Shown here piece after piece: positions 1-64,000 of a stretch of 64,000 bases of DNA. Numbering within the stretch: the first letter of the stretch is position 1; each line of letters begins with the position of its first letter. Made by a program: the position numbers and the translations under genes. The stretch is taken from the NCBI RefSeq assembly GCF_004402405.1, contig NZ_SOFE01000023.1:246297-310296 (forward strand), written 5' to 3'. The notes beneath the pieces were generated by a model. The model did not search any database. It was given only the letters and a program-made list of their open reading frames with translations, and was not told the origin of the DNA. The stretch comes from Cryobacterium levicorallinum (GTDB lineage: Bacteria > Actinomycetota > Actinomycetes > Actinomycetales > Microbacteriaceae).

Positions 1-89
1 TCGCGCGCTCTAGACCGAAGAGCTCCTCGTCAGGTCGAGACTACTCGAGGTTTTGGCGCGTGCCTTGAAGACTCAATAAGGAGCAGGGC

Positions 90-160
90 GCAAACCGTCG
101 GTCCCGGGTTCAAGTCCCGGCCGCTCTACTGTAAATTTCATCTGATCAGGGCTTCTTGTC
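90..160 (+). repeat. tRNA 3'-end fragment, copy 1 (probable attachment-site scar)
   Basis: Positions 90-124 match positions 3845-3879 base for base, and similarity continues imperfectly to a TCTGATC tail near 148. The segment contains a T-arm (stem CCGGG/CCCGG around a TTCAAGT loop) followed by an acceptor-like 3' strand. The preceding 89 bases do not form the rest of a tRNA, so this is a fragment and not a gene. Duplicated tRNA 3' ends are the usual scar of tyrosine-recombinase integration, so with copy 2 it probably bounds the 3.7 kb hipBA segment. No integrase gene remains. Which tRNA it came from cannot be told. Confidence 0.75.
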
Positions 161-439
161 TGTACCGAAAGGGCAAGACTTGACTCACCCATAGTTTATC
201 CATTGCTGATTCCAAAATTTCCGTCCTTCTGGGGTTCCCATAGAGAAGGTGCACGACCCGGTTCGAGTCATCTGGGATGACCTCGATCCATTCGGCCGCG
301 GCGTCGTGGGCGCTGGGGATGTTTCAGTCTGCCATCGCTGTTTCACCACCCTGGCGTGAGCCACTTCCGTCTCGTGCACGATTGCAGTCTGCGTCGACGC
401 AGCATCCTGTTCGCTGCCCGGAAGCGCGCGATGGGCTCG

Positions 440-690
440 GTCGACCTGATAGTTGGTACGCGCGAGGTCGTGGCCGACCTTCTTGGCGACGAACTCTTCG
501 CATTGGATGGCTGCGCCGTCGCGGTCGACCTGGAAGATGTGCGCTTAGCCTTCGGCGACGACGATGTGGCCTTTGGTAAAACGGGATGCCCGGTCCGCGG
601 TGGCGCGGTAGGCGACGAGATTGTAAAGCGTCTGCTCGATGGCGGTAGTGCGATACACGCTGCGGAATCTGTCGGGCCTGTTTCGTCTTC
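440..690 (-). pseudogene. plasmid/ICE-type single-stranded DNA-binding protein remnant
   Basis: Read on the minus strand, one frame gives a stretch containing NLVAYRATADRASRF, TKGHIVVAEG, then EEFVAKKVGHDLARTNYQVDR. This resembles the second half of the OB-fold in the SSB proteins carried by actinobacterial plasmids and conjugative elements (the EEFVAKKxGHDxxRTxYxVDR stretch). A TAA stop at 545-547 interrupts it in frame, directly after VVAEG, and the N-terminal strand of the OB-fold is not visible in the same frame upstream of about 690. The gene is therefore broken. Together with the tRNA scar it argues that this end of the window descends from an integrated element. The family call is from memory of motifs, not a search. 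Confidence 0.55.
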
Positions 691-841
691 GATTCGAATG
701 AAAATCAACTGTTTGCGCGCACGCGCCTTTCCCGCCTGTCCTGGACGGCTACGTCCGCGACGGGCCAGCGGTGGGCGGCGCTTCGAGGCCGGTGTTGCCG
801 CGCGCAATAGACTTGGGAAGATGCGGCGACAAGGGAGACGA

Positions 842-1744
842 ATGAGCGAGCTGGAGCATCACGTTCGGGCACTGTGGACGTTGTTTGAGCCGATCCACGC
901 GGTGACGTATTTCTCCCCGGAGGCGAGGGAGGCGTTCGCGGGTATCGGACTCACCCGTTATTGGGACGGATACTTCGCCGGTCGCGCAGCCCCGCTCGGG
1001 GCGGTGACGGCTGCTCCGGTGGTGGCGATTTTCAGTGGGTTCGCTCCGTTCTTGGTCGAGCGGGTGCTGCCGGCTGTGTGGTCGACGGTGACCGTCGACC
1101 GGGTCCTCGACGCGCGGTCGCGGGGTGCAGCAGCGACGTTGCGAAACCTCGTGCCCGACGAACGATCTGTCGCCGAAGCGGCTGACGTACTTGCCAAGAT
1201 AGCGGCTCGTGTCGACACCATTGGTCGACCTCTCGCGGCGGCGAACAGCGCGCTGGCGGTGGAGGCGGATCCGTATCGCCGGCTCTGGCAGGCCGCTGCC
1301 ACGCTTCGCGAGCATCGCGGTGACGGTCATGTTATGGCACTGGTGGAGGGCGGGATCGCGGGCATCAGTACTATCGTGTTGCGCAGCGCGGTGGATATCG
1401 ACGCGACGAGTGTGCGGAAGGCGCGTGGCTGGACAGAGGAAGAGTGGGCTGTCGAAGTCGAAGAGCTCATGGCTCGTGGGCTGCTGACCGGCCAGGGCGA
1501 GATCAGCGAGAATGGCAGGGTGGCAGTGGAGCGCGCCGAGAACATGACCAACCAGCTGGCGGTCGGTCCGTGGCGCGGATTGAACGACGCTGAGATCGCA
1601 CGTATCGCCCGCACGCTCGCGCCCATCGCGAGAGTGTGCCAAACGGTTTTTCCGTTTCCAAACCCGATCGGGATGCCCCGGCCCTGGGATCCGAATCTCG
1701 ACCCGAACGCATCCGCCGTCCCGGTGTCGCCGCGGGCGAGTTGA
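842..1744 (+). CDS. SCO6745 family protein (function unknown)
   Basis: The predicted protein has 300 residues, soluble, with no signal peptide or membrane span. Its pattern (N-terminal LEPIHAVTYFSPEA-like stretch, YWDGYFAGRAAPLG, several alanine-rich helices, and a C-terminal helical region with GWTEEEW followed by ELMARGLL) fits the SCO6745 family of actinobacteria. The C-terminal part looks like a winged-helix fold, as noted for that family. The ATG at 842 is chosen over the longer upstream frame because an AGGGAG ribosome site precedes it and the upstream extension runs antisense to the ssb remnant and looks non-coding. No function is established. Its nearest neighbours are element remnants, so the context gives no role. 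Confidence 0.75.
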   Translation: MSELEHHVRALWTLFEPIHAVTYFSPEAREAFAGIGLTRYWDGYFAGRAAPLGAVTAAPVVAIFSGFAPFLVERVLPAVWSTVTVDRVLDARSRGAAATLRNLVPDERSVAEAADVLAKIAARVDTIGRPLAAANSALAVEADPYRRLWQAAATLREHRGDGHVMALVEGGIAGISTIVLRSAVDIDATSVRKARGWTEEEWAVEVEELMARGLLTGQGEISENGRVAVERAENMTNQLAVGPWRGLNDAEIARIARTLAPIARVCQTVFPFPNPIGMPRPWDPNLDPNASAVPVSPRAS

Positions 1745-1842
1745 CTGATTCCCCTGTGATATCGAGCAAGCCAACTGCGGCTCAGTAATTTGCCTGAAAG
1801 TGCGACGTCGGAGGTCCCGCTTGCGGGCCTGGATTGTGCTCG

Positions 1843-1871
1843 TTGACAACGGAATACATCTGACGTATGAC
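1843..1871 (+). promoter_or_regulatory. sigma70-like promoter with no obvious gene
   Basis: TTGACA (1843-1848) and TATGAC (1866-1871) are separated by 17 bases. The only thing directly downstream is a very short frame starting at about 1867. The rest of 1745-2075 has no supported gene; around 1920-1940 a short frame reads EPRYVTP, similar to the start of the AbiEii-like scrap at 20434. The promoter could belong to a lost gene. Confidence 0.3.
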
Positions 1872-2077
1872 TACACCAGCCGGCGGGACGTGACCTCGCT
1901 GATTGGATAGGTGGTTGTCCGAGCCGCGGTACGTCACGCCATCATACCGACGCCGATGCATCCCCACTCATCCGGTCGGCAGGCCACTCCCTCGCAAATT
2001 TTCAGAGATCATGCAGTCACCAACCGCCAGGTCGTGCGCTCCGCAAGTGGGGCCAGTTCAGTATTCGTCCCTACGAC

Positions 2078-2152
2078 GGTAATAAAGCCTTCGCCCCAAT
2101 TGACGGCGATATTGCCATCAGCTAGTCTGAAGGGAATAAGACCTTCGCGAGG
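2078..2152 (+). promoter_or_regulatory. hipBA promoter and paired operator repeats
   Basis: A -35 box TTGACG (2100-2105) and -10 box TAGTCT (2123-2128) are spaced by 17 bases, about 30 bases before hipB. Two related boxes flank it: GGTAATAAAGCCTTCGC (from 2078) and GGGAATAAGACCTTCGC (from 2132), with an inverted pair GAAGG/CCTTC at 2129-2146. The downstream box lies just after the -10 and the other just upstream of the -35. This is the arrangement expected for HipB-type autorepression, although binding is inferred from position only. Confidence 0.6.
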
Positions 2153-2160
2153 AGAATGTC

Positions 2161-2430
2161 ATGGCAGCACGTGGAGAAGTGAAGGGTCCTGAGGGTCTCG
2201 GTCGAATGCTGCAGCAGGGCCGTCTCGTGCGCGGCTTGACGCAGCGTGATCTCGCGGACAGGTTGGAGACCGACCAGAAGTACATCTGGGGTTTGGAATC
2301 CGGAAAGAACACCATCGTGCTCGAGCGCATCTTTGCGATCATGCGGGAGACCGGTATCCGCATGTATATGGAGGTCGATCCAGGCACCGACGGGCCCCAA
2401 GACGACGTTGTGGATGAGCCCCGTGGGTGA
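2161..2430 (+). CDS. hipB: HipB-like antitoxin, XRE-family DNA-binding protein
   Basis: The 89-residue protein carries a single XRE helix-turn-helix (about residues 13-68: LGRMLQQGRLVRGLTQRDLA followed by a recognition helix and the GLESGKNTIVLERIFAIM segment). In HipBA modules HipB binds operators upstream of its own gene and sequesters the HipA kinase. It is the first gene of the pair, has a GGAG ribosome site at 2151-2154, and its end overlaps the start of hipA by 17 bases. That overlap is typical of translational coupling in this family. The operator repeats just upstream support autoregulation. Confidence 0.85.
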   Translation: MAARGEVKGPEGLGRMLQQGRLVRGLTQRDLADRLETDQKYIWGLESGKNTIVLERIFAIMRETGIRMYMEVDPGTDGPQDDVVDEPRG

Positions 2431-3667
2431 CTTACGCGTCGAGCTATACGGCGAACTGGTTGGGCATCTGGTCGGTGCGGACCGTCGCACGTTTGATTTC
2501 GTAACCGCGAAGAACGCCATCGAGACCTTTGGGCTCGGTAGCACAATTCTCTCCGCATCGGTGCCGTTCGACCTGGTCAGCAACCGCAGCCGGGCAGCGC
2601 GAAGACGCAACTTCTTCGCCGAACTCTTACCCGAGGGCACCGCTCTGGACAACCTCGCCGCGGGGATCAGAGTCTCCACCGACGACACCATTGCGCTGTT
2701 GGCACGGTTTGGCCGCGACGTCGCCGGCGCTATTCAGATTTACGATCCAGAGGGGCCGGGGGAGCCGCGCACGCCGGCCGTCGCGCTGGTTGACGGGGTC
2801 GAAGTGGGCCGGATGCTCACCAATACTCAAACCGCTCCTCTCGGAAACCGGCCGCAGTCTGGGCGCACGTCCTTGGCCGGCGTCCAAGACAAGATCGTGC
2901 TCGCACGACAGGATGACCACTGGTTTCAAGTCCTCGAGGGGTACCCGTCGACCCATATCATCAAGCCATCGTCCGTGCGCTACCCGACCATCACCTTCGA
3001 CGAAGAATACGGCTTCCGAGCCGCCAAAGCGGCCGGCCTCACCATGCTCCACACCTGGATCGAAGACTTCGGCGGAGTCCCCGGTCTGGTCATCGAGCGC
3101 TATGACCGATCACCGCACGCACCCCAGGGACGCCTTCACCAAGAAGACATGAACCAAGCTCTCGGCGCATCAAAGAACGAGAAATATCAAGAGTACGGCG
3201 GCAAGGTCTCCCTCAAGCGCATAGCGGATGTCCTCGGTCGCGACGGCGACCGAGCGTCCGTCGAGCAGCTCCTCCGGCTCCTGACCGTCTCGCAGGCCGT
3301 GGGTAACCTTGATATGCACGCCAAGAACGTCAGCATGCTCCACCTCCCGGACGGCGGCACGAGAATCACCCCGGCCTACGATGTCGTTCCGCAAACGCAC
3401 CTCGACAGCGACGGCAAGATGGCTCTGGCCGTCAACCGAAAATACAGTCATGCCGCCATCATGATCGATGACCTTGTGGCCGAAGGCGAGGCGTGGAAAG
3501 TGCGCACTCCCCGGTTGATCATCACGTCCGTGCTGGAGACCGTGGAATCCTTTGCCCGTTCAGAGACTCCGGCCACGCAGGCTTATGCCGAGCTCCAGGA
3601 CGACATTATGCGGTTCACCAAGAACCTCCTCAGCGGACGTCCCACGGGTAGCAACGTCGGCGCGTGA
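2414..3667 (+). CDS. hipA: HipA-family serine/threonine kinase toxin
   Basis: The 417-residue protein has the full HipA layout: an N-terminal HipA_N region, then the kinase core. Recognisable elements are the serine-containing loop RTSLAGVQDK (S153, corresponding to the autophosphorylated serine of E. coli HipA), the ATP-binding lysine in HIIKPS (K184), the catalytic segment GNLDMHAKN (D300, N305) and the metal-binding aspartate in TPAYDVV (D323). E. coli HipA phosphorylates glutamyl-tRNA synthetase; the target here is unknown. ATG 2414 is chosen because it overlaps hipB and starts the conserved N-terminus; a longer frame upstream lies inside hipB. The gene looks intact, unlike the scrap at 22444. 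Confidence 0.88.
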   Translation: MSPVGDLRVELYGELVGHLVGADRRTFDFVTAKNAIETFGLGSTILSASVPFDLVSNRSRAARRRNFFAELLPEGTALDNLAAGIRVSTDDTIALLARFGRDVAGAIQIYDPEGPGEPRTPAVALVDGVEVGRMLTNTQTAPLGNRPQSGRTSLAGVQDKIVLARQDDHWFQVLEGYPSTHIIKPSSVRYPTITFDEEYGFRAAKAAGLTMLHTWIEDFGGVPGLVIERYDRSPHAPQGRLHQEDMNQALGASKNEKYQEYGGKVSLKRIADVLGRDGDRASVEQLLRLLTVSQAVGNLDMHAKNVSMLHLPDGGTRITPAYDVVPQTHLDSDGKMALAVNRKYSHAAIMIDDLVAEGEAWKVRTPRLIITSVLETVESFARSETPATQAYAELQDDIMRFTKNLLSGRPTGSNVGA

Positions 3668-3844
3668 GAACTTGACGCACACATGTTTATTCAACGTTTA
3701 TCGCTCCGAAACCCGCCGAGACGGCCCGAGGTGTTGAGATAATGACGACGACATCTCACGCAAGAAGCTCCAGATCAGATCGAGAAAAAGCGAGACTAAC
3801 CGAGGTTTGAATGCGAGCCGAGTATCAGCCTAAATGGCCTCGGT

Positions 3845-3905
3845 GCAAACCGTCGGTCCCGGGTTCAAGTCCCGGCCGCCCTCCTGTAATTTGCATCTGA
3901 TCTGG
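3845..3905 (+). repeat. tRNA 3'-end fragment, copy 2 (probable attachment-site scar)
   Basis: Positions 3845-3879 are identical to 90-124, and the next 26 bases match with a few changes (the tail reads CCTCCTGT and then ATCTGATCTGG). The T-arm is intact; no 5' half of a tRNA precedes it. With copy 1 it forms 35-bp perfect direct repeats 3755 bases apart that enclose the SCO6745 gene and hipBA. The 3668-3844 stretch before it shows no gene. Confidence 0.75.
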
Positions 3906-3949
3906 GATTTTATCCGGCAAAAATCGTCGAGATTTGACTATAAGAACAT

Positions 3950-4006
3950 CTGTCTCGGGTTCAATTCCGAGAGCGTCGTCAAAACGACACCTGATCAGGT
4001 CTTCTC
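3950..4006 (+). repeat. degenerate tRNA 3'-end fragment, copy 3
   Basis: GGGTTCAATTCCGAGAGCGT followed after about 20 bases by CCTGATCAGGTCTTCT matches the order and spacing of copy 1 (GGGTTCAAGT, then CTGATCAGGGCTTCT). The T-arm stem no longer pairs in register, so this is a decayed copy. It lies about 100 bases after copy 2. Confidence 0.45.
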
Positions 4007-4045
4007 TTCACTGGCGAACGTGTCACATTCGGAATATTTCCATTA

Positions 4046-4104
4046 GTTCTGGGTTCAAGTCTCACCACCGCGATTGGAATTCGCTTTGATCAAGAGTTTT
4101 CAGT
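4046..4104 (+). repeat. possible fourth decayed tRNA-end copy and unidentified frame tail
   Basis: TCTGGGTTCAAGTCTCACC with a TTTGATCAAG motif at the same distance as in copies 1-3 suggests a fourth, strongly decayed copy. The same stretch also lies in a frame without start codon (about 3998-4213) whose last 50 codons contain PIVGAGAEDAQIILELLRAT. I do not recognise this; it could be the tail of a lost gene. The rest of 4105-4350 shows nothing else. Confidence 0.25.
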
Positions 4105-4352
4105 CCGCACAGATGCAACGACACCCGATGTGATTGACGTATATTCCTCAAAGCTGCCTATTGTTGGCGCTGGCGCAGAAGACGCTCAAATCATCTTAGA
4201 GTTACTAAGAGCGACCGCGATCGCCGATGGGTGAGGGGTGCCGAATGCCTCCTGAGTTTCAGCCTTGATTCACATTTAACCACGAGGGACCTGGCCAAGT
4301 ATTTCGACGTGTCCGCTCCATTGAAACGAAGCCCGCTATCGGCGCCGGGGAG

Positions 4353-4763
4353 TTAGTCCGCGGCGTTGTTGGTGCGCATAGACAGGTGCTCGTGGATACC
4401 GAGCCAGGTTCCGCCTGTGAGTGAAAGCACGATGGTCTCAGATTCTTGACTTGTCGACCGTTCGCCCGCAACTTCGGAGACTGTCTCGACATCGTGGGTG
4501 AACACGGCGACGGAGCCAACCAGCTGAATGCGGCGGTTCGTAGACGTGCATGAGATGACCGTGAATCCGTCTGATTCCCATTCCAGCCAGAGCTGCTCAT
4601 ACTCTTCCCGCGACTCCAGGCGCCGCCCGACGTTGTGGAACATGAAGGTTGCCTGCGGGCTGAACCGGGCGAAATAGGCGTCGCGGTGGTGATGGCCGAA
4701 GTCCTCGATGATCTGGTCGGCTGCGGCCAACGCATCCGCTGTCACTGCTTCGGACATGCTCAC
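4353..4763 (-). CDS. NTF2-like / DUF4440-type protein
   Basis: The 136-residue protein fits the small alpha-beta barrel fold of the NTF2-like superfamily: an N-terminal helix (ADQIIEDFGHHHRDAYFARF), then the strand pattern ATFMFHNVGRRLESREEYEQ and a tryptophan-bearing WLEWESDGF stretch typical of SnoaL/DUF4440 proteins. Members are enzymes or small ligand-binding proteins; no catalytic set can be assigned. The ATG overlaps the permease stop codon (ATGA-type overlap at 4760-4763), so the two are co-translated. It probably serves the same substrate as the permease and the hydrolases on the other side of the divergent promoter. Confidence 0.7.
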   Translation of the reverse strand: MSMSEAVTADALAAADQIIEDFGHHHRDAYFARFSPQATFMFHNVGRRLESREEYEQLWLEWESDGFTVISCTSTNRRIQLVGSVAVFTHDVETVSEVAGERSTSQESETIVLSLTGGTWLGIHEHLSMRTNNAAD

Positions 4764-6334
4764 GTTGCGGCTCCGACTCGGCGTGCTGCGACCTTGGCGG
4801 CGGTGGACGAATGGTCGGTTTCGATGGCAGGGATAGTCGATTCTCTGGTTGGTACGCCGCGTGCGCCTTGATCACCAAACACGAATCGGGGCTCGGGAAA
4901 GATCCAAAGCGCTCCAAGATAGAGTACGGCCGCCGAGATCACGGCGATCGCGAGGCTGAGATCGACGCCGCCGCCCAGATTGATGAAGGGTCCAACGATG
5001 ATGGGCGGGTAGTTCGCAAAGAGCAGTCCGAGGGTAGCGGCTCCGATCCAGGCGACCATTCCGCGCCAGTTGACTCCGTTGTTGAACCAGTAAGCGCCGC
5101 CGATTTCACCGCGGTTGAAAACCTGGAGATCGCGCGGGCGAAAGTTGCCTCGGCGCACGATGTAGCCAATGGCCATGATGACCATCCATGGGGTGGTCGT
5201 GACGATGATGGCGCCGACGAAAGCGTTCACGGCGCCGAGCAGGTCGAAGAAGATGCGGCCGGTCAGGATGAAGAGGAAGGCGACGATGCCGATACCGATG
5301 GTGGCCTGGGCGCGGGTGAACCGAGGAAAGACCGAAGAGAAGTCGAGGCCCGTGCCGTAGAGGGAGGTCGTGCCCGTCGACAGTCCGCCGATGAAGGCCA
5401 CTCCCATGAGGAGTACCGCGTACCAGATGGGCGATGCCTGGATGAGGGCGACGACGTAGTCGCTCTCGCCAGCGACGATCGTTGCGGTCGCCACACCGAA
5501 GAGGAAGGGAATGAGGGTGAGGGACTGGCCGATCAGTGTTGCGCCGAGGATCTTGCGAGTCGGGGTGGTGCGGGGGATGTAGCGGGACCAATCTCCGAGG
5601 AACGCCCCGAACGAGATGGGGTTGGAGGCCACGATGAGCGCGGCGGCGACGAATGTCGGCCAGAAGGAGCCGAGCGCGAAGGCCGCGGGTCCGGGATTGT
5701 AGGAGCTGTCAAACACACCGTTGAACGCGACTATAGCCAGAAGGATGAGGATCGTGTTGGCGATGACCGCGGTCTTGTTCACCAGCAGCATGAACTGATA
5801 GCCGTACACCACCACGACGATGACGATCACTCCGATCACTCCGTAGACCAGGGTGCGAAGTCCGATTGAGTCCGTTATGCCTCCAAGCCGGGTGAGCGCG
5901 CCCACGAGTGCGTCGCCACTGACCCACACCGAGATGGAGTAGAAGGCGATGGCGGTGAGAAGGGAGAGGAACGAGCCGACCACTCGCCCGCGCACGCCGA
6001 AGAATGCAGCGGATGACACCGCGTTGTTGGTGCCTGTTTTCGGGCCGAATAGTCCCATCGGCATCAGGAAGAACGTGCCGACGAGCACTCCGCAGATCGT
6101 TGCGAGGGCGGCTTGCCAGAAGGAAAGGCCAAGGACGATCGGGAAGGTACCGAGCAGCACGGTGGCAAACGTGTTCGCGCCGCCAAACTGGATGCGGAGG
6201 AGGTCGAGCCAGGTCGAGGTACGGTCGGCGTCGGGAATGGTGTCGACGCCGAGGGTTTCAACCTCGGTGATTTTTGGCCGCGCGTTTAGCTCGACGGCGG
6301 GCGCGGTGTGATGAACGCCATTGTTGTCACTCAT
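4760..6334 (-). CDS. NCS1-family permease (cytosine/purine/allantoin/hydantoin type)
   Basis: The 524-residue protein has about twelve hydrophobic segments after a 40-residue polar N-terminus. The motif TWLDLLRIQFGGANTFATV, the GTFFLMPMGLFGPKTGTNNA loop and SFGAFLGDWSRYIP are hallmark NCS1 (nucleobase:cation symporter-1) features. The family imports cytosine, purines, allantoin, hydantoins and related cyclic nitrogen compounds by cation symport. The substrate cannot be read from sequence. It is divergently placed from the cyclase-family hydrolase and the ureohydrolase, suggesting it imports their substrate. A Gly-rich, acidic N-terminal tail and a soluble C-terminal tail of about 40 residues carry no recognisable motif. 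Confidence 0.85.
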   Translation of the reverse strand: MSDNNGVHHTAPAVELNARPKITEVETLGVDTIPDADRTSTWLDLLRIQFGGANTFATVLLGTFPIVLGLSFWQAALATICGVLVGTFFLMPMGLFGPKTGTNNAVSSAAFFGVRGRVVGSFLSLLTAIAFYSISVWVSGDALVGALTRLGGITDSIGLRTLVYGVIGVIVIVVVVYGYQFMLLVNKTAVIANTILILLAIVAFNGVFDSSYNPGPAAFALGSFWPTFVAAALIVASNPISFGAFLGDWSRYIPRTTPTRKILGATLIGQSLTLIPFLFGVATATIVAGESDYVVALIQASPIWYAVLLMGVAFIGGLSTGTTSLYGTGLDFSSVFPRFTRAQATIGIGIVAFLFILTGRIFFDLLGAVNAFVGAIIVTTTPWMVIMAIGYIVRRGNFRPRDLQVFNRGEIGGAYWFNNGVNWRGMVAWIGAATLGLLFANYPPIIVGPFINLGGGVDLSLAIAVISAAVLYLGALWIFPEPRFVFGDQGARGVPTRESTIPAIETDHSSTAAKVAARRVGAAT

Positions 6335-6429
6335 GGGTTTGCCTTTGACTCGTGGAGGGGGGCCGGCGGAGGCGGCAGGTTTTGATCGACACTAGCGGGA
6401 TGTTGTCTCCTGTGCAATAGTTTTTGACT
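6335..6429. promoter_or_regulatory. divergent promoter region, permease / cyclase
   Basis: These 95 bases separate the two divergent start codons and must hold both promoters. No strong -35/-10 pair is evident. An AGGAGACAAC stretch lies on the minus strand about 70 bases before the permease start, and no convincing ribosome site precedes the cyclase ATG at 6430. The XRE-cupin protein encoded at 8221 is the likely controller. Confidence 0.4.
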
Positions 6430-7098
6430 ATGAAGACAAACAAGGTCGTGGATCTCTCCCTCCTGGTGAACGCAGACACCCAGGTCTATCCGGGAGATCC
6501 TGTGCCACGGTTTGACCCGCACAGCACGATCGATCGCGACGGCTTTAACCTTCTCTCGGTGTCCATAGGGTCACAAACGGGCACCCACGTTGACGCTCCG
6601 TACCACTTTGATGATGCGGCCAAGAAACTCGATGAGTTGCCGCTGGACCGGTTCGTCGGCACAGGTGTACTCGTCGACGCCCGTGCCGCGGGCGCGCGCG
6701 GTCGCATCACGTGGTCGTACTTCAAGCCCGTCGAGGCGCAACTTCTGCCGGGAGCTATCGTGCTTCTCCACACGGGATGGAGCGCGCACTGCGGCTCACC
6801 GACGTACTTCGACAATCCATTCCTCGACGCCGATGCCTGCGCCAAACTCATTTCCCTGGGCATTCGCACCTTCGGGATCGACGCGATCAACATCGATGAG
6901 ACACCGGACTCCACCCATCACGGTGAGGGCTTTCCCGTGCATCACCTTATTGCAGACGTTGACGGAGTGATCTGCGAGAACCTCACGAATCTTGCGTCGG
7001 TCGACTTCGATGAGCCCTTCATCTCTCTGCTGCCCATCGCCTTCGAGGCGGCGGATGGAGCGCCCGTGCGGGCTGTCGCGCTGCAACTTACGCCATAG
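6430..7098 (+). CDS. cyclase-family metal-dependent amidohydrolase (kynurenine formamidase superfamily)
   Basis: The 222-residue protein carries the metal-binding signature of the cyclase/KynB superfamily, [10 protein letters not shown] (H53, D55, H59), followed by the conserved ILLHTGW-like strand and a late [18 protein letters not shown] region. Family members hydrolyse cyclic or N-formyl amides using a metal pair (kynurenine formamidase, isatin hydrolase and others). The substrate here is unknown. It precedes the agmatinase-family gene by 70 bases on the same strand and is divergent from a cyclic-nitrogen permease. That fits a ring-opening step followed by guanidino-group hydrolysis (inference). 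ATG 6430 is preferred over an in-frame TTG six bases upstream. Confidence 0.8.
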
Positions 7099-7168
7099 GC
7101 AGGCCGCACTCCCTGTCACCACCGGCTCGCAGATCACTCTTCCACCGACTCCCTCCAAGAAAGCTCCC

Positions 7169-8107
7169 ATGAACAATCCGATCGGTCCATCCGACGCCAG
7201 CATTTCACCCCGTTATGCCGGCATCGCCACCTTCGCCCGACTTCCCCGCATCGAAGACGTGCCCAACGCAGACATAGCCGTTGTGGGTGTGCCGTTTGAC
7301 AGCGGGGTCAGCTACCGTCCCGGAGCCCGCTTCGGCCCGGCCCACGTGCGCGAGGCCTCCCGGCTGCTGCGGCCCTACAACCCCGTGCAGGATGTAGAGC
7401 CGTTCGCCACTCAGCAGGTCGTCGACGCAGGAGACATTGCGGCGAACCCCTTCAATATCGACGAGGCAGTCGCTCAGATTGAGGCAGAGGCAACCCGTCT
7501 CGGCGCTGGCGGAACACGACTGCTGACGATTGGGGGGGACCACACCATCGCCCTTCCCCTGCTGCGGGCGGTCACCAAGGTGACGGGCCCGGTCGCGGTG
7601 CTGCACTTCGACGCTCACCTCGACACGTGGGACACCTACTTCGGCGCACCTGTGACCCACGGCACGCCCTTTCGCCGCGCATCCGAGGAGGGTTTAATTG
7701 ACCTCGAAGCCAGCCTGCACATCGGTATTCGTGGCCCGCTCTACGGCCGCAAGGACCTCACCGATGACGCCCGCCTGGGCTTCGCCGTCATTGCCGCCCA
7801 CGAAGTCGAGACCGAGGGCGTTGCCGGAGTCGTAAAGCGGATGCTGGCCCGCCTCGGCAACCGCCCGGTATACGTGTCCGTCGATATCGATGTTCTCGAC
7901 CCCGCTCACGCTCCCGGAACCGGCACCCCGGAAGCGGGCGGGCTGACGAGCAGGGAATTGCTGGCCATCATCCGTGCGCTGAGCGCCGTGCGGATCGTCG
8001 GAGCCGACGTCGTCGAAGTCGCCCCCGCCTACGACCATGCGCAGATTACGGCCGTTGCCGCCTCCCATGTCGCCTACGAAATCCTTTCGGCCATGACACC
8101 GCGCTAA
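7169..8107 (+). CDS. agmatinase/arginase-family ureohydrolase
   Basis: The 312-residue protein has all metal ligands of the binuclear manganese ureohydrolase family: GGDHT (D124, H125), [10 protein letters not shown] (D148, H150, D152) and [12 protein letters not shown] (D239, D241). The GGLTSRE stretch after them is more agmatinase-like than arginase-like. The family removes urea from guanidino compounds such as agmatine, guanidinobutyrate, guanidinopropionate and, in some lineages, guanidine itself; the specificity loop does not let me choose. Start ATG 7169 gives a normal family N-terminus; a longer frame runs back into the cyclase gene. It is presumably co-transcribed with the cyclase. 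Confidence 0.85.
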
Positions 8108-8220
8108 GCCCGGCCCGCGGCGACACCGGCCGTGCGCATGGCGGGGAGCGGCGAGAGATCGCGAGATACTGGGAAACAGTCCCATGTCAGGTCGAAACGC
8201 GTTAAGAAAGGCAAGGCACT

Positions 8221-8805
8221 GTGCGAGCTCTCAACCCGGCACCATCGGGCGCACCGCTCGCGATCGGAGCGAAACTCCGGGCAACGCGGCTAGCCCAGGC
8301 CTTGACGATCGCGGACGTAGCCGCGGCAAGTAACCTCAGCACCGGCTTCATCAGCAGAGTGGAGCGAGACGAGACCTCGCCCAGCGTGTCTTCGCTCGTG
8401 GCACTGTGCCAGGTGCTTTCCCTTCAGCTCGGCTCGCTCTTCGAGGCGCCCGATAACGAGGTCATAGCCCTCGCCGATGCGGCACTCATCAACATGGGTG
8501 GGAAGGGCGCGATCGAAAAGCTGCTCACCCCACGGGGCGAGTCACGGGTGCAAGTACTCCGCTCGACCCTCGCCCCCGGAGCCTCAGGGGGAGACGAGCT
8601 CTACACGATCAACTGCGATGTCGAGGTGTTGCACGTGTTATCCGGGAGCCTCGTCCTTCGGCTGGTAGGAGGCGAAGTTGAGCTATCGGAGGGGGACACG
8701 ATGACCGTCGCGGGGCGCCAACCCCACTCTTGGGACAACCGCAGTGGGGGACAGACCGAGCTTCTCTGGACCATCGTTCCGGCCGCATGGAGCGGCTCGT
8801 CCTGA
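8221..8805 (+). CDS. XRE-family regulator with C-terminal cupin domain
   Basis: The 194-residue protein has an XRE helix-turn-helix at about residues 17-72 (LRATRLAQALTIADVAAASN, GFISRVERDETSPSVSSL) and a cupin_2 barrel in the C-terminal half (DVEVLHVLSGSLVLRL, GDTMTVAGRQPHSWDN). Such regulators sense a small metabolite with the cupin and usually control an adjacent catabolic operon. It follows the ureohydrolase on the same strand after 113 bases. It uses a GTG start, with an AAGAAAGGCAAGG stretch upstream serving as ribosome site. It is the best candidate for controlling the permease/cyclase divergon. Confidence 0.85.
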   Translation: MRALNPAPSGAPLAIGAKLRATRLAQALTIADVAAASNLSTGFISRVERDETSPSVSSLVALCQVLSLQLGSLFEAPDNEVIALADAALINMGGKGAIEKLLTPRGESRVQVLRSTLAPGASGGDELYTINCDVEVLHVLSGSLVLRLVGGEVELSEGDTMTVAGRQPHSWDNRSGGQTELLWTIVPAAWSGSS

Positions 8806-9010
8806 CGGTTCCCACAGTTCGGGGCAACGGTTTGAGCGCGATCCGGTGCAGGAAGATTCCTCTGGGAAATGCTACGCGCGATACTTTCGCCTGCCGACAT
8901 CCGGTTCTAAAATAATCTTAGGCAGCCTCTTTTATGCGCCGTCGCGCGTTGCGATGGCATGACTCTCCGTCTTTCAGGTTCTTGTTGCCGAGCATCTGAA
9001 AGGCCGCGCC

Positions 9011-9217
9011 ATGTTCGAACTTATTCTGGCCGCCACCGCCAGCACCTATTCTTTCTTGCGCCGGTTCATGCCGACCGCCATCGTGATCGACGCGATTAAC
9101 ACGCGGCGCGGGCTGAAGTGGGGCGTGCTGGCGATGCTGTTCGCCGTTCCGTAGGCGCTTGCAGCTATCTATTGCCGAGCACACATCCGCGTTCACCGCG
9201 CTCACCCGGCCGTGAGC
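9011..9217 (+). pseudogene. small actinobacterial membrane protein, interrupted by TAG
   Basis: From ATG 9011 the frame gives MFELILAATASTYSFLRRFM and continues with NTRRGLKWGVLAMLFAVP before a TAG at 9152-9154. The same frame then continues ALAAIYCRAHI to a second stop at about 9215. This matches a family of roughly 90-100-residue actinobacterial membrane proteins (often mislabelled sulfate permease) in which a tyrosine and a second hydrophobic segment follow AVP. The gene is therefore interrupted and its C-terminus lost. The rest of 8806-9326 shows no other gene. Confidence 0.5.
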
Positions 9218-9326
9218 AGATAGGCAATCATGGGTAGGCTCGATGAGGTGCGTTTGCTGAACTTGTTGACGTGCCGCTCGGCGGGCAATGTCCCGTCGCG
9301 CTCGGCTTGAACGTGAAGGAAACACC

Positions 9327-9788
9327 GTGTCTGATCACGCAAGAATCAAGGGGCACACAGTAACCCGCACCGTGCACATCGAGGCCTCGCGCGCGCGCGT
9401 CTGGAAGGCGCTGACCGACCCCGAGGTGATGGTCAAGTGGTTTGGCGACGGTGCGGGGTTCGCCGCGCTCGAACCCGGTGCTACTGGCAGCATCGACTGG
9501 GATGACTACGGCAGCTTCCCGATCGAAATCACCGAGGTCGTGCCCGACGGCTCGTTCGGCTTCCGTTGGTCGGGCATCCCCGCCGAACAGCTCGACGAGT
9601 ACTCGACGCACGTGCGCTTCACCATCGCCGATGCTGGTACCGGGACGGATGTCACGGTGATCGAATCGGGCTTCGATACACTTCCCGGCGGCACCCGCTA
9701 CCGTCGCGAACGTCTTGAGCAGAACCGGGAGGGCTGGGACGTCGAACTCGACGAGCTCGCGCTCCTCTTCGAGGGTGTCTCGGAGTAG
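9327..9788 (+). CDS. SRPBCC / AHSA1-like domain protein
   Basis: The 153-residue protein begins with TVTRTVHIEASRARVWKALT, the standard opening of the START/Bet-v1-like AHSA1 family, and includes the tryptophan-rich VMVKWFGD and SFGFRWSGIP strands and a long C-terminal helix (EGWDVELDELALLFEG). The fold makes a hydrophobic ligand cavity; substrates of single-domain bacterial members are mostly unknown. The GTG at 9327 is chosen because GAAGGA precedes it and the protein then starts just before the first beta strand; an upstream ATG would add residues without homology. The minus strand opposite it extends the PLP-pseudogene frame by chance. Confidence 0.75.
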   Translation: MSDHARIKGHTVTRTVHIEASRARVWKALTDPEVMVKWFGDGAGFAALEPGATGSIDWDDYGSFPIEITEVVPDGSFGFRWSGIPAEQLDEYSTHVRFTIADAGTGTDVTVIESGFDTLPGGTRYRRERLEQNREGWDVELDELALLFEGVSE

Positions 9789-9799
9789 CTCACGATGTC

Positions 9800-10649
9800 G
9801 GGAGTTGCTCGACGAGTTAGCCACGTTGCGCGGCCGGTAGAGGACTATGTGGCGGAGCGCAGAGGATGTGCGTGAAAGCTCCCAAAATCTGCCCAGAGCG
9901 CGGTTCGTAACCCCGCCGACGTCGACCAAGGCGTCATGGCGGATTCGGTCGATCAGGGCGGCGTTGCCGGTGACGACGCCGTCCATCGCGTCACCGTGAC
10001 CGTTGATGTACTTCGTTAGGGAGTGCACGGCGAGATCGGCGCCGTGTTCGAGAGTGCGGAAGAACGGTGGGTGTGTGAAGGTTGCGTCCACGCTCAACAG
10101 GAGCCCCTTGTAGTGGGTGATAGCCGCGAGGGAGCTGATGTCGGCGACCTTGGTGGTGGGGTTCGCGATTGTCGCGACGTGGATCAGCTTCGTGCTGGGC
10201 CGGATTGCTTCCCGGACCGCGTCGTCGTCGGCGACGAAGGACGCTTCGATCCCGTACCGTTCCGGCGGCAGCTCAGAGAACAGTCGCCAGACAGCCTCGT
10301 AGGTGACGTCGGAGACGATCACGTGATCGCCAGTGCGCAGCAGGGTGAAGAATACCCCGTGTAGGGCCGCGACACCGGTCGCGAACGCTACCGTCACCTC
10401 CCCGCCTTCGAGCGCTGCGATCTTTCTTTCAAGGGCTTCCTGGTTGGCGGAACCATTCCGCCCGTAGACCAGCTGCTCGGTCGCTGATCAGTTCATCGAT
10501 GCCGGGTCCTCGGGCAGCAAATAGGAGTTCGCCATCACCAACGGGCTCCGGATCGCGCCCGTACCGGCATCGATGCGGTTACCACCATGGACGGCCCAGG
10601 TGAGGTCGCCAACGGTCGAGGCGTCGTGCTTGTCCGGTGAAGGCGTCAT
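9800..10649 (-). pseudogene. PLP-dependent Cys/Met-metabolism (trans-sulfuration type) enzyme, interrupted and 3'-truncated
   Basis: From the minus-strand ATG at 10649 the frame reads a typical N-terminus (TWAVHGGNRIDAGTGAIRSP, SYLLPEDPASMN), hits TGA at 10488-10490, and continues in the same frame with SATEQLVYGRNGSANQEALE and the family core: VAFATGVAAL, NPTTKVADI and the PLP-lysine motif HSLTKYINGHGD. The stop stands where relatives have a tryptophan (SW or NWS), so a single TGG to TGA change explains it. After GRFWELSRTSSA the homology ends at about 9810, losing the C-terminal domain. Both lesions make a functional enzyme unlikely. Its neighbour upstream is also broken. It would have been a cystathionine gamma-lyase/methionine gamma-lyase relative. 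Confidence 0.75.
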
Positions 10650-10688
10650 GGTAGTCCTGTTCCGGGAGGTAGAACGCGAGTGGCGAGG

Positions 10689-11399
10689 TCAGTTGGGGGT
10701 GGGGCGCGCGAGGATTCGCGATTCGACGCCGACGTGGGGGCCGAGCCGGGCGAGGTGGGTGGCGAGGTCTTCGTGCAGCTGCTCGTCGGTCATCGCGGCA
10801 AGCGCATCCAAGATGAACAGGGCACGTGTGGTGCTGTCGCTCAGCCGCGTGCGGCGGCCTTGACGCCAGTTCCACCGCCGGCAGGTGACGCCGGCGTCAT
10901 CGCACTAGACGACCTCACCGGAGTCGGGGTGCTCGGTGACGTCGGCGCCGCCGGCACTGGTATCGAAAGTGTCGTCGCCAGTGGCACGGATGAGGCGGGG
11001 TGCGCCGACGTAACGGTCAAGGTCCTCGCCGCCGAGAGGCACCTGATGCAGGACGGAGATCGCGTTATAGAGGTCCGTCAGCCGGTTCACCCGTGGCAGT
11101 CCGTCCCCGGCCCGGCGAAGGAGCGCCTCGAGGCTGTTCCTCGTGCGTTGCGGTTTCGCACCGAAGCCACGGTTGGCATCCCGCCACGCCGCAACGTGTG
11201 GCACCTCCTCGACCGGTGCTGCTGCCAGGAGGTGCCGGGCTGTTGTCTCCGCCTCGTGGAGCAGAGCGTCACCGGCGTCGTCGCTTTCCCCCAGGGTGAG
11301 GCCGGACACGGTGAGGAGGCAGGCGCGGTAGTCCGGTCGAAGCGCGAAGATCTCATCGTCGACGCAGGCCCCGCTGAGGAGGTCGTGTTAGGTCGTCAT
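10689..11399 (-). pseudogene. B3/B4 (tRNA-binding) domain protein with two in-frame stops
   Basis: One minus-strand frame of 237 codons matches the stand-alone B3/4-domain family (similar to the editing domain of phenylalanyl-tRNA synthetase beta): DDEIFALRPDYRACLL, HVAAWRDANRGFGAKPQRTR, LPRVNRLTDLYNAISVLHQ, PLGGEDLDRY, and a C-terminal CDDAGVTCRRWNWRQGRR. TAA stands at codon 4 (11388-11390), where CAA is a likely ancestor. TAG stands at 10905-10907 between GEVV and CDDAGV, where relatives have tryptophan. Both are single-base transitions. Between the stops the frame is intact, so the lesions are recent, or there is readthrough or sequence error. The gene follows the XRE-cupin regulator. Confidence 0.72.
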
Positions 11400-11412
11400 G
11401 GTGTTCCTGCCG

Positions 11413-12030
11413 TCAGGTGGTCTGGTGGGAGGGGCGTGGGCTGGACGTACCGACGCCGGGCTCGAAGACGGCAAGCGTGAACTCCGCAGTGGATTTCGAC
11501 GTGTTCGCGTAGGCGTGCGCTTGGTCGCCATCGAACGCGAAGGTATCGCCGGGGCTGAGGCTCACCTCATCGGGGCCGACGGTGAGGTTCACCACGCCTC
11601 TGCCGACGTGCAGGATCTCTCGTGTGCCAGCAACATGGGGCGTGTTTTCGTGGGTATCTCCGGGGGCAAGGGTCCACTGCCACAGTTCCAAGACGTCGGG
11701 CGACGGGGTACCCGCAAGCAAAATTCCACTACCGCCGCTCGGGCTTGACCAAAGTTCCGCGCCGTCGCCGCGACGCGTCAGTGCCGCTGGAACACCGTCC
11801 CGGGCTGCGACCAGCGTCGGAAGGTCGATTCCGAGCGCATCACTGAGAAGGAGCAGGGTCGCCACGCTCGGGTTGGCCTCGCCTTTTTCGACCTTGACGA
11901 TCATCCGACGGCTGACCCCGGACTGCGCCGCCACCTCATCGAGCGTCCACTTCAGGGCATGCCGGCACGCTCGAATGCGCGCGCCGATGACCGCCGCCAA
12001 GTCATCCGGTTCAACACCCACACGGTGCAT
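11413..12030 (-). CDS. XRE-family regulator with cupin domain
   Basis: The 205-residue protein has an XRE helix-turn-helix (about residues 17-72: LKWTLDEVAAQSGVSRRMIV, GEANPSVATLLLL) and a C-terminal cupin (DTHENTPHVAGTREILHVG, VSLSPGDTFAFDGDQAHAY). It is divergent from the DapA-like gene, with only 57 bases between the start codons. It heads the minus-strand set that continues into the B3/4 and PLP pseudogenes, all close or abutting. A GTGCA-N6-TGCAC dyad covers its own start codon, which suggests autorepression and control of the divergent gene. The regulator itself is intact although its downstream genes are not. Confidence 0.85.
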   Translation of the reverse strand: MHRVGVEPDDLAAVIGARIRACRHALKWTLDEVAAQSGVSRRMIVKVEKGEANPSVATLLLLSDALGIDLPTLVAARDGVPAALTRRGDGAELWSSPSGGSGILLAGTPSPDVLELWQWTLAPGDTHENTPHVAGTREILHVGRGVVNLTVGPDEVSLSPGDTFAFDGDQAHAYANTSKSTAEFTLAVFEPGVGTSSPRPSHQTT

Positions 12031-12040
12031 TATAGTGCAC
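12025..12040. promoter_or_regulatory. GTGCA-N6-TGCAC operator dyad
   Basis: A perfect inverted repeat GTGCATTATAGTGCAC spans 12025-12040; its left arm includes the regulator's start codon (complement of CAT at 12028-12030). It lies 48 bases upstream of the DapA-like start. The position in a short divergent junction makes it the likely binding site of the XRE-cupin protein (inference). Confidence 0.55.
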
Positions 12041-12087
12041 TAGGGTGGAAGGACTGCCGCAGCTACTGCCATCCGAATGGAGTGCCC

Positions 12088-12993
12088 ATGTTCACCGGTC
12101 TGAGCGCCTTCCCCTTGACGCCGCTCCGCAACGACGCATTCGACGAGACCGCCTACGCGGGGCTGATCGGGAAGTTGGTCACTGCGGGTGTCGACTCGAT
12201 CACCGCTCTCGGCTCGACCGGGTCGTACATGTATCTGGACCGCGAGGAGCGACGCCGGGTGGCACTGTGCGCCGTCCAGCACGCCGAGACGGTGCCAGTG
12301 ATCGTCGGCATTGGTGCGCTCCGCACCTCGCACGTCCTCGCCCTGGCGGAAGACGCGCAGGAAGCTGGCGCACGCGCCGTGCTGCTGGCACCGGTCAGCT
12401 ACCAGCCGCTCACGGACGATGACGTCTTCGGGTTGTTCGAGGACGTGACCTCGAACCTGTCTGTGCCGTTGGTCGTCTACGACAACCCCGGCACCACCCA
12501 CGTCACCTTCACCGACGACTTGTACGCCAGCATCGCCCGACTCCCGCAGGTGGCCGCGATCAAGATCCCGGGAGTCCCCGGAGTGCCAGCCCGTGCCGCC
12601 GCCCGGGTGCAAACAATCCGGGATGCGGTGCCCGCACACGTGACCGTGGGGGTCTCTGGTGATGCCTCGGCAGCGACCGGGTTGAACGCCGGATGCGACG
12701 CCTGGTACTCCGTGATCGGCGGAACACTCCCCGAACTCGCCCTCGCGATCACACGGGCCGCACAAGACGGCGATAGCAGCGAAGCCGAGCAACAGTCCGC
12801 GCGGCTCGAGCCGCTGTGGGCCCTCTTCGCCGAGCTCGGCGGGAGCTACCGGGTGGTTGCCGCGATCGCAGAACAACTGGGCTTGGTGGCCCCGGACTGT
12901 CTGCCGCGCCCCATCCGAGGGTTGAACGCTCCGGCACGCGCCCGCGTCGAAGCTGTGATGACCAGGCTGCAGCTCGGAGCCGAGACCGCGTGA
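12088..12993 (+). CDS. DapA-like lyase/synthase (dihydrodipicolinate synthase family)
   Basis: The 301-residue protein is a class I aldolase-type TIM barrel of the DapA/NAL family. The pyruvate-anchoring motif GSTGSY (42-47), catalytic tyrosine in VVYDNPGTT (Y131) and Schiff-base lysine in AAIKIPG (K159) are all present. The family includes dihydrodipicolinate synthase, N-acetylneuraminate lyase and several keto-deoxy sugar or hydroxyproline-derivative lyases; the position next to a cupin regulator, away from lysine genes, argues for a catabolic aldolase. ATG 12088 has a GGAG ribosome site. A decayed relative of this gene lies at about 51410-51535. Confidence 0.82.
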   Translation: MFTGLSAFPLTPLRNDAFDETAYAGLIGKLVTAGVDSITALGSTGSYMYLDREERRRVALCAVQHAETVPVIVGIGALRTSHVLALAEDAQEAGARAVLLAPVSYQPLTDDDVFGLFEDVTSNLSVPLVVYDNPGTTHVTFTDDLYASIARLPQVAAIKIPGVPGVPARAAARVQTIRDAVPAHVTVGVSGDASAATGLNAGCDAWYSVIGGTLPELALAITRAAQDGDSSEAEQQSARLEPLWALFAELGGSYRVVAAIAEQLGLVAPDCLPRPIRGLNAPARARVEAVMTRLQLGAETA

Positions 12994-13238
12994 GCTATTC
13001 GACAACCGCGGCCGCCACGGCCTGCAGGCCGCTGCGAATGCGGCTGTCCACCCGGTTTCCCACGGCCAGTTTACCGGGAGGTGCACTGCTTGTGTTCATC
13101 GCGTCGTTCGGTGAACTGCTCCGGGTAGGTGTTGAAGGAACCAACTCCTGCGGAGCGGGACTGAATGGTCAGTGAGAGCCCGTCCCGGCAGGCACAATTC
13201 TTAGACTGTTCTGTGACGTGACGGGTAAGTCTGGGGGG

Positions 13239-13952
13239 ATGAGCTCAGAAACCCGACCACTGCACAGGTTCGTTCGGACCGCTCTTCCCGCGGCTGGAGT
13301 CATTCTCACCGTCATAGCCACTGGGTTCGTGGTCACCGGGTCGGCGGGGTGGACGGACGGGGAGATGAATGTTCTCCGGCAGGTAAACGCTGACCACAGC
13401 GCGCCTCTGGACGCGGTGGCCCTCGGCATTGACTGGCTGTTCAGCCCCGCAGTGGGCGTGGTACTGGTCTTGTTGGCAGCCGGATCGGTGCTGCTGTTGA
13501 CCCGGCGACCCGGCGCGGCGATCCGCTTCGTGCTGGTGGTGATGATTCCCACGCTGGGCGCCGACGTGATCAAACTCCTGGTGCAGCGGGCGCGACCTGA
13601 CATACCGTCGCTGCCGCACATCCTGCTGTTTGAACCGGGTGGTCTCAGCTTTCCGAGCGGACACACCAGCTTCGCCGCCTGCTTCCTGCTCGGGGTCGTC
13701 CTCGTCACGGCCGGTCACCGATGGCATCCGTTTGTGATTGGAACGGCCGCGGTGGTGGTGCTCGCCACGGCTACGGCCCGGGTCTATTTGGGGGTGCATT
13801 ACCCGTCGGATGTGGTGGCGTCGATCGTTTACTCGCTTGCTGCCGTGGCGCTGGTGAACGCCGCCTCGGTGCTACTACTGGCACACTGGAGCGAACGTCG
13901 ATCCGGCCTCCACGCTGGACCCGTGCACGGAGGAGTCTGGAATGCCCGCTGA
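13239..13952 (+). CDS. PAP2-family phosphatase (membrane)
   Basis: The 237-residue integral membrane protein has the three PAP2 motifs: KLLVQRARP, PSGHTSF and ARVYLGVHYPSDV, with the catalytic histidines in the second and third. About five to six hydrophobic segments are visible. The family dephosphorylates phosphatidate, undecaprenyl pyrophosphate or similar lipid phosphates on the outer face of the membrane. It overlaps the response-regulator gene by 11 bases and so belongs to that operon, suggesting a membrane- or envelope-stress role. The start could also be the in-frame GTG at 13218; neither has a well-spaced ribosome site. Confidence 0.8.
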   Translation: MSSETRPLHRFVRTALPAAGVILTVIATGFVVTGSAGWTDGEMNVLRQVNADHSAPLDAVALGIDWLFSPAVGVVLVLLAAGSVLLLTRRPGAAIRFVLVVMIPTLGADVIKLLVQRARPDIPSLPHILLFEPGGLSFPSGHTSFAACFLLGVVLVTAGHRWHPFVIGTAAVVVLATATARVYLGVHYPSDVVASIVYSLAAVALVNAASVLLLAHWSERRSGLHAGPVHGGVWNAR

Positions 13953-14616
13953 GAGCACAGCTCGCCCCCGGCTGTTGTTAATCGAAGATGATGCCAAGCT
14001 CGGCCCGATGATCCGCGACGTGCTCACGGAAAACTACGATGTCACCCTGGTCGCCGACGGCGCGGAGGGACTCGCGGCCGGTCTCGCCGGCGAGTTCGAG
14101 GTGATGGTGATCGACCGGCGCCTGCCGACGCTGGACGGCCTCGGAGTGGTTGAAGCGCTCCGCCGCAAACTGGTGACCACTCCCATCCTGCTCCTCACTG
14201 CGCTGGGAACGACGGGGGACAAGGTGGCCGGGCTGGACATCGGCGCCAACGATTACCTGGTCAAACCGTTCGAATTCGATGAGCTCTTCGCCCGGCTCCG
14301 GGCCATCCGTCGGGTCTTCACCGGGGAGGGCCGCACGGTGCTGGTGGGCGCCTGGGAGTACTACCCCGACAGTCGAACGATCTATTCCCCGTATGACGGG
14401 CGCATCCTGCTGACGGTGAAGGAGAACGAACTGCTCAAATTGTTAGCGGATGCCCCACAACGCACGTTCTCCCGCCAGCAGATCCTGCAGACCGTGTTCA
14501 GCGCCGCGGACACCGCCGGGACGGTGGACACCTACGTGCATTATCTGCGGCGCAAGACCGAAACCGACATCGTCCTCACCGTGCGCGGTGCGGGTTACCG
14601 CCTGGGACAGCCATGA
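13942..14616 (+). CDS. OmpR/PhoB-family response regulator
   Basis: The 224-residue protein has a receiver domain (acidic pair D16/D17, phosphoacceptor D58 in VIDRRLP, conserved threonine in LLLTA, lysine in YLVKPFE) and a winged-helix effector domain ending VRGAGYRLGQP. It is the partner of the histidine kinase that starts four bases before its stop codon. It sits in one transcription unit with the PAP2 phosphatase upstream. The recognition helix is normal for the family; targets are not visible, but the genes following the kinase are plausible. Confidence 0.88.
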   Translation: MPAESTARPRLLLIEDDAKLGPMIRDVLTENYDVTLVADGAEGLAAGLAGEFEVMVIDRRLPTLDGLGVVEALRRKLVTTPILLLTALGTTGDKVAGLDIGANDYLVKPFEFDELFARLRAIRRVFTGEGRTVLVGAWEYYPDSRTIYSPYDGRILLTVKENELLKLLADAPQRTFSRQQILQTVFSAADTAGTVDTYVHYLRRKTETDIVLTVRGAGYRLGQP

Positions 14617-15626
14617 TCCGAAGCAGAACCCGCATCGTTGACAGCGACACCCTCGCCATCCGTCGGGCCTCCCGACTCGTCGGGACCCGCATCGCGATCG
14701 CGTGCGCTGCGGTTGTCGCGGTGGTCATCGTGGCCGTCTTCGTTTACATCCTGTCCGAGATCTCGCCCGGTGAGCTGTTCGAACCGGTGCCCGACACCGA
14801 CAACCTGCAGGTCAGCGCGGTCAACCTGCTGCGGGCCGCGGGAGTGTTGGGCGTGGCATTGATCATTCTGGCCGGTGTGTTGAGCTTTCTGGTCACCCGT
14901 CGGGCCGTGCAACCGCTCGGTGATGTGCTGCGCATCCAACGGGCGTTTGTCGCTGACGCCAGCCATGAACTCCGAACCCCGCTTGCGGTGCTTGATGCCC
15001 GCCTGCAAATTCTGCAGCGCACCCTCCCCGCCGATGATCCGTCGTCCTCGGTCGTTGCAGAGCTCCGCAGCGATGCGAAGGACCTCATCCACATCGTCAA
15101 CGACTTGCTCGAATCTGCTGAAGTCGGCGGCGCGGCCGTGCACGATACCGTCGTCGTCGACCTGGTCGCTGCCGTCGAAGCCGCGGTGCAATCGATGGCA
15201 CTGATCGCCGTCGACAAAAACATCACCATTGAAATGGATGCGGCCCAGCCCGCGCCGGTGCGTGTGCCCGCCTCCAGCATCACCCGATGCGCGGTCGCGC
15301 TGCTGGATAACGCTGTGCGCTTCGCCCCCAGCGGGTCGATCGTCGCGGTGGGCGTGGCCGTGACCAAGAAGACGGTGGTGGTCACCGTGCGCGATCGCGG
15401 CCCCGGCATTCAAGGCATCGACCCCGCCCGCATCTTTGATCGGTTCGCGCACTCCGGCGTGGCCGTTGACGGTGGCGGGGCCGCCCGAACGGGGTTTGGT
15501 ATCGGCCTGTCCTTGGTGCGGGAAATTGCGGTGCGCTACGGAGGAGCCGTGCACGTCGTCGACAGCGGCGCCGCAGGCACAGCGATCAGCCTCACCCTCC
15601 CGCGCGCGAAGCCAGCCGCATCCTGA
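14613..15626 (+). CDS. sensor histidine kinase
   Basis: The 337-residue protein has two membrane segments (about 25-47 and 74-95) enclosing a short extracytoplasmic loop of 25-30 residues, so a membrane-embedded or small external signal is likely. The H box is ASHELRTPL with H118. N, G1 and G2 boxes follow (LLDNAVRFAP, DRGPGIQGID, GFGIGLSLV). There is no clear HAMP domain; the second helix runs almost directly into the dimerisation helix. It overlaps the response regulator by four bases. A stretch of 129 bases without gene separates it from the next reading frame. Confidence 0.87.
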   Translation: MIRSRTRIVDSDTLAIRRASRLVGTRIAIACAAVVAVVIVAVFVYILSEISPGELFEPVPDTDNLQVSAVNLLRAAGVLGVALIILAGVLSFLVTRRAVQPLGDVLRIQRAFVADASHELRTPLAVLDARLQILQRTLPADDPSSSVVAELRSDAKDLIHIVNDLLESAEVGGAAVHDTVVVDLVAAVEAAVQSMALIAVDKNITIEMDAAQPAPVRVPASSITRCAVALLDNAVRFAPSGSIVAVGVAVTKKTVVVTVRDRGPGIQGIDPARIFDRFAHSGVAVDGGGAARTGFGIGLSLVREIAVRYGGAVHVVDSGAAGTAISLTLPRAKPAAS

Positions 15627-15755
15627 TCCTGCTCCGTCGAGCAGGTCGCCGCTCACCTGGTAAAAAAATCCATTGCGATGATTGCCTTCTTCTGTGAGAA
15701 GTCTTAGACACCACCGTGTTCGCTGGTGTTACCGACCCCATCCCAGGAGGAACAC

Positions 15756-16574
15756 ATGTCCACGACCTCGACCCGCTCCACGACCGTTTCGCCCGTCCGG
15801 AACATCCTCACCAAGGTGCCCGAGGTCACCCTCATCTTCTGGGTGATCAAGGTACTCGCGACCACAGTGGGGGAGACCGCCGCGGACTTCCTCAACGTCG
15901 ACCTCAACCTGGGACTGACGATCACGTCGATCATTATGGCGGTCCTGCTGGTCGCCGCGCTGATCGTGCAATTCAGATTGCAGAAATACACCCCGGCGGT
16001 GTACTGGCTGGCCGTGGTGCTCATCAGCGTTGTGGGAACTCTGATCACCGATAACCTCACCGACAGCCTCGGCGTTCCCCTGTGGGTGACGACGGTCGTC
16101 TTCGCCATCGCACTGGCCGCGACCTTCACCGTCTGGGCCATCTCGGAGAAGACCCTGTCCATCCACTCCATCTTCACGACTCGGCGGGAGTCGTTCTACT
16201 GGCTGGCCGTGTTGTTCACGTTCGCCCTCGGGACTGCGGCGGGCGACCTCGTCGCCGAAGGACTCAACCTGGGCTTCTTCGTCGCGCTGCTCGTCTTCGC
16301 CGCCGCCATCGCGCTGGTCGCTGTGGCGTACTTCGTCTTCCACTTGAACGCTGTGCTGGCCTTCTGGATCGCCTACATCCTGACCCGCCCGCTGGGCGCA
16401 TCCACCGGCGATCTGCTGTCTCAGCCTGTCGCTGATGGCGGCCTGGGGCTGGGGACCACGGGAACGAGTGTGCTGTTCCTGGCCGTGATCCTCATCCTCG
16501 TGATCGTGCTCACCCGCCGCGCCCGCACCGCAGACGCCCAGCCGGAAGACGCCCAACTCACGGCCACCGCCTAA
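15756..16574 (+). CDS. COG4705-type membrane protein
   Basis: The 272-residue protein has about eight hydrophobic helices arranged as repeats: the opening KVPEVTLIFWVIKVLATTVG with ETAADFLNVDLNLGL recurs in later form as WLAVLFTFALGTAAGDLVAE and LNLGF. This repeat pattern is typical of the COG4705 uncharacterised membrane-anchored family. Function is unknown; in many bacteria these genes are near two-component systems. A perfect AGGAGG ribosome site precedes ATG 15756. It follows the PAP2/two-component operon on the same strand. Confidence 0.75.
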   Translation: MSTTSTRSTTVSPVRNILTKVPEVTLIFWVIKVLATTVGETAADFLNVDLNLGLTITSIIMAVLLVAALIVQFRLQKYTPAVYWLAVVLISVVGTLITDNLTDSLGVPLWVTTVVFAIALAATFTVWAISEKTLSIHSIFTTRRESFYWLAVLFTFALGTAAGDLVAEGLNLGFFVALLVFAAAIALVAVAYFVFHLNAVLAFWIAYILTRPLGASTGDLLSQPVADGGLGLGTTGTSVLFLAVILILVIVLTRRARTADAQPEDAQLTATA

Positions 16575-16637
16575 ACACCTCGCGCAGCAGCGGATGCCCG
16601 GATCGCCTTCAGAAAACTCAGAGAAAGTCCCTGCAGC

Positions 16638-17300
16638 ATGAACACCATGATCGCCACCGCACTACCCACGTCCGGTTTTCTGGATCCGCAATCTGTGATC
16701 GCCGGCGCCGGCGTCTGGGGCCTCGTGGTCGTCTGCGCGATCGTGTTCGTGGAGACGGGCCTGCTCGTCGGGTTCTTCTTGCCCGGGGATACCCTGCTGT
16801 TCTTCACCGGCGTGCTCGTCCTCAGCGGGGTGATCAGCCAGCCGCTCTGGATCGTCATCCCGGCCATCGCCCTATCGGCGGTGCTGGGCGACCAACTCGG
16901 GTACATTATCGGGCGCACGACGGGCCGACGCATTTTCGACCGGCGCGACTCTGGCCTGTTCAGCCGAAAGAGCGTCATCCGAACGCAGGGGTTCTTTGAT
17001 CGGTTCGGCCCGGCGGCCGTCACCATCGCCCGCTTCGTACCGGTCGTACGCACCTCTGCCCCCGTCGCGGCCGGCGTCGGCAAAATGCGCCGGCGGGTGT
17101 TCACACTGTTCAACATCATCGGCGCCGTGCTCTGGACGACCGCGGTGGTGCTCCTGGGCTTCGGGCTGGCACACATCCCGGGCGTCGCCGACTTCGCCGC
17201 ACGCTACATCGATCTCGTGCTGATCGGCATCGTTATGCTCTCCGTGGTTCCCGTCGTCATCCGAGCCCTCGTCTCACGCCGCCAGAATGATCGGGTGTGA
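16638..17300 (+). CDS. DedA-family (VTT domain) membrane protein
   Basis: The 220-residue protein carries DedA/VTT family landmarks: FVETGLLVGFFLPGDTLLFF near the N-terminus, GDQLGYIIGRTTGRR, and the FDRFGPAAVTIARFVPVVRT motif with the conserved arginine and glycine-proline pairs, then a final hydrophobic anchor. Some DedA members act as undecaprenyl-phosphate or phospholipid scramblases and support envelope homeostasis. That agrees with the PAP2 phosphatase and signalling genes around it. It starts 63 bases after the COG4705 gene and may be co-transcribed. Confidence 0.85.
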   Translation: MNTMIATALPTSGFLDPQSVIAGAGVWGLVVVCAIVFVETGLLVGFFLPGDTLLFFTGVLVLSGVISQPLWIVIPAIALSAVLGDQLGYIIGRTTGRRIFDRRDSGLFSRKSVIRTQGFFDRFGPAAVTIARFVPVVRTSAPVAAGVGKMRRRVFTLFNIIGAVLWTTAVVLLGFGLAHIPGVADFAARYIDLVLIGIVMLSVVPVVIRALVSRRQNDRV

Positions 17301-17449
17301 GGATCAGCGGAACGCGGCAGTGCCTGCCGCAGTGATCGCCGTGAGGTTTCGGGCTTCTCATCCTGGTCTCCTCGGCCACGGTCTAGGGTCGAGGCTATGA
17401 CCATCACCCGCTACCCGCCACGTCCGCAATCGGTCGGGCCGGGCAGCGT

Positions 17450-18128
17450 ATGAAGGTGCTCGTTATCGAGGATGACGTCCGCATCGCGGACGTCATCCGT
17501 CGTACCCTCACCGAATCCGGCTATGCCGTCGATGTCGCCCACACCGCCCGACGGCGTGCAGGCCTTCGAAATTGACACCTACGATCTGGTCGTACTGGAT
17601 TTGATGCTCCCGGGACTGCCGGGTGGAGGGATGGACGTGTGCCGATGCATCCGCTTGATCAATAGCGACGTGCCCGTGCTGATGCTGACCGCGCTGGATT
17701 CGATGCGTACCAAGGTTGAAGGGCTCGACGCCGGCGCCGACGACTACATCGTCAAACCGTTCCACCTGGTCGAGCTGTTGGCCCGCGTGCGGGCGCTCCT
17801 TCGGCGTTCTCCGCGGGCGTACGCACCCGTGCTGCAGGCGCAAGGGGTCTCCCTCGACCCCGCCACCCGCACCGCGATGCGGGCCGGGCGCACCATTGTG
17901 TTGACGGCGAAGGAATTCGCTGTGCTGGAATACCTGATGCGCAACGCCGGCACCATCATTAGTGCCACCGAGCTGATTGATCATGCGTGGGACAGCAACT
18001 ATGAGGGATTCAGCAACGTCGTGCAAACCTACATCCGCTACCTGCGGCAAAAACTCACCCTGCCCGGCGAAACGGTCATCATCGAGACCCGGCGCGGCGC
18101 CGGCTACCTGATCCAAGCGGACAGCTGA
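17450..18128 (+). pseudogene. OmpR-family response regulator, frameshifted
   Basis: ATG 17450 opens a receiver domain (MKVLVIEDDVRIADVIRRTL ... YAVDVAHTA) that loses frame at about 17545-17550. The rest continues in another frame from PDGVQAFEIDTYDLVVLDLM through the phosphoacceptor, the KPF motif and a complete winged-helix domain ending RRGAGYLIQADS. Adding two bases or removing one in the GCCCG run restores a normal 225-residue regulator. The downstream part is intact, so this is either a young pseudogene or a sequencing indel. It overlaps the kinase gene by one base (TGATG at 18126-18130), as in intact operons. Confidence 0.8.
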
Positions 18129-19074
18129 TGTTTCGCCGCGCGTTGGTTCGACTCACCGTCACCTACACGATTGTGCAGCTGGTGCTGTTCGCCGCGTTCG
18201 CGGTTGGCATCTACATCTTCGTCACCGGAACCTTCGATTTGACGCCGCTGAATCGGACGGTGCCGGCGCCATTAACGCGGCCGAGCAGGGCTTCGCTAAC
18301 CTCCGCACCGGCCTGCTCGTGCTCTACGCCGTCTTGTTGGTGCTGATCCCGATCGCGAGTTTTCTCATGGCCCGCGCAGCCCTGGCACCGTTGCAGAAAA
18401 GCTACGAGCTGCAGCAACGCTTCGTGGATGGCGCCTCTCACGAGATGCGCAGCCCGCTCAGTGTCATTGAGGGCGAACTCGAACTCGCCCTGCTCAGCAT
18501 CCGCACCCCGGCCGAGTATGAGCGGGCGATGCAGACCGCGCTCGACGCCGTCGGCGGCCTCACCCAGCTCACCAATGACCTCCTGCTGCTATCGCGCGGC
18601 GCGGGAGCCGAGCTGAAGAAAACGTACGAACTCGTCGACCTGAATGACCTTGTCCGCCTCGACATCGACGCGCGAGCCAGTAGCCCAGTGGATGCCGCCC
18701 GGCTGGACGTTCACCGGGGGCGGGCCGCGGCCGTTCTGGGCTCCCCGGCCCTGCTCGCTCGAGCGATCGCGAACGTCATCGACAACGCGTTGAAATTCAC
18801 CCCGCCGACGGGCGTCATCACCGTCAGCACTGCCGTCCACGACAGGACCTGCACCGTCACCGTGCGGGACACCGGCATCGGCATGGACAACAACGACCTG
18901 AAACACGCCTTCGACCGGTTCTGGCGATCGGACCGGGCGCGATCACAGCCCGGGCACGGCATCGGCCTCAGCCTGGTGCAGCAGATCGTCCACGCGCACG
19001 ACGGCCGCATCACGCTCACCTCACAAGTCGGCATCGGCACCACCGTGGCAGTGAATCTTCCCCTCCGCCCCTAA
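18128..19074 (+). pseudogene. sensor histidine kinase, frameshifted
   Basis: The frame from ATG 18128 gives a first membrane helix (LVLFAAFAVGIYIFVTGTFD), then loses frame at the T run 18238-18240. With one more T the protein continues FDAAESDGAGAINAAEQGFA, a second helix (GLLVLYAVLLVLIPIASFLM) and a complete kinase: GASHEMRSPL (H box), VIDNALKFTP (N box), DTGIGMDNND and PGHGIGLSLVQ. The shift lies in the extracytoplasmic loop. Both genes of this pair carry one indel, which suggests either inactivation of the whole system or homopolymer-type sequencing error. Confidence 0.8.
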
Positions 19075-19177
19075 AGTGACTCTGTAGCTCTGGCTCTCAC
19101 GCTTATCTCACGTGCCCCTCTTTAGCTTGGAAGTATGGCCCCGCAGTCGCGGAGCTCACTCACGAAAGGCACACACC

Positions 19178-19492
19178 ATGCAGAAGAAGACGAAAATCGC
19201 CGGTGGCGCAGCAGTCGCTTTGGCTCTGGCCCTCGTCGGCGGCATCACCCTCACCGCCGGCGCCCAGTCCACTCCCGCCAGTCCCTCATCGTCCACCTCG
19301 CACGTCGAACGAGGCGTCACGTCGGCCGACACGGATAACGTTCAGGACGAGGTCGAAGACGGCACCAACGACGGCGAAACCGCCGACGAGTCCGGCACCG
19401 AGTCTGGTACCGAAACCGAAACCGAAACCGACACCGAGAACACGAGCGACGACATCAACGGTGTCGCCGTCGAAGACGGCACACAGGACTAA
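19178..19492 (+). CDS. small exported acidic protein
   Basis: The 104-residue protein has a Sec-type signal (KKTK, then a hydrophobic AVALALALVGGITLTAGAQS, likely cleavage after AGA or AQS). The mature part is strongly acidic and of low complexity: Ser/Thr-rich, then many D, E, T and G residues including alternating TETETETDTE. It contains no domain I recognise. A GAAAGG ribosome site precedes ATG 19178, and a strong hairpin follows. It lies 100 bases after the frameshifted kinase and may be part of that regulon; comparable small acidic exported proteins are sometimes linked to cell-wall or cation-binding roles (inference). Confidence 0.7.
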   Translation: MQKKTKIAGGAAVALALALVGGITLTAGAQSTPASPSSSTSHVERGVTSADTDNVQDEVEDGTNDGETADESGTESGTETETETDTENTSDDINGVAVEDGTQD

Positions 19493-19501
19493 CCCCTGAT
19501 T

Positions 19502-19541
19502 AGGGATGGCCGGGGCACACATGCGCCTCGGCCATCCCTTC
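19502..19541 (+). terminator. rho-independent-type hairpin
   Basis: An 11-bp perfect stem (AGGGATGGCCG at 19502-19512 with CGGCCATCCCT at 19529-19539) closes a 16-base loop, 10 bases after the acidic-protein stop codon, followed by T. It ends the signalling block. Confidence 0.75.
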
Positions 19542-19962
19542 GTCAGCATCGGGTTTCTCCCAATGCTTCGGGCGTCCACAGAGTCGTCCACTGTTCCGTG
19601 CTGTGCGTGGCAATATTTTGGCAGCACTTGAATGAAATCGCATCGGTGTCCCGGGTGTTCAAAAGATTGAAAAACCCGGTAATCCTGCTGATCTGGGCGC
19701 GGTCCGCCGTCTGATTAGGGACGGTCTAGTTTTCAAATCCCACCGGTACGGTGGAGACCACGTCTCACAAGCTGGCGGCTGACGCCACGATGGGACGGGT
19801 CGACGTTGCGCGATAGTGACGAGCGCCACGGTCTACATCCTTCTCGGTGATCGGGTTGTGGGCATCGCAGTCTGAAGGCAATGTAAGAAGCGGCGTGTCT
19901 CGCATCGTTTGTCAACAATATGCAGGCAGGCAAGGACCGTTGCGAGACATCGAAAGGCGTCA

Positions 19963-20050
19963 ATGACGAAGCTTATTGGGTCTGCGCGGGTATCGACCAA
20001 GAGCGTGACAACGGTTCAGCAAGTCAGCGATCCGCTCGCTGCTGGCGATC
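19963..20050 (+). pseudogene. serine recombinase N-terminal scrap
   Basis: ATG 19963, with a GAAAGG ribosome site, begins MTKLIGSARVSTKS, which resembles the opening of the resolvase/invertase catalytic domain (LIGYARVSTK, with catalytic serine). It continues VQQVSDPLAAG, as in QVSDLLAAG of related resolvases. Homology ends at about 20050, where an AbiEi-like frame begins in another register. Only about 28 codons remain, so it cannot be functional. The upstream part of this spacer, 19542-19962, shows no gene. Confidence 0.5.
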
Positions 20051-20054
20051 GCCG

Positions 20055-20400
20055 CCCCAGGCCCGTGGTCTGGGAGTTACGCCAGCGCAGCTGGCTCGGC
20101 TTGCCGAGCATGGTGCTCTGGCACGGCTGCAGCATGGCGTGTATGTGGTTGTCGGGGTGCCGTTCGATCGGCATCGCGGGCTGCAGGTAGCGCGGCTTGC
20201 CCTTGACCCCCGGCCGAGAGCGTCCGAGCGCCTCGTGTCACCCGAGCTGGCGGTTGTTTCTCACGAATCATCCGCTGCGCTGCACGGCATCGGAAACCTG
20301 GATGCCGACGTCTACGAGCTCACCTTAGAGGACCACAGAACAGTTCACCAAGGACCGAGCCCTGGACCTTCTGCGCCAGCTAACGCGCAGCGCGACTTGA
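20055..20400 (+). pseudogene. AbiEi-type antitoxin fragment (type IV toxin-antitoxin)
   Basis: The frame here reads GVTPAQLARLAEHGALARLQ, HGVYVVVGVPFDRHRGLQVA, then PELAVVSHESSAALHGIGNL and DADVYELTLEDHRT. This is the winged-helix N-terminal domain and start of the effector half typical of AbiEi-family antitoxins in actinobacteria. It lacks its own start codon, is fused in register to recombinase-scrap sequence, and loses homology after about 20345. A short frame at 20434 (EPRYATPAAFQRA) resembles the start of AbiEii nucleotidyltransferase toxins, so an abiEi/abiEii pair may once have stood here. Identification is by motif memory. Confidence 0.5.
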
Positions 20401-20433
20401 CCGTGAACGCGCCAGGGATGATTCGATAAGAGG

Positions 20434-20575
20434 ATGCGTGAGCCCCGGTACGCCACGCCCGCCGCGTTCCAGCGCGCAGAATGCCACTTCGGGTCTGGAC
20501 GTCGGTCTTTGAGGCAAAATCGGATCCGCTTGAGGTTGCGGTGTTCTTCACGTGGTGGTCTCGTAGTTTGGGCCG
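20434..20575 (+). other. possible AbiEii toxin start fragment
   Basis: The short frame begins MREPRYATPAAFQRA, similar to the N-terminus of AbiEii/AbiGii nucleotidyltransferases (xxPRYxTPxAFxxAL), directly after the AbiEi scrap. It then diverges. Nothing else is supported up to the SDR gene end at 20576. Confidence 0.3.
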
Positions 20576-21403
20576 CTAGATGCTGCGGTGGTCGCGCACC
20601 GCGAGTTCGAGGGCTTCGAGGCCGGGAGCCAGTGCGGCATCCACGGCCAATGGGTCGGTGAGGTTGAGTTCCTGCATTGCCCGGCGGCCCTCGGGTGCGG
20701 TGTTGATTTCATGCTCACCTGCCTGCAATGCAGCGATCAGATCGGTGATGACGTCGGCCAGGCTGCGGCGGCCCCAGCCGAGTTCGGCACCGGCGTTCTG
20801 CGAGGTCATCATGGCGGTATCGGTGGCCCCCGGGTAGACGGTCGCAACGTGCACGCCCGTTCCGATCAATTCCCGGCGCAGCGATTCGCCGAACTGGGCT
20901 AAGCCTGATTTCGTGGCCGCGTAAATCGAATAGAACGGCATCCCGACGAGGGCTATCCCGCTGGAAACGTTCAGGAGGATGCTTCCACGGCCCTCGCCAC
21001 TCAGACGAAGCGCCGGCAGGAGGGCTTTGGTGAGCAGGATCGGAGCGGTGAGGTTCAGATCGATCATTGAATGGACATCCGCATCGCTGATGAGCTCAAG
21101 CCGACCCGCGCGTACATTGCCGGCATTGTTGACGAGCAGGTCAACCGTGCTCCACGGTGCAACGGTGTCGGCGACCCGTTCAACAGCGCCAGGCTGAGTC
21201 AGGTCTTCGACGAGGATTTCGGTTGTTCCGCCCGCGGCGGCGACGAGGCGGGCGGTTTCGGTGAGTGTGGCCAATTGGCGGCCGACCAGCAGGAGGTGAC
21301 CACCGCGTCGACCAAACTCGAGGGCGATGGCCTGGCCGATGCCTTGTCCTGCGCCCGTGATGATTCCGCGGCGATTGGCGAGATCCAATTTGTTGAGGTC
21401 CAT
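20576..21403 (-). CDS. short-chain dehydrogenase/reductase (SDR)
   Basis: The 275-residue protein is a classical SDR: cofactor motif GIITGAGQGIGQAIA (TGxxxGxG), NNAG in DLLVNNAGNVRAG, and the catalytic set S in NVSSGIAL with YSIYAATKSG (YxxxK). The basic residues after the second strand (GRRGGHLLLVGRQ) suggest NADP(H). The substrate is unknown. ATG 21403 is chosen because GGAAAGAAG precedes it on the minus strand; a longer frame upstream has no support. It is divergent from the haloacid-dehalogenase gene, and the two may detoxify or degrade related compounds. Confidence 0.85.
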   Translation of the reverse strand: MDLNKLDLANRRGIITGAGQGIGQAIALEFGRRGGHLLLVGRQLATLTETARLVAAAGGTTEILVEDLTQPGAVERVADTVAPWSTVDLLVNNAGNVRAGRLELISDADVHSMIDLNLTAPILLTKALLPALRLSGEGRGSILLNVSSGIALVGMPFYSIYAATKSGLAQFGESLRRELIGTGVHVATVYPGATDTAMMTSQNAGAELGWGRRSLADVITDLIAALQAGEHEINTAPEGRRAMQELNLTDPLAVDAALAPGLEALELAVRDHRSI

Positions 21404-21762
21404 GGCGATCTTCTTTCCGTTGAGTTGAGCGACGGTCCGTCGGGCGGCATTACACCCGCCGATTCCGATACGTCTAGAAGACAACCATGAGGCAGGGGAG
21501 GAATTCCCGGCGGTGCATCCCACGCCTCACAGGATCAGTTTTAGGGCGCGGGCGAGGTTTTCGTAGACTGGAGGTCCGTGGGTCCGTGGGTCCGTGGGTC
21601 CGTGGATCGCATCGTGTTCGCTGCCGTGACTCTGCCTATTGGGTGGAAGGGGTCGACCACATCGTTTGTCCGACTTCGTGTTTGAGTCGAGGCACGACCG
21701 GCGTGAACAGACGCCGTCGGTTTCCGATCTCGGGCACGTTGATCAATCTTAAGGAGCCCATC
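21404..21762. promoter_or_regulatory. divergent SDR / dehalogenase region
   Basis: No gene is supported in these 359 bases. They hold a four-unit tandem repeat at 21573-21604 and should contain both divergent promoters. No convincing -35/-10 pair stands out. Confidence 0.3.
21573..21604 (+). repeat. 8-bp tandem repeat, 4 units
   Basis: GGTCCGTG is repeated four times without interruption at 21573, 21581, 21589 and 21597, in the divergent SDR/dehalogenase spacer. It could vary by slippage. Confidence 0.85.
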
Positions 21763-22437
21763 ATGAATGCAGCCGCGTCAGTAATCGTTTTCGATGTCAA
21801 TGAGACCCTCTCGGACATGTCACCAATGGAGAATCGTTTCGTGGAGGTCGGTGCCCCGGGTTATCTGGCCCGGATCTGGTTCGCATCATTGCTTCGAGAC
21901 GGATTCGCCCTCGCCGCGTCTGGCGACAGTGCGAGATTCTCCGTGATCGGCACCGCGATCCTGCATGATCTGTTCCGCGGCATCGCCCTGACGCGCACTG
22001 CCGATGAGGCCGTATCCCATGTCTTGGAGGGCCTCGGGACGCTGAACCTGCACCCGGATGTCGCAGACGGGGTCAGGGCGTTGAAGGTCTCGGGGTACCG
22101 CCTCGCGACCTTGTCCAACGGGTCGGCACGGTTGGCACAAGCCATGCTGTCCGAGGCGGGGATTCGAGATAACTTTGACGCCCTTCTCACCGTCGAGGAC
22201 GCACCGGCGTGGAAACCTGTCGGTTCCGCCTATCACTACGCCGCGAATGCTCTGGGGGTTCAGCCGGCCGACATGCTCCTGGTCGCCGTGCACCCCTGGG
22301 ACATCCACGGGGCAGCCCAAGCGGGCCTCAGCACCGCTTGGATCAACCGAGGCGATGCCCCTTATCCGAGCTACTTCGCGCAACCGGACTACACCGTTCC
22401 CACCCTCCACGAGTTGGCTGCACGCCTAAACGCCTAG
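21763..22437 (+). CDS. haloacid dehalogenase, type II (HAD superfamily)
   Basis: The 224-residue protein has the HAD motifs: FDVNETLSDM at the N-terminus (nucleophile D in FDVNETL, the variant typical of type II haloacid dehalogenases), LATLSNGS (motif II) and WKPVGSAYHYA with the later VAVHPWDIHGAAQAG (motifs III-IV). Characterised relatives hydrolyse L-2-haloacids via an aspartyl ester; some act on other substrates. AAGGAG precedes ATG 21763. The hipA scrap begins six bases after its stop codon, marking a rearrangement junction. Confidence 0.85.
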   Translation: MNAAASVIVFDVNETLSDMSPMENRFVEVGAPGYLARIWFASLLRDGFALAASGDSARFSVIGTAILHDLFRGIALTRTADEAVSHVLEGLGTLNLHPDVADGVRALKVSGYRLATLSNGSARLAQAMLSEAGIRDNFDALLTVEDAPAWKPVGSAYHYAANALGVQPADMLLVAVHPWDIHGAAQAGLSTAWINRGDAPYPSYFAQPDYTVPTLHELAARLNA

Positions 22438-22440
22438 GCA

Positions 22441-22690
22441 GCTGTGTGTTTGGGGCTCGGCAGCACGATCCTCTCCGCCTCGGTGCCGTTCGACCTCGTC
22501 AGCAACCGCAGCCGGGCGGGGCGAAGACGCAACTTCTTCTCAGAACTTTTGCCGGAAGGCACCGCCCTGGACAACCTCGCTGCCGAGATCAGAGTCTCCA
22601 GCGACGACACTATTGCGTTGCTGGCCCAGTTCGGCTGCGACGTAGCCGGTGCCATTCAGACCCACGTCATCAAGCCACCGTGCCGACATC
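22441..22690 (+). pseudogene. hipA fragment with internal deletion
   Basis: The frame VCLGLGSTILSASVPFDLVS ... DDTIALLAQFGCDVAGAIQ is closely similar (about 85% by eye at DNA level) to codons 40-108 of the intact hipA at 2414. It then joins in frame to THVIKP, which corresponds to codons 180-185. Seventy-one codons, including the autophosphorylated-serine loop, are missing. Both ends are lost: no start, and divergence after HVIKP. No hipB accompanies it. After it, 22690-22745 contains a short frame with HLIRNTFK, reminiscent of IS256-type transposases but too short to assign. Confidence 0.85.
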
Positions 22691-22746
22691 GGCATAACAT
22701 TCATCTGATCCGCAACACGTTCAAGCGCCTCGAAGACGGATTGGGC

Positions 22747-22779
22747 GGTGCACCGCCCACACGATATGGGTGGTGCACC
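22747..22779 (-). terminator. hairpin downstream of formaldehyde dehydrogenase
   Basis: A 13-bp stem (one G-T wobble) is formed by GGTGCACCGCCCA (22747-22759) and TGGGTGGTGCACC (22767-22779), with a 7-base loop. It lies 25 bases past the minus-strand stop codon at 22804. There is no T run, so termination may depend on the hairpin only. Confidence 0.6.
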
Positions 22780-22803
22780 GACTGCTCTAACCTGCCTGGC
22801 GGA

Positions 22804-24024
22804 CTATTTGCTGAGGTAGCCGTTCGGGTCCAGGACATACTTCGTGGCGGCGCCCGCATCGAATTCCGCGTACCCCCGCGGGGCATCCTGGAGTGAAATG
22901 GCTGTGGCGTTGACCGCCTTGGCGATCTGGATCCTGTCATGCAGGATCGCCATCATCAGGTGCCGGTTGTACTTCATGACCGGACACTGGCCGGTAGCAA
23001 AGGAGAGGGACTTCGCCCAGCCGGTGCCCAGGGACAGTGACAGGCTGCCCTTCTGGGCCGCCTCGTCCGCGGCGCCCGGATCCCCGGTGACATACAGGCC
23101 GGGAATGCCCAGGGACCCGCCGGCGGCGGTGAGATCCATCAGTGAATTGAGTACGGTGGCCGGCGCTTCCTGGGCCCCGGCACCATGTCCGTGTCCGCGG
23201 GCCTCGAAACCGACCGCGTCGATACCGGCATCGACCTCCCGGACCCCGAGAAGCTGCTCGATCTGGTCAGCCGGGTCCCCGTTGGCCACATTAACGGTTT
23301 CGCAGCCAAAGGATCGGGCCTGGGTCAGGCGATCCTCATTCAGATCCCCCACGATGACCACCGCAGCCCCCAGCAGTTGGGCGCTGGCTGCCGCGGCCAG
23401 CCCCACGGGACCGGCCCCGGCAACATAGACGGTGGACCCGACGCCAACACCTGCAGTAACGGCCCCGTGGAAACCGGTCGGGAGGATGTCCGAGAGCATG
23501 GTCAGGTCCATGATCTTTTCCAGGGCCTGGTCCCGATCGGGGAACCGCAGCAGGTTCCAGTCCGCGTAGGGGACCAGGACGAACTCCGCCTGCCCGCCGA
23601 CCCATCCGCCCATGTCGACATAGCCGTAGGCGGAACCGGGACGGTCTGGGTTCACGTTCAGGCAGATTCCGGTCTTGCCTTCCTTGCAATTCCGGCAACG
23701 TCCGCAGGAGATGTTGAAGGGGACCGAGACGATGTCCCCGACCTTGATGAACTCGACGTCGGGCCCGGTCTCGATGACTTCCCCGGTGATCTCGTGCCCC
23801 AGGACGAGACCGGCCGGGGCGGTCGTGCGGCCACGAACCATGTGCTGGTCCGAGCCGCAGATGTTGGTGCTTACGGTGCGCAGGATGACCCCGTGCGGGA
23901 TCTTCCGGCCGACATTGAGGGGATTGACGCCTGGGCCGGCTTGCAGTTCGAAGGTGGGATACGGGGTATCGATGATTTCCACGATCCCCGGCGCCTTGTA
24001 TGCAACGGCTTTGTTACCTGACAT
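22804..24024 (-). CDS. fdhA: glutathione-independent formaldehyde dehydrogenase
   Basis: The 406-residue protein is a zinc-dependent medium-chain dehydrogenase: catalytic-zinc region NICGSDQHMVRGR, GHEITGEV, structural-zinc cysteines CGRCRNCKEGKTGIC, and cofactor motif VAGAGPVGLAAA. The long insertions and the overall form KAVAYKAPGIVEI ... GIPGLYVTGDPGA match glutathione-independent formaldehyde dehydrogenases (Pseudomonas FdhA type) rather than simple alcohol dehydrogenases. It would oxidise the formaldehyde released by the Rieske betaine demethylase next to it to formate. ATG 24024 begins MSGNKAV, as in relatives; the frame runs 12 codons further without support. Confidence 0.88.
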   Translation of the reverse strand: MSGNKAVAYKAPGIVEIIDTPYPTFELQAGPGVNPLNVGRKIPHGVILRTVSTNICGSDQHMVRGRTTAPAGLVLGHEITGEVIETGPDVEFIKVGDIVSVPFNISCGRCRNCKEGKTGICLNVNPDRPGSAYGYVDMGGWVGGQAEFVLVPYADWNLLRFPDRDQALEKIMDLTMLSDILPTGFHGAVTAGVGVGSTVYVAGAGPVGLAAAASAQLLGAAVVIVGDLNEDRLTQARSFGCETVNVANGDPADQIEQLLGVREVDAGIDAVGFEARGHGHGAGAQEAPATVLNSLMDLTAAGGSLGIPGLYVTGDPGAADEAAQKGSLSLSLGTGWAKSLSFATGQCPVMKYNRHLMMAILHDRIQIAKAVNATAISLQDAPRGYAEFDAGAATKYVLDPNGYLSK

Positions 24025-24163
24025 TAAATGGCTCCTATGGGTTGGCGATCGAACCCTCACGGTGATGCTGGTCGCATCAGACTGCCTGTGAGGACGTTGT
24101 TGTCACTTTCGTGAAGCAAATTGGGTCTATTGAGACGCTCCCGGGGGGAGAAGCTGGAGGCGG

Positions 24164-25579
24164 CTAGGCATCGATCACTAAATCAGTGAGCGCGGTCGAG
24201 CAGCACGGCAGGAACTTGCCTGCATCGATTTCCCGAGCCCGGATCCCGCCCTGGTGGTTCATGTCGACTTCCCCGGAAAGCTTGACGACCTTGCAGGAGC
24301 CGCACATGCCTTCCCTGCAGTTCGCGCCAATCCTGACGCCCGCACGCTGGGCCACCCCGAGGATATGTTCGGTGGGGTCGATGCGCACGTTGATGCCGGT
24401 GCGCAGGAAGGAAAGGGTGAGACTTCCCGTGCCGACCGTGTCGAAGTTCGAGACATCGGTGGACCCGGCCTCCGGCCCCACATCCGGACTGGCGTCGGGG
24501 GCTTCGGGACAGGACGAGTCCGAGTCGACGGTTTCCAGCGGCAGCCCCGTGGCCTCCAGGGTTCCCTCGGCATCGTAGCCGGGCTCGTAGAGCCCGAATG
24601 CTGCGGGCTGGCTTTCGTAGTAGTCCTCGGCGGAATCGGCGATTTCCTCGGCGATTTCCTCTGCAATGTCCACTGCAAGCGCGACCTCCGCCTGGTATTC
24701 AAGAATGGTCTGGCGGTCTCCCGAGAAGAATTCCACGTGGATGGAGGTGTCGTCGACGCCGACTTTCTCAAGGAGCTTGGTGGCTGCGTTCAGGTAACCC
24801 TCGGGGCCGCAGGCATAAACCTGGCGCCCGTTGGCATCCGGGGCTACCTGGTCGAGCATGGCCGCCGTTAGCCTTCCGGTGAGCCCTTGCCACCCCTCGG
24901 GTTCGCTGCGGTTGCCCAGGGAGTAGAAGACCTTGACGCGTGAGTCCACGGAGGCGATGTAGTTCAATTCCTGGTGGAAGGCAAACCCTCCAGCCTCCGC
25001 TCCGTGGAAGAGCAGCACGACATCGGCCTGTCCGGGCAGGGAGTGGATGGTCCGCACCATCGACATGATGGGGGTGATGCCGGAGCCGGCCGCCAGTAAG
25101 AGGTACCGTGCCCGCCGGTCGACGTCGGGCAGGTGGAAGGCCCCGACCGGCCCGAGCATCTCCAGGACGGTGCCGGGTTTGACGTTCGCGTGCACCCACG
25201 GCGAGACCTGCCCCGTGGGGTCGCATTTGACTGTTATCTCAAAGGTCCACGGCTTGGTGGGCGAACTGGACAGCGAGTAGCTGCGGTCCACGGCGTCCTG
25301 GTCCTCGCCGTTCACGGGAAAGGCGACATTCACGTACTGGCCCGGACGGAACGCCAGGGGCGCCCCGTCGGAGCGGCGGAACACGAAGGTCATCATGCCG
25401 CCCGCCTCCGGAATGGTCTCGACACATTCGGCCATAAGCTCCTGCGGATTCCAGGGTCCCAATGCGCGGGCCGCACCGGCGGGTCCATCGGTGCTGCCCA
25501 GCACCCTGTTCCACGGCATCTCCAAGCCGCGAATGCGCTGTGGCTCCTGGATGGCCGTGACGGTGCCGAGTTCAATCAT
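24164..25579 (-). CDS. gbcB: glycine betaine monooxygenase, reductase component
   Basis: The 471-residue flavoprotein has an FAD/FMN-binding barrel (RSYSLSSSP, about residue 99), an NAD-binding domain (LLAAGSGITPIMSMVR, ACGPEGYL) and a C-terminal plant-type [2Fe-2S] ferredoxin (CREGMCGSCKVV, later C459/C460). It passes electrons from NAD(P)H to the Rieske oxygenase encoded just upstream, with which it overlaps by four bases (ATGA). Residues 290-384 form an unusually long acidic linker with repeats such as AEEIAEEIAD, before the ferredoxin domain. Typical relatives have a much shorter linker, as far as I recall. Another name for this component is BmoB. Confidence 0.87.
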   Translation of the reverse strand: MIELGTVTAIQEPQRIRGLEMPWNRVLGSTDGPAGAARALGPWNPQELMAECVETIPEAGGMMTFVFRRSDGAPLAFRPGQYVNVAFPVNGEDQDAVDRSYSLSSSPTKPWTFEITVKCDPTGQVSPWVHANVKPGTVLEMLGPVGAFHLPDVDRRARYLLLAAGSGITPIMSMVRTIHSLPGQADVVLLFHGAEAGGFAFHQELNYIASVDSRVKVFYSLGNRSEPEGWQGLTGRLTAAMLDQVAPDANGRQVYACGPEGYLNAATKLLEKVGVDDTSIHVEFFSGDRQTILEYQAEVALAVDIAEEIAEEIADSAEDYYESQPAAFGLYEPGYDAEGTLEATGLPLETVDSDSSCPEAPDASPDVGPEAGSTDVSNFDTVGTGSLTLSFLRTGINVRIDPTEHILGVAQRAGVRIGANCREGMCGSCKVVKLSGEVDMNHQGGIRAREIDAGKFLPCCSTALTDLVIDA

Positions 25580-26880
25580 GCCAAGTGCTCCTGCACGCGC
25601 TGTACATACCAGTTGATGAATGCCTCGACTTGGTATTCACTCTTCATGTACGGGCCGGGCTCGTAGGCGGGGCTGCTGGCGCCCTTCTGGCACAACTCCA
25701 CGAACGCCTTGTCCTGCAGATTGGTCTGCTTCCAGGTGTGGGTGAGCTTCTCCAGGTCGTAATCGACGCCTTCCACGGCGTCGTCAGCCACCAGCCAGGT
25801 GGTGCGTACCAGCGTCTGGTGCTCATTGACGGGGAAGACGGCGAACGTGATGATGTGGTCCGCGACGAAATGGAACCAGCTGTTGGGCTGCAGGTGCATC
25901 GAGCAGCGGCCAAGGCGGAAGTCGCGCAAGTCGCCGAGCAGCTTCTTGGAGAGTCTGCGCCCGTCGGGCGAGAACGATTCGCCGTCGCCGTCGAGAGCGT
26001 CTCGTGAGATGCGGATTCCCCCTACGCGGGTGTCGAGTTCCTCGACGGCCTCATAGGGAAGGCCATAACGGCGGCAACGGTCCTCGAGCGAGGACTGTGC
26101 TTCCTTGTTTCGGCCCCACACCTCCTCAAGATGGAGTGGGATCAGGCCCTCCGTCAGGCCCCAGGTGGGAAAGAGGGAGCAGGCGAGTTCCGGGTGGCCG
26201 TCGCAGTGGTAGCACTCACGGTTGTTCTCCATGACGAGCTTCCAGTTGCCCTCCTCGACGATGTTCTGCTGGTAAGCGATTTTCGTCTTCGATAGGTCGT
26301 GGGGCGCGAGGTAGGGTTCGAAGATCTTTCCGGTTTCGTCGAAGTCCGTTGGCAGTTCATCCGCAATGCAGACGAAGATGAGTCCTGCGAACACGCGGCT
26401 GTGGGCGCGCTTGAGACCGAAACAGCCCTTGTCGAACTGCGTTTCCCCCGGTGCCGAGGCATGGACCAAATCGCCGCGGGGGGAGTAGGTCCACGAGTGA
26501 TAGCCGCAGACCAGGTTGCCCGTGGTCCCCGAAGCTTCGGTCAGGACGCGGGCGCCCCGGTGGCGGCACACGTTGTGCAGCACGTTCACGCCGCCGTCGT
26601 CGTCGCGCAGCACGATCAGGGAATACGGGCCGTAATCGACAGTGACGTAGTCTCCTGGTTCCGGGAGCTCGGCGATGCTGGCGGCAAAGATCCAATGCTG
26701 GCCAAAAATGGCCTTCATGTCAATGTTGAAAATCGTCGGATCGGTGTAGAAGGGGGAATTGAGGGAATATCCCACCCGCCGAAAATCAAACAACTCGGTA
26801 ATTTCCGCCATCTGCTCGGCTGGCAAGTATGAAGCGAGTCTTCCACGTGAATTGAGGGGCATGTGTACTGGAGCAGCCAT
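25576..26880 (-). CDS. gbcA: glycine betaine monooxygenase, Rieske oxygenase component
   Basis: The 434-residue protein is a ring-hydroxylating-type oxygenase alpha subunit. The Rieske centre is CRHRGARV ... CGYHSW (C105, H107, C125, H128), and the mononuclear iron site is in NRECYHCDGHPE (H225, H229). In the GbcAB/BmoA system it hydroxylates a methyl group of glycine betaine, giving dimethylglycine and formaldehyde. The neighbours (reductase, formaldehyde dehydrogenase, choline oxidation genes, DMG oxidase) make this assignment strong. GGGAGG precedes ATG 26880. It is divergent from the LysR gene with 155 bases between, so activation by that regulator is likely. Confidence 0.9.
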   Translation of the reverse strand: MAAPVHMPLNSRGRLASYLPAEQMAEITELFDFRRVGYSLNSPFYTDPTIFNIDMKAIFGQHWIFAASIAELPEPGDYVTVDYGPYSLIVLRDDDGGVNVLHNVCRHRGARVLTEASGTTGNLVCGYHSWTYSPRGDLVHASAPGETQFDKGCFGLKRAHSRVFAGLIFVCIADELPTDFDETGKIFEPYLAPHDLSKTKIAYQQNIVEEGNWKLVMENNRECYHCDGHPELACSLFPTWGLTEGLIPLHLEEVWGRNKEAQSSLEDRCRRYGLPYEAVEELDTRVGGIRISRDALDGDGESFSPDGRRLSKKLLGDLRDFRLGRCSMHLQPNSWFHFVADHIITFAVFPVNEHQTLVRTTWLVADDAVEGVDYDLEKLTHTWKQTNLQDKAFVELCQKGASSPAYEPGPYMKSEYQVEAFINWYVQRVQEHLA

Positions 26881-27035
26881 GGGTTTCCTCCCGAGAGGGT
26901 TGGATGAGTGTGCGATGAGTGAGACCCGGAGTGGGGGGCAACCGGCGTTGTCGAAAACGGCTAATCCTGAGATTAGGGAGCATAGATCTGCAACAAAAGC
27001 GCAAGATTTAGCAAATAACAGTGCAGAATAAGTGC

Positions 27036-27968
27036 ATGATCGATCCACGGCTTATAACACTTCGGGTACTTGGCCGGTGCGGCACCGTTGGGGCTACGGC
27101 GGCGCTCACGGGTTATTCTCCCTCCGCGGTCTCCGCGCAATTGCGTGAGCTCCAGCGTGTGCTCGGAATGCAGCTGCTGACGAAGGACGGTCGAGGGGTA
27201 CGGCTAACCGCCACGGGCCGCTATCTCGTGGCGGGCTCGGACGCGCTCATTGCGGAATGGGAGAGCCTGCGCGCCGCGGCCATGGAGGCCGGCGACCAGG
27301 TGCCGTCCCGTTTGGGGCTCGGTGGATTCTCCACGGCGGCTGCCCAGCTGCTCGCGCCGCTGGCCGCCACGCTGCGCTCGACACGCCCCCTGCTAGAGGT
27401 GCAGGTACTCGAGGCCAACCCGGCTCGCTGCTTCGACTTGTTGGTTGCCGAGCGAATCGACCTCGCGGTCATCGTCGCCATGCAGTCCGACACCCCGGTT
27501 GAGGATGATGCGCGCTTCGAACAGACTGTTCTGCTCGACGATCCCCTGGACGTGATCATTCCCGCCGACCATCCGTTGGCATCACGGCAAACGGTGACGC
27601 TCGAGGAGCTGGCCACGGAACCCTGGATCACCGAGGCCGCCGGTTCCACCTACCATGCCCTATTTACGGCGGCGTTCACGGCAGTCGGGGTGACACCGCG
27701 AATTGCCCATGAGGCCGTGGAATGGGAAACCCAGATCGCCTTCGTTGGTGCGGGGCTGGGCTTGGGACTGCTGCCGCGGCTGGCGCCGCTGCACGGTGCC
27801 GAAAACGTGGTTCGACTGCGCATTGCCGGCAAGGGCAAACCCTCGCGCCGCATTGTCGCTGCGGTGCGCAAGGGCAGCATCACATCGCCCCTGATCCAGG
27901 AGTCGCTCGGCATTTTGCAGGTCAGCGCCAATCGGATCCTCACCGCCCGACCCGAAGACGATCTCTGA
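27036..27968 (+). CDS. LysR-family transcriptional regulator
   Basis: The 310-residue protein begins with a winged helix (PRLITLRVLGRCGTVGATAA, PSAVSAQLRELQRVLG) followed by a substrate-binding domain (LGLGGFSTAAAQLLAPLAAT, later FVGAGLGLGLLP). LysR proteins usually activate the divergently transcribed operon in response to a pathway intermediate, here gbcAB-fdhA. ATG 27036 is preferred; an in-frame GTG at 27021 is also possible. A perfect 14-bp hairpin after the gene separates it from the convergent ABC-transporter operon. Confidence 0.87.
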   Translation: MIDPRLITLRVLGRCGTVGATAALTGYSPSAVSAQLRELQRVLGMQLLTKDGRGVRLTATGRYLVAGSDALIAEWESLRAAAMEAGDQVPSRLGLGGFSTAAAQLLAPLAATLRSTRPLLEVQVLEANPARCFDLLVAERIDLAVIVAMQSDTPVEDDARFEQTVLLDDPLDVIIPADHPLASRQTVTLEELATEPWITEAAGSTYHALFTAAFTAVGVTPRIAHEAVEWETQIAFVGAGLGLGLLPRLAPLHGAENVVRLRIAGKGKPSRRIVAAVRKGSITSPLIQESLGILQVSANRILTARPEDDL

Positions 27969-28062
27969 GAGCGGATGCCCACGATTCGTCGCAGACAGGG
28001 CCAGCAGATCCGCATGGTGGCGACACGTTCGCGCTGCCCGAACAAGGAGCTGAAAACAAGTC

Positions 28063-28099
28063 ACTCACCCACCCACGGATTTCCGGTGGGTGGGTGAGT
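28063..28099. terminator. bidirectional terminator hairpin
   Basis: ACTCACCCACCCAC (28063-28076) and GTGGGTGGGTGAGT (28086-28099) form a perfect 14-bp stem with a 9-base loop between the convergent LysR and proX genes. A TCTACC sequence follows on the plus side. Confidence 0.75.
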
Positions 28100-28170
28100 C
28101 TACCGACCCGGCTGAGATCAGTGAGACAGCCCAGGGAGGACTCGCCGCCGCATAATCTGAACGTTCTGGA

Positions 28171-29151
28171 CTAGTTGAGCCAGGCGTTCACAGCATCCTC
28201 GTTAGCATCCACCCATTTCTTTGCCGCCTCCTCGGGCATCATGCCGCCCTGGATATCCGTAGCAACCGCATTCTGGTCCTCATTGGTCCAGTTGAATGAT
28301 TTCGCAAGCTTGGCTGCGGGCGATCCACTGTCCGCAAACTTCTTCGAAATAATCTTGTTGAGCTTGTATTCCGGGTAGTCACAGGCTACTTCTTCCGCGT
28401 TCGCGTCGCAGCCCTCGGTCCACGCCGGCAAGTTGACCTTTTTAAGCGGCACCTGGGCCAGGAACCACTGCGGCTCGTAGAAATAGCCCAGAATCGGCGT
28501 CTTATTCTGCTCCGCTGTACGGAATGACTGGATCAGGGCGGCCTCCGAACCGGAGAACACCACCTTGTAGTCCAGATTGAGGTTCTTCACCAGCGCCTCG
28601 TCATTGGTGACGAAGGCGGGATCGCCGTCGAGTAGCTGCCCTTTGCCTCCGGATTCGGACGTGGCGAGCATCGAGGCATACTTGTTCAGGTTCTCCCATT
28701 CCGTGATGTCCGGATACTTCTCGGCCATCCAGGGCGCCACGTACCAGCCGATGTAGCCCACGTTTCCGGTGGCGCCAGCGTCGACGGCCACTTTCTGATC
28801 GGTGATGTACTGCTTGGCGAGATCATCGTGGCCCCAGTTCTCGATCACGATGTCCACCTCGCCGGAGGCAAAGCCCTGCCACGAAATCTGCTCATTCAGG
28901 TCCTTCTGCACCACGGTGCAGCCCAACTCGTTCTTCGCCACATAGCTGTACACGGCGGCATTGGCCGTGTACCCCACCCAGGCGTTCATTGCGACGTTGA
29001 CCGTTCCGCAGGCCGCCGCGCCGTCGGCAGCCGGGTCGGCAGCCGACTGATTGACGGAGGCACCGCCGCAGCCTGCGAACAGCATGATCGCGGCAGCAGC
29101 TCCAGCCACTGCCGGGACAGTTCGATTCAACAGCAATCTAGCTTTGTTCAT
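28171..29151 (-). CDS. proX: glycine betaine/choline ABC transporter, substrate-binding lipoprotein
   Basis: The 326-residue protein has a lipoprotein signal (basic start, hydrophobic AVAGAAAAIMLFAGC, lipobox LFAGC with C28) and an OpuAC/ProX-type ligand-binding domain: VAMNAWVGYTANAAVYSYVA, SGEVDIVIENWGHD, GYIGWYVAPWMAEKYPD, then PILGYFYEPQWFLAQVP. Tryptophans and tyrosines in these loops form the aromatic box that binds quaternary ammonium groups in the family. It is the last gene of the choline operon, 65 bases after the permease gene, and delivers substrate to the fused permease and ProV ATPase. Confidence 0.87.
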   Translation of the reverse strand: MNKARLLLNRTVPAVAGAAAAIMLFAGCGGASVNQSAADPAADGAAACGTVNVAMNAWVGYTANAAVYSYVAKNELGCTVVQKDLNEQISWQGFASGEVDIVIENWGHDDLAKQYITDQKVAVDAGATGNVGYIGWYVAPWMAEKYPDITEWENLNKYASMLATSESGGKGQLLDGDPAFVTNDEALVKNLNLDYKVVFSGSEAALIQSFRTAEQNKTPILGYFYEPQWFLAQVPLKKVNLPAWTEGCDANAEEVACDYPEYKLNKIISKKFADSGSPAAKLAKSFNWTNEDQNAVATDIQGGMMPEEAAKKWVDANEDAVNAWLN

Positions 29152-29216
29152 TATCTGATCTCCTTATTGGGGGGACTGCGGGGGTGCACCGCGCCGGGCG
29201 CAGGGCGATCATGCGG

Positions 29217-31262
29217 TCAGGTTGTCGACGTTTTGGGCGAAGGGATTTTTCGCGCCGGTGTGGCTGCGGCGGCCTGGGTCATCCTGTCCAGCAGGATGCC
29301 GAGGAAGACGATGGCAAGGCCTGCAGCGAGGCCCTTGCCGAAGAGCGAGCTTTGCACGAAGCCAGCAACGACGTCGTACCCGAGGCCGCCTGCGCCCACG
29401 AGCGCACCCACCACCACCATGGCCAGGACATAGATCAGGCCCTGGTTCGCGGCGAGGGCCAGGGTCTGCCTGGCCATCGGAAGCTGGACCTTGGTGATGA
29501 CCTGCCAGGGGGTGGAGCCGCTGGATACGGCGGCTTCGACAACGGTGGGGGAGATCGCCGCGATGCCGTCGGCCGTGATCTTGATGGCCACGGGGGCGGC
29601 GTAGATGATTCCGGCGATGATCGCTGTAAAACGGGTGGCGCCGAAGAGGCCCAGGAACGGGACCAGGTAGACAAAGGCGGGCATGGTCTGGCCCGCGTCC
29701 AGCATGGGCCGCATAATCTGGTCCACCCGAGCGGACCGTCCCATGGCGACGCCGAAGACTATACCCAGGACCATGACCACCGTGGTTGCTACCAGCGTTG
29801 CGGCCAGGGTGACCATGGAGTCGCTCCAGAGGCCGAGGTAGATAATAACGCCCAGGCAGGCAGTGGTCAGGGCCGAGAGCTTCCAGCCGCCCAGGGCGTA
29901 GGCGGCTAGGGCAATAGCGGCCACCAGGATGTAGAAGGGTGTCTCGGTGAGCAGCGACTGGAACGGGTTGAGGATCCCGGTGGTGACGGCTTCCCGGAAG
30001 GAGACGGTGAAGAGGGATAGGTTGGCCTGCGTCCATTCGCTGGCCGAGCTCACGGCTTGGACGATCACCCGGCCGATGTCAAGGTTGGCCGGGAATGCGG
30101 CGGCCCACAGCATGGTCCGGGAGAACTGCACCATGACCAGGGCCAGCACCAGGGTCATGCCCAGGAGGATGTATCTGGTCCTGCGGGAGACCCTGCGGTT
30201 GCGGGCTGCTCCTGGTTCCGCGCGGCGGCTTGCGGCGGTGGTCACCCGGTCCAGCATGATCGCCAGCAGGACTATGGACAGTCCAGCGTTGACGGCGGTG
30301 CCGACGTCCAGCGACTGCAGCGCCCGGACCACCACCTGGCCGAGCCCGGGGGCTGCGATCAGGGCGGCGATGGTGACCATGGACAGGGCAGCCATGGTGC
30401 TCTGGTTGATCCCCATGACGATGGTGCGGCGGGCCATGGGAAGCTGCAGGGTAAGGAGCCGCTGCACACCAGTTGTGCCCAGTGAATCGGATGCTTCGCG
30501 GGTGTTCTCGGGGATGCCGCGGATGCCGTGCGCCGTCAGGCGGATCACGGGCGGAGCCGCGTAGATCACTGTGGCGATAACGGCCGATGCCGGGCCGATG
30601 AGGAAGATCAAAGCCAGGGGGGCCAGGTACACGAACGTTGGCAGCGTCTGCATGAAGTCCAGTACCGGCGTGATCAACTTGGCGACGCGGCCGTACACGC
30701 CGGCCAGGACACCGAGTGGGATTCCAACCAGAAGGGTCAGCAGCACAGCGGTGACGACCAAGGCGAACGTGTAGGTGGCCTCGAGGAACAGGCCCTGGAA
30801 GCCAAAGAATATAAGGATGGTCACCGTCAACAGTGCGACCCGGGCATTTCCGATCGCCAACGCGATCCACCCCAGCAAGCCCACCGTTCCGAGCCAGCCG
30901 ATTTCCGGCAGACGAAGGCCCGTGGAACTCGCCGCAAAGGTGGTGATGAACAGGTTGGCCACGGCGTCGACGCCGGCACGCAAGGGCGTTAAGACGTACA
31001 GGAAGACGGGGTTGTCCGCGCGGTTTGCCGCTACCCAAACGTTGAACTGGTTGAGGGAGCGGTGCAGGTCCGTCAGCTCAGAGGCCGGCAGCGTCAGGGT
31101 GGAGGTTCCATGCAGGAAAACGAATCCCAGGATCCAGACGACGACTGCGCTGGCCAACAGGATGGTGCGTCTGCTGGGCCTGCGGCGCGGTTCGAGGGTA
31201 CGGGAGGGGGAGGGGAACGGTGCGGGCTGCGCCGTGGCCCGATCCCGGACGAGGACGGACAC
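29217..31262 (-). CDS. proW: betaine/choline ABC transporter permease with two fused permease domains
   Basis: The 681-residue protein contains two copies of a ProW-type permease domain: each has FVYLxPLxLxF-like and AAPxxIxxTAxGI segments (LPTFVYLAPLALIFLIG and MPAFVYLVPFLGLFG; YAAPPVIRLTAHGIRGI and YAAPVAIKITADGIAAI). Each copy ends with a QLPMAR cytoplasmic loop that docks to the ATPase. About 12-14 membrane helices in total are visible. Standard ProW proteins have one such domain of about 300 residues and act as dimers; here the dimer is a single chain. It starts with GTG, whose G overlaps the last base of the proV stop codon. Confidence 0.87.
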   Translation of the reverse strand: MSVLVRDRATAQPAPFPSPSRTLEPRRRPSRRTILLASAVVVWILGFVFLHGTSTLTLPASELTDLHRSLNQFNVWVAANRADNPVFLYVLTPLRAGVDAVANLFITTFAASSTGLRLPEIGWLGTVGLLGWIALAIGNARVALLTVTILIFFGFQGLFLEATYTFALVVTAVLLTLLVGIPLGVLAGVYGRVAKLITPVLDFMQTLPTFVYLAPLALIFLIGPASAVIATVIYAAPPVIRLTAHGIRGIPENTREASDSLGTTGVQRLLTLQLPMARRTIVMGINQSTMAALSMVTIAALIAAPGLGQVVVRALQSLDVGTAVNAGLSIVLLAIMLDRVTTAASRRAEPGAARNRRVSRRTRYILLGMTLVLALVMVQFSRTMLWAAAFPANLDIGRVIVQAVSSASEWTQANLSLFTVSFREAVTTGILNPFQSLLTETPFYILVAAIALAAYALGGWKLSALTTACLGVIIYLGLWSDSMVTLAATLVATTVVMVLGIVFGVAMGRSARVDQIMRPMLDAGQTMPAFVYLVPFLGLFGATRFTAIIAGIIYAAPVAIKITADGIAAISPTVVEAAVSSGSTPWQVITKVQLPMARQTLALAANQGLIYVLAMVVVGALVGAGGLGYDVVAGFVQSSLFGKGLAAGLAIVFLGILLDRMTQAAAATPARKIPSPKTSTT

Positions 31263-32296
31263 TAGGCCGCTGCTTCCGTGCGCTGTAGTACCGACAGGAT
31301 GCTGTCACGGTCGATCTGCCCGGTGATCCGGCCGGAATCCTCCACCAGGACGGGGCAGGGGGACTGCATGACCGCCGCGATGGCATCGCGGATGATCATC
31401 CGTGAACTGAGAACGGGCGCGTCAGCCGGTGTTGCGGCCTCAACGGGCCGGGTGATCCACTTCAGGGTCAGGACATCCGCGCGGAGGACTTCGGACACGA
31501 AGTCCTCAATGTATTTGTCCGCCGGGGACCCCACCAGCTCATCTCCCGTGCCGCACTGGACCGTCTCTCCGTTTCGCATGATCAGGATGCGGTCGCCGAG
31601 CTTGAGCGCCTCGGAGAGGTCGTGGGTCACGAAAACCATGGTCTTGCCCATTTCCTTGTGCAGCCGGATGACTTCGGCCTGCATATCACGGCGAATGAGC
31701 GGATCCAGGGCGGAGAAGGGCTCGTCGAAGAGGATGGTGTCCGGATCCCCGGCAAGGGCCCGGCCCAGGCCCACGCGCTGCTGCATCCCGCCGGACAGCT
31801 GGTCCGGGTAGTGCTGTTCGTAGCCCTTGAGGCCCACGAGTTCGATGATCTCCCGGGCCCGGGTGAAGCGTTCTTTTTTGGCCGCCCCGCGGATCTGCAG
31901 CCCGTACGAGACGTTGTCGAGCACGGTGCGGTGCGGGAGGAGGCCGAAATGCTGGAACACCATGGACATCTTCCGCCGGCGCAGTTCGCGGAGCTCGGCC
32001 ATGCCTGCCTGGAGAACATCCTTGCCGTCCACCAGGACCTGCCCGGAGGTGGGTTCGATCAGCCGGGTCAGGCACCGGATCAGGGTGGACTTGCCGGATC
32101 CGGAAAGTCCCATGACCACGAAGACCTCGCCTTTGGCGACGTCGAAACTCAGGTCACGGACGGCAGCGTTGCAGCCGGTACGTTCCAGCAGTTCCGCTGA
32201 GTTGAGGCCCGAGAGTTCGGGGTTTCCGGGAATCTGGTCGCCCCCCGGTCCGAAGACCTTCCAAAGGTTGCGCACGGAGATGTCGGGACTATTCAT
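31262..32296 (-). CDS. proV: betaine/choline ABC transporter ATP-binding protein
   Basis: The 344-residue protein has Walker [10 protein letters not shown], signature [10 protein letters not shown], Walker [10 protein letters not shown] and the H-loop VTHDLSEA. The residues after about 265 form a regulatory tail ending in one CBS-like segment ([20 protein letters not shown]), as in ProV/OpuAA osmoprotectant ATPases. The N-terminal extension [14 protein letters not shown] is the usual ProV opening. CAGGAG precedes ATG 32296, which overlaps the betaine-aldehyde dehydrogenase stop (ATGA), so the operon is translationally coupled. Confidence 0.88.
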
Positions 32297-33849
32297 TGCT
32301 GTACTCCTGCCGGTGGAGACTCGAACCAGTGGCTGGGCTGGGGGTTGATGTTTTGCCAGATGTGTTTGGTTTCTCGGTACTCCGCGAGACCCTGAAGCCC
32401 AAGTTCGCGGCCGTTTCCCGACTTGCCGAACCCGCCCCACTCAGCTTGGGGAAGGTAGGGGTGGTAGTCGTTGATCCACACCGTTCCGTGCCGGAGGGAT
32501 CCGGCAACGCGCTGGGCGCGGGAACCGTCATTCGTCCAGACGGCGCCAGCCAGCCCGTAGGCGGTGTCGTTCGCCAGCATGATGGCTTCCTGCTCAGTGC
32601 TGAAGGTCTCCACGGTCAGGACCGGTCCAAACGACTCTTCCTGGACGGCGTTCATGGACGTGTGGCAGTCATCCAGGATGGTGGGAGGGTAGTAGCTGCC
32701 GATTGCCAGCGCGCCGGTGTCGGGGATATATCCGCCGCACAGCAGCGTGGCTCCTTCCGCGATGCCGGCCTGGACATAGGCGTGGACCCTGTCACGGTGC
32801 GCGGCCGAAATCAGCGGGCCGGTTTCCGCGCGCTCGTCGAAGGGACCGCCAAGCCGGATGGACTGGGCGCGCCGCACCAGTTCGGCCATGAACTCGTCGT
32901 GGATCGATTCCTCAATAATGAGCCTCGTGCCGGCCGAGCACACCTGCCCGGAATGCAGGAACACCGCAGTGAGGGCATTATCCAAAGCAGACTCGCGGTC
33001 GGCGTCAGCGAAGACAATGTTCGGATTCTTCCCGCCCAGTTCCAGGGCGACCCGCTTCACGGTGTCGGCCGCGGCCTTCATGATGCTGATCCCGGTGGCC
33101 AGGCCGCCGGTGAAGGAGACCAGGTCAACGTCCGGGCTTTCGCTCAGGACGGCGCCGACCTCGGGGCCCGTGCCGGTGACGAGGTTTGCGACGCCGGGCG
33201 GCAACCCGGCTTCCAGGAGCGTTTCCATCAGCAGGATGGCCGTGGAGGGAGTCAATTCGCTGGGTTTCAGGACGAAGGTATTACCGGCCAGCAGGGCCGG
33301 GGCCACCTTCCAGGAGGCCTGCAGAAGGGGGTAGTTCCACGGCGTGATGAGTCCGCAAACCCCGACCGGTGCGTGGACAACGCGGCTGATGCTGCCGGGA
33401 TTTCCGGTGTCGATCACACGGCCTGCGTCCGTCCCGGCGATGCCGCCGTAGTACCTGAAGCAGGCGGCGATATCGTCGATGTCGTATTCCGCTTCGACGT
33501 AGCGCTTGCCCGTGTCGAGGGCCTCGGCCCGGGCATACAGGGCCTTGTCGCGCTCCAGCAATTCGGCGGTGCGGAGCAGGACCTGGCCACGCGCCTTCTC
33601 GCTGGTTCCCGGCCACGCTCCGCTGTCGAACGCGCGACGGGCGCTGGCGACGGCTTCCCCGGCGTCGGCGGCCGTGCATTCGGCAACCTCGGCGACCTGT
33701 TCACCGTCCGCCGGGCAGCGGATGACCCGGGTGTACCCGGTGGCCGTTTCAGTCCACCGGCCGTTCGCAAACAGCCCAGGCACCGGTGCGTCATCGGGGA
33801 CCGTGACGGTTCCAAGGCCGGTCAGCTGAACACCCTGAACGCGGTTCAT
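32293..33849 (-). CDS. betB: betaine-aldehyde dehydrogenase
   Basis: The 518-residue NAD(P)-dependent aldehyde dehydrogenase has [20 protein letters not shown] with NTFVLKPSE (cofactor site), FTGG, the general-base glutamate in [17 protein letters not shown] and the catalytic cysteine in [10 protein letters not shown]. The first two thirds resemble BetB, and the operon position between choline dehydrogenase and betaine transport supports betaine aldehyde as substrate, giving glycine betaine. Start and stop codons both overlap neighbours by four bases. The N-terminus has about 25 extra residues ahead of the usual FANGRW motif. Confidence 0.88.
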
Positions 33850-35543
33850 GCGAGACCCACACTGGGCGCGGCCTCGGTAGTAGCTGCAGGTGCGTGCCGG
33901 TAGAAGTCGGCGTGCTGGGGTGCCAGTGGCGTACGGTCCAGGATGAGGTCCGCAGCCTTTTCGGCGAGCATCATGACCGGTGCGTAGATGTTGCCGTTGG
34001 TCACATAGGGCATCGCGGAGGCGTCAGCCACGCGGAGCCCCGAGGTCCCGTGGACCTTCATGGTGAGCGGATCCACCACCGCCAGGGGGTCAGAGGCAGG
34101 GCCCATCTTGGCGGTACAGGAGGGATGGAGCGCCGTTTCGGCGTCCCGAGCCACCCAGTCCAGGATTTCCTCGTCCGTCTGCACGGACGGGCCGGGTGAG
34201 AGTTCGCCGCCGCTGTAGGGAGCCAGGGCCGGCCGGCCGAGAATGTCGCGGGTAACCCGGATGGCTTCGACCCATTCGCGCCGGTCCTGGTCCGTGGACA
34301 GATAGTTGAATTGCAGGGACGGGTGCGTGGCCGGGTTCGTGGAGATGATCTTCAGACTGCCCCTGGTGTCGGAGTACATGGGGCCGACGTGGACCTGATA
34401 CCCGTGTTTGGCATCGGCCTTCTGGCCGTCGTAGCGCACAGCCACCGGCAGGAAGTGAAACATCAAGTTGGGGTAGGCGACGTCATCGTTGGAGCGAACG
34501 AATCCGCCTCCTTCGAAATGGTTGGTGGCAGCCGGGCCCTTGCGGCTCAGCAGCCACTGGAGTCCGATCAATGGGTAGCGCCAGAGGCTGAGGCTAGGCT
34601 GCATGGACACGGGCTGCGTGCAGGAGTGCTGGACATAGACCTCCAGGTGGTCTTGCAGGTTTTCGCCGACACCGGGCAGAGCCACGACAGTCGTGATGCC
34701 CAGCGACGAGAGGTGGGCCGAATCACCAATGCCGGACAGTTGCAGCAACTGGGGCGTGTTGATGGCCCCGCCGCACAGCACCACCTCCTTGGCGCTGACG
34801 GTGTGCAGCCTCCCGTTCCGGCGGTAGCTGACCCCCGTGGCCGTTGTGCCGTCGAAGTTGACTCTGGCCACCAGCGCCCGGGTGCGGACTGTCAGGTTCC
34901 GACGGCCCTTGTTGGGGCGAAGGTAAGCCCGGGAAGCCGACAGCCGCTGGCCCTTGTGGATGTTACGGTCGAACGGGCCGAAGCCTTCCTGCCTGTACCC
35001 GTTGACGTCATCGGTGCGTTTGTGACCCGCTTCCTCGGCGGCGCGGAAGAAGGCCTGGAACAGGGGATTGCGGGCGGGCCCGCGCTCCAGGACCAGAGGT
35101 CCGTCATGGCCGCGCAAGTCATCGTCCAGAGCTGCGGCCAGCGTGGTTTCCATGCGTTTGAAGTAGGGCAGACAGTGCGCGAAGTCCCAGGTCTCCATGC
35201 CGGCGTCCGCTCCCCAGCGTTCGTAGTCCAGGGGGTTACCGCGCTGGAAGATCATCCCGTTGATGGAGCTGGAGCCGCCGAGCACTTTGCCGCGGGCGTG
35301 GGCGATCTTCCGACCGTGCATGCGGGGTTCGGGGTCGGATTCGTATTGCCAGTCGTAGAACCTGTTGCCGCTGGGGAAGGTGAGGGCCGCCGGCATCTGG
35401 ATGAAAAGGTCCCACGGGTAGTCGCTGCGGCCCGCTTCAAGGACCAGCACCGTGTGCTGTCCGTCGGCGCTCAGCCTGTCTGCGAGGACCGATCCGGCGC
35501 TTCCGCCGCCGACTATCACGTAATCGAAGCTCTCGTTCGTCAT
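33846..35543 (-). CDS. betA: choline dehydrogenase (GMC oxidoreductase)
   Basis: The 565-residue flavoprotein opens with the FAD-binding [17 protein letters not shown] and carries both GMC signatures ([17 protein letters not shown] and [20 protein letters not shown]). Its C-terminal active-site region includes HPSCTAKMG and [28 protein letters not shown] holds the histidine that acts as base in choline oxidation. It converts choline to betaine aldehyde at the membrane face. It is the first gene of the betABproVWX operon. ATG 35543 has GGAGA upstream; the frame continues upstream without support. Confidence 0.9.
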
Positions 35544-35760
35544 AAGGTGAATCTCCTTGGGCGTGATCTGGGAGTCATTTTGGAGGGCCAGCAATGGTAA
35601 AGACGAACGGACAGGATCTGCCGTTTGCTGAGCCGTTTGCTGAGCCGTGTATGGATGCGGTATTCGCGAATGTGGTCCATTGCGCGTCGCTGTCGAAACA
35701 GTTCCGAAAATGCGGCCGGGCGCCAAGGACTATTAATCAGGGCGCGGGACGCCGCTGCCG

Positions 35761-35955
35761 TCAGCGAGGACCGAGGTCACTGTCAACATACGAGCCCGGG
35801 CGGTTCCCTTGGTCGTGTTGGCAATTGCAGCCGCCATCCAGTTGCAGCTGAACAGTGACTGGATTTGAGCACTCCAACTGGATATCCACGAAATCTTTCC
35901 CTTCGCTGCTAATCCGTAGCGTCTGTTGTTGGTCGCGGAGCTGGGACATGTACAT
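35761..35955 (-). CDS. hypothetical 64-residue protein between BCCT carrier and betA
   Basis: On the minus strand ATG 35955, with AAAGG upstream, opens a 64-codon frame reading MYMSQLRDQQQTLRISSEGK, then a strand-like FVDIQLECSNPVTVQLQLDG and GGCNCQHDQGNRPG. It has no recognised domain; two cysteines (CNC) lie near the C-terminus. It is on the same strand as the flanking genes, 95 bases after the BCCT stop and about 217 before betA. The remaining 35544-35760 has a short direct repeat (TGCTGAGCCGTTTGCTGAGCCG at 35623-35646) and probably the betA promoter, but no other gene. Confidence 0.35.
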   Translation of the reverse strand: MYMSQLRDQQQTLRISSEGKDFVDIQLECSNPVTVQLQLDGGCNCQHDQGNRPGSYVDSDLGPR

Positions 35956-36049
35956 ACCTTTGCTATTCGTTGGGGGTGGGTGAGGCTCGGCGGCACGGGC
36001 CTGAAGAAGCCGCGTGCCGCCGAGGTGGGCTGCTACCTAAGGTGCGCCG

Positions 36050-38044
36050 CTATTTACCGTCCGGGCCCGGCTGCTGGGGCTCGAAGGTTGGGATGCTCCC
36101 CGTGCGAGTGCCCCCCGGGCAGTCCGAGTCGGAGCATTTCTCGGCGCAGTCGTGCTTTGTCACGAGGTCGAACTGCACGCCGCCGTGTTGTTCCACGCCG
36201 GTGCGCATTGCTCGCTCTACGACGGATGTGGCCAGGCGACGCCGCAGGAAGAGAGGATCGCGACGCAGGTCCTTGGTGAGAGCGAAGCAGAGCAACACCA
36301 TGACGATGACGAACGGTAGCGCTGCCACGATGGTTATTCGTTGCAGGCCAGCCAAGGCTTCCGATGGTGCATCGCCGCCGGCCAGCAACATGACCGCCGC
36401 CACGGCACCGGTGAGGCAGCCCCAGAAGATGATCACTCCGCGGCGGGGGTGCTCGGCGCCATTGGAGCTGAGCGATCCCATCACGATTGAGGCAGCGTCG
36501 GCACCAGTGATAAAGAAGATAGCGACCAAAACCATGGCCAGCACGATAACGGCAGTAGTGGCCCAGTCAGGCATGCTCAGGTTCTTGATCAGGTCGAAGA
36601 GTGCTCCGTCGAAGTTGACGGTCGGTGTCCCGTCGACCACGGTGACCAGGCCCGGGGTGTTGGTTCTGTCGGCTTCCTGCTGAATTTGGAAGGCTGCGCC
36701 TCCGAAGACGGCAAACCAGATCACGCTGACGACGCTGGGCACCAGAAGCACTCCGGTGACGAGCTGGCGGATGGTGCGACCGCGGCTAATGCGGGCGATG
36801 AAGAGACCGACGAACGGGGTCCATGAGATCCACCAGGCCCAGTAGAAGATTGTCCAGCTGCTCATCCAGCTGCGCAGCGACTCATCGCCGACCGCTTCAG
36901 TCCGGGACGACATTTCGGCCAGGTCGCGGGCGTACTCGCCAACTGCAGAGGGGATCAAGTTAAGGATGAAGAGAGTGGGGCCCGCGACGAAGACGATCAA
37001 TGCCAGGACGACGGCCAGGACCATGTTGATGTTGGAAAGCCACTTGATACCGCGGCTGATTCCAGAGACGGCTGAAGCGACGAAGCACAAGGTCAGGACA
37101 GCGACAATCGCCACGAGCACGGGGGTGCCGATCTCGCCGAACCACCCGTTGGACGTCATGCCGCTGCCAATCTGCAGGGCACCAAGGCCCAACGATGCAG
37201 CGGTTCCAAACAAGGTGGCGAAAATGGCCAGGATGTTGATGAACTTCCCGACTGGCCCTTCGACCGTCCTGACTCCGAAGAGTGACGTGAATGCGACGGA
37301 GATCAATTGCCTGCGACCCAGGCGGTACGTCCCGTAGGCAATTGGGATGCCGACAATGGCATACATGGCCCAGGGGTGCAGCGTCCAGTGGAAGATCGAG
37401 GTGGCCATGGCAGTCTGGATGGCTTCGGGGGTTCGTCCGTCCACGGTGCCGGGCGGGGGAGAGATATAGTGATAAAGGGGTTCGGCCACGCCGTAGAACA
37501 TCAGCCCGATGCCCATGCCGGCGGCGAACATCATTGCGATCCAGGAGACAGTGCGGAATTCGGGCCTTTCGCCGTCCTTACCCAGCGGGATGTTGCCGAA
37601 CTTACCCAGGGCCAGCCACAGGACAAAGATCACGAAGAGCGATGCCACGAGCATGAAGAGCCAGCCGGTGTACTCCATGACCCAATTGAGGGCACCCGTG
37701 GAAGTGCTGGACAAACTATCGCGTCCCACAAAGCCCCAGACAACAAAGGCAATGGCGATGGCGCCGGTGATCCCGAAGATGATTTTGTCGAGACTGAGCT
37801 TATGGTTGCGGCGATCCGCAACTGCCTGCTCGGTCTGGGCATGACGCAATTCTTCGAGGATTTGCCCGTACTCGGCGTCCGGCACGGCGCGTGCGGGGAT
37901 TGTGTCTACTTCGCCGGAGACACCAATGATTGCATTACTCTTCTCCCCCCTTCGGGACTCGTCATTACGCGGAGTCTCTGCCACATCATTGTTGGCAGGT
38001 AACTCCTCGGGTGTATGGGATTTTAGGTCACTATTAAAAGGCAT
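36050..38044 (-). CDS. BCCT-family betaine/choline carrier
   Basis: The 664-residue protein has about 12 membrane helices starting near residue 95 and the BCCT core: FAAGMGIGLMFYGVAEPLYHY, and the signature FYWAWWISWTPFVGLFIARI with SRGRTIRQ (tryptophan box for the trimethylammonium group). Members use sodium or proton symport to take up choline, betaine, carnitine or ectoine. The long polar N-terminus (about 90 residues) and a cysteine-bearing C-terminal tail (KHDCAEKCSDSDCPG) are unusual. ATG 38044 has an AAAGGA ribosome site; a longer frame upstream is not supported. The catabolic context favours choline or glycine betaine. Confidence 0.87.
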   Translation of the reverse strand: MPFNSDLKSHTPEELPANNDVAETPRNDESRRGEKSNAIIGVSGEVDTIPARAVPDAEYGQILEELRHAQTEQAVADRRNHKLSLDKIIFGITGAIAIAFVVWGFVGRDSLSSTSTGALNWVMEYTGWLFMLVASLFVIFVLWLALGKFGNIPLGKDGERPEFRTVSWIAMMFAAGMGIGLMFYGVAEPLYHYISPPPGTVDGRTPEAIQTAMATSIFHWTLHPWAMYAIVGIPIAYGTYRLGRRQLISVAFTSLFGVRTVEGPVGKFINILAIFATLFGTAASLGLGALQIGSGMTSNGWFGEIGTPVLVAIVAVLTLCFVASAVSGISRGIKWLSNINMVLAVVLALIVFVAGPTLFILNLIPSAVGEYARDLAEMSSRTEAVGDESLRSWMSSWTIFYWAWWISWTPFVGLFIARISRGRTIRQLVTGVLLVPSVVSVIWFAVFGGAAFQIQQEADRTNTPGLVTVVDGTPTVNFDGALFDLIKNLSMPDWATTAVIVLAMVLVAIFFITGADAASIVMGSLSSNGAEHPRRGVIIFWGCLTGAVAAVMLLAGGDAPSEALAGLQRITIVAALPFVIVMVLLCFALTKDLRRDPLFLRRRLATSVVERAMRTGVEQHGGVQFDLVTKHDCAEKCSDSDCPGGTRTGSIPTFEPQQPGPDGK

Positions 38045-38401
38045 AAGCGTGTCCTTTGTTCGATGCGGCATAGGCCTGTGGTTACACATGGCCCTTGGGG
38101 TCAGATCGGGCAGAAGGTTGAGAGCCTCCTCCAAATCGAAAATCATAATTCGGCCTTTGACGGCTGATATTCCTAAATCACCAGTAAAGATATATCTGAG
38201 GCATCGTATTGCAGGCCTGGATGTGTGTCCAGAGATTTCTTCGCGGTCGTGCATCACGGCTGAGTGCTTCAGTCCGGACCGCCAGCAGAGCTTGCTCCCG
38301 GCTTACGGCTAAACGGGAAGTCGTGGCCCGGGTTTGCGCACACCGCGCATCGACCCTCAGAGGTGCTGGCACTCCATTTTCATAACGGCCCCGGCGGGGC
38401 G
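38045..38401 (-). promoter_or_regulatory. spacer with AGATATATCT dyad upstream of BCCT gene
   Basis: These 357 bases lie between the DMG-oxidase stop and the BCCT start. A palindrome AGATATATCT occupies 38188-38197, about 145 bases before the BCCT ATG, and resembles dyads in two GntR-gene junctions (41901-41910, 43446-43457). It is a candidate operator. No gene is supported here. Confidence 0.4.
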
Positions 38402-40921
<2,520 letters not shown>

Positions 40922-40950
40922 TCAATACCTGCTGGTTGGGTGGCTTCTAC

Positions 40951-41865
40951 TTACCGGAACACGACGGTGCTGTTCCGATCCAGAAGTACACGGTGTTCGC
41001 AGTGCCAGCGCACGGCCCGGGAGAGTGCCAGTGCTTCGGCGTCCCGTCCGACTGTTGAAAGAGCGGTCGGTCCATAGCTGTGGTCGACCCTGATGACTTC
41101 CTGTTCGATGATTGGCCCCTCATCGAGTTCCGCAGTGACGTAGTGGGCCGTGGCGCCCACCAGCTTTACGCCACGGTCGTAGGCCTGGTGGTAAGGGCGT
41201 GCGCCCTTGAATCCCGGGAGAAAGGAATGGTGGATGTTGATAGCGCGGCCTTCCAGCGAGCGGCAGAGGTCATCGGACAGAACCTGCATGTACCGGGCAA
41301 GCACGACGAGGTCGATTTTCTGCTCCTCCACCAGTTCCAGTAAGCGCCGCTCGGCGTCCAATTTGGTCGCGGGAGTCACCGGGAGGTAGATGAAGGGGAC
41401 GCCGGCGGCCTCAACCATTGCCCGGTGGGTTTCATGATTGGAAACCACAAGGGCAATGTCGCCGTGGAGGCTTCCGCCCCGCCAGCGAAAGAGTAAGTCG
41501 TTCAGGCAGTGCCCGAACTTGGACACCATGACCAGGATGCGTTGCTTCGTCTCGTCATGAAAGCTAAATTTCATGTCGAAGCGGGCAGCAATCGATCGGA
41601 ATTCTTCCTCGAGACCGTCCGGGGTGTAAGTAGAAGGGCCCGAGAATGCGGTGCGGAGATGCAGAGTCTCTCGGAGGCCGTCATCGAACTGCTGGTGTTC
41701 TTCAATGTTGAAGCCACGCTCGAACAGGAACGTTGTGACCGCGTGGACGATGCCTGCGCGTTCGACGCACGACAATGTGAGAACGAACTTCTTCGTCTGC
41801 TCTTGCCCAAGAACCTCCGATTGAGGCAGTGTGCTGGTAGATGAGTCTGTCGAAATTAGCGTCAT
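40951..41865 (-). CDS. purU: formyltetrahydrofolate deformylase
   Basis: The 304-residue protein has an N-terminal ACT domain (about residues 25-100: FVLTLSCVERAGIVHAVTTF) and a formyl-transferase-fold hydrolase domain with INIHHSFLPGFKGARPYHQA (catalytic N and H) and GATAHYVTAELDEGPII (catalytic D). It hydrolyses 10-formyl-THF to formate and THF, regenerating THF for the folate-dependent DMG and sarcosine demethylation steps. Linkage of purU to DMG and sarcosine oxidase genes is common. ATG 41865 has GGAG upstream. It is divergent from the first GntR gene, sharing a 120-base regulatory region. Confidence 0.9.
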   Translation of the reverse strand: MTLISTDSSTSTLPQSEVLGQEQTKKFVLTLSCVERAGIVHAVTTFLFERGFNIEEHQQFDDGLRETLHLRTAFSGPSTYTPDGLEEEFRSIAARFDMKFSFHDETKQRILVMVSKFGHCLNDLLFRWRGGSLHGDIALVVSNHETHRAMVEAAGVPFIYLPVTPATKLDAERRLLELVEEQKIDLVVLARYMQVLSDDLCRSLEGRAINIHHSFLPGFKGARPYHQAYDRGVKLVGATAHYVTAELDEGPIIEQEVIRVDHSYGPTALSTVGRDAEALALSRAVRWHCEHRVLLDRNSTVVFR

Positions 41866-41985
41866 GTCTCCGCCCCTATATATATTGGCAGTATTACTAC
41901 TGATATATCTGATTTTGTGATCAGCGTATACTGGCGACTGAGATAGGTCAATAGCCTTCTTGCTCGATTTGAAAGGGGTCAACGA
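41866..41985. promoter_or_regulatory. divergent purU / gntR region with TGATATATCT dyad
   Basis: The AT-rich 120-base junction contains TATATATAT (41877-41885) and a TGATATATCT element at 41901-41910 (inner palindrome GATATATC). The same core occurs at 38188-38197 and, inverted, near 43448. It is the likely operator for one of the GntR proteins. Confidence 0.45.
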
Positions 41986-42681
41986 ATGGCGGTTGAAGCT
42001 TGGGTGAGTGCTGGTGCTGGTGCTGGTGCTGATGCCGCACGGAGGTCGTTGGCGGATATAGCCTACGAACGCGTTCGCGATCGGCTGCTGACTCTGGACA
42101 TCAAGCCTGGCGATCTACTCAGTGATGGCGAGCTCGCCAAAGACTTGGGCGTCGGGCGCACGCCGGTGCGCGAAGCCTTGAAACGGCTGGAGCTCGATCG
42201 CCTCGTTGTGTCCTACCCGCGGAGAGGAACTTTCGCGACCCGCGTGGACGTTACTGACCTTGCGTTCATTTCCGAAATCCGCACGCAGCTGGAACCCCTT
42301 GCCGCTTCCCGGGCTGCCCGCGTGGCCACGGTGTCTGCCAGGGAACAGTTGCGGGAGGTCATGCGCGCCGTCGAGGGATTCGACGCGAGCGCAGCGTCCG
42401 TCGTCGAAACGCTGCGGTTGGACGCCAGCGTGCACCGCGGCATTTATGCGGCGGCCGCCAATCCCCACCTCGAAGATGTCCTGATCCGCTACGACAATCT
42501 TGCGACACGAATCTGGTGCATGGTCCTGGATCGCCTGCCTGACCTGTCCCGGCACGTCCATGAGCATGTGGACCTGCTCCGTGCCGTTATCGACGGAGAT
42601 GAGGCAGGTGCCGCCGAACTCGCGCGGATCCACGTGAGTGGCTTCGAGCAGGCGGTACGCGAAGCTCTTTTCGCCGCCTGA
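41986..42681 (+). CDS. GntR/FCD-family regulator
   Basis: The 231-residue protein has a winged helix (YERVRDRLLTLDIKPGDLLS, LGVGRTPVREALKRLELDRL) followed by an FCD effector domain with metal/ligand histidines (D/H pattern in LRLDASVHRGIYAAAANPHL and HVHEHVDLL). It is strongly similar to the other GntR protein encoded at 42708-43370, sharing VVSYPRRGTFATRVD and HLEDVLIRYDNLATRIWC. The N-terminus carries a short Gly-Ala repeat encoded by a GGTGCT tandem repeat. The likely role is repression of the DMG/sarcosine genes until an intermediate is present. Confidence 0.87.
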   Translation: MAVEAWVSAGAGAGADAARRSLADIAYERVRDRLLTLDIKPGDLLSDGELAKDLGVGRTPVREALKRLELDRLVVSYPRRGTFATRVDVTDLAFISEIRTQLEPLAASRAARVATVSAREQLREVMRAVEGFDASAASVVETLRLDASVHRGIYAAAANPHLEDVLIRYDNLATRIWCMVLDRLPDLSRHVHEHVDLLRAVIDGDEAGAAELARIHVSGFEQAVREALFAA

Positions 42682-42707
42682 GGCAGGCGCCGCCCACCAG
42701 GAACCGT

Positions 42708-43370
42708 CTAAAGGGCGGTGCGGATGGTCTTCTCGAAGTTGGTCACGTGCTCGAGGGCCAGCCCAGCGGAAAGTTCGCCGTCACCGTCGGCGATGGCCTG
42801 GAGCAGCTTGACATGCTCGGTGATGTGCCCGACCACGGATGGGATTTTGTCGAGCACCAGACACCAGATGCGCGTTGCCAGGTTGTCGTAGCGGATCAGC
42901 ACGTCTTCCAGATGCGCATTGCCGGCTGCGGCATAGATCTGCCGGTGTACTTTGATGTCAAAGCGCATCAGGTCATGCTGGTCCGAGTTGCCAGGTTCTG
43001 AACCTGCAATACTAGCGGCTAAATCTCGGAATTTTGCGCGCATTGGCGCGGTGGCGTTCTGCGCCGCACGTCGGGCCGCGAGTGGCTCCAGTAATTGGCG
43101 GATCTCCGAAATGTCTGCCAACTCGGTGAAGTCGACGCGGGTGGCAAAAGTTCCGCGGCGCGGGTACGAGACGACGAGGTGATCGCTCTCGAGTCGCTTG
43201 AGCGCCTCGCGCACGGGGGTGCGCCCAATACCGAGGCTCGCCGCCAGGGCTGAATCGTTGATGGCATCGCCCGGGCGTATCTCCAGCATGATCAGCTGGT
43301 CGCGCAGACTGCGGTAGGCATGCTCTGACAACGACAGATCTGGCTCAGCCGCTGCTGTAGCGTTCGTCAT
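42708..43370 (-). CDS. GntR/FCD-family regulator (paralogue)
   Basis: The 220-residue protein is built like its neighbour: winged helix (YRSLRDQLIMLEIRPGDAIN, LGIGRTPVREALKRLESDHL) and FCD domain (RFDIKVHRQIYAAAGNAHLE, HITEHVKLL). It faces away from glyA, so its 133-base upstream region also controls glyA-soxBDAG-sdaA. ATG 43370 is taken because the frame upstream adds residues without homology. Its stop is 26 bases from the stop of the convergent paralogue. The pair probably arose by duplication and may respond to different intermediates such as glycine and sarcosine. Confidence 0.87.
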   Translation of the reverse strand: MTNATAAAEPDLSLSEHAYRSLRDQLIMLEIRPGDAINDSALAASLGIGRTPVREALKRLESDHLVVSYPRRGTFATRVDFTELADISEIRQLLEPLAARRAAQNATAPMRAKFRDLAASIAGSEPGNSDQHDLMRFDIKVHRQIYAAAGNAHLEDVLIRYDNLATRIWCLVLDKIPSVVGHITEHVKLLQAIADGDGELSAGLALEHVTNFEKTIRTAL

Positions 43371-43503
43371 GGTTTCTCCTCGGGTCGCTTGCCCCAGAGG
43401 AAGTCCTTGACGTCGAACTGGCCGCACTATATTGTTGCACTTAATCTAATATATCAATTGGCTAATAGTTACGTATTAGCGGCGATTTGCAAGGAGCTAA
43501 CCC
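43371..43503. promoter_or_regulatory. divergent gntR / glyA region with ATATATC element
   Basis: AT-rich segment 43441-43475 contains AATATATCAATT (43448-43459), whose complement TTGATATATT resembles the TGATATATCT box at 41901. AAGGAG at 43491-43496 is the glyA ribosome site. No riboswitch-like structure was seen. Confidence 0.4.
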
Positions 43504-44832
43504 ATGGCCGATGTGCTCACCGGTACTCTGTCCAGCGTAGATGCCGAGGTCGGCGAGGCCATCACTCGAGAGCTGGCTCGTCAGCAATCGACACTGGAAA
43601 TGATCGCCTCTGAAAATTTCGCCCCCGCAGCCGTCATGGAAGCACAGGGCTCGGTACTGACCAACAAGTACGCGGAGGGTTACCCGGGCAAGCGCTATTA
43701 CGGTGGCTGCGAGCACATTGACGTGATTGAACAGCTGGCGATCGACCGAGTGAAGGCACTCTTTGGTGCCGAGGCCGCCAACGTGCAGCCACACTCGGGC
43801 GCGCAAGCGAACGCCGCCGCCATGGCGGCGCTCCTAAACCCCGGCGACACCATCCTGGGATTGGACCTGTCCCACGGCGGGCACCTGACGCACGGCATGC
43901 GGCTGAATTTCTCCGGCAAGTTGTACAACGCCATTGCGTACCACGTGCGCGAATCAGACATGACCGTGGATATGGTCGAACTGGAAGCGCTGACATTGGA
44001 ACACCAACCCAAACTGATCGTGGCCGGGTGGTCCGCATACACCCGACAGCTCGATTTTGCGGAGTTCCGCCGCATCGCAGACCTCGCCGGCGCATATCTG
44101 ATGGTGGATATGGCGCACTTCGCCGGGCTGGTAGCTGCTGGTCTGCACTCGAACCCGGTTCCGTACGCCGACGTCGTCACCACGACGACACACAAGACCC
44201 TGGGTGGCCCTCGGGGCGGGGTGATCCTCAGCCGTGAGTCCCTGGCACGAAAGATCAACAGCGCGGTGTTTCCCGGTCAGCAGGGCGGCCCGTTGGAACA
44301 CGTCATCGCCGCGAAGGCGGTCGCCTTCAAAATTGCCGCCACGCAAGCTTTCCGCGAGCGCCAAGAACGCACCCTCGAGGGTGCCAAAATCCTCGCCGAA
44401 CGTCTGCTCGCCTCGGATGTCGCGGAATACGGAATCTCCGTGGTGGGCGGCGGCACGGACGTGCACCTCGTGTTGGTCGACCTGCGCAACTCCGCCCTTG
44501 ACGGCCAGCAAGGCGAGGATCGGCTGCACCGCATCGGCATTACCGTGAACCGTAACGCCGTTCCGTTCGACCCGAGGCCGCCCATGATTTCCTCCGGGCT
44601 GCGGATCGGCACACCGGCACTGGCCACCCGCGGATTTGGCCGTGCCGAATTCACCGAGGTCGCTGACATTATCGCGGCCGCCATTTCGGGTGACCTGAGT
44701 GAGGATTCCGCGATCCTGTTGCGCGAGCGGGTTCGGAAGCTGACAGAGAAATTTCCGCTGTATCCGCAGCTGTCCGCGCCGGTATCGTCCGAAGAACCAA
44801 TCGTGGCCGTGCTGAGCGGAGTCGCTCAGTGA
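43504..44832 (+). CDS. glyA: serine hydroxymethyltransferase
   Basis: The 442-residue PLP enzyme has [39 protein letters not shown] and the PLP-lysine motif [14 protein letters not shown]. Here it condenses glycine with 5,10-methylene-THF to serine, using both products of sarcosine oxidation (glycine and the methylene group). It is the first gene of the glyA-soxBDAG-sdaA operon, preceded by AAGGAG. A biosynthetic glyA probably exists elsewhere. Its stop overlaps the GTG start of soxB. Confidence 0.92.
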
Positions 44833-46049
44833 GTACCCAACAGCTGAAGGAGCACCCGGAGTTCCTGTGGCACAACCCCGATCCCAAGAAGTCGTACGAC
44901 GCCGTGATCATCGGTGGCGGCGGTCACGGGTTGGCGACGGCGTATTACCTGGCGAAGAATCACGGGATGACGAACATCGCGATCCTGGAGAAGGGCTGGC
45001 TGGCTGGCGGGAATATGGCCCGCAATACCACCATCATCCGCTCTAACTACCTGTGGGATGAGAGCGCGGCGATCTACGAGCAATCGCTCAAACTCTGGGA
45101 GATCCTGCCGGAAGAGCTCGAATACGACTTTCTCTTCAGCCAGCGTGGCGTCATGAACCTCGCCCATACTCTTGGGGACGTTCGTGAAAGCATCCGTCGG
45201 GTCGGCGCCAACCAACTCAACGGGGTCGACGCCGAATGGCTCGACCCGAAGCAGGTGAAGGAACTCTGCCCGATCCTGAACATCAGCGACAACATCCGTT
45301 ACCCGGTCATGGGTGCCACCTACCAACCCCGGGCCGGCATCGCCAAGCATGATCACGTGGCGTGGGCGTTTGCCCGCAAATGCGACGAGCTGGGGGTCGA
45401 CATCATCCAGAACTGTGAGGTCACCGGCTTCATCAAAGACGGCGAGCGGGTCACCGGCGTGGAAACCAGCCGTGGCACCATCAGCACCGGCAAAGTGGGA
45501 CTGTGCGCGGCCGGACACAGTTCGTTGCTCGCCGAAATGGCCGGGTTTCGGCTGCCGATCCAGTCCCACCCGCTGCAGGCGTTGGTGTCCGAGCTGCACG
45601 AACCCGTTCACCCGACGGTGGTGATGTCGAATCAGGTACACGTGTATGTCTCCCAGGCCCACAAGGGCGAACTGGTGATGGGGGCCGGAGTCGACTCGTA
45701 CAACGGCTATGGCCAGCGTGGATCCTTCCACGTCATCGAAGAGCAGATGGCCGCCGCCGTCGAGCTGTTTCCGATCTTCGCCCGGGCCCATGTGCTGCGC
45801 ACCTGGGGCGGCATCGTCGACACCACAATGGATGCCTCGCCCATCATCGGGACCACACCGGTTGAGAATATGTACGTTAATTGCGGGTGGGGAACCGGCG
45901 GCTTCAAGGGAACGCCGGCAGCGGGCCTGACCTTCGCCCACACCATCGCCACCGGGGCCCCGCACGCCCTGAACAAGCCGTTCTCTCTGGAACGTTTCGA
46001 AACCGGCGCCCTGATCGACGAGCACGGCGCCGCCGCCGTGGCTCACTAG
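44829..46049 (+). CDS. soxB: sarcosine oxidase, beta subunit
   Basis: The 406-residue subunit has an N-terminal dinucleotide fold ([20 protein letters not shown]) and [19 protein letters not shown], characteristic of the beta subunit of heterotetrameric sarcosine oxidase. H174 (in [10 protein letters not shown]) lies where the covalent FMN histidine is reported for the Corynebacterium enzyme (from memory). The subunit carries the sarcosine-oxidising site, FAD and FMN. It starts with GTG overlapping the glyA stop, and soxD follows after 32 bases. Confidence 0.92.
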
Positions 46050-46081
46050 AAATCGACCTCTCAGAACGTAAGGAGCACGCC

Positions 46082-46429
46082 ATGCTGCTGTTTCCATGCC
46101 CCAACTGCGGGCCGCGCAACGAAACCGAATTTCACTATGGGGGACAAGCCCACGTGGCCTACCCCGAGCATCCGGCAGAACTCACCGACCGGGAGTGGGC
46201 GGAGTACCTCTTCTACCGCCAGAACACGAAAGGGCTCTTTGCGGAGCGATGGGTGCACAGTGCGGGATGCCGAAAGTGGTTCAATATGCTCCGGGACACC
46301 GTGAGCTATGACATCACGGCCGTCTATCGCATTGGCCAGGAGCCGCCAGCCCTGCGGACGTCGCAACCCACGACCGGTATGGGCATGAGTACTACCCGCC
46401 AAGGAACACCGGAAGGAGTCCAGCTATGA
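46082..46429 (+). CDS. soxD: sarcosine oxidase, delta subunit
   Basis: The 115-residue subunit opens [20 protein letters not shown], the standard delta start, with CPNCG supplying two zinc cysteines. [15 protein letters not shown] near residue 59 supplies further ligands. The delta subunit is structural. A short Gly/Met-rich tail ([11 protein letters not shown]) is typical of actinobacterial forms. AAGGAG at 46070-46075 precedes ATG 46082, and its stop overlaps the soxA start (ATGA). Confidence 0.9.
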
Positions 46430-49374
46430 CCGGTCAGCACACTCAATCCAATCGGCTCAGCCATGGCGGACGCATTGACCGCGGTACGGTTTTCAACTTC
46501 ATCGTGGACGGCGTCGGGTACGCCGGCCATCCTGGCGATACTCTGGCCTCCGCGCTGCTCGCCGCAGGCCGCGTGTCGGTTGGCAATTCTCTGTATGGGA
46601 ACCGACCGCGCGGCATCATGTCTGCTGGCGTGGAGGAGCCCAATGCGCTGGTCAAGGTGGCGGGACGATTCCCCGGCCACGTCGCCGAATCTATGCTCCC
46701 AGCCACGACCGTGGAGCTGGTTGACGGTCTTGAGGCTGAATTCCTGTCCGGCTTGGGTCAGCTTGACCCGAGCGATGACGAAGCGGTTTACGACAAGAAG
46801 TATGTTCACACCGACGTTCTTGTGGTCGGCGGCGGTCCAGCCGGGCTGGCAGCGGCACGGGAGGCGGCCCGCACTGGCGCCCGCATAATCCTCATCGACG
46901 ACCAGCCCGAGCTGGGCGGAACACTGCTTTCTGGCCGTGATGAGCAGGTAGCCGGCGTCGATGCCCTCGAGTGGGTCGCCGACATCAGAGCCGAACTTGC
47001 CAGCATCCCCGAGTGCACGATCCTGTGCCGCACGACGGTGTTCGGCTCCTACGACAGCAACTTCCTCATCGCCGTCGAGAACCGTACCGACCATCTGCAG
47101 ACGGCCCCGGCCGACGGCGTCTCGCACCTCCGCATCTGGCACATCCGTGCGAACCAGGTGGTGCTGGCGACCGGCGCGCACGAACGACCGATCGTCTTCG
47201 AAAACAACGACCGCCCCGGCATCATGCTGGCGTCTGCTGCCCGCACGTACCTCAACCGGTACGGTGTGGCAGCGGGCTCCCGCGTCGTGATCGGGACCAC
47301 AAACGACAGCGCATACCTGCTCGCGTCCGACCTGTGTGCGGTGGGTATAGAGGTGGCAGCGGTAGTCGACGCTCGGCCAGCGCCGTCGGCGCTCGCAGCG
47401 CTCGTGGCGGCCAAAACGGGCGTACGCGTTCTCTACGGCAGTGCTGTGGTTGACACCGTGGGTGAGCAGCGCCTGGCGCGGGTCTCGGTCGCCCGGATCG
47501 ACGACGACGGTGCGCCGGTGGGTGGCATTGAGGAATTCAAGGCTGACCTCCTGGCAGTCTCCGGCGGTTGGAGCCCCGTGGTACACCTGCACAGTCAGGC
47601 CCAGGGCAAGGTGCGTTGGGACCAGGATCTCGTCGGATTCGTACCGTCGACGGTGGTTCGCGACCAGCAGGTCGTCGGTGCAGCGCGGGGGAGCTATGCA
47701 CTGGCCGACTGTATCGCCGAGGGTGTATCCGCGGGAGCGATTGCCGCTGTCAACGCCGGATTCTCCACGGGAGCGGCCGTAGCTGCTGCCATCGCCACGT
47801 TGGCCCGTCCCGCTCGTCCGGCGCAGCCCGTCGCGCCGACCCGTGCCCTCTGGCTGGTCGGCGGAACCAAAGGGACGACGTCAGACTGGAACCATCACTT
47901 CGTCGATTTTCAACGCGACCAAAGCGTGGCCGATGTCTGGCGGTCTACGGGGGCGGGGCTCCGCAGCGTGGAGCACATCAAGCGCTATACCTCTATCAGC
48001 ACCGCCAATGACCAGGGAAAGACCTCTGGTGTGAACGCGATCGGCGTCATTGCTGCTGCTTTTCGCCGACAGGGCACCGCCGTTGACGCCGACATCGGCT
48101 CGATCGGCACCACGACGTACCGTGCTCCGTTCACGCCGGTGTCGTTCGTGGCCTTGGCCGGTCGAAAGCGCGGGGACCTGTTTGACGCCGCTCGCCGGAC
48201 GTCCATCCACACCTGGCATGAACAGCGCGGTGCGCTGTTCGAGGACGTCGGCCAGTGGAAACGTCCGTGGTACTACCCGCTTGCGGGCGAGGACATGGAC
48301 GCTGCCGTGCTGCGCGAATGCGCGGCTGTGCGCGACTCTGTGGGCTACATGGATGCCACGACTCTGGGCAAGATTGAAATCCGCGGCACCGGAGCCGGGG
48401 AGTTTCTCAACCGCATTTACACCAATGCCTTCAAGAAGCTCGCGCCCGGCTCGGCCCGTTACGGCGTCATGTGCACCCCCGACGGCATGATCTTCGACGA
48501 CGGCGTGACGCTTCGACTGGATGACGACCGCTACTTCATGACCACCACAACCGGCGGTGCAGCGAAGGTGCTGGACTGGCTCGAGGAATGGCTGCAGACC
48601 GAGTGGCCGGAGCTGGACGTGAGCTGCACGTCAGTGACGGAGCAATGGACCACGATCGCCGTCGTCGGGCCGAAGTCCCGTGCGGTGCTCGGCAAGCTGG
48701 CGCCGGGGCTTGATCTGTCTACCGAGGCCTTCCCTTTTATGACGTTCCGCGAAACGGTGCTCGCCTCCGGCGTTGCTGCTCGAATCTGCCGAATCTCCTT
48801 CTCCGGTGAGCTGGCTTACGAGATCAACGTTCCGGCCTGGTACGGGCTGCAGACTTGGGAAGACGTGACCGAGGCCGGCGCAGAGTTCAAGATCACCCCA
48901 TACGGTACGGAAACCATGCACGTGTTGCGCGCAGAAAAGGGATACCCGATCGTCGGCCAGGACACCGACGGTACCGTCACCCCGCAGGATGCGGGCATGG
49001 AGTGGGTGGTGTCCAAGGTCAAGGACTTCATCGGCAAACGCTCATACGAGCGTGCCGGTGTGCGCTCGGAGGGCCGGAAACACCTGGTGAGCGTAATGCC
49101 CACGGATGGGACGATCCGGTTGCCGGAAGGTACCCAACTCATCGACCACGGTGTGCCCATCACCCCCGCAGTCGGACCCGTTCCGATGCAGGGTTTTGTG
49201 ACGTCGAGTTATCATAGTGCTGCCCTGGGCCGGTCCTTCGGGCTCGCGCTGATCACGAACGGTCGAGACCGGATCGGGGAACACCTGGTGGCCGTCTTCG
49301 GAACAGAGCGCGTGGACGTCGTCGTTGGGGAAACAGTACTTTTTGATGCCGAAGGGAAGCGCCGAGATGGTTAA
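46426..49374 (+). CDS. soxA: sarcosine oxidase, alpha subunit
   Basis: The 982-residue subunit has an N-terminal ferredoxin-like segment ([20 protein letters not shown]), an NAD-binding domain ([20 protein letters not shown] at about 127), the linker VDARPAPSA, and a C-terminal GcvT-type folate-binding domain (from about residue 600: [69 protein letters not shown]). It binds NAD+ and THF and accepts the methylene group. Full length for the heterotetrameric enzyme. It overlaps soxD at the start and soxG at the end. Confidence 0.93.
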
Positions 49375-50029
49375 CACGACTGAAAGCACGGATGCTCAAA
49401 TAACGGATGTCCAACAAACGCACCTGACGGCGCGTCGCCACAGTCCCGCGGAACATCTTTGGGCGGAATTCGCGAAAACCGCGTCGGCCGAGGCTCGGGT
49501 CTCCCTCCGGGAGATCCCGTTCCAAGTCATGGTGGGCATCCGTGTCGACCCGCTCTCCGAGGGGGGTCGCCGCATCGGCGCCGTCACCGGAGGGCTGCCG
49601 ACCGCGTGTGGGCAGGTGACCACAGGGGTCGCCGGAATGGCCGTGCTGTGGCTGGGGCCGGACGAGTTTCTGCTGGTTGCCGAGGAGGAGGCACTTGACG
49701 GCACACTCGCTGCCGAGCTAGTGGCGGCCCTCGGCGATGGAGCCGGACAAACCGTCGATCTCTCCAGCAACCGCACGACGTTCGAACTGGCCGGACCCTC
49801 CGCCCGGGCAGTGTTGGAGAAGAGCTGCGCGGCCGACTTGCATCCCCGCGCCTTCTCGACCGGCGTGGCAATCGCCACCGTGATCGGCAACGTTCCGGTC
49901 GTCCTGTGGAAAACTGACAACGAAACGTTCCGCGTATTCCCTCGGGCATCATTTGCCGATTACCTGGGCCGCTGGCTCCTGGACGGTATGCGCGAGTTCA
50001 CGGTAGCGGAGAGCACGACATGGCATTGA
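49367..50029 (+). CDS. soxG: sarcosine oxidase, gamma subunit
   Basis: The 220-residue protein is a GcvT-fold-like small subunit with the gamma-type segments [38 protein letters not shown] and [12 protein letters not shown], then [19 protein letters not shown]. It completes the SoxBDAG heterotetramer. ATG 49367 overlaps the soxA stop by eight bases, and its end overlaps sdaA by ten, indicating tight coupling. The upstream frame extension runs inside soxA. Confidence 0.9.
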
Positions 50030-51393
50030 GCGTGTTGGACCTTTTCTCCGTGGGCATCGGGCCCTCGTCCTCCCACACGGTGGGTCCGATGCGCGCGGCG
50101 AAACGCTTCGCCGAGGGTCTGGCTCGGGACGGTCTGCTCGACGGAATCGTGCGGGTTCAGGCGGAGCTGTTCGGCTCGCTGGGCGCGACCGGCCGTGGCC
50201 ATGGCTCGGACAAGGCTGTGGTTCTCGGGCTCCAGGGCCTGGACCCGGAAACCGTGGACACGGCAACGGCCGACGACCAGGTGGCGGCGGCCGCACTCGA
50301 CGCACGGTTGATGCTGGCCGGTCGGCACGGCATTGACTTCAACTTCACCGAGGACGTGCTCCTACATCGGCGCAAATCATTGCCCGCACACCCGAACGGC
50401 ATGATCTTTCGGGTCATGAGCCACGATGGTGGCGTGGTGCGGGAGCGCACCTACTACTCCGTCGGTGGAGGCTTCGTCGTGGATGAGGATGCCGTGGGTG
50501 CGGATCGTGTGGTTGTGGATGAAACTGTCCTGCCGCATCCGTTTACGACGGCCGATGAACTGCTGGCAATCTGCGCCCGGGAGGGACTCGGCATCTCCGA
50601 CGTGATGCTGGCCAACGAGCGCACCTGGCACACGGAGATCGAGCTACGCACGAAGCTGCTGAACATTTGGTCCGTCATGCAGACGTGCGTGGCCAACGGA
50701 TGTGCTGCCGACGGTATTCTGCCTGGTGGCCTGCAGGTCACGCGCCGGGCACCGGGGCTGTTCCGCGCGCTGCAGGCGCCGGAGGACACCACCGACCCCC
50801 TGCGGGCGATGGAATGGGTGAATCTCTTTGCGCTGGCCGTCAACGAGGAAAATGCGGCCGGTGGGCGGATCGTCACGGCGCCCACCAACGGGGCGGCCGG
50901 GATCATCCCAGCCGTGCTGCACTACTACGTGAAGTTCGTCCCGGGGGCCGACGACGACGGTGTCGTGCGTTTCCTGCTGACGGCCGCGGCGATTGGAATC
51001 CTGTTCAAGCTGAATGCGTCCATCTCAGGCGCGGAAGTCGGGTGCCAGGGCGAAGTCGGCGCGGCCTGTTCCATGGCCGCCGGCGCCCTTTGCGAAGCGC
51101 TGGGAGGAACTCCCATCCAGGCGGAGAACGCTGCGGAAATCGGAATCGAACACAATTTGGGCCTGACCTGCGATCCCGTGGGCGGGCTCGTGCAGATCCC
51201 GTGCATCGAGCGCAACGCTATTGCCAGCGTGAAAGCCATCAACGCTGCCCGCCTCGCCCTCCACGGAGACGGCAGCCACAAGGTGTCACTCGACAAAGCG
51301 ATCAAGACCATGCGGGACACCGGTGCCGACATGATGACCAAGTACAAGGAGACGTCTCGAGGTGGCCTCGCGGTGAACGTGATCGAATGCTGA
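50020..51393 (+). CDS. sdaA: L-serine ammonia-lyase (iron-sulfur)
   Basis: The 457-residue single-chain enzyme opens [20 protein letters not shown] (the serine-binding SSHT motif) and has the conserved cysteine regions of iron-sulfur L-serine dehydratases in the alpha half ([20 protein letters not shown], then [20 protein letters not shown]). It deaminates serine to pyruvate, ending the choline-to-pyruvate route. Last gene of the operon; no clear terminator follows, and a dapA scrap begins almost at once. Confidence 0.92.
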
Positions 51394-51409
51394 AGGAGCA
51401 TCCTCTCCG

Positions 51410-51535
51410 CCCGGTGCCGATCCCGACGATGACGGGCACCGTGCCGGTATGTTGCACAGTGATTTGAGCGACGCGATGGCGCTCGTCTCGATCGAGGTGC
51501 ATGTACCAGTGCGGTGATCGAGTCGGCTCCGGCGA
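51410..51535 (-). pseudogene. DapA-family fragment
   Basis: On the minus strand AGADSITAL is followed, after a small deletion that changes frame, by YMHLDRDERHRVAQITVQHT and GTVPVIVGIGT. This matches residues 33-76 of the DapA-like protein at 12088 (AGVDSITALGSTGSYMYLDR...). Only about 40 codons remain, and the GSTGS motif is lost, so it is a dead fragment. Confidence 0.75.
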
Positions 51536-51562
51536 GGATGCGGTCAGGGCTGGCCCTGATTA

Positions 51563-51655
51563 GCTGTCGGCTGTCGGCTGTCGGCTGTCGGCTGTCGGCT
51601 GTCCGCTGTCGGCTGTCGGCTGTCGGCTGTCGGCTGTCCGCTGCCGACTGTCGGC
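51563..51655 (+). repeat. 7-bp tandem repeat, about 13 units
   Basis: GCTGTCG-type units (variants GCTGTCC, GCTGCCG, ACTGTCG) run without spacing from 51563 to about 51655. The stretch 51394-51903 contains only this repeat and the dapA scrap; no other gene is seen. Confidence 0.85.
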
Positions 51656-51903
51656 CAGGAGGCGAAGGCCATCCCTGTCTGTTTCATACTCGGATGGGCC
51701 GTCTCGCGTCATGCCGTCGAGGATAGCGTTCGGTCAACCGTCGAGGCCACGGCGGTGACACTCGACGGCGCCCGGGCGAATAGTGCGCTCGCCACGGATG
51801 AGCGCGAGCCTGTGTCGGGAGCGCGGGCCAGCATCCGCTCTGAAATTGCACGCGCGAAATTTCGCGCCATTGACCACGCACGCCGTCGAAGCGATAGTGG
51901 GTC

Positions 51904-52250
51904 ATGGCCACCGCGCTGAGATCGCCCTCGTCCAAAGACTTCCGCGCGTGCCTGGCGGAAATCCCGCGAACCGTTTCAACGGGATCGGGACCGGTTGAGT
52001 TCGCCGAGCGGGGCAGGGGCGAGCCGATTCTCGCCATCTACGGCACCCTCGGCGGGTGGGATCAAGGGCTCGTGGCGGTCGAGTACCTGCTCGTGAACGG
52101 GTTCCGAATCATCGCTCCAAGCATGCCTGGGTACCTAGGAACACCGCTTGCGACGGGGCAGACCTTTGCGCTGCCGGGCGGCGGCATGGCAGCGCTACTC
52201 GATGCGCTCGAGATCGACCGCATCATCGTGTTGTCGGGCCAGGCAACTCA
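51904..52250 (+). pseudogene. alpha/beta-hydrolase, N-terminal half only
   Basis: From ATG 51904 the frame gives a typical alpha/beta-hydrolase N-terminus: GPVEFAERGRGEPILAIYGT, LGGWDQGLVAVEYLLVNGFR, IIAPSMPGYLGTPLATGQTF, ALLDALEIDRIIVLSGQA. That brings it to the strand before the nucleophile elbow, and then homology stops at about 52245. The frame continues to 52374 with sequence that lies antisense to the yoeB-like gene. The missing C-terminal half appears in the tail of the resolvase frame at 59420-59865. The canonical lid and catalytic Asp/His are absent here. Confidence 0.65.
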
Positions 52251-52345
52251 GCAACGGGAGAACCGAACCCAGAGACCGCCAGCAGTCATTCCGATGGTCG
52301 AGCCGTGTCACAGGGAGACCTCTTGCAGGACACGTAGACCTCGGG

Positions 52346-52606
52346 TCAGTAGCGGTCGCGAGCTTGCAGGATGATGATGTGGTCATCCGTGACGTAGTAG
52401 ACCAGCCGATTCGTGTCGTCGATGCGGCGGGACCACTCGCCGGCAAGGAGGTGCTTGAGGGGCTCAGGTTTGCCTCTCCCCGCGAACGGATCGCTCAACG
52501 CGTCGCTGACTAGCTGGTTGATGCGCCTCAGAGTCTTGCGGTCCTGGGTTTGCCAGTAGATGTAGTCGTCCCACCCATTCGGGTCGAAGGCGACAGTCCG
52601 ACTCAC
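52346..52606 (-). CDS. yoeB: YoeB-family toxin, catalytic histidine apparently lost
   Basis: The 86-residue protein aligns well with YoeB/Txe mRNA interferases: WDDYIYWQTQDRKTLRRINQ, GRGKPEPLKHLLAGEWSRRI (conserved KPEPLKH with the glutamate corresponding to E46) and NRLVYYVTDD (R65 equivalent). The normal C-terminal RYHY is here RDRY, so the catalytic H83 position is arginine and the preceding tyrosine is aspartate. RNase activity is doubtful. It starts with GTG overlapping the stop of the antitoxin remnant. Confidence 0.8.
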   Translation of the reverse strand: MSRTVAFDPNGWDDYIYWQTQDRKTLRRINQLVSDALSDPFAGRGKPEPLKHLLAGEWSRRIDDTNRLVYYVTDDHIIILQARDRY

Positions 52607-52815
52607 TCGGTTGTCAGGTCGTGCTGCTTGAACTCTCCGCGTCGCACCCGCTCGATCGCCGTGAGCAGCCGCTCGGCCTTCGCAGGGTTCCGAAGCAGGT
52701 AGGCAGTTTCGGTTATCGCGTCGTAGTCGTCTTTCGACATGATCACCGAGTTTCCGTGCCGGGAGGCGACCTCGACAACGGTGTGGTCATCGTTGACCTG
52801 CTGGATGAGCCTTGA
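52603..52815 (-). pseudogene. YefM/Phd-family antitoxin, N-terminally truncated
   Basis: The frame reads SRLIQQVNDDHTVVEVASRH, GNSVIMSKDDYDAITETAYL and LRNPAKAERLLTAIERVRRG. This is the last two thirds of a Phd/YefM antitoxin, including the segment that wraps the toxin (DDYDAITETAYLL). The first 15-20 residues with the start codon are missing: upstream of 52815 the sequence is unrelated. An internal GTG or ATG at the VIM position could still start a 40-residue peptide with the toxin-binding part. Confidence 0.7.
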
Positions 52816-52880
52816 AAAAAGCTGCGTGCTCGAAGCACTCCTCGACCTGCCACACCAGCGGATCGCTCGTCGGGGTGACG

Positions 52881-53504
52881 TTAAACGAACAGCATCCCGG
52901 TTCGGCGCGGGTCAGGGCAAGGTGCCGTGGGTAGGTGATCCCGGACAGTGTTCGCCTCTTCCTGAGTGTGGCAGACAAGCTGCCCGCTCAGGCACACCGC
53001 GCTGTCGAGGAGCTTCTTTTTCATCTTGTAATTGGTCAGCGACACGCCGCCCATCACCGAGTGCTGTTCTACCTCGACGGTGAAGCCGTGGCGCTCGAAG
53101 AAGGGGCGGGCTGTGATGCTGACGTCGGCTATCAGTTCTGTCAGCTGCGCCTGACGCGCGTGGACCTCAACGCGTCCGATCAGTTGTCGTGCTACCCCTT
53201 GTCGCTGGTATCGAGGGGCAACGAACAGCATGTCGATATACCCAGCAGGGTTCACATCGGAGAAGCCTGCTGGTGCACCATCCACGGTGGCCACGTAACT
53301 GTTCCGCTCCTGCATCGACGCATGCCAGGTGGGCAGATCTCGCGCTTCTGGCCGAGCCCACGCCTGAATCTGCTCCGGCGAGTAGTCGGTGGCAGCGGTC
53401 TCGGTCACCGCAGCAAGGATTATTGCCAATGTGTTTGCGGCATCCGCTTGACCGTAGGGGCGGATGAAAACGGCTTGCGCATCGGTGCCCTGGTTCAATT
53501 CCAC
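52881..53504 (-). CDS. GNAT-family N-acetyltransferase
   Basis: The 207-residue protein has a GNAT core: FIRPYGQADAANTLAIILAA, the substrate-side YSPEQIQAWARPE, YIDMLFVAPRYQRQGVARQL (acetyl-CoA motif A, QRQGVA) and ARPFFERHGFTVEVEQ. This subtype (TDYSPEQIxAWA) is common in Gram-positive and proteobacterial genomes; its acceptor is unknown. Family members end shortly after LTNYKMKKKL, so the last 40 residues (from about 53005 down) look like read-on caused by loss of the original stop at a junction. It neighbours the decapitated antitoxin, consistent with a rearrangement between 52815 and 53005. Confidence 0.75.
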   Translation of the reverse strand: MELNQGTDAQAVFIRPYGQADAANTLAIILAAVTETAATDYSPEQIQAWARPEARDLPTWHASMQERNSYVATVDGAPAGFSDVNPAGYIDMLFVAPRYQRQGVARQLIGRVEVHARQAQLTELIADVSITARPFFERHGFTVEVEQHSVMGGVSLTNYKMKKKLLDSAVCLSGQLVCHTQEEANTVRDHLPTAPCPDPRRTGMLFV

Positions 53505-53619
53505 AGAACTAGCATCTCATCGTGACTGGCCCGACCGCGCGGCACACACTGTGTCCCGGTAGCCGAACCTGGACCGGGACACAAGTAGTGGCTGTTGCTC
53601 AACCGATACTCTGAGGCTC

Positions 53620-54054
53620 ATGCTTCAAGGAGTCTTTGTCGACGCCAATGTCTTGCTGAGTTGAACGACGCGTAACTGGCTCTTCCTCATGCTCAACAAG
53701 ACGCAGCAGTTGTTCCAGCTCCACGCAACGATTGACGTCGTCATCAAAATAGTTCGTGCTCGACGGGGCGTGAAGCCTGAACTCGACGGAAACATCACCC
53801 GTCGTCTCGACGATGACGTCGTCGAGAACCTTGACGAGATTATCGCCGACTTTGACGGGTCCATCGCATTCCACGGCTCTGATGCCCACGACCGACACGT
53901 CCATGCCGCCGCAACTGCAGCGGCCTCCAATTTCTTGCTCACCAGTAACGGCAGCGACCGGCCGAATTGTGTGCTTTCTTTGCCCGGTACAAGACTTACT
54001 GCCTCACACGGGCTTCTGACGTTCGCGTGCGGTGTGACACTGATCAAGCTCTAG
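53620..54054 (+). pseudogene. PIN-domain toxin with in-frame TGA
   Basis: From ATG 53620 the frame gives LQGVFVDANVLLS, the first PIN motif with its metal-binding aspartate. TGA follows at 53662-53664, then in the same frame TTRNWLFLMLN and the remainder of the domain with DAHDRHVHAAATAAASNFLL and TSNGSD. PIN relatives have S-R-T-x-R-x-W at this point, so CGA to TGA explains the stop. Homology weakens after SNGSD, so the C-terminus may also be altered. A residual product could start at ATG 53689 but would lack the first aspartate. No cognate antitoxin was found next to it. Confidence 0.65.
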
Positions 54055-54392
54055 TCCCAGGGGATGAACTTGCCTTTAGCTAGTCTGTAGCCTCGCGAAC
54101 CTGGGTCCGACAGGTCCCACGCTGCTTCCTGGAGCAAGACCGAAAACAGACGGAAGGCCCTTACTCGAAGTGAGACCGGAGCCGGATCGTCTACCGCGGA
54201 TGAAAGGAGCTCACTGTAGAGCGATGAGAACTCACTAGCGGAAATCAAGACCGGCGATTGTTCACTGGCGTCCGGCGCTGAAACCGACACGACAGTGAGC
54301 GAACGATTGGCGCTAAAGATGGGCGGAGTGAACTCGTCGAGGTAATAGAAAAGTTCATCAAGGAGTTTAGCGCTCGAGACCGAAGTAGGCAT
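54051..54392 (-). CDS. hypothetical protein, 113 residues
   Basis: ATG 54392 (minus strand) opens a 113-codon frame: PTSVSSAKLLDELFYYLDEF, PPIFSANRSLTVVSVSAPDA, EFSSLYSELLSSAVDDPAPV, LRVRAFRLFSVLLQEAAWDL. It looks like a compact alpha-helical soluble protein, with no motif I recognise. Codon use has fewer G/C third positions than the catabolic genes, as is common in acquired DNA. Its stop overlaps the PIN pseudogene end by four bases in the opposite direction. The next 366 bases (54393-54758) have only chance frames. Confidence 0.45.
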   Translation of the reverse strand: MPTSVSSAKLLDELFYYLDEFTPPIFSANRSLTVVSVSAPDASEQSPVLISASEFSSLYSELLSSAVDDPAPVSLRVRAFRLFSVLLQEAAWDLSDPGSRGYRLAKGKFIPWD

Positions 54393-54758
54393 GATCTCTA
54401 ATTCTAAGCTCAAGAAATGTATGGGGTCACGACGACCCGGTCGCTTGTGCGTACTGACACTCGGTTCTGATAAGCCTTCTGAAGGGTCCCGTTGCTCCAA
54501 ATCTGAACCGGCGCTTGGAACAGGTAAGTGGCGTTGGACTTTTAATACGTCGCACTCGACGGAGAACCAAGAGTTTGCCCGATGCACCACTTCGCGAAAG
54601 TGTCCCAGCTCTTGCCCGAGGGAGCACCAATTTTGCTGTAGTCCCCCTTGTGTCCCTCGGCAATGTGCCGAAGACAGTCCGCATGGTTCCACGTCTGAAT
54701 TGCAGCGGTAAATGGCGGTGAATTCGCACCGATTAATGGCGTGAATGAACGTTGTGCG

Positions 54759-55163
54759 CTAATGGTGAGCTTGGGTGAAGAGGTGACAGACACTGCCCGC
54801 TTCGCAATCGCCCGGATCGAGATGCTGGGTCCCGTCAATGAGGTGTTGCAGCTCTGTTTCAAGAAGTACAAGTTCTTGTTGGCGGCGGTGCACATTCGAA
54901 AGTTTCCCCGCGAGAAGGTCTAAAACGTGCCCGCACGGCACCTCGCCTGCTTCTCTCACCGTGATGATGCTGCCAATTTCGGACAAGGTTAAACCAGCCG
55001 TCTTGGCAGACCGAATGAATTGCAGGCGCGAGAGGGCCGCTTCGTTGTATCGGCGGTAACCGTTCCCCGCACGTTCTGCGGGATCCAACAGACCGCGCCG
55101 CTCATAAAACCGTATGGTCTGTGCGGTTGCGCCGCTCGCGATGGCCAGGTCTCTAATTTGCAT
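54759..55163 (-). CDS. MerR-family metal-responsive regulator
   Basis: The 134-residue protein has a MerR winged helix (IRDLAIASGATAQTIRFYER, GLLDPAERAGNGYRRYNEAA), a long dimerisation helix and three cysteines at C77, C120 and C126 (EVPCGHV, DPGDCEAGSVCHLF). The spacing resembles the heavy-metal branch (MerR/CadR/ZntR type) rather than redox or drug sensors, but the exact metal cannot be read. It is divergent from the thioredoxin-like/flavoprotein operon, and a perfect dyad within a 20-bp promoter spacer lies between them. That is the classical MerR mechanism. Confidence 0.82.
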   Translation of the reverse strand: MQIRDLAIASGATAQTIRFYERRGLLDPAERAGNGYRRYNEAALSRLQFIRSAKTAGLTLSEIGSIITVREAGEVPCGHVLDLLAGKLSNVHRRQQELVLLETELQHLIDGTQHLDPGDCEAGSVCHLFTQAHH

Positions 55164-55179
55164 AGTCCCATTCCACCAC

Positions 55180-55211
55180 TTGACCTTGCACCATAGTGCA
55201 ACGTCTACGGT
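55180..55211 (+). promoter_or_regulatory. MerR-type promoter: 20-bp spacer with central dyad
   Basis: TTGACC (55180-55185) and TACGGT (55206-55211) are separated by 20 bases, longer than the optimal 17. The spacer starts with the perfect inverted repeat TTGCAC (55186-55191) / GTGCAA (55196-55201). MerR proteins untwist such promoters on metal binding. The start codon of the divergent operon is seven bases past the -10, so the transcript is probably leaderless or nearly so. Confidence 0.75.
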
Positions 55212-55217
55212 AAGGGC

Positions 55218-55517
55218 ATGGATATTGCGTTGCAGTACTTCGATGGGTGCCCGAACTGGAAAATTGCCGCTGAGCGGCTAGCGGTGATCGCAGTCGAACG
55301 CCCCGGCACCGTCGTGACCCGGCGGTTGGTCGAGAATCTGGAAGACGCAGAGGCAATCAATTTTCGGGGATCCCCGAGCATTCTGGTGGGGGGAACAGAC
55401 CTTTTTCCTGACCCGGCAGCGCCGGTGGGAATGGCCTGCCGCATCTACACGACCCCGACAGGATTGGCCGGCGCCCCGACTCTGGAGCAACTGCGCGATG
55501 CGATCACCACAGCATGA
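55218..55517 (+). CDS. DF-family thioredoxin-fold protein
   Basis: The 99-residue protein begins MDIALQYFDGCPNWKIAAER, the hallmark of the small thioredoxin-fold family called DF family (seleno)protein, here with a single cysteine in GCPNW. NFRGSPSILVGGTDLFPDP and a second cysteine in GMACRIYTTPTGLAG follow. In actinobacteria such proteins accompany mercury-resistance genes, but their reaction is not settled. It overlaps the flavoprotein gene by four bases and is the first gene behind the MerR-type promoter. Confidence 0.72.
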   Translation: MDIALQYFDGCPNWKIAAERLAVIAVERPGTVVTRRLVENLEDAEAINFRGSPSILVGGTDLFPDPAAPVGMACRIYTTPTGLAGAPTLEQLRDAITTA

Positions 55518-56875
55518 GCGACACGTTTGAGGAATACGACCTGTTTGTGATCGGCGCCGGAATGGCCGGCACCACAGCAGCCAATAGGTGCGCTGCACAG
55601 GGATGGCGCGTGGGGATCGTTGATGCCCTGCCGTACGGGGGCACGTGTGCGCTGCGCGGGTGTGACCCGAAAAAGATTCTCCGTCGGGGAGCGGAAGTGA
55701 TCGACTCCGCCCATCTGATGCAGGGCAAAGGCATCAGCGAGAATGAGCTCACGCTGGACTGGGCGGCGTTGATGCGTCACAAGCGCGGTTTCACCGACGG
55801 TGTTCCTCAGAGCTTGGAAGACGAACTTCTGCGCAACGGTGTGAGCACTTTTCACGGTGCCGCTCACTTCACCGGGCCCCATCACCTCGAAATCAACGGC
55901 GTACGGCACCAGGCGAAGCGGTTTCTCATAGCGACTGGTGCCCGACCGCGCCCCCTCGACTTCCCCGGACACGAGCACCTCATCGATAGCACCGACTTTC
56001 TCAACCTCGAGGAGCTTCCCGGCCGGATCGTATTCGTCGGGGGCGGGTTCGTCTCCTTCGAGTTCGCCCACATCGCAGCCCGCGCTGGTGTGGACTGCGT
56101 GGTCATCGATCACGGGGCGCGGCCGTTACGCGCGTTCGACCCCGATCTCGTCGATCTGCTCGTGCAGCGCAGTGAGCAAGCCGGCATCCGCGTCAAGCAC
56201 AGCACCTCAGTTAGTGCAGTGGCGCGCACCGCTACGGGGCTTCAAGTGAGCGTCGAGCAGCACGGCGTCACGACCGTCGTCGAGACAGATCTGGTGGTGC
56301 ACGGCGCAGGCCGGGTGCCCAACATCGACGGCCTGGATCTGGCGGCGGCAAACATTGCCTGGGGCCCGAAGGGGATCGATGTGTTCGGACACCTGCAAAG
56401 CCGCAGTAATCCGTCGGTCTTCGCCGCCGGCGACGCCGCCGACACTCCCGGAGAACGCCTCACGCCCGTCGCCGTTTTTGAGGGCAAGGTGGCAGCATCC
56501 AACATGCTCAAGGGCACGATGACCGTGCCGGACTATGCCGGCGTCCCCACCACAGTGTTCACGATCCCGGAACTGAACCGCGTCGGCATGCTCGAGCACG
56601 AAGCTGTGCGTGATGGCCGTGATATCGCTGTGCGCTACAACGACACCAGCAGTTGGTACGCCAATTACCGAGTCGGTGAGACCGTCGCGGCGACGAAGGT
56701 CATCATTGATACAGCAACCGATCAGATTCTCGGCGCACATTTGCTCGGCCCCGGCTACTCGGAAGTGATCAACATCTTCGGCCTCGCAATCAAGCTGGGC
56801 CTAACCACCCGACAACTAAAATCGGCGACCGCGACATATCCGTCCGTCGGTTCCGACCTTGGCTCCATGCTCTGA
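55514..56875 (+). CDS. pyridine nucleotide-disulfide oxidoreductase (MerA/glutathione-reductase-like)
   Basis: The 453-residue flavoprotein has DLFVIGAGMAGTTAANRCAA (FAD), the redox-active disulfide motif GGTCALRGCDPKK, a second dinucleotide motif (IVFVGGGFVSFEFAHIA) and the FAD-binding SVFAAGDAADTPG. It lacks the N-terminal HMA domain and the C-terminal vicinal cysteines of classical mercuric reductase, and its C-terminus ends ATYPSVGSDLGSML. A MerA activity is therefore not assured. Under MerR control and coupled to the DF-family protein, it is probably a metal- or oxidant-detoxifying reductase. Confidence 0.8.
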   Translation: MSDTFEEYDLFVIGAGMAGTTAANRCAAQGWRVGIVDALPYGGTCALRGCDPKKILRRGAEVIDSAHLMQGKGISENELTLDWAALMRHKRGFTDGVPQSLEDELLRNGVSTFHGAAHFTGPHHLEINGVRHQAKRFLIATGARPRPLDFPGHEHLIDSTDFLNLEELPGRIVFVGGGFVSFEFAHIAARAGVDCVVIDHGARPLRAFDPDLVDLLVQRSEQAGIRVKHSTSVSAVARTATGLQVSVEQHGVTTVVETDLVVHGAGRVPNIDGLDLAAANIAWGPKGIDVFGHLQSRSNPSVFAAGDAADTPGERLTPVAVFEGKVAASNMLKGTMTVPDYAGVPTTVFTIPELNRVGMLEHEAVRDGRDIAVRYNDTSSWYANYRVGETVAATKVIIDTATDQILGAHLLGPGYSEVINIFGLAIKLGLTTRQLKSATATYPSVGSDLGSML

Positions 56876-57087
56876 CCCAGGTCTCCGCAGACGACCGTCC
56901 ATGGAGCTTCCACGCTCATCAATGCGTGTATGTGGTCTTTGGCGCTACTTGGTGGCGTTCTGAGGTCGCTTCCTCCCAGCGTTGGTCGGGCGCCACCCGG
57001 GAGGGCGGGTGCACCGGTCGGGTGTTGAGCTCGAATGCCCGCAACGCAGCTGATGTCTTCATTGATCGCTTCCCTGGAAGCTGAGTT

Positions 57088-57642
57088 TTAGACGAGTTCT
57101 TGTGCCATGGTGCTGGCCTGGCGCACGAGGCCTGCGTCGCGGCCCACTTTAGCGGCCGTGATGGCCGCGTCGTAGAGCAGAAAGAGTCGAGACACCAAGG
57201 TGGAGGTTGGGTCCTCGCCGGCGATGGAAGCGAGGTGGGCGCGAACGACTTCACGGTAGTGTTCGGCTACCCGGCGCACGCTGACGCACTCGGGCAGCTC
57301 GATCACCGCGTTGGTGAACGGGCAGCCGTGAAAGGTGTGGGATTCGACTGAGACCGCTAGCGCTTCGAACAGGGCAGCCACGCGCTCCGGGCGCGCGCCG
57401 AACGGGTCGTCCAGGGAGCGCGAGTGCTGAACCCAGCCGTCCAACTCTTGTTCCAGATAGGCCACGACGAGCGCTTCCTTGCTCGCGAAGTTGTTGTACA
57501 GGCTGGCCTTTGCTACTCCTGCGTTGCGAACGACGAGGTCGATTCCGGTCGCGTTGATGCCGCGTTCCTGAAACAGCTGAGCCGCGGATGCCAGCAGGCG
57601 TTCCCGGGCGCTCCGTGTCGCAGCGGTAGTCGTGGATCCCAT
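57088..57642 (-). CDS. TetR-family repressor
   Basis: The 184-residue protein has the TetR helix-turn-helix (RERLLASAAQLFQERGINAT, GVAKASLYNNFASKEALV) and an effector domain with a cysteine in HTFHGCPFTNAVIELPE, a motif seen in the TetR_C subgroup that senses electrophiles (NemR-like). It is divergent from the DsrE gene, with 71 bases between the start codons containing two CAGATCGGT boxes. The likely role is repression of the DsrE-ABM pair. The 211 bases upstream of its stop (56876-57087) show no gene. Confidence 0.85.
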   Translation of the reverse strand: MGSTTTAATRSARERLLASAAQLFQERGINATGIDLVVRNAGVAKASLYNNFASKEALVVAYLEQELDGWVQHSRSLDDPFGARPERVAALFEALAVSVESHTFHGCPFTNAVIELPECVSVRRVAEHYREVVRAHLASIAGEDPTSTLVSRLFLLYDAAITAAKVGRDAGLVRQASTMAQELV

Positions 57643-57654
57643 GATTGGACAATA

Positions 57655-57697
57655 CCAGACAGATCGGTATAGTTAGCAGTGGCCAGATCGGTCTACC
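57655..57697 (+). promoter_or_regulatory. TetR operator boxes
   Basis: CCAGACAGATCGGTATAG (from 57655) and GGCCAGATCGGTCTACC (from 57681) share CAGATCGGT, with partial dyad symmetry of the AGACCGATCTG type. Between them and the DsrE start is AGGAGG (57699-57704). The position fits binding by the divergent TetR protein. Confidence 0.5.
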
Positions 57698-57713
57698 TAG
57701 GAGGTACATGTTT

Positions 57714-58070
57714 ATGTCTGAACTCAAGATCGCCGTTGTCATCTACGAGCCCATCGGCTCCGACACCTCACGCGTTTACCGCGGCCTCAAGACCGCCCTC
57801 GAATTCAAGGAGGCCGGCGATGAGGTCGTGGTGGTCTTTGACGGCTCCGGCGTTGAGTCTCTCGCCGCCATCTCCGACCCCAAGCACAAGATGAACCCGC
57901 TCGCCGTCGCGCTTCAGGACAACATCCTGGGTGCCTGCGGTTTCTGCGTCAACTCCCACGGAGTCTCCGACCCGATCGAGACCGGCGGATGGCCATTACT
58001 CACCGACTACAAGGGCGAAGCGAGCACACGCAACCTGGTCGTTCAGGGCTACCAGATCCTCAGCTTCTAG
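57714..58070 (+). CDS. DsrE-family protein
   Basis: The 118-residue protein has the DsrE/YchN-like fold: ELKIAVVIYEPIGSDTSRVY, GDEVVVVFDGSGVESLAAIS and ILGACGFCVNSHGV with two close cysteines. This family includes sulfur-relay proteins and small proteins induced by electrophile stress. Two start codons are possible, ATG 57708 and ATG 57714; the second has better distance from the AGGAGG at 57699. It is under a TetR boundary and followed by an ABM-domain protein. Confidence 0.78.
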   Translation: MSELKIAVVIYEPIGSDTSRVYRGLKTALEFKEAGDEVVVVFDGSGVESLAAISDPKHKMNPLAVALQDNILGACGFCVNSHGVSDPIETGGWPLLTDYKGEASTRNLVVQGYQILSF

Positions 58071-58103
58071 ACGCTGCACCAACCCCACCTGATCGGAGCA
58101 TCC

Positions 58104-58397
58104 ATGGCACTCACCGTTTTACTCGACCTTCGTCTGAAAGCAGAGGCTGTCGCCAATGCACCGGCCATGCTGAGAGATATCCTCACCGGCACCCGGGCAT
58201 TTGACGGCTGCCTCGGTGTCGACGTCCTGGTCGATGCCGAAGATTCCTCCCACCTGATCCTGCTGGAGCGATGGGCCTCCGCCGAAGCCGACTCGGCCTA
58301 CCGTGCCTGGCGCGCCGGCGCGGGTGCGACCGAGCTCGGCTCACTCCTCGTCAGCGCCCCGCAGGTCTCGCAGTTCGAGATCGCCACCGACATCTAA
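58104..58397 (+). CDS. antibiotic biosynthesis monooxygenase (ABM) domain protein
   Basis: The 97-residue protein has a single ABM ferredoxin-like barrel: LTVLLDLRLKAEAVANAPAM, LRDILTGTRAFDGCLGVDVL, SSHLILLERWASAEADSAY. Members are cofactor-free monooxygenases or heme/quinol-acting enzymes; no specific substrate can be assigned. It follows the DsrE gene by 33 bases and ends the TetR-controlled operon, with a strong hairpin behind it. Quinone handling would fit the NemR-like regulator (inference). Confidence 0.8.
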   Translation: MALTVLLDLRLKAEAVANAPAMLRDILTGTRAFDGCLGVDVLVDAEDSSHLILLERWASAEADSAYRAWRAGAGATELGSLLVSAPQVSQFEIATDI

Positions 58398-58408
58398 ATC
58401 ACGCCATG

Positions 58409-58444
58409 CGGCGCAGACCTGAGGTAGACCTCGGTTCTGCGCCG
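58409..58444 (+). terminator. rho-independent-type hairpin
   Basis: CGGCGCAGA (58409-58417) pairs with TCTGCGCCG (58436-58444), and the interior CTGAGGT/ACCTCGG pairs as well (one G-T), forming a 16-bp hairpin 11 bases after the ABM gene, followed by TTGTGTG. The rest of 58445-58937 shows no supported gene. Confidence 0.75.
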
Positions 58445-58937
58445 TTGTGTGTCGCGTGTCACGGACGTGGAGCCTGCACGGCGCCGACGCCTGATGCAGG
58501 CGCGGGTCCAAGGGCGGAGACCCCGAGCAGGCTCACGACTTGTTGGCCTAGTGGCCGTTGCGGCGAGCCTGTAACGGGCAGCGTGCAGGCGGTCAAGGTT
58601 TTGTGATGGCCGGCCCTGCTGGCTGGACCAACGCGATCACGTTCCTCGTATGCACTGCCGGTGCATCCGTTGATGGAGTCCTTACCGCCATCGGAAATAC
58701 GCGTACGCGCCCCTGAGCCGCACCGGGACGCCAGGGCATTCCCGGCTAAGCGTCCCGCAAGACGTTCCCCATCCGGGATGGCAGCGACGGTCGATGCCGG
58801 CAGAATGGCCAGTGCAAACGAGTGCTGAAATTTGTGCAGCCAAGTACGGCAAATGACACCCACGCGCATGGTTCCGCGTACGCCCGATTCCCGTGAGCCC
58901 CGCCCGAGAAAATGCCCGGTCAAAAGGGGTAAATGGT

Positions 58938-58954
58938 ACCTGCTAGAAGCAGGT
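58938..58954. promoter_or_regulatory. dyad in front of the resolvase start
   Basis: ACCTGCT-AGA-AGCAGGT is a perfect 7-bp inverted repeat ending six bases before the resolvase ATG. It could be part of a res site or the operator for autoregulation. Confidence 0.4.
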
Positions 58955-58959
58955 CCGGC

Positions 58960-59405
58960 ATGCTAATAGGCTACGCGCGCGTATCCACCAACGACCAGGA
59001 CCTCACCGCCCTGCGAAACGCCCGGGCCGCTCATGGCGTGACGCCAGAGAAGACGTTCACCGTCCAAGGCCTGACCGGCGCCAACCGGGCACGACCCGGA
59101 CTCAGGGAAGCACTAGCCGCCTGCCGGGACGGTGACACCCTGGTCGTGACCAAACAGGACCGACTGGCCCGTACCCTGCGCGACGCAAAGGACGTTGTCG
59201 ACGAACTCACCCGCCGCGAAGTCAAGCTCAGCATCGGAGGCTCCATTCACGACCCCACCGATACCGTCGGCCGGCTCCTCTTTAACGTCCTGGCCATGGT
59301 CGCGGAACTCGAAGCCGACCTGATCCGCGCACAAACCCGGGAAGGGATGGCCGTAGCCAAAGCCAAGGGCCGCCTACGAGGCAAACGGTCCAAGCTTTTC
59401 AAAGC
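58960..59405 (+). pseudogene. serine recombinase (Tn3-type resolvase), C-terminally truncated
   Basis: ATG 58960 begins MLIGYARVSTNDQDLTALRN with the catalytic serine in ARVSTND. The rest of the catalytic domain and the E helix are intact (VVTKQDRLARTLRDAKDVVD, LLFNVLAMVAELEADLIRAQ, TREGMAVAKAKGRLRGKRSK). Relatives continue with a 40-residue helix-turn-helix that binds res; here the frame changes to unrelated sequence after about 59400, so that domain is missing. The frame stays open to 59865 as a chimera. The protein could still be made but would bind DNA poorly. It marks the right side of the accessory segment. Confidence 0.8.
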
Positions 59406-59419
59406 ACAGGAGAAGCCCG

Positions 59420-59865
59420 AATTCGCAGAGGGCAGCGCGCCTCGCAGCCCGGGACACCCTCACCATTGCGCCGATCTGGTGCTGACCCACGCGACCAGTC
59501 CGACGCTCACTGCACTGTTCCGCGTATTGGGCAGCCAGACCAAGGTGGTCGCGTCCGATCGCGCTGCGCTGCTCGCGGCGATCCCCGGCCACACAGCGCA
59601 GCTGGAGGCGACGCTTCGCGCGTCGCTCGGTGCGAAGCGACGTCGGCGGGGCTTGGAGAACGACTTCCGTCCGTTCACTCCGGCATCGCTGGATCGCGTC
59701 ACGTGCCCGACGCTGATCGTGCACGCGCGCTCGGATAACACGGTGCCGGCGTCCAGCGACGAGCATGCCCATGCGCATATTGTCGGCTCCGAGCTGTATG
59801 GATGGATGGATCGGTCCTCGCGTTCGCTCTCGAGGCCGCCGACACGGCTCCGGGGTAGGTCCTGA
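59420..59865 (+). pseudogene. alpha/beta-hydrolase, C-terminal half only
   Basis: The frame continuing from the resolvase reads LVLTHATSPTLTALFRVLGS, HTAQLEATLRASLGAKRRRR, FRPFTPASLDRVTCPTLIVH and ARSDNTVPASSDEHAHAHIV. RVTCPTLIVHARSDNTVP is the strand and catalytic-aspartate loop of alpha/beta hydrolases. The expected terminal histidine region is changed by a shift near 59800. It complements the N-terminal half at 51904, suggesting one gene split by the intervening 7.2 kb. Confidence 0.6.
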
Positions 59866-60049
59866 ACTGGTTGCGCAAAGCCGGCGAGTGGTGCGCAGAT
59901 GCGGTCGCCACCAGTTCGATAAAGGACCGTTCCCGGCGGCGGCCGCCACCTTACGTACGTGAGTGTGCGGAGATCTGATCTTTTCAGATTTCCATTTCTG
60001 AGTGCCGTACGGCCCATCCGTGTGGGCAGGGCAGTTTGGTTCACAAATC

Positions 60050-61063
60050 ATGACGACAACAATGCCGCCCGACGTGGCGGAAAACCTGATCGCTTTCAGA
60101 GCAGCGCTGGCCGCAGTGGTGCCGCCGAAGCACCCCGCCGATCTACTGATCGCGACCTGGAACCTTCGGGCATTGGGGGATTTCACAGCCAAGTGGCACG
60201 CCGAACCGGGGGATACTCCCAAGCGGGACTGGTACTCCCTCGCGTGCATCGCTGCGGTCGTGACCTGCTTTGATGTGATGGCAGTTCAAGAAGTGCGTCG
60301 CAACACAACCGCCCTGCAATTTCTGCTCGAATTGCTCGGAGATGACTGGAGAGTGGTCGTCTCCGACGTCACCGAGGGCGGCCTAGGAAACGGAGAACGG
60401 TTGACGTTTCTGTATGACTCGACTCGGGTGCAGCCTTCGGGACTGGTGGGTGAGATCGTGCTGCCAGCAAAGGTCGACGGGCCGGCCGAACAGTTCGCCC
60501 GAACGCCGTACGCCGCCACTTTTGTGCGCGGCTCAGCTGAATTCACATTGACCACCGTGCACGTCATCTGGGGGGCTGACCCGACTGCGCGGCTGCCGGA
60601 GATCACGGCGTTCGCGGAGTAGATGCGTGCCTGGGCGGATCGGACCGACCGATGGAACCAAAACCTTCTCGTGCTGGGCGATTTCAACCTCGACCGCATT
60701 GGTGACCCGCTGTTTGATGCATTTGTATCGACCGGGCTGTGGCCTCCGACCGAGCTGAATGACATCCCACGAACGGTGTTCGACAACGACACCTCAAGGC
60801 ACTTCTATGACCAGATCGCATGGTTCTCGGACTCAGACGGAAAATCCCTGCTGACCTCCCTGACCTACACCCTGGGGGCGGGTTCGTTCAACTTTCTGCC
60901 ACACCTGCTCGGCAGCCTGACACCCACCGAGGTCTCCTGGCGGATCTCTGACCACTTTCCGTTGTGGGTTGAATTCCAGCTGGCTCCAAAAGCCACCTTC
61001 TCTCAGCGTGGGCAAAACCGGGGAGCGAGCTCAGGTATTCCGCGATCAGAATCCTCTCTTTGA
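60050..61063 (+). pseudogene. endonuclease/exonuclease/phosphatase-family protein with in-frame TAG
   Basis: From ATG 60050 the frame gives LLIATWNLRALGDFTAKW (N motif), CFDVMAVQEVRRNTTALQFL (catalytic glutamate in QEVR) and TTVHVIWG. TAG follows at 60620-60622, and then in the same frame MRAWADRTDRWNQNLLVLGD, FNLDRIGDPL (GDFN motif) and EVSWRISDHFPLWVEF (SDHxP). All catalytic motifs of the DNase I/EEP family are present on either side of the stop. Relatives seem to have Q or W before MRAWA, either of which becomes TAG by one transition. Without readthrough the first part lacks the GDFN and SDH motifs. The family has nuclease or phosphatase activity; the substrate is unknown. Confidence 0.8.
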
Positions 61064-61150
61064 CGCATCGGCGATCTGCTCCGGTCGGCGCGCCAGGCAA
61101 CGAGAACGCCGAGGCCTGGCGCCGTATTTGATCGAAGAAGTTGACTAGCC

Positions 61151-61171
61151 CGGATGTAGCGCCTACATCCG
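61151..61171. repeat. 9-bp perfect inverted repeat
   Basis: CGGATGTAG (61151-61159) and CTACATCCG (61163-61171) with a 3-base loop, 50 bases before a small frame. Possible operator; there is no T run for a terminator. Confidence 0.55.
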
Positions 61172-61221
61172 CTTGCACCCGCCTAAATTGGGGGCATGGA
61201 TCTGCTGGCGAAAGGAAGACC

Positions 61222-61638
61222 ATGAGCATCACCAGCAGCAAAGTAAAAAAGCTGCCCAGCAAAAGCAGCAAAGGCCGGCGACGATCTGGAGGCCGCGCGC
61301 CACGCAGCGATCGCGCAGCCGACCGGCACGGCCCGACTCACCTCGCGCCGCTTTCATGCGCGACATTTGGCAAAACTTGTCCCTGTTTATTCTGGTGGAA
61401 ACATCAGAAACGATTCGCGGCACGTTCCTGCGATGGCTGAAAGCGCCGCTGTCACATCAAGCGAATGCTTCTGCCGGACGCACATCTCGACGGGGTCGAC
61501 TTCTGGCCGATCTCCTCTGCCGTGACCAATCTGACCGCTGCCGAACAGGACCAACTTGTGGCACTTCGGGAAAGGGCCGTCAGGCTATCGGCACACCCGC
61601 GTTCCTATGTCGGCGCAGACTTCAAGATTGCAGCCTGA
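61222..61638 (+). pseudogene. unidentified frameshifted gene
   Basis: ATG 61222 with AAAGGAAG upstream opens MSITSSKVKKLPSKSSKG. The most protein-like continuation is in another frame (KAGDDLEAARHAAIAQPTGT, SRRFHARHLAKLVPVYSGG). A 57-codon frame from ATG 61465 reads DAHLDGVDFWPISSAVTNLT, AAEQDQLVALRERAVRLSAH, PRSYVGADFKIAA. These three pieces on one strand with changing frame look like a single decayed gene. I do not recognise the family. The remaining parts of 61064-61788 show nothing else. Confidence 0.3.
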
Positions 61639-61788
61639 TATCGATTCAGTGGATATGCTCTGCCGGGCTGAACCAATCGGCATGGTATCTCGTTCTAATT
61701 CACGTAGCCCCTCGTTACGCACCACGTGATCACGCACCGCTCAATCACGCACCATTTCAAAGCAGTGCACCGAGAAAAGGAAGCAATC

Positions 61789-62286
61789 ATGAACAGCAAA
61801 ATATGGCTCAAGGTCGGGCCTGTCGTCGGGGCGCTGGCGATCAGCGTCCTCGCACTGACCGGATGCTCGCAGGGCGCGACGCCGCCGGCAGACGAGTCGA
61901 GCTCGTCAAGCGAAGTAGCCGAACCGGCCGCCGACGCGACACTCGCGACGGCCGACAGCGACCTCGGCACGATCGTCGTCGATAGCGCCGGAATGACCCT
62001 GTACGTGTTCGACAAGGACGTCGCCGACTCCGGTGAGAGTACCTGCGAGGGTGACTGTCTCGTTAAGTGGCCGCCGGTCGTCGCGGAATCGGACACCCCG
62101 ACGGTCGACGGAGTCACCGGTACCGTTGGCGTGATCACCCGAACGGATGGCACCAAGCAGGTCACCCTGAACGGTCTCCCTCTTTACTACTGGGCTGGCG
62201 ATGCGGCGGCCGGTGACACCACCGGTCAGGCTGTCGGCGACGTCTGGTGGGTGGTGGCACCCAGCGGCGACAAGATCGCCGGCTAG
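61789..62286 (+). CDS. exported lipoprotein with COG4315-type repeats
   Basis: The 165-residue protein has a lipoprotein signal (GALAISVLALTGCSQ, lipobox LTGC with C26) and a Ser/Glu-rich linker. Two copies of the secreted-repeat family (COG4315) follow: LGTIVVDSAGMTLYVFDKDV, with STCEGDCLVKWPPVVAE, and VTLNGLPLYYWAGDAAAGDT with GQAVGDVWWVVAPSG. The cysteine pair CEGDC and tryptophans are typical. Function unknown; it is anchored on the outer face of the membrane. AAAGGA precedes ATG 61789, and a perfect hairpin follows. Confidence 0.85.
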   Translation: MNSKIWLKVGPVVGALAISVLALTGCSQGATPPADESSSSSEVAEPAADATLATADSDLGTIVVDSAGMTLYVFDKDVADSGESTCEGDCLVKWPPVVAESDTPTVDGVTGTVGVITRTDGTKQVTLNGLPLYYWAGDAAAGDTTGQAVGDVWWVVAPSGDKIAG

Positions 62287-62300
62287 ACGGAACGCACAAC

Positions 62301-62340
62301 CACCGTACCCATCGGCACCTCGAAGCCGATGGGTACGGTG
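62301..62340 (+). terminator. perfect 16-bp terminator hairpin
   Basis: CACCGTACCCATCGGC (62301-62316) and GCCGATGGGTACGGTG (62325-62340) pair completely around an 8-base loop, 14 bases after the lipoprotein stop, followed by CCGTT. Confidence 0.85.
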
Positions 62341-62397
62341 CCGTTCTGCCCGGCGCCGCGAACAGGTCAGCCACGCTGAATCGGGCAGAATAGACGG

Positions 62398-64000
62398 GTG
62401 TATGTACTGGTGCGGCAGGCGGGCGGTGGCGACCTGGTCGTCGAACCCCGCGATGAGGCCGGAGCTTCGCTGCAACCGCCGCGCCGACTGAGTCTGGACG
62501 AATTTCGAACGTTTGTGGCCGCCAGGGAATCCTGGGCCCTTGAAGGCCGCCCGCGCTGGGTCTGGGACGACACCGGCCACACCTATCCGCTGCTGCTCAG
62601 TGCCGGAATCCGGGTGGAGCGCTGCCACGATCTGCGCCTGTGCCACGTGATCCTCAAGAATTCAGCCCTGACCCAGTTGAGCGAACTGGCCCTCGCCGCG
62701 CCGGATCGCTGGGATGCAGCGAGCGCGGTGACAGCCGACCAGATCGAGCTCCGGGCGACCCTGTTCGAGTTTGATGTCGACGATGACCATGGCGGTGACG
62801 ATCTAGCCGACCACGCCGCTGACGGCACCGGCGACTCTGGTGCCACCGAACCTGGCCCCGATTCTCGCGCCCCCGAATCGACGTCCGGGCGTGAGTTCCG
62901 CCGTCAACTCGACGCCGTGGCATCCGCTGCCGAACCGGGCCGGTTGCGCCTGCTGCTCGCTGCGGAATCGGCGGGCGCGCTCGTGGCCGCCGAAATGCGC
63001 TTCGCTGGGCTTCCGTGGCGCACCGACGTGCACAATCATCTGCTGACGCGGGAGCTGGGACCCCGCGCCCTGCCGGGTGTGCGACCGGACCGTCTTGAAC
63101 TGCTCGCCCAGCGGATCCGGCTGGAACTGGATGATGATGCCCTCAACCCGGACTCGCCGCAGGAACTGTTCAAGGCCCTGCAACGCGCGGGACTGGCCGT
63201 GACCTCGACCAGGGGCTGGGAGTTGAAGAAGCTCGAGCATCCGGTGATTGAGCCCCTGTTGCAGTACAAGAAGCTTTCCCGGTTGCTCAGCGCCAACGGC
63301 TGGACCTGGATGGAGTCCTGGGTCGTCAACGGTCGATTCCACCCCGACTACGTGCCGGGAGGCGTGGTGACCGGCCGCTGGGCGACGCGCGGCGGGGGAG
63401 CGTTGCAGCTGCCCAGACAGATTCGCGGCGCGGTGGTCGCCGATGACGGCTGGAAACTCGTCGTCGCCGATGCCGCCCAGTTGGAGCCGCGCATTCTCGC
63501 CGCGTTGGCCCAGGACGAGCGAATGGCTACGGCCGGGCGTGGAACCGACCTCTATGCCGGAATCGTTGCGAGCGGCGTCGTGGAGACGCGCGATCATGCC
63601 AAGGTCGCCATGCTCGGAGCTATGTATGGCGCCACGACCGGGGAGAGTGGTCGGCTGTTGCCGCGCCTGGCGCGTGCCTACCCTCGGGCGATCGCCCTGA
63701 CAGAGTTGGCTGCCCGGGCCGGCGAGCGAGGCGAAGTCGTCACCACCCGGCTGGGGCGGTCGTCGCCGGTACCCGGGCAGGGTTGGCATGAGGTGCAAGC
63801 TCAGGCGTACGATCTGGCGGCCACAGCGACCGATGAGCGCCGGGCCCGCAGCCAGGCGAGGGACTGGGGCCGCTTCACCCGAAACTTCATCGTTCAGGGC
63901 AGCGCCGCGGAATGGGCGCTGTGCTGGATGGCCGAGATTCGCCGAGAACTTGCCGCCCTCCCGGCCTCCGGTGCCGGTGCGACCAGCGCACTCAGACGAG
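62398..64000 (+). CDS. bifunctional 3'-5' exonuclease/DNA polymerase (family A), partial
   Basis: An open frame from GTG 62398 runs off the window (534 codons seen). The first 200 residues fit the degenerate exonuclease-like domain, with an acidic insert (FDVDDDHGGDDLADH). From about residue 320 family-A polymerase elements follow: LLQYKKLSRLLSANGWTWM, VTGRWATRGGGALQLPRQIR, motif A VVADAAQLEPRILAALAQ, and the motif B region RDHAKVAMLGAMYGATTGES. Motif C lies beyond the end. Such stand-alone PolA relatives are found in many Micrococcales. In motif A the usual DYSQIELR reads DAAQLEPR, so the tyrosine-type steric-gate environment differs from E. coli PolI. Confidence 0.85.
   Translation, partial: MYVLVRQAGGGDLVVEPRDEAGASLQPPRRLSLDEFRTFVAARESWALEGRPRWVWDDTGHTYPLLLSAGIRVERCHDLRLCHVILKNSALTQLSELALAAPDRWDAASAVTADQIELRATLFEFDVDDDHGGDDLADHAADGTGDSGATEPGPDSRAPESTSGREFRRQLDAVASAAEPGRLRLLLAAESAGALVAAEMRFAGLPWRTDVHNHLLTRELGPRALPGVRPDRLELLAQRIRLELDDDALNPDSPQELFKALQRAGLAVTSTRGWELKKLEHPVIEPLLQYKKLSRLLSANGWTWMESWVVNGRFHPDYVPGGVVTGRWATRGGGALQLPRQIRGAVVADDGWKLVVADAAQLEPRILAALAQDERMATAGRGTDLYAGIVASGVVETRDHAKVAMLGAMYGATTGESGRLLPRLARAYPRAIALTELAARAGERGEVVTTRLGRSSPVPGQGWHEVQAQAYDLAATATDERRARSQARDWGRFTRNFIVQGSAAEWALCWMAEIRRELAALPASGAGATSALRR

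Follow-up and report, generated by a model that had tools for sequence, protein, structure and literature searches.

How should a run of in-frame stop codons be read when it falls in genes that are still recognisable: as gene death, as translation past the stops, or as an artefact of sequencing? The question is raised by the window analysed here, a 64,000-nucleotide stretch (contig 32, bases 246297-310296) of a Cryobacterium genome of 3.75 Mb in 36 contigs that is rated 100% complete. Four clustered stops, at 9152, 10488, 10905 and 11388, are spread over three dead genes, and three more lie elsewhere in the window. All seven were found at the positions and in the frames given by the first-pass annotation, namely TAG 9152 (+), TGA 10488 (-), TAG 10905 (-), TAA 11388 (-), TAA 545 (-), TGA 53662 (+) and TAG 60620 (+).

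In bacteria, accessory genes become pseudogenes through nonsense mutations and deletions, and Lerat and Ochman are said to have treated pseudogenes of this origin in 2005. The stops are genuine features of the sequence and form a cluster, and comparison with homologues makes it very likely that the genes holding them are ordinary pseudogenes, accessory to a Cryobacterium chromosome. The cluster of TAG, TGA and TAA codons is best read as ordinary gene death and involves no new reading of stop codons.

Results

Table 1. Features of the window, in window coordinates
Feature	Coordinates	Strand	Remarks
TAA in ssb-like remnant	545..547	-	Tyr in homologues; N-terminal half not recognisable
Membrane-protein gene remnant	9011..9187	+	about 59 of about 130 codons, 3' half missing; TAG 9152 at Tyr of homologues
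AHSA1 module	9186..9896	+	defined by congener identity; fairly sharp ends, at which the membrane and PLP genes are cut
AHSA1/SRPBCC-like gene	9288..9788	+	PF08327; intact, flanked by the truncated membrane and PLP genes; possible start at 9330
PLP-enzyme pseudogene, Cys/Met metabolism family	9903..10649	-	PF01053; last ~40% missing
TGA stop in PLP gene	10488..10490	-	Trp in 27/27 homologues
B3/4-domain pseudogene	10692..11399	-	PF03483; stops TAG 10905 and TAA 11388
TAG stop in B3/4 gene	10905..10907	-	Trp in 80/80 homologues
TAA stop in B3/4 gene	11388..11390	-	fourth codon; next in-frame start codon 27 codons on
XRE-cupin regulator of the operon	11413..12030	-	PF01381 and PF07883; full length
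DHDPS-family gene	11959..12993	+	PF00701, profile 2-287 of 289; full length, divergent from the operon; start may lie downstream of 11959
TGA in PIN-like remnant	53662..53664	+	CGA in G014; PIN_3 below its cut-off
Endonuclease/exonuclease/phosphatase-like gene	60050..61063	+	PF03372 just below cut-off; TAG 60620 at Trp, then ATG directly

Homologues carry sense codons at the interrupted positions

Had the homologues ended at the same sites, the stops would be natural termini. Comparison with relatives instead finds sense codons at 10488 in 27 of 27 homologues, at 10905 in 80 of 80, at 60620 in two of two and at 9152 in 12 of 12, and no stop is common to orthologues in any set examined (0/80 for B3/4, 0/27 for PLP, 0/2 for the nuclease, 0/12 for the membrane protein and 0/7 for the ssb-like gene). 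The proposal that TGA and TAG fall where relatives have tryptophan holds at 10488, 10905 and 60620, where tryptophan is found in every one of these homologues (at 60620 a third homologue, in G013, is a C-terminal piece only). It does not hold at 9152, where all 12 homologues that reach the site carry tyrosine; 13 were examined, the thirteenth, L063, ends before the site, and this comparison left out L046 and one G044 match. At 10488, six remoter paralogues of the PLP enzyme carry A, R or N. Tyrosine also occupies the position of TAA 545 in seven of seven homologues examined, out of 35 places found besides that of the window, and TGA 53662 corresponds to an arginine codon, CGA, in an 89%-identical gene of G014. 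The CAA codon suggested as the origin of TAA 11388 is unsupported, because that column holds leucine in 66 of 80 homologues, glutamine in two, and other residues or a gap in 12.

G:C to A:T transitions thus explain four of the seven stops, two are tyrosine transversions (9152 and 545), and TAA 11388 lies in a variable, mostly leucine column. Only two of the four stops in the cluster can be attributed to single transitions of this type, not the three or more first proposed. Mutation bias as an explanation fits four of the seven stops and leaves the two at tyrosine aside. PMC2936535 describes bacterial mutation as AT-biased, with G:C to A:T transitions driving the bias. When a spectrum rich in these transitions is assumed, tryptophan codons make up 0.32 of the nonsense targets in the PLP gene and 0.40 in the B3/4 gene; with a flat spectrum the fractions are 0.12 and 0.20.

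The window holds six or more broken genes, namely the membrane, PLP, B3/4, ssb-like, PIN-like and nuclease genes, which bears out the expectation of more than one dead gene. Frames that stay open and conserved on both sides of the stop are found in the B3/4 and nuclease genes, which are otherwise whole apart from their two stops and one stop, respectively. The same had been claimed for the other two genes of the cluster and is incorrect there: homology ends about 12 codons past the TAG in the membrane gene and at about codon 249 of 405-410 in the PLP gene. Lesions beyond the stop are present in the PLP, membrane, PIN-like and ssb-like genes; in the B3/4 gene the further lesion is its second stop, and in the nuclease gene none was seen.

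Two genes are truncated at an AHSA1 module

At its junction with the AHSA1 module the PLP gene is missing its 3' ~40%, and on the other side of the module the membrane gene lacks its 3' half. Similarity of the PLP gene to its homologues extends to about codon 247-249 of 405-410 (to codon 265, with a loose tail, in one group) and ends at about 9903-9909, adjoining the module end at 9893-9896. On the left, similarity of the membrane-gene DNA stops at 9178-9187 and the module starts at 9186-9202. An intact membrane paralogue in the same genome (G000:C10) and the copy in G009 are each 83% identical to the remnant. This gene family appears to exist in multiple copies, which are frequently broken. 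Two more damaged copies occur in G014, one with a stop and a lost frame (L060, G014:C45:199500-203000) and one that has been cut short (L063, G014:C37:107000-110000).

The module itself is 90-93% identical at the nucleotide level in the nine congeners examined, except for one 56-base piece at 87.5%; its surroundings differ among them, and its ends vary in some. The AHSA1 gene has a dN/dS of 0.15-0.20 against three congeners. The piece at 9186-9896 may be a small, putatively mobile module. The gene with about 100 bases on each side recurs in the nine congeners, with ends that are alike in most. A simple insertion of the module was considered and then revised: G009 and G015 show the same order of membrane gene and module, separated by 1.9 and 1.4 kb that include a further open frame, and this spacing points to a deletion between the membrane gene and the module, on its left side, in the window.

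Constraint is clearly relaxed in what is left of the PLP gene. Of 129 columns with a conservation of 95% or more, 15 are violated, 14 by missense changes and one by the stop, against 0-8 for the 27 homologues when each is left out in turn; the highest count, 8, is that of L023, which comes from a different family within the order. Since most of this comparison set (22/27) is one clade, a few of these 14 missense changes may predate the decay; the five homologues that do come from a B3/4 operon have 0-3 violations each. The ratio of missense changes to stops, 14:1 where about 15:1 is expected for undirected mutation when single-base changes are counted, fits neutral decay. Selenocysteine at TGA 10488 was rejected, because homologues carry tryptophan there.

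The PLP and B3/4 genes belong to an accessory operon

Relatives of the B3/4 gene in named genomes numbered 434, of which the 80 best were retained, and within 4 kb of these loci, contig permitting, an XRE-cupin gene was found at 60, a DHDPS gene at 17 and a PLP gene at seven. Five of the seven PLP genes are close to that of the window (67-71% identity) and two are at about 32%. Microbacterium paraoxydans (L149) has the XRE-cupin, B3/4, PLP and DHDPS genes in one row. In the genus, the B3/4 gene is present in four of 57 genomes, this one included, and is free of stops in the other three; the operon is therefore accessory, and its loss is unsurprising. The earlier suggestion of pathway loss is well supported, in that the damage affects two neighbouring genes of a single recognisable operon, of which the PLP gene is also physically truncated.

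The B3/4 gene violates four of 95 conserved columns, the stop included, a number inside the range of 0-5 for its 80 homologues; relaxed constraint is not evident in this gene or in the nuclease gene. Its two stops accompany three missense changes at strongly conserved columns, against an expected ratio of about 1:11, a departure with a chance of ~0.06 as calculated by hand.

Further losses lie outside the cluster

The ssb-like piece of the window matched no family in Pfam, and its homologue L208 matches PF00436. Across 37 genomes, ssb-like matches occur at 36 places, four of them with a stop, the window included; the other three, each in a congener and with a single in-frame stop, are G035:C31:172531, G005:C1:975223 and G015:C29:49339.

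A 68-base direct repeat (87-154 and 3842-3909, 90% identical) brackets the broken ssb-like gene together with HTH_67 and HipA-like genes, an arrangement like the ends of an integrated element. The repeat resembles the 3' half of a tRNA gene, and GGTTCAA-type motifs lie just past its second copy; ARAGORN and Rfam called no tRNA at the repeat. Related copies are present in the stretches of G010, G020 and G029 that were compared. A second direct repeat, of 211 bases and 86% identity, occupies 2528-2738 and 22450-22660. Nothing in the window reached the gathering score in Rfam, and a plasmid search returned seven records, each covering at most 6% of the query.

The PIN-like gene has lost its C-terminal end, its similarity ending at 53958. 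Its dN/dS against the G014 gene is 0.40, a value that may reflect the past of the gene. C to T and G to A are the commonest of the differences between the two (16 of 37, not polarised).

Decoding components and control families appear ordinary

A suppressor tRNA, proposed as a check on the stops, was sought among 45 matches to RF00005: the ARAGORN anticodons are all ordinary and none is TCA, CTA or TTA, in a search that a strongly divergent tRNA would escape. The sole tRNA-Trp has five anticodon-stem pairs in its predicted fold and, read from the sequence, G at positions 24 and 9. PMC13092985 describes decoding of UGA by a tRNA-Trp with a 4-bp anticodon stem. With five stem pairs, G24 and G9, the present tRNA-Trp is not one of the UGA-reading variants of that paper; the features of the 4-bp-stem or Hirsh type (an unpaired top or bottom stem pair, or A24) are absent from the tRNA-Trp found. 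The two release-factor matches are stop-free frames of 373 and 374 residues.

As controls, matches to three large families were inspected for in-frame stops in this genome, and none was seen among the matches listed: 0/123 for ABC, 0/28 for SDR and 0/31 for MFS, or 0/182 in all. Here 31 of 45 MFS matches were listed, 150 of 199 ABC candidates were scored, and matches are places, so that some genes are counted twice. Because none of the 182 holds a stop, the cluster is more than chance. A wide erosion of the genome, also entertained, is not seen in these MFS, SDR and ABC matches. One MFS match listed from another genome, G014, holds a TGA. Consistent use of one stop codon as sense was not encountered: the broken genes contain TAA, TAG and TGA alike, and the 182 control matches listed hold no in-frame stop.

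Discussion

The course of decay that we propose begins with an accessory operon, comprising the XRE-cupin regulator, the B3/4-domain protein and the PLP enzyme, that would have lost its function. With the pathway no longer of use, nonsense and missense changes would have accumulated without selection, mainly through G:C to A:T transitions, a common type of mutation to which tryptophan codons would offer a main target. The PLP and B3/4 genes together now hold three stops, and in the PLP gene conserved residues have changed at many sites. Separate losses would account for the stops at 545, 53662 and 60620, in genes that the search found in some genomes only. Stops at conserved residues, lost ends, relaxed constraint in the PLP gene and patchy presence in the genus are all features of bacterial pseudogenes, from which nothing here differs notably; the B3/4 and nuclease genes have only begun to decay and show little or no change apart from their stops.

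Could the stops instead be read through, by suppression or recoding such as tryptophan at UGA and UAG, so that the proteins are still made? Three of the seven do stand at tryptophans of the homologues, and the B3/4 and nuclease genes are otherwise well kept. Belinky et al. 2021 (PMC7918605) regard lone in-frame stops unaccompanied by other decay as poor pseudogene markers that may be read through. By that account the nuclease alone fits well, its lone stop standing without other signs of decay, whereas the PLP, membrane, PIN-like and ssb-like genes are damaged elsewhere and no stop is common to the orthologues examined. The UGA at a tryptophan site in the PLP gene likewise recalls the system in PMC13092985, from which the five-pair stem, G24 and G9 set this genome apart; the UAG and UAA stops would remain uncovered. 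The stops include TAA, TAG and TGA, with two at tyrosine and one at arginine, and the PLP and membrane genes are without their ends. None of the 45 tRNAs found is a suppressor, the tRNA-Trp is canonical, the release factors are intact and the control matches listed are free of stops. Readthrough, raised by the first-pass annotation, is thus contradicted by other lesions in the PLP, membrane, PIN-like and ssb-like genes, its genomic means were not found, and we regard it as exceedingly improbable. Codon reassignment or a suppressor tRNA is unsupported by the tRNA set, the release factors and the tRNA-Trp stem, and A-to-I editing of UAG to UGG would leave the tyrosine stops and the truncations unexplained.

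The remaining rivals concern how the stops came about. Errors of base calling or assembly would suit single substitutions within open frames in an assembly of 36 contigs, but the control matches listed from the same assembly hold no stop, and a few wrong bases cannot yield truncations and missense changes at conserved sites; the earlier suggestion of such error is scarcely credible. A local hypermutation acting on G:C pairs has in its favour the four transitions among the seven stops and the prevalence of C to T and G to A, unpolarised as it is, between the PIN-like gene and its G014 counterpart. Against it stand the two tyrosine transversions and the intact AHSA1 gene, with its low dN/dS, inside the cluster; moreover, a general AT mutation bias is already known (PMC2936535), and tryptophan codons are a large share of nonsense targets in the assumed biased spectrum. 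We give it next to no chance. Loss of the B3/4-PLP operon favoured by selection, which would have placed stops ahead of other decay, draws on the excess of stops over missense changes in the B3/4 gene. That deviation is weak, however, the PLP gene of the same operon fits neutral decay, and one stop suffices where two are found, so selected loss appears highly unlikely.

Under ordinary gene death, pseudogene is the right annotation for the PLP, B3/4, membrane, ssb-like and PIN-like genes, and probable pseudogene for the nuclease. Biologically, the window adds one more accessory operon under loss in a high G+C actinobacterium. The stops in question are markers of gene decay, and no sign of recoding was seen.

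In the nuclease gene no lesion besides TAG 60620 was seen. Of the columns identical in G016 and G017, the window copy differs at 48 of the 152 that precede the stop and at 33 of the 106 that follow it, and both parts therefore evolved alike until recently; the dS of 1.4-1.7 against these two genomes leaves little weight on the dN/dS of the gene. It is probably a very recent pseudogene, the simpler reading because a search of 40 genomes found the gene in four, that of the window among them, and G013 retains a C-terminal piece only. The codon right after the TAG is an ATG, so a restart of translation is possible. That the gene is not dead but split, with a stop at TAG 60620 and a restart at the ATG, or with readthrough, giving two halves or an occasional full-length protein, we consider very unlikely. 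Just upstream of the interrupted nuclease, at 58933-59862, lies a gene for a resolvase-family recombinase (PF00239).
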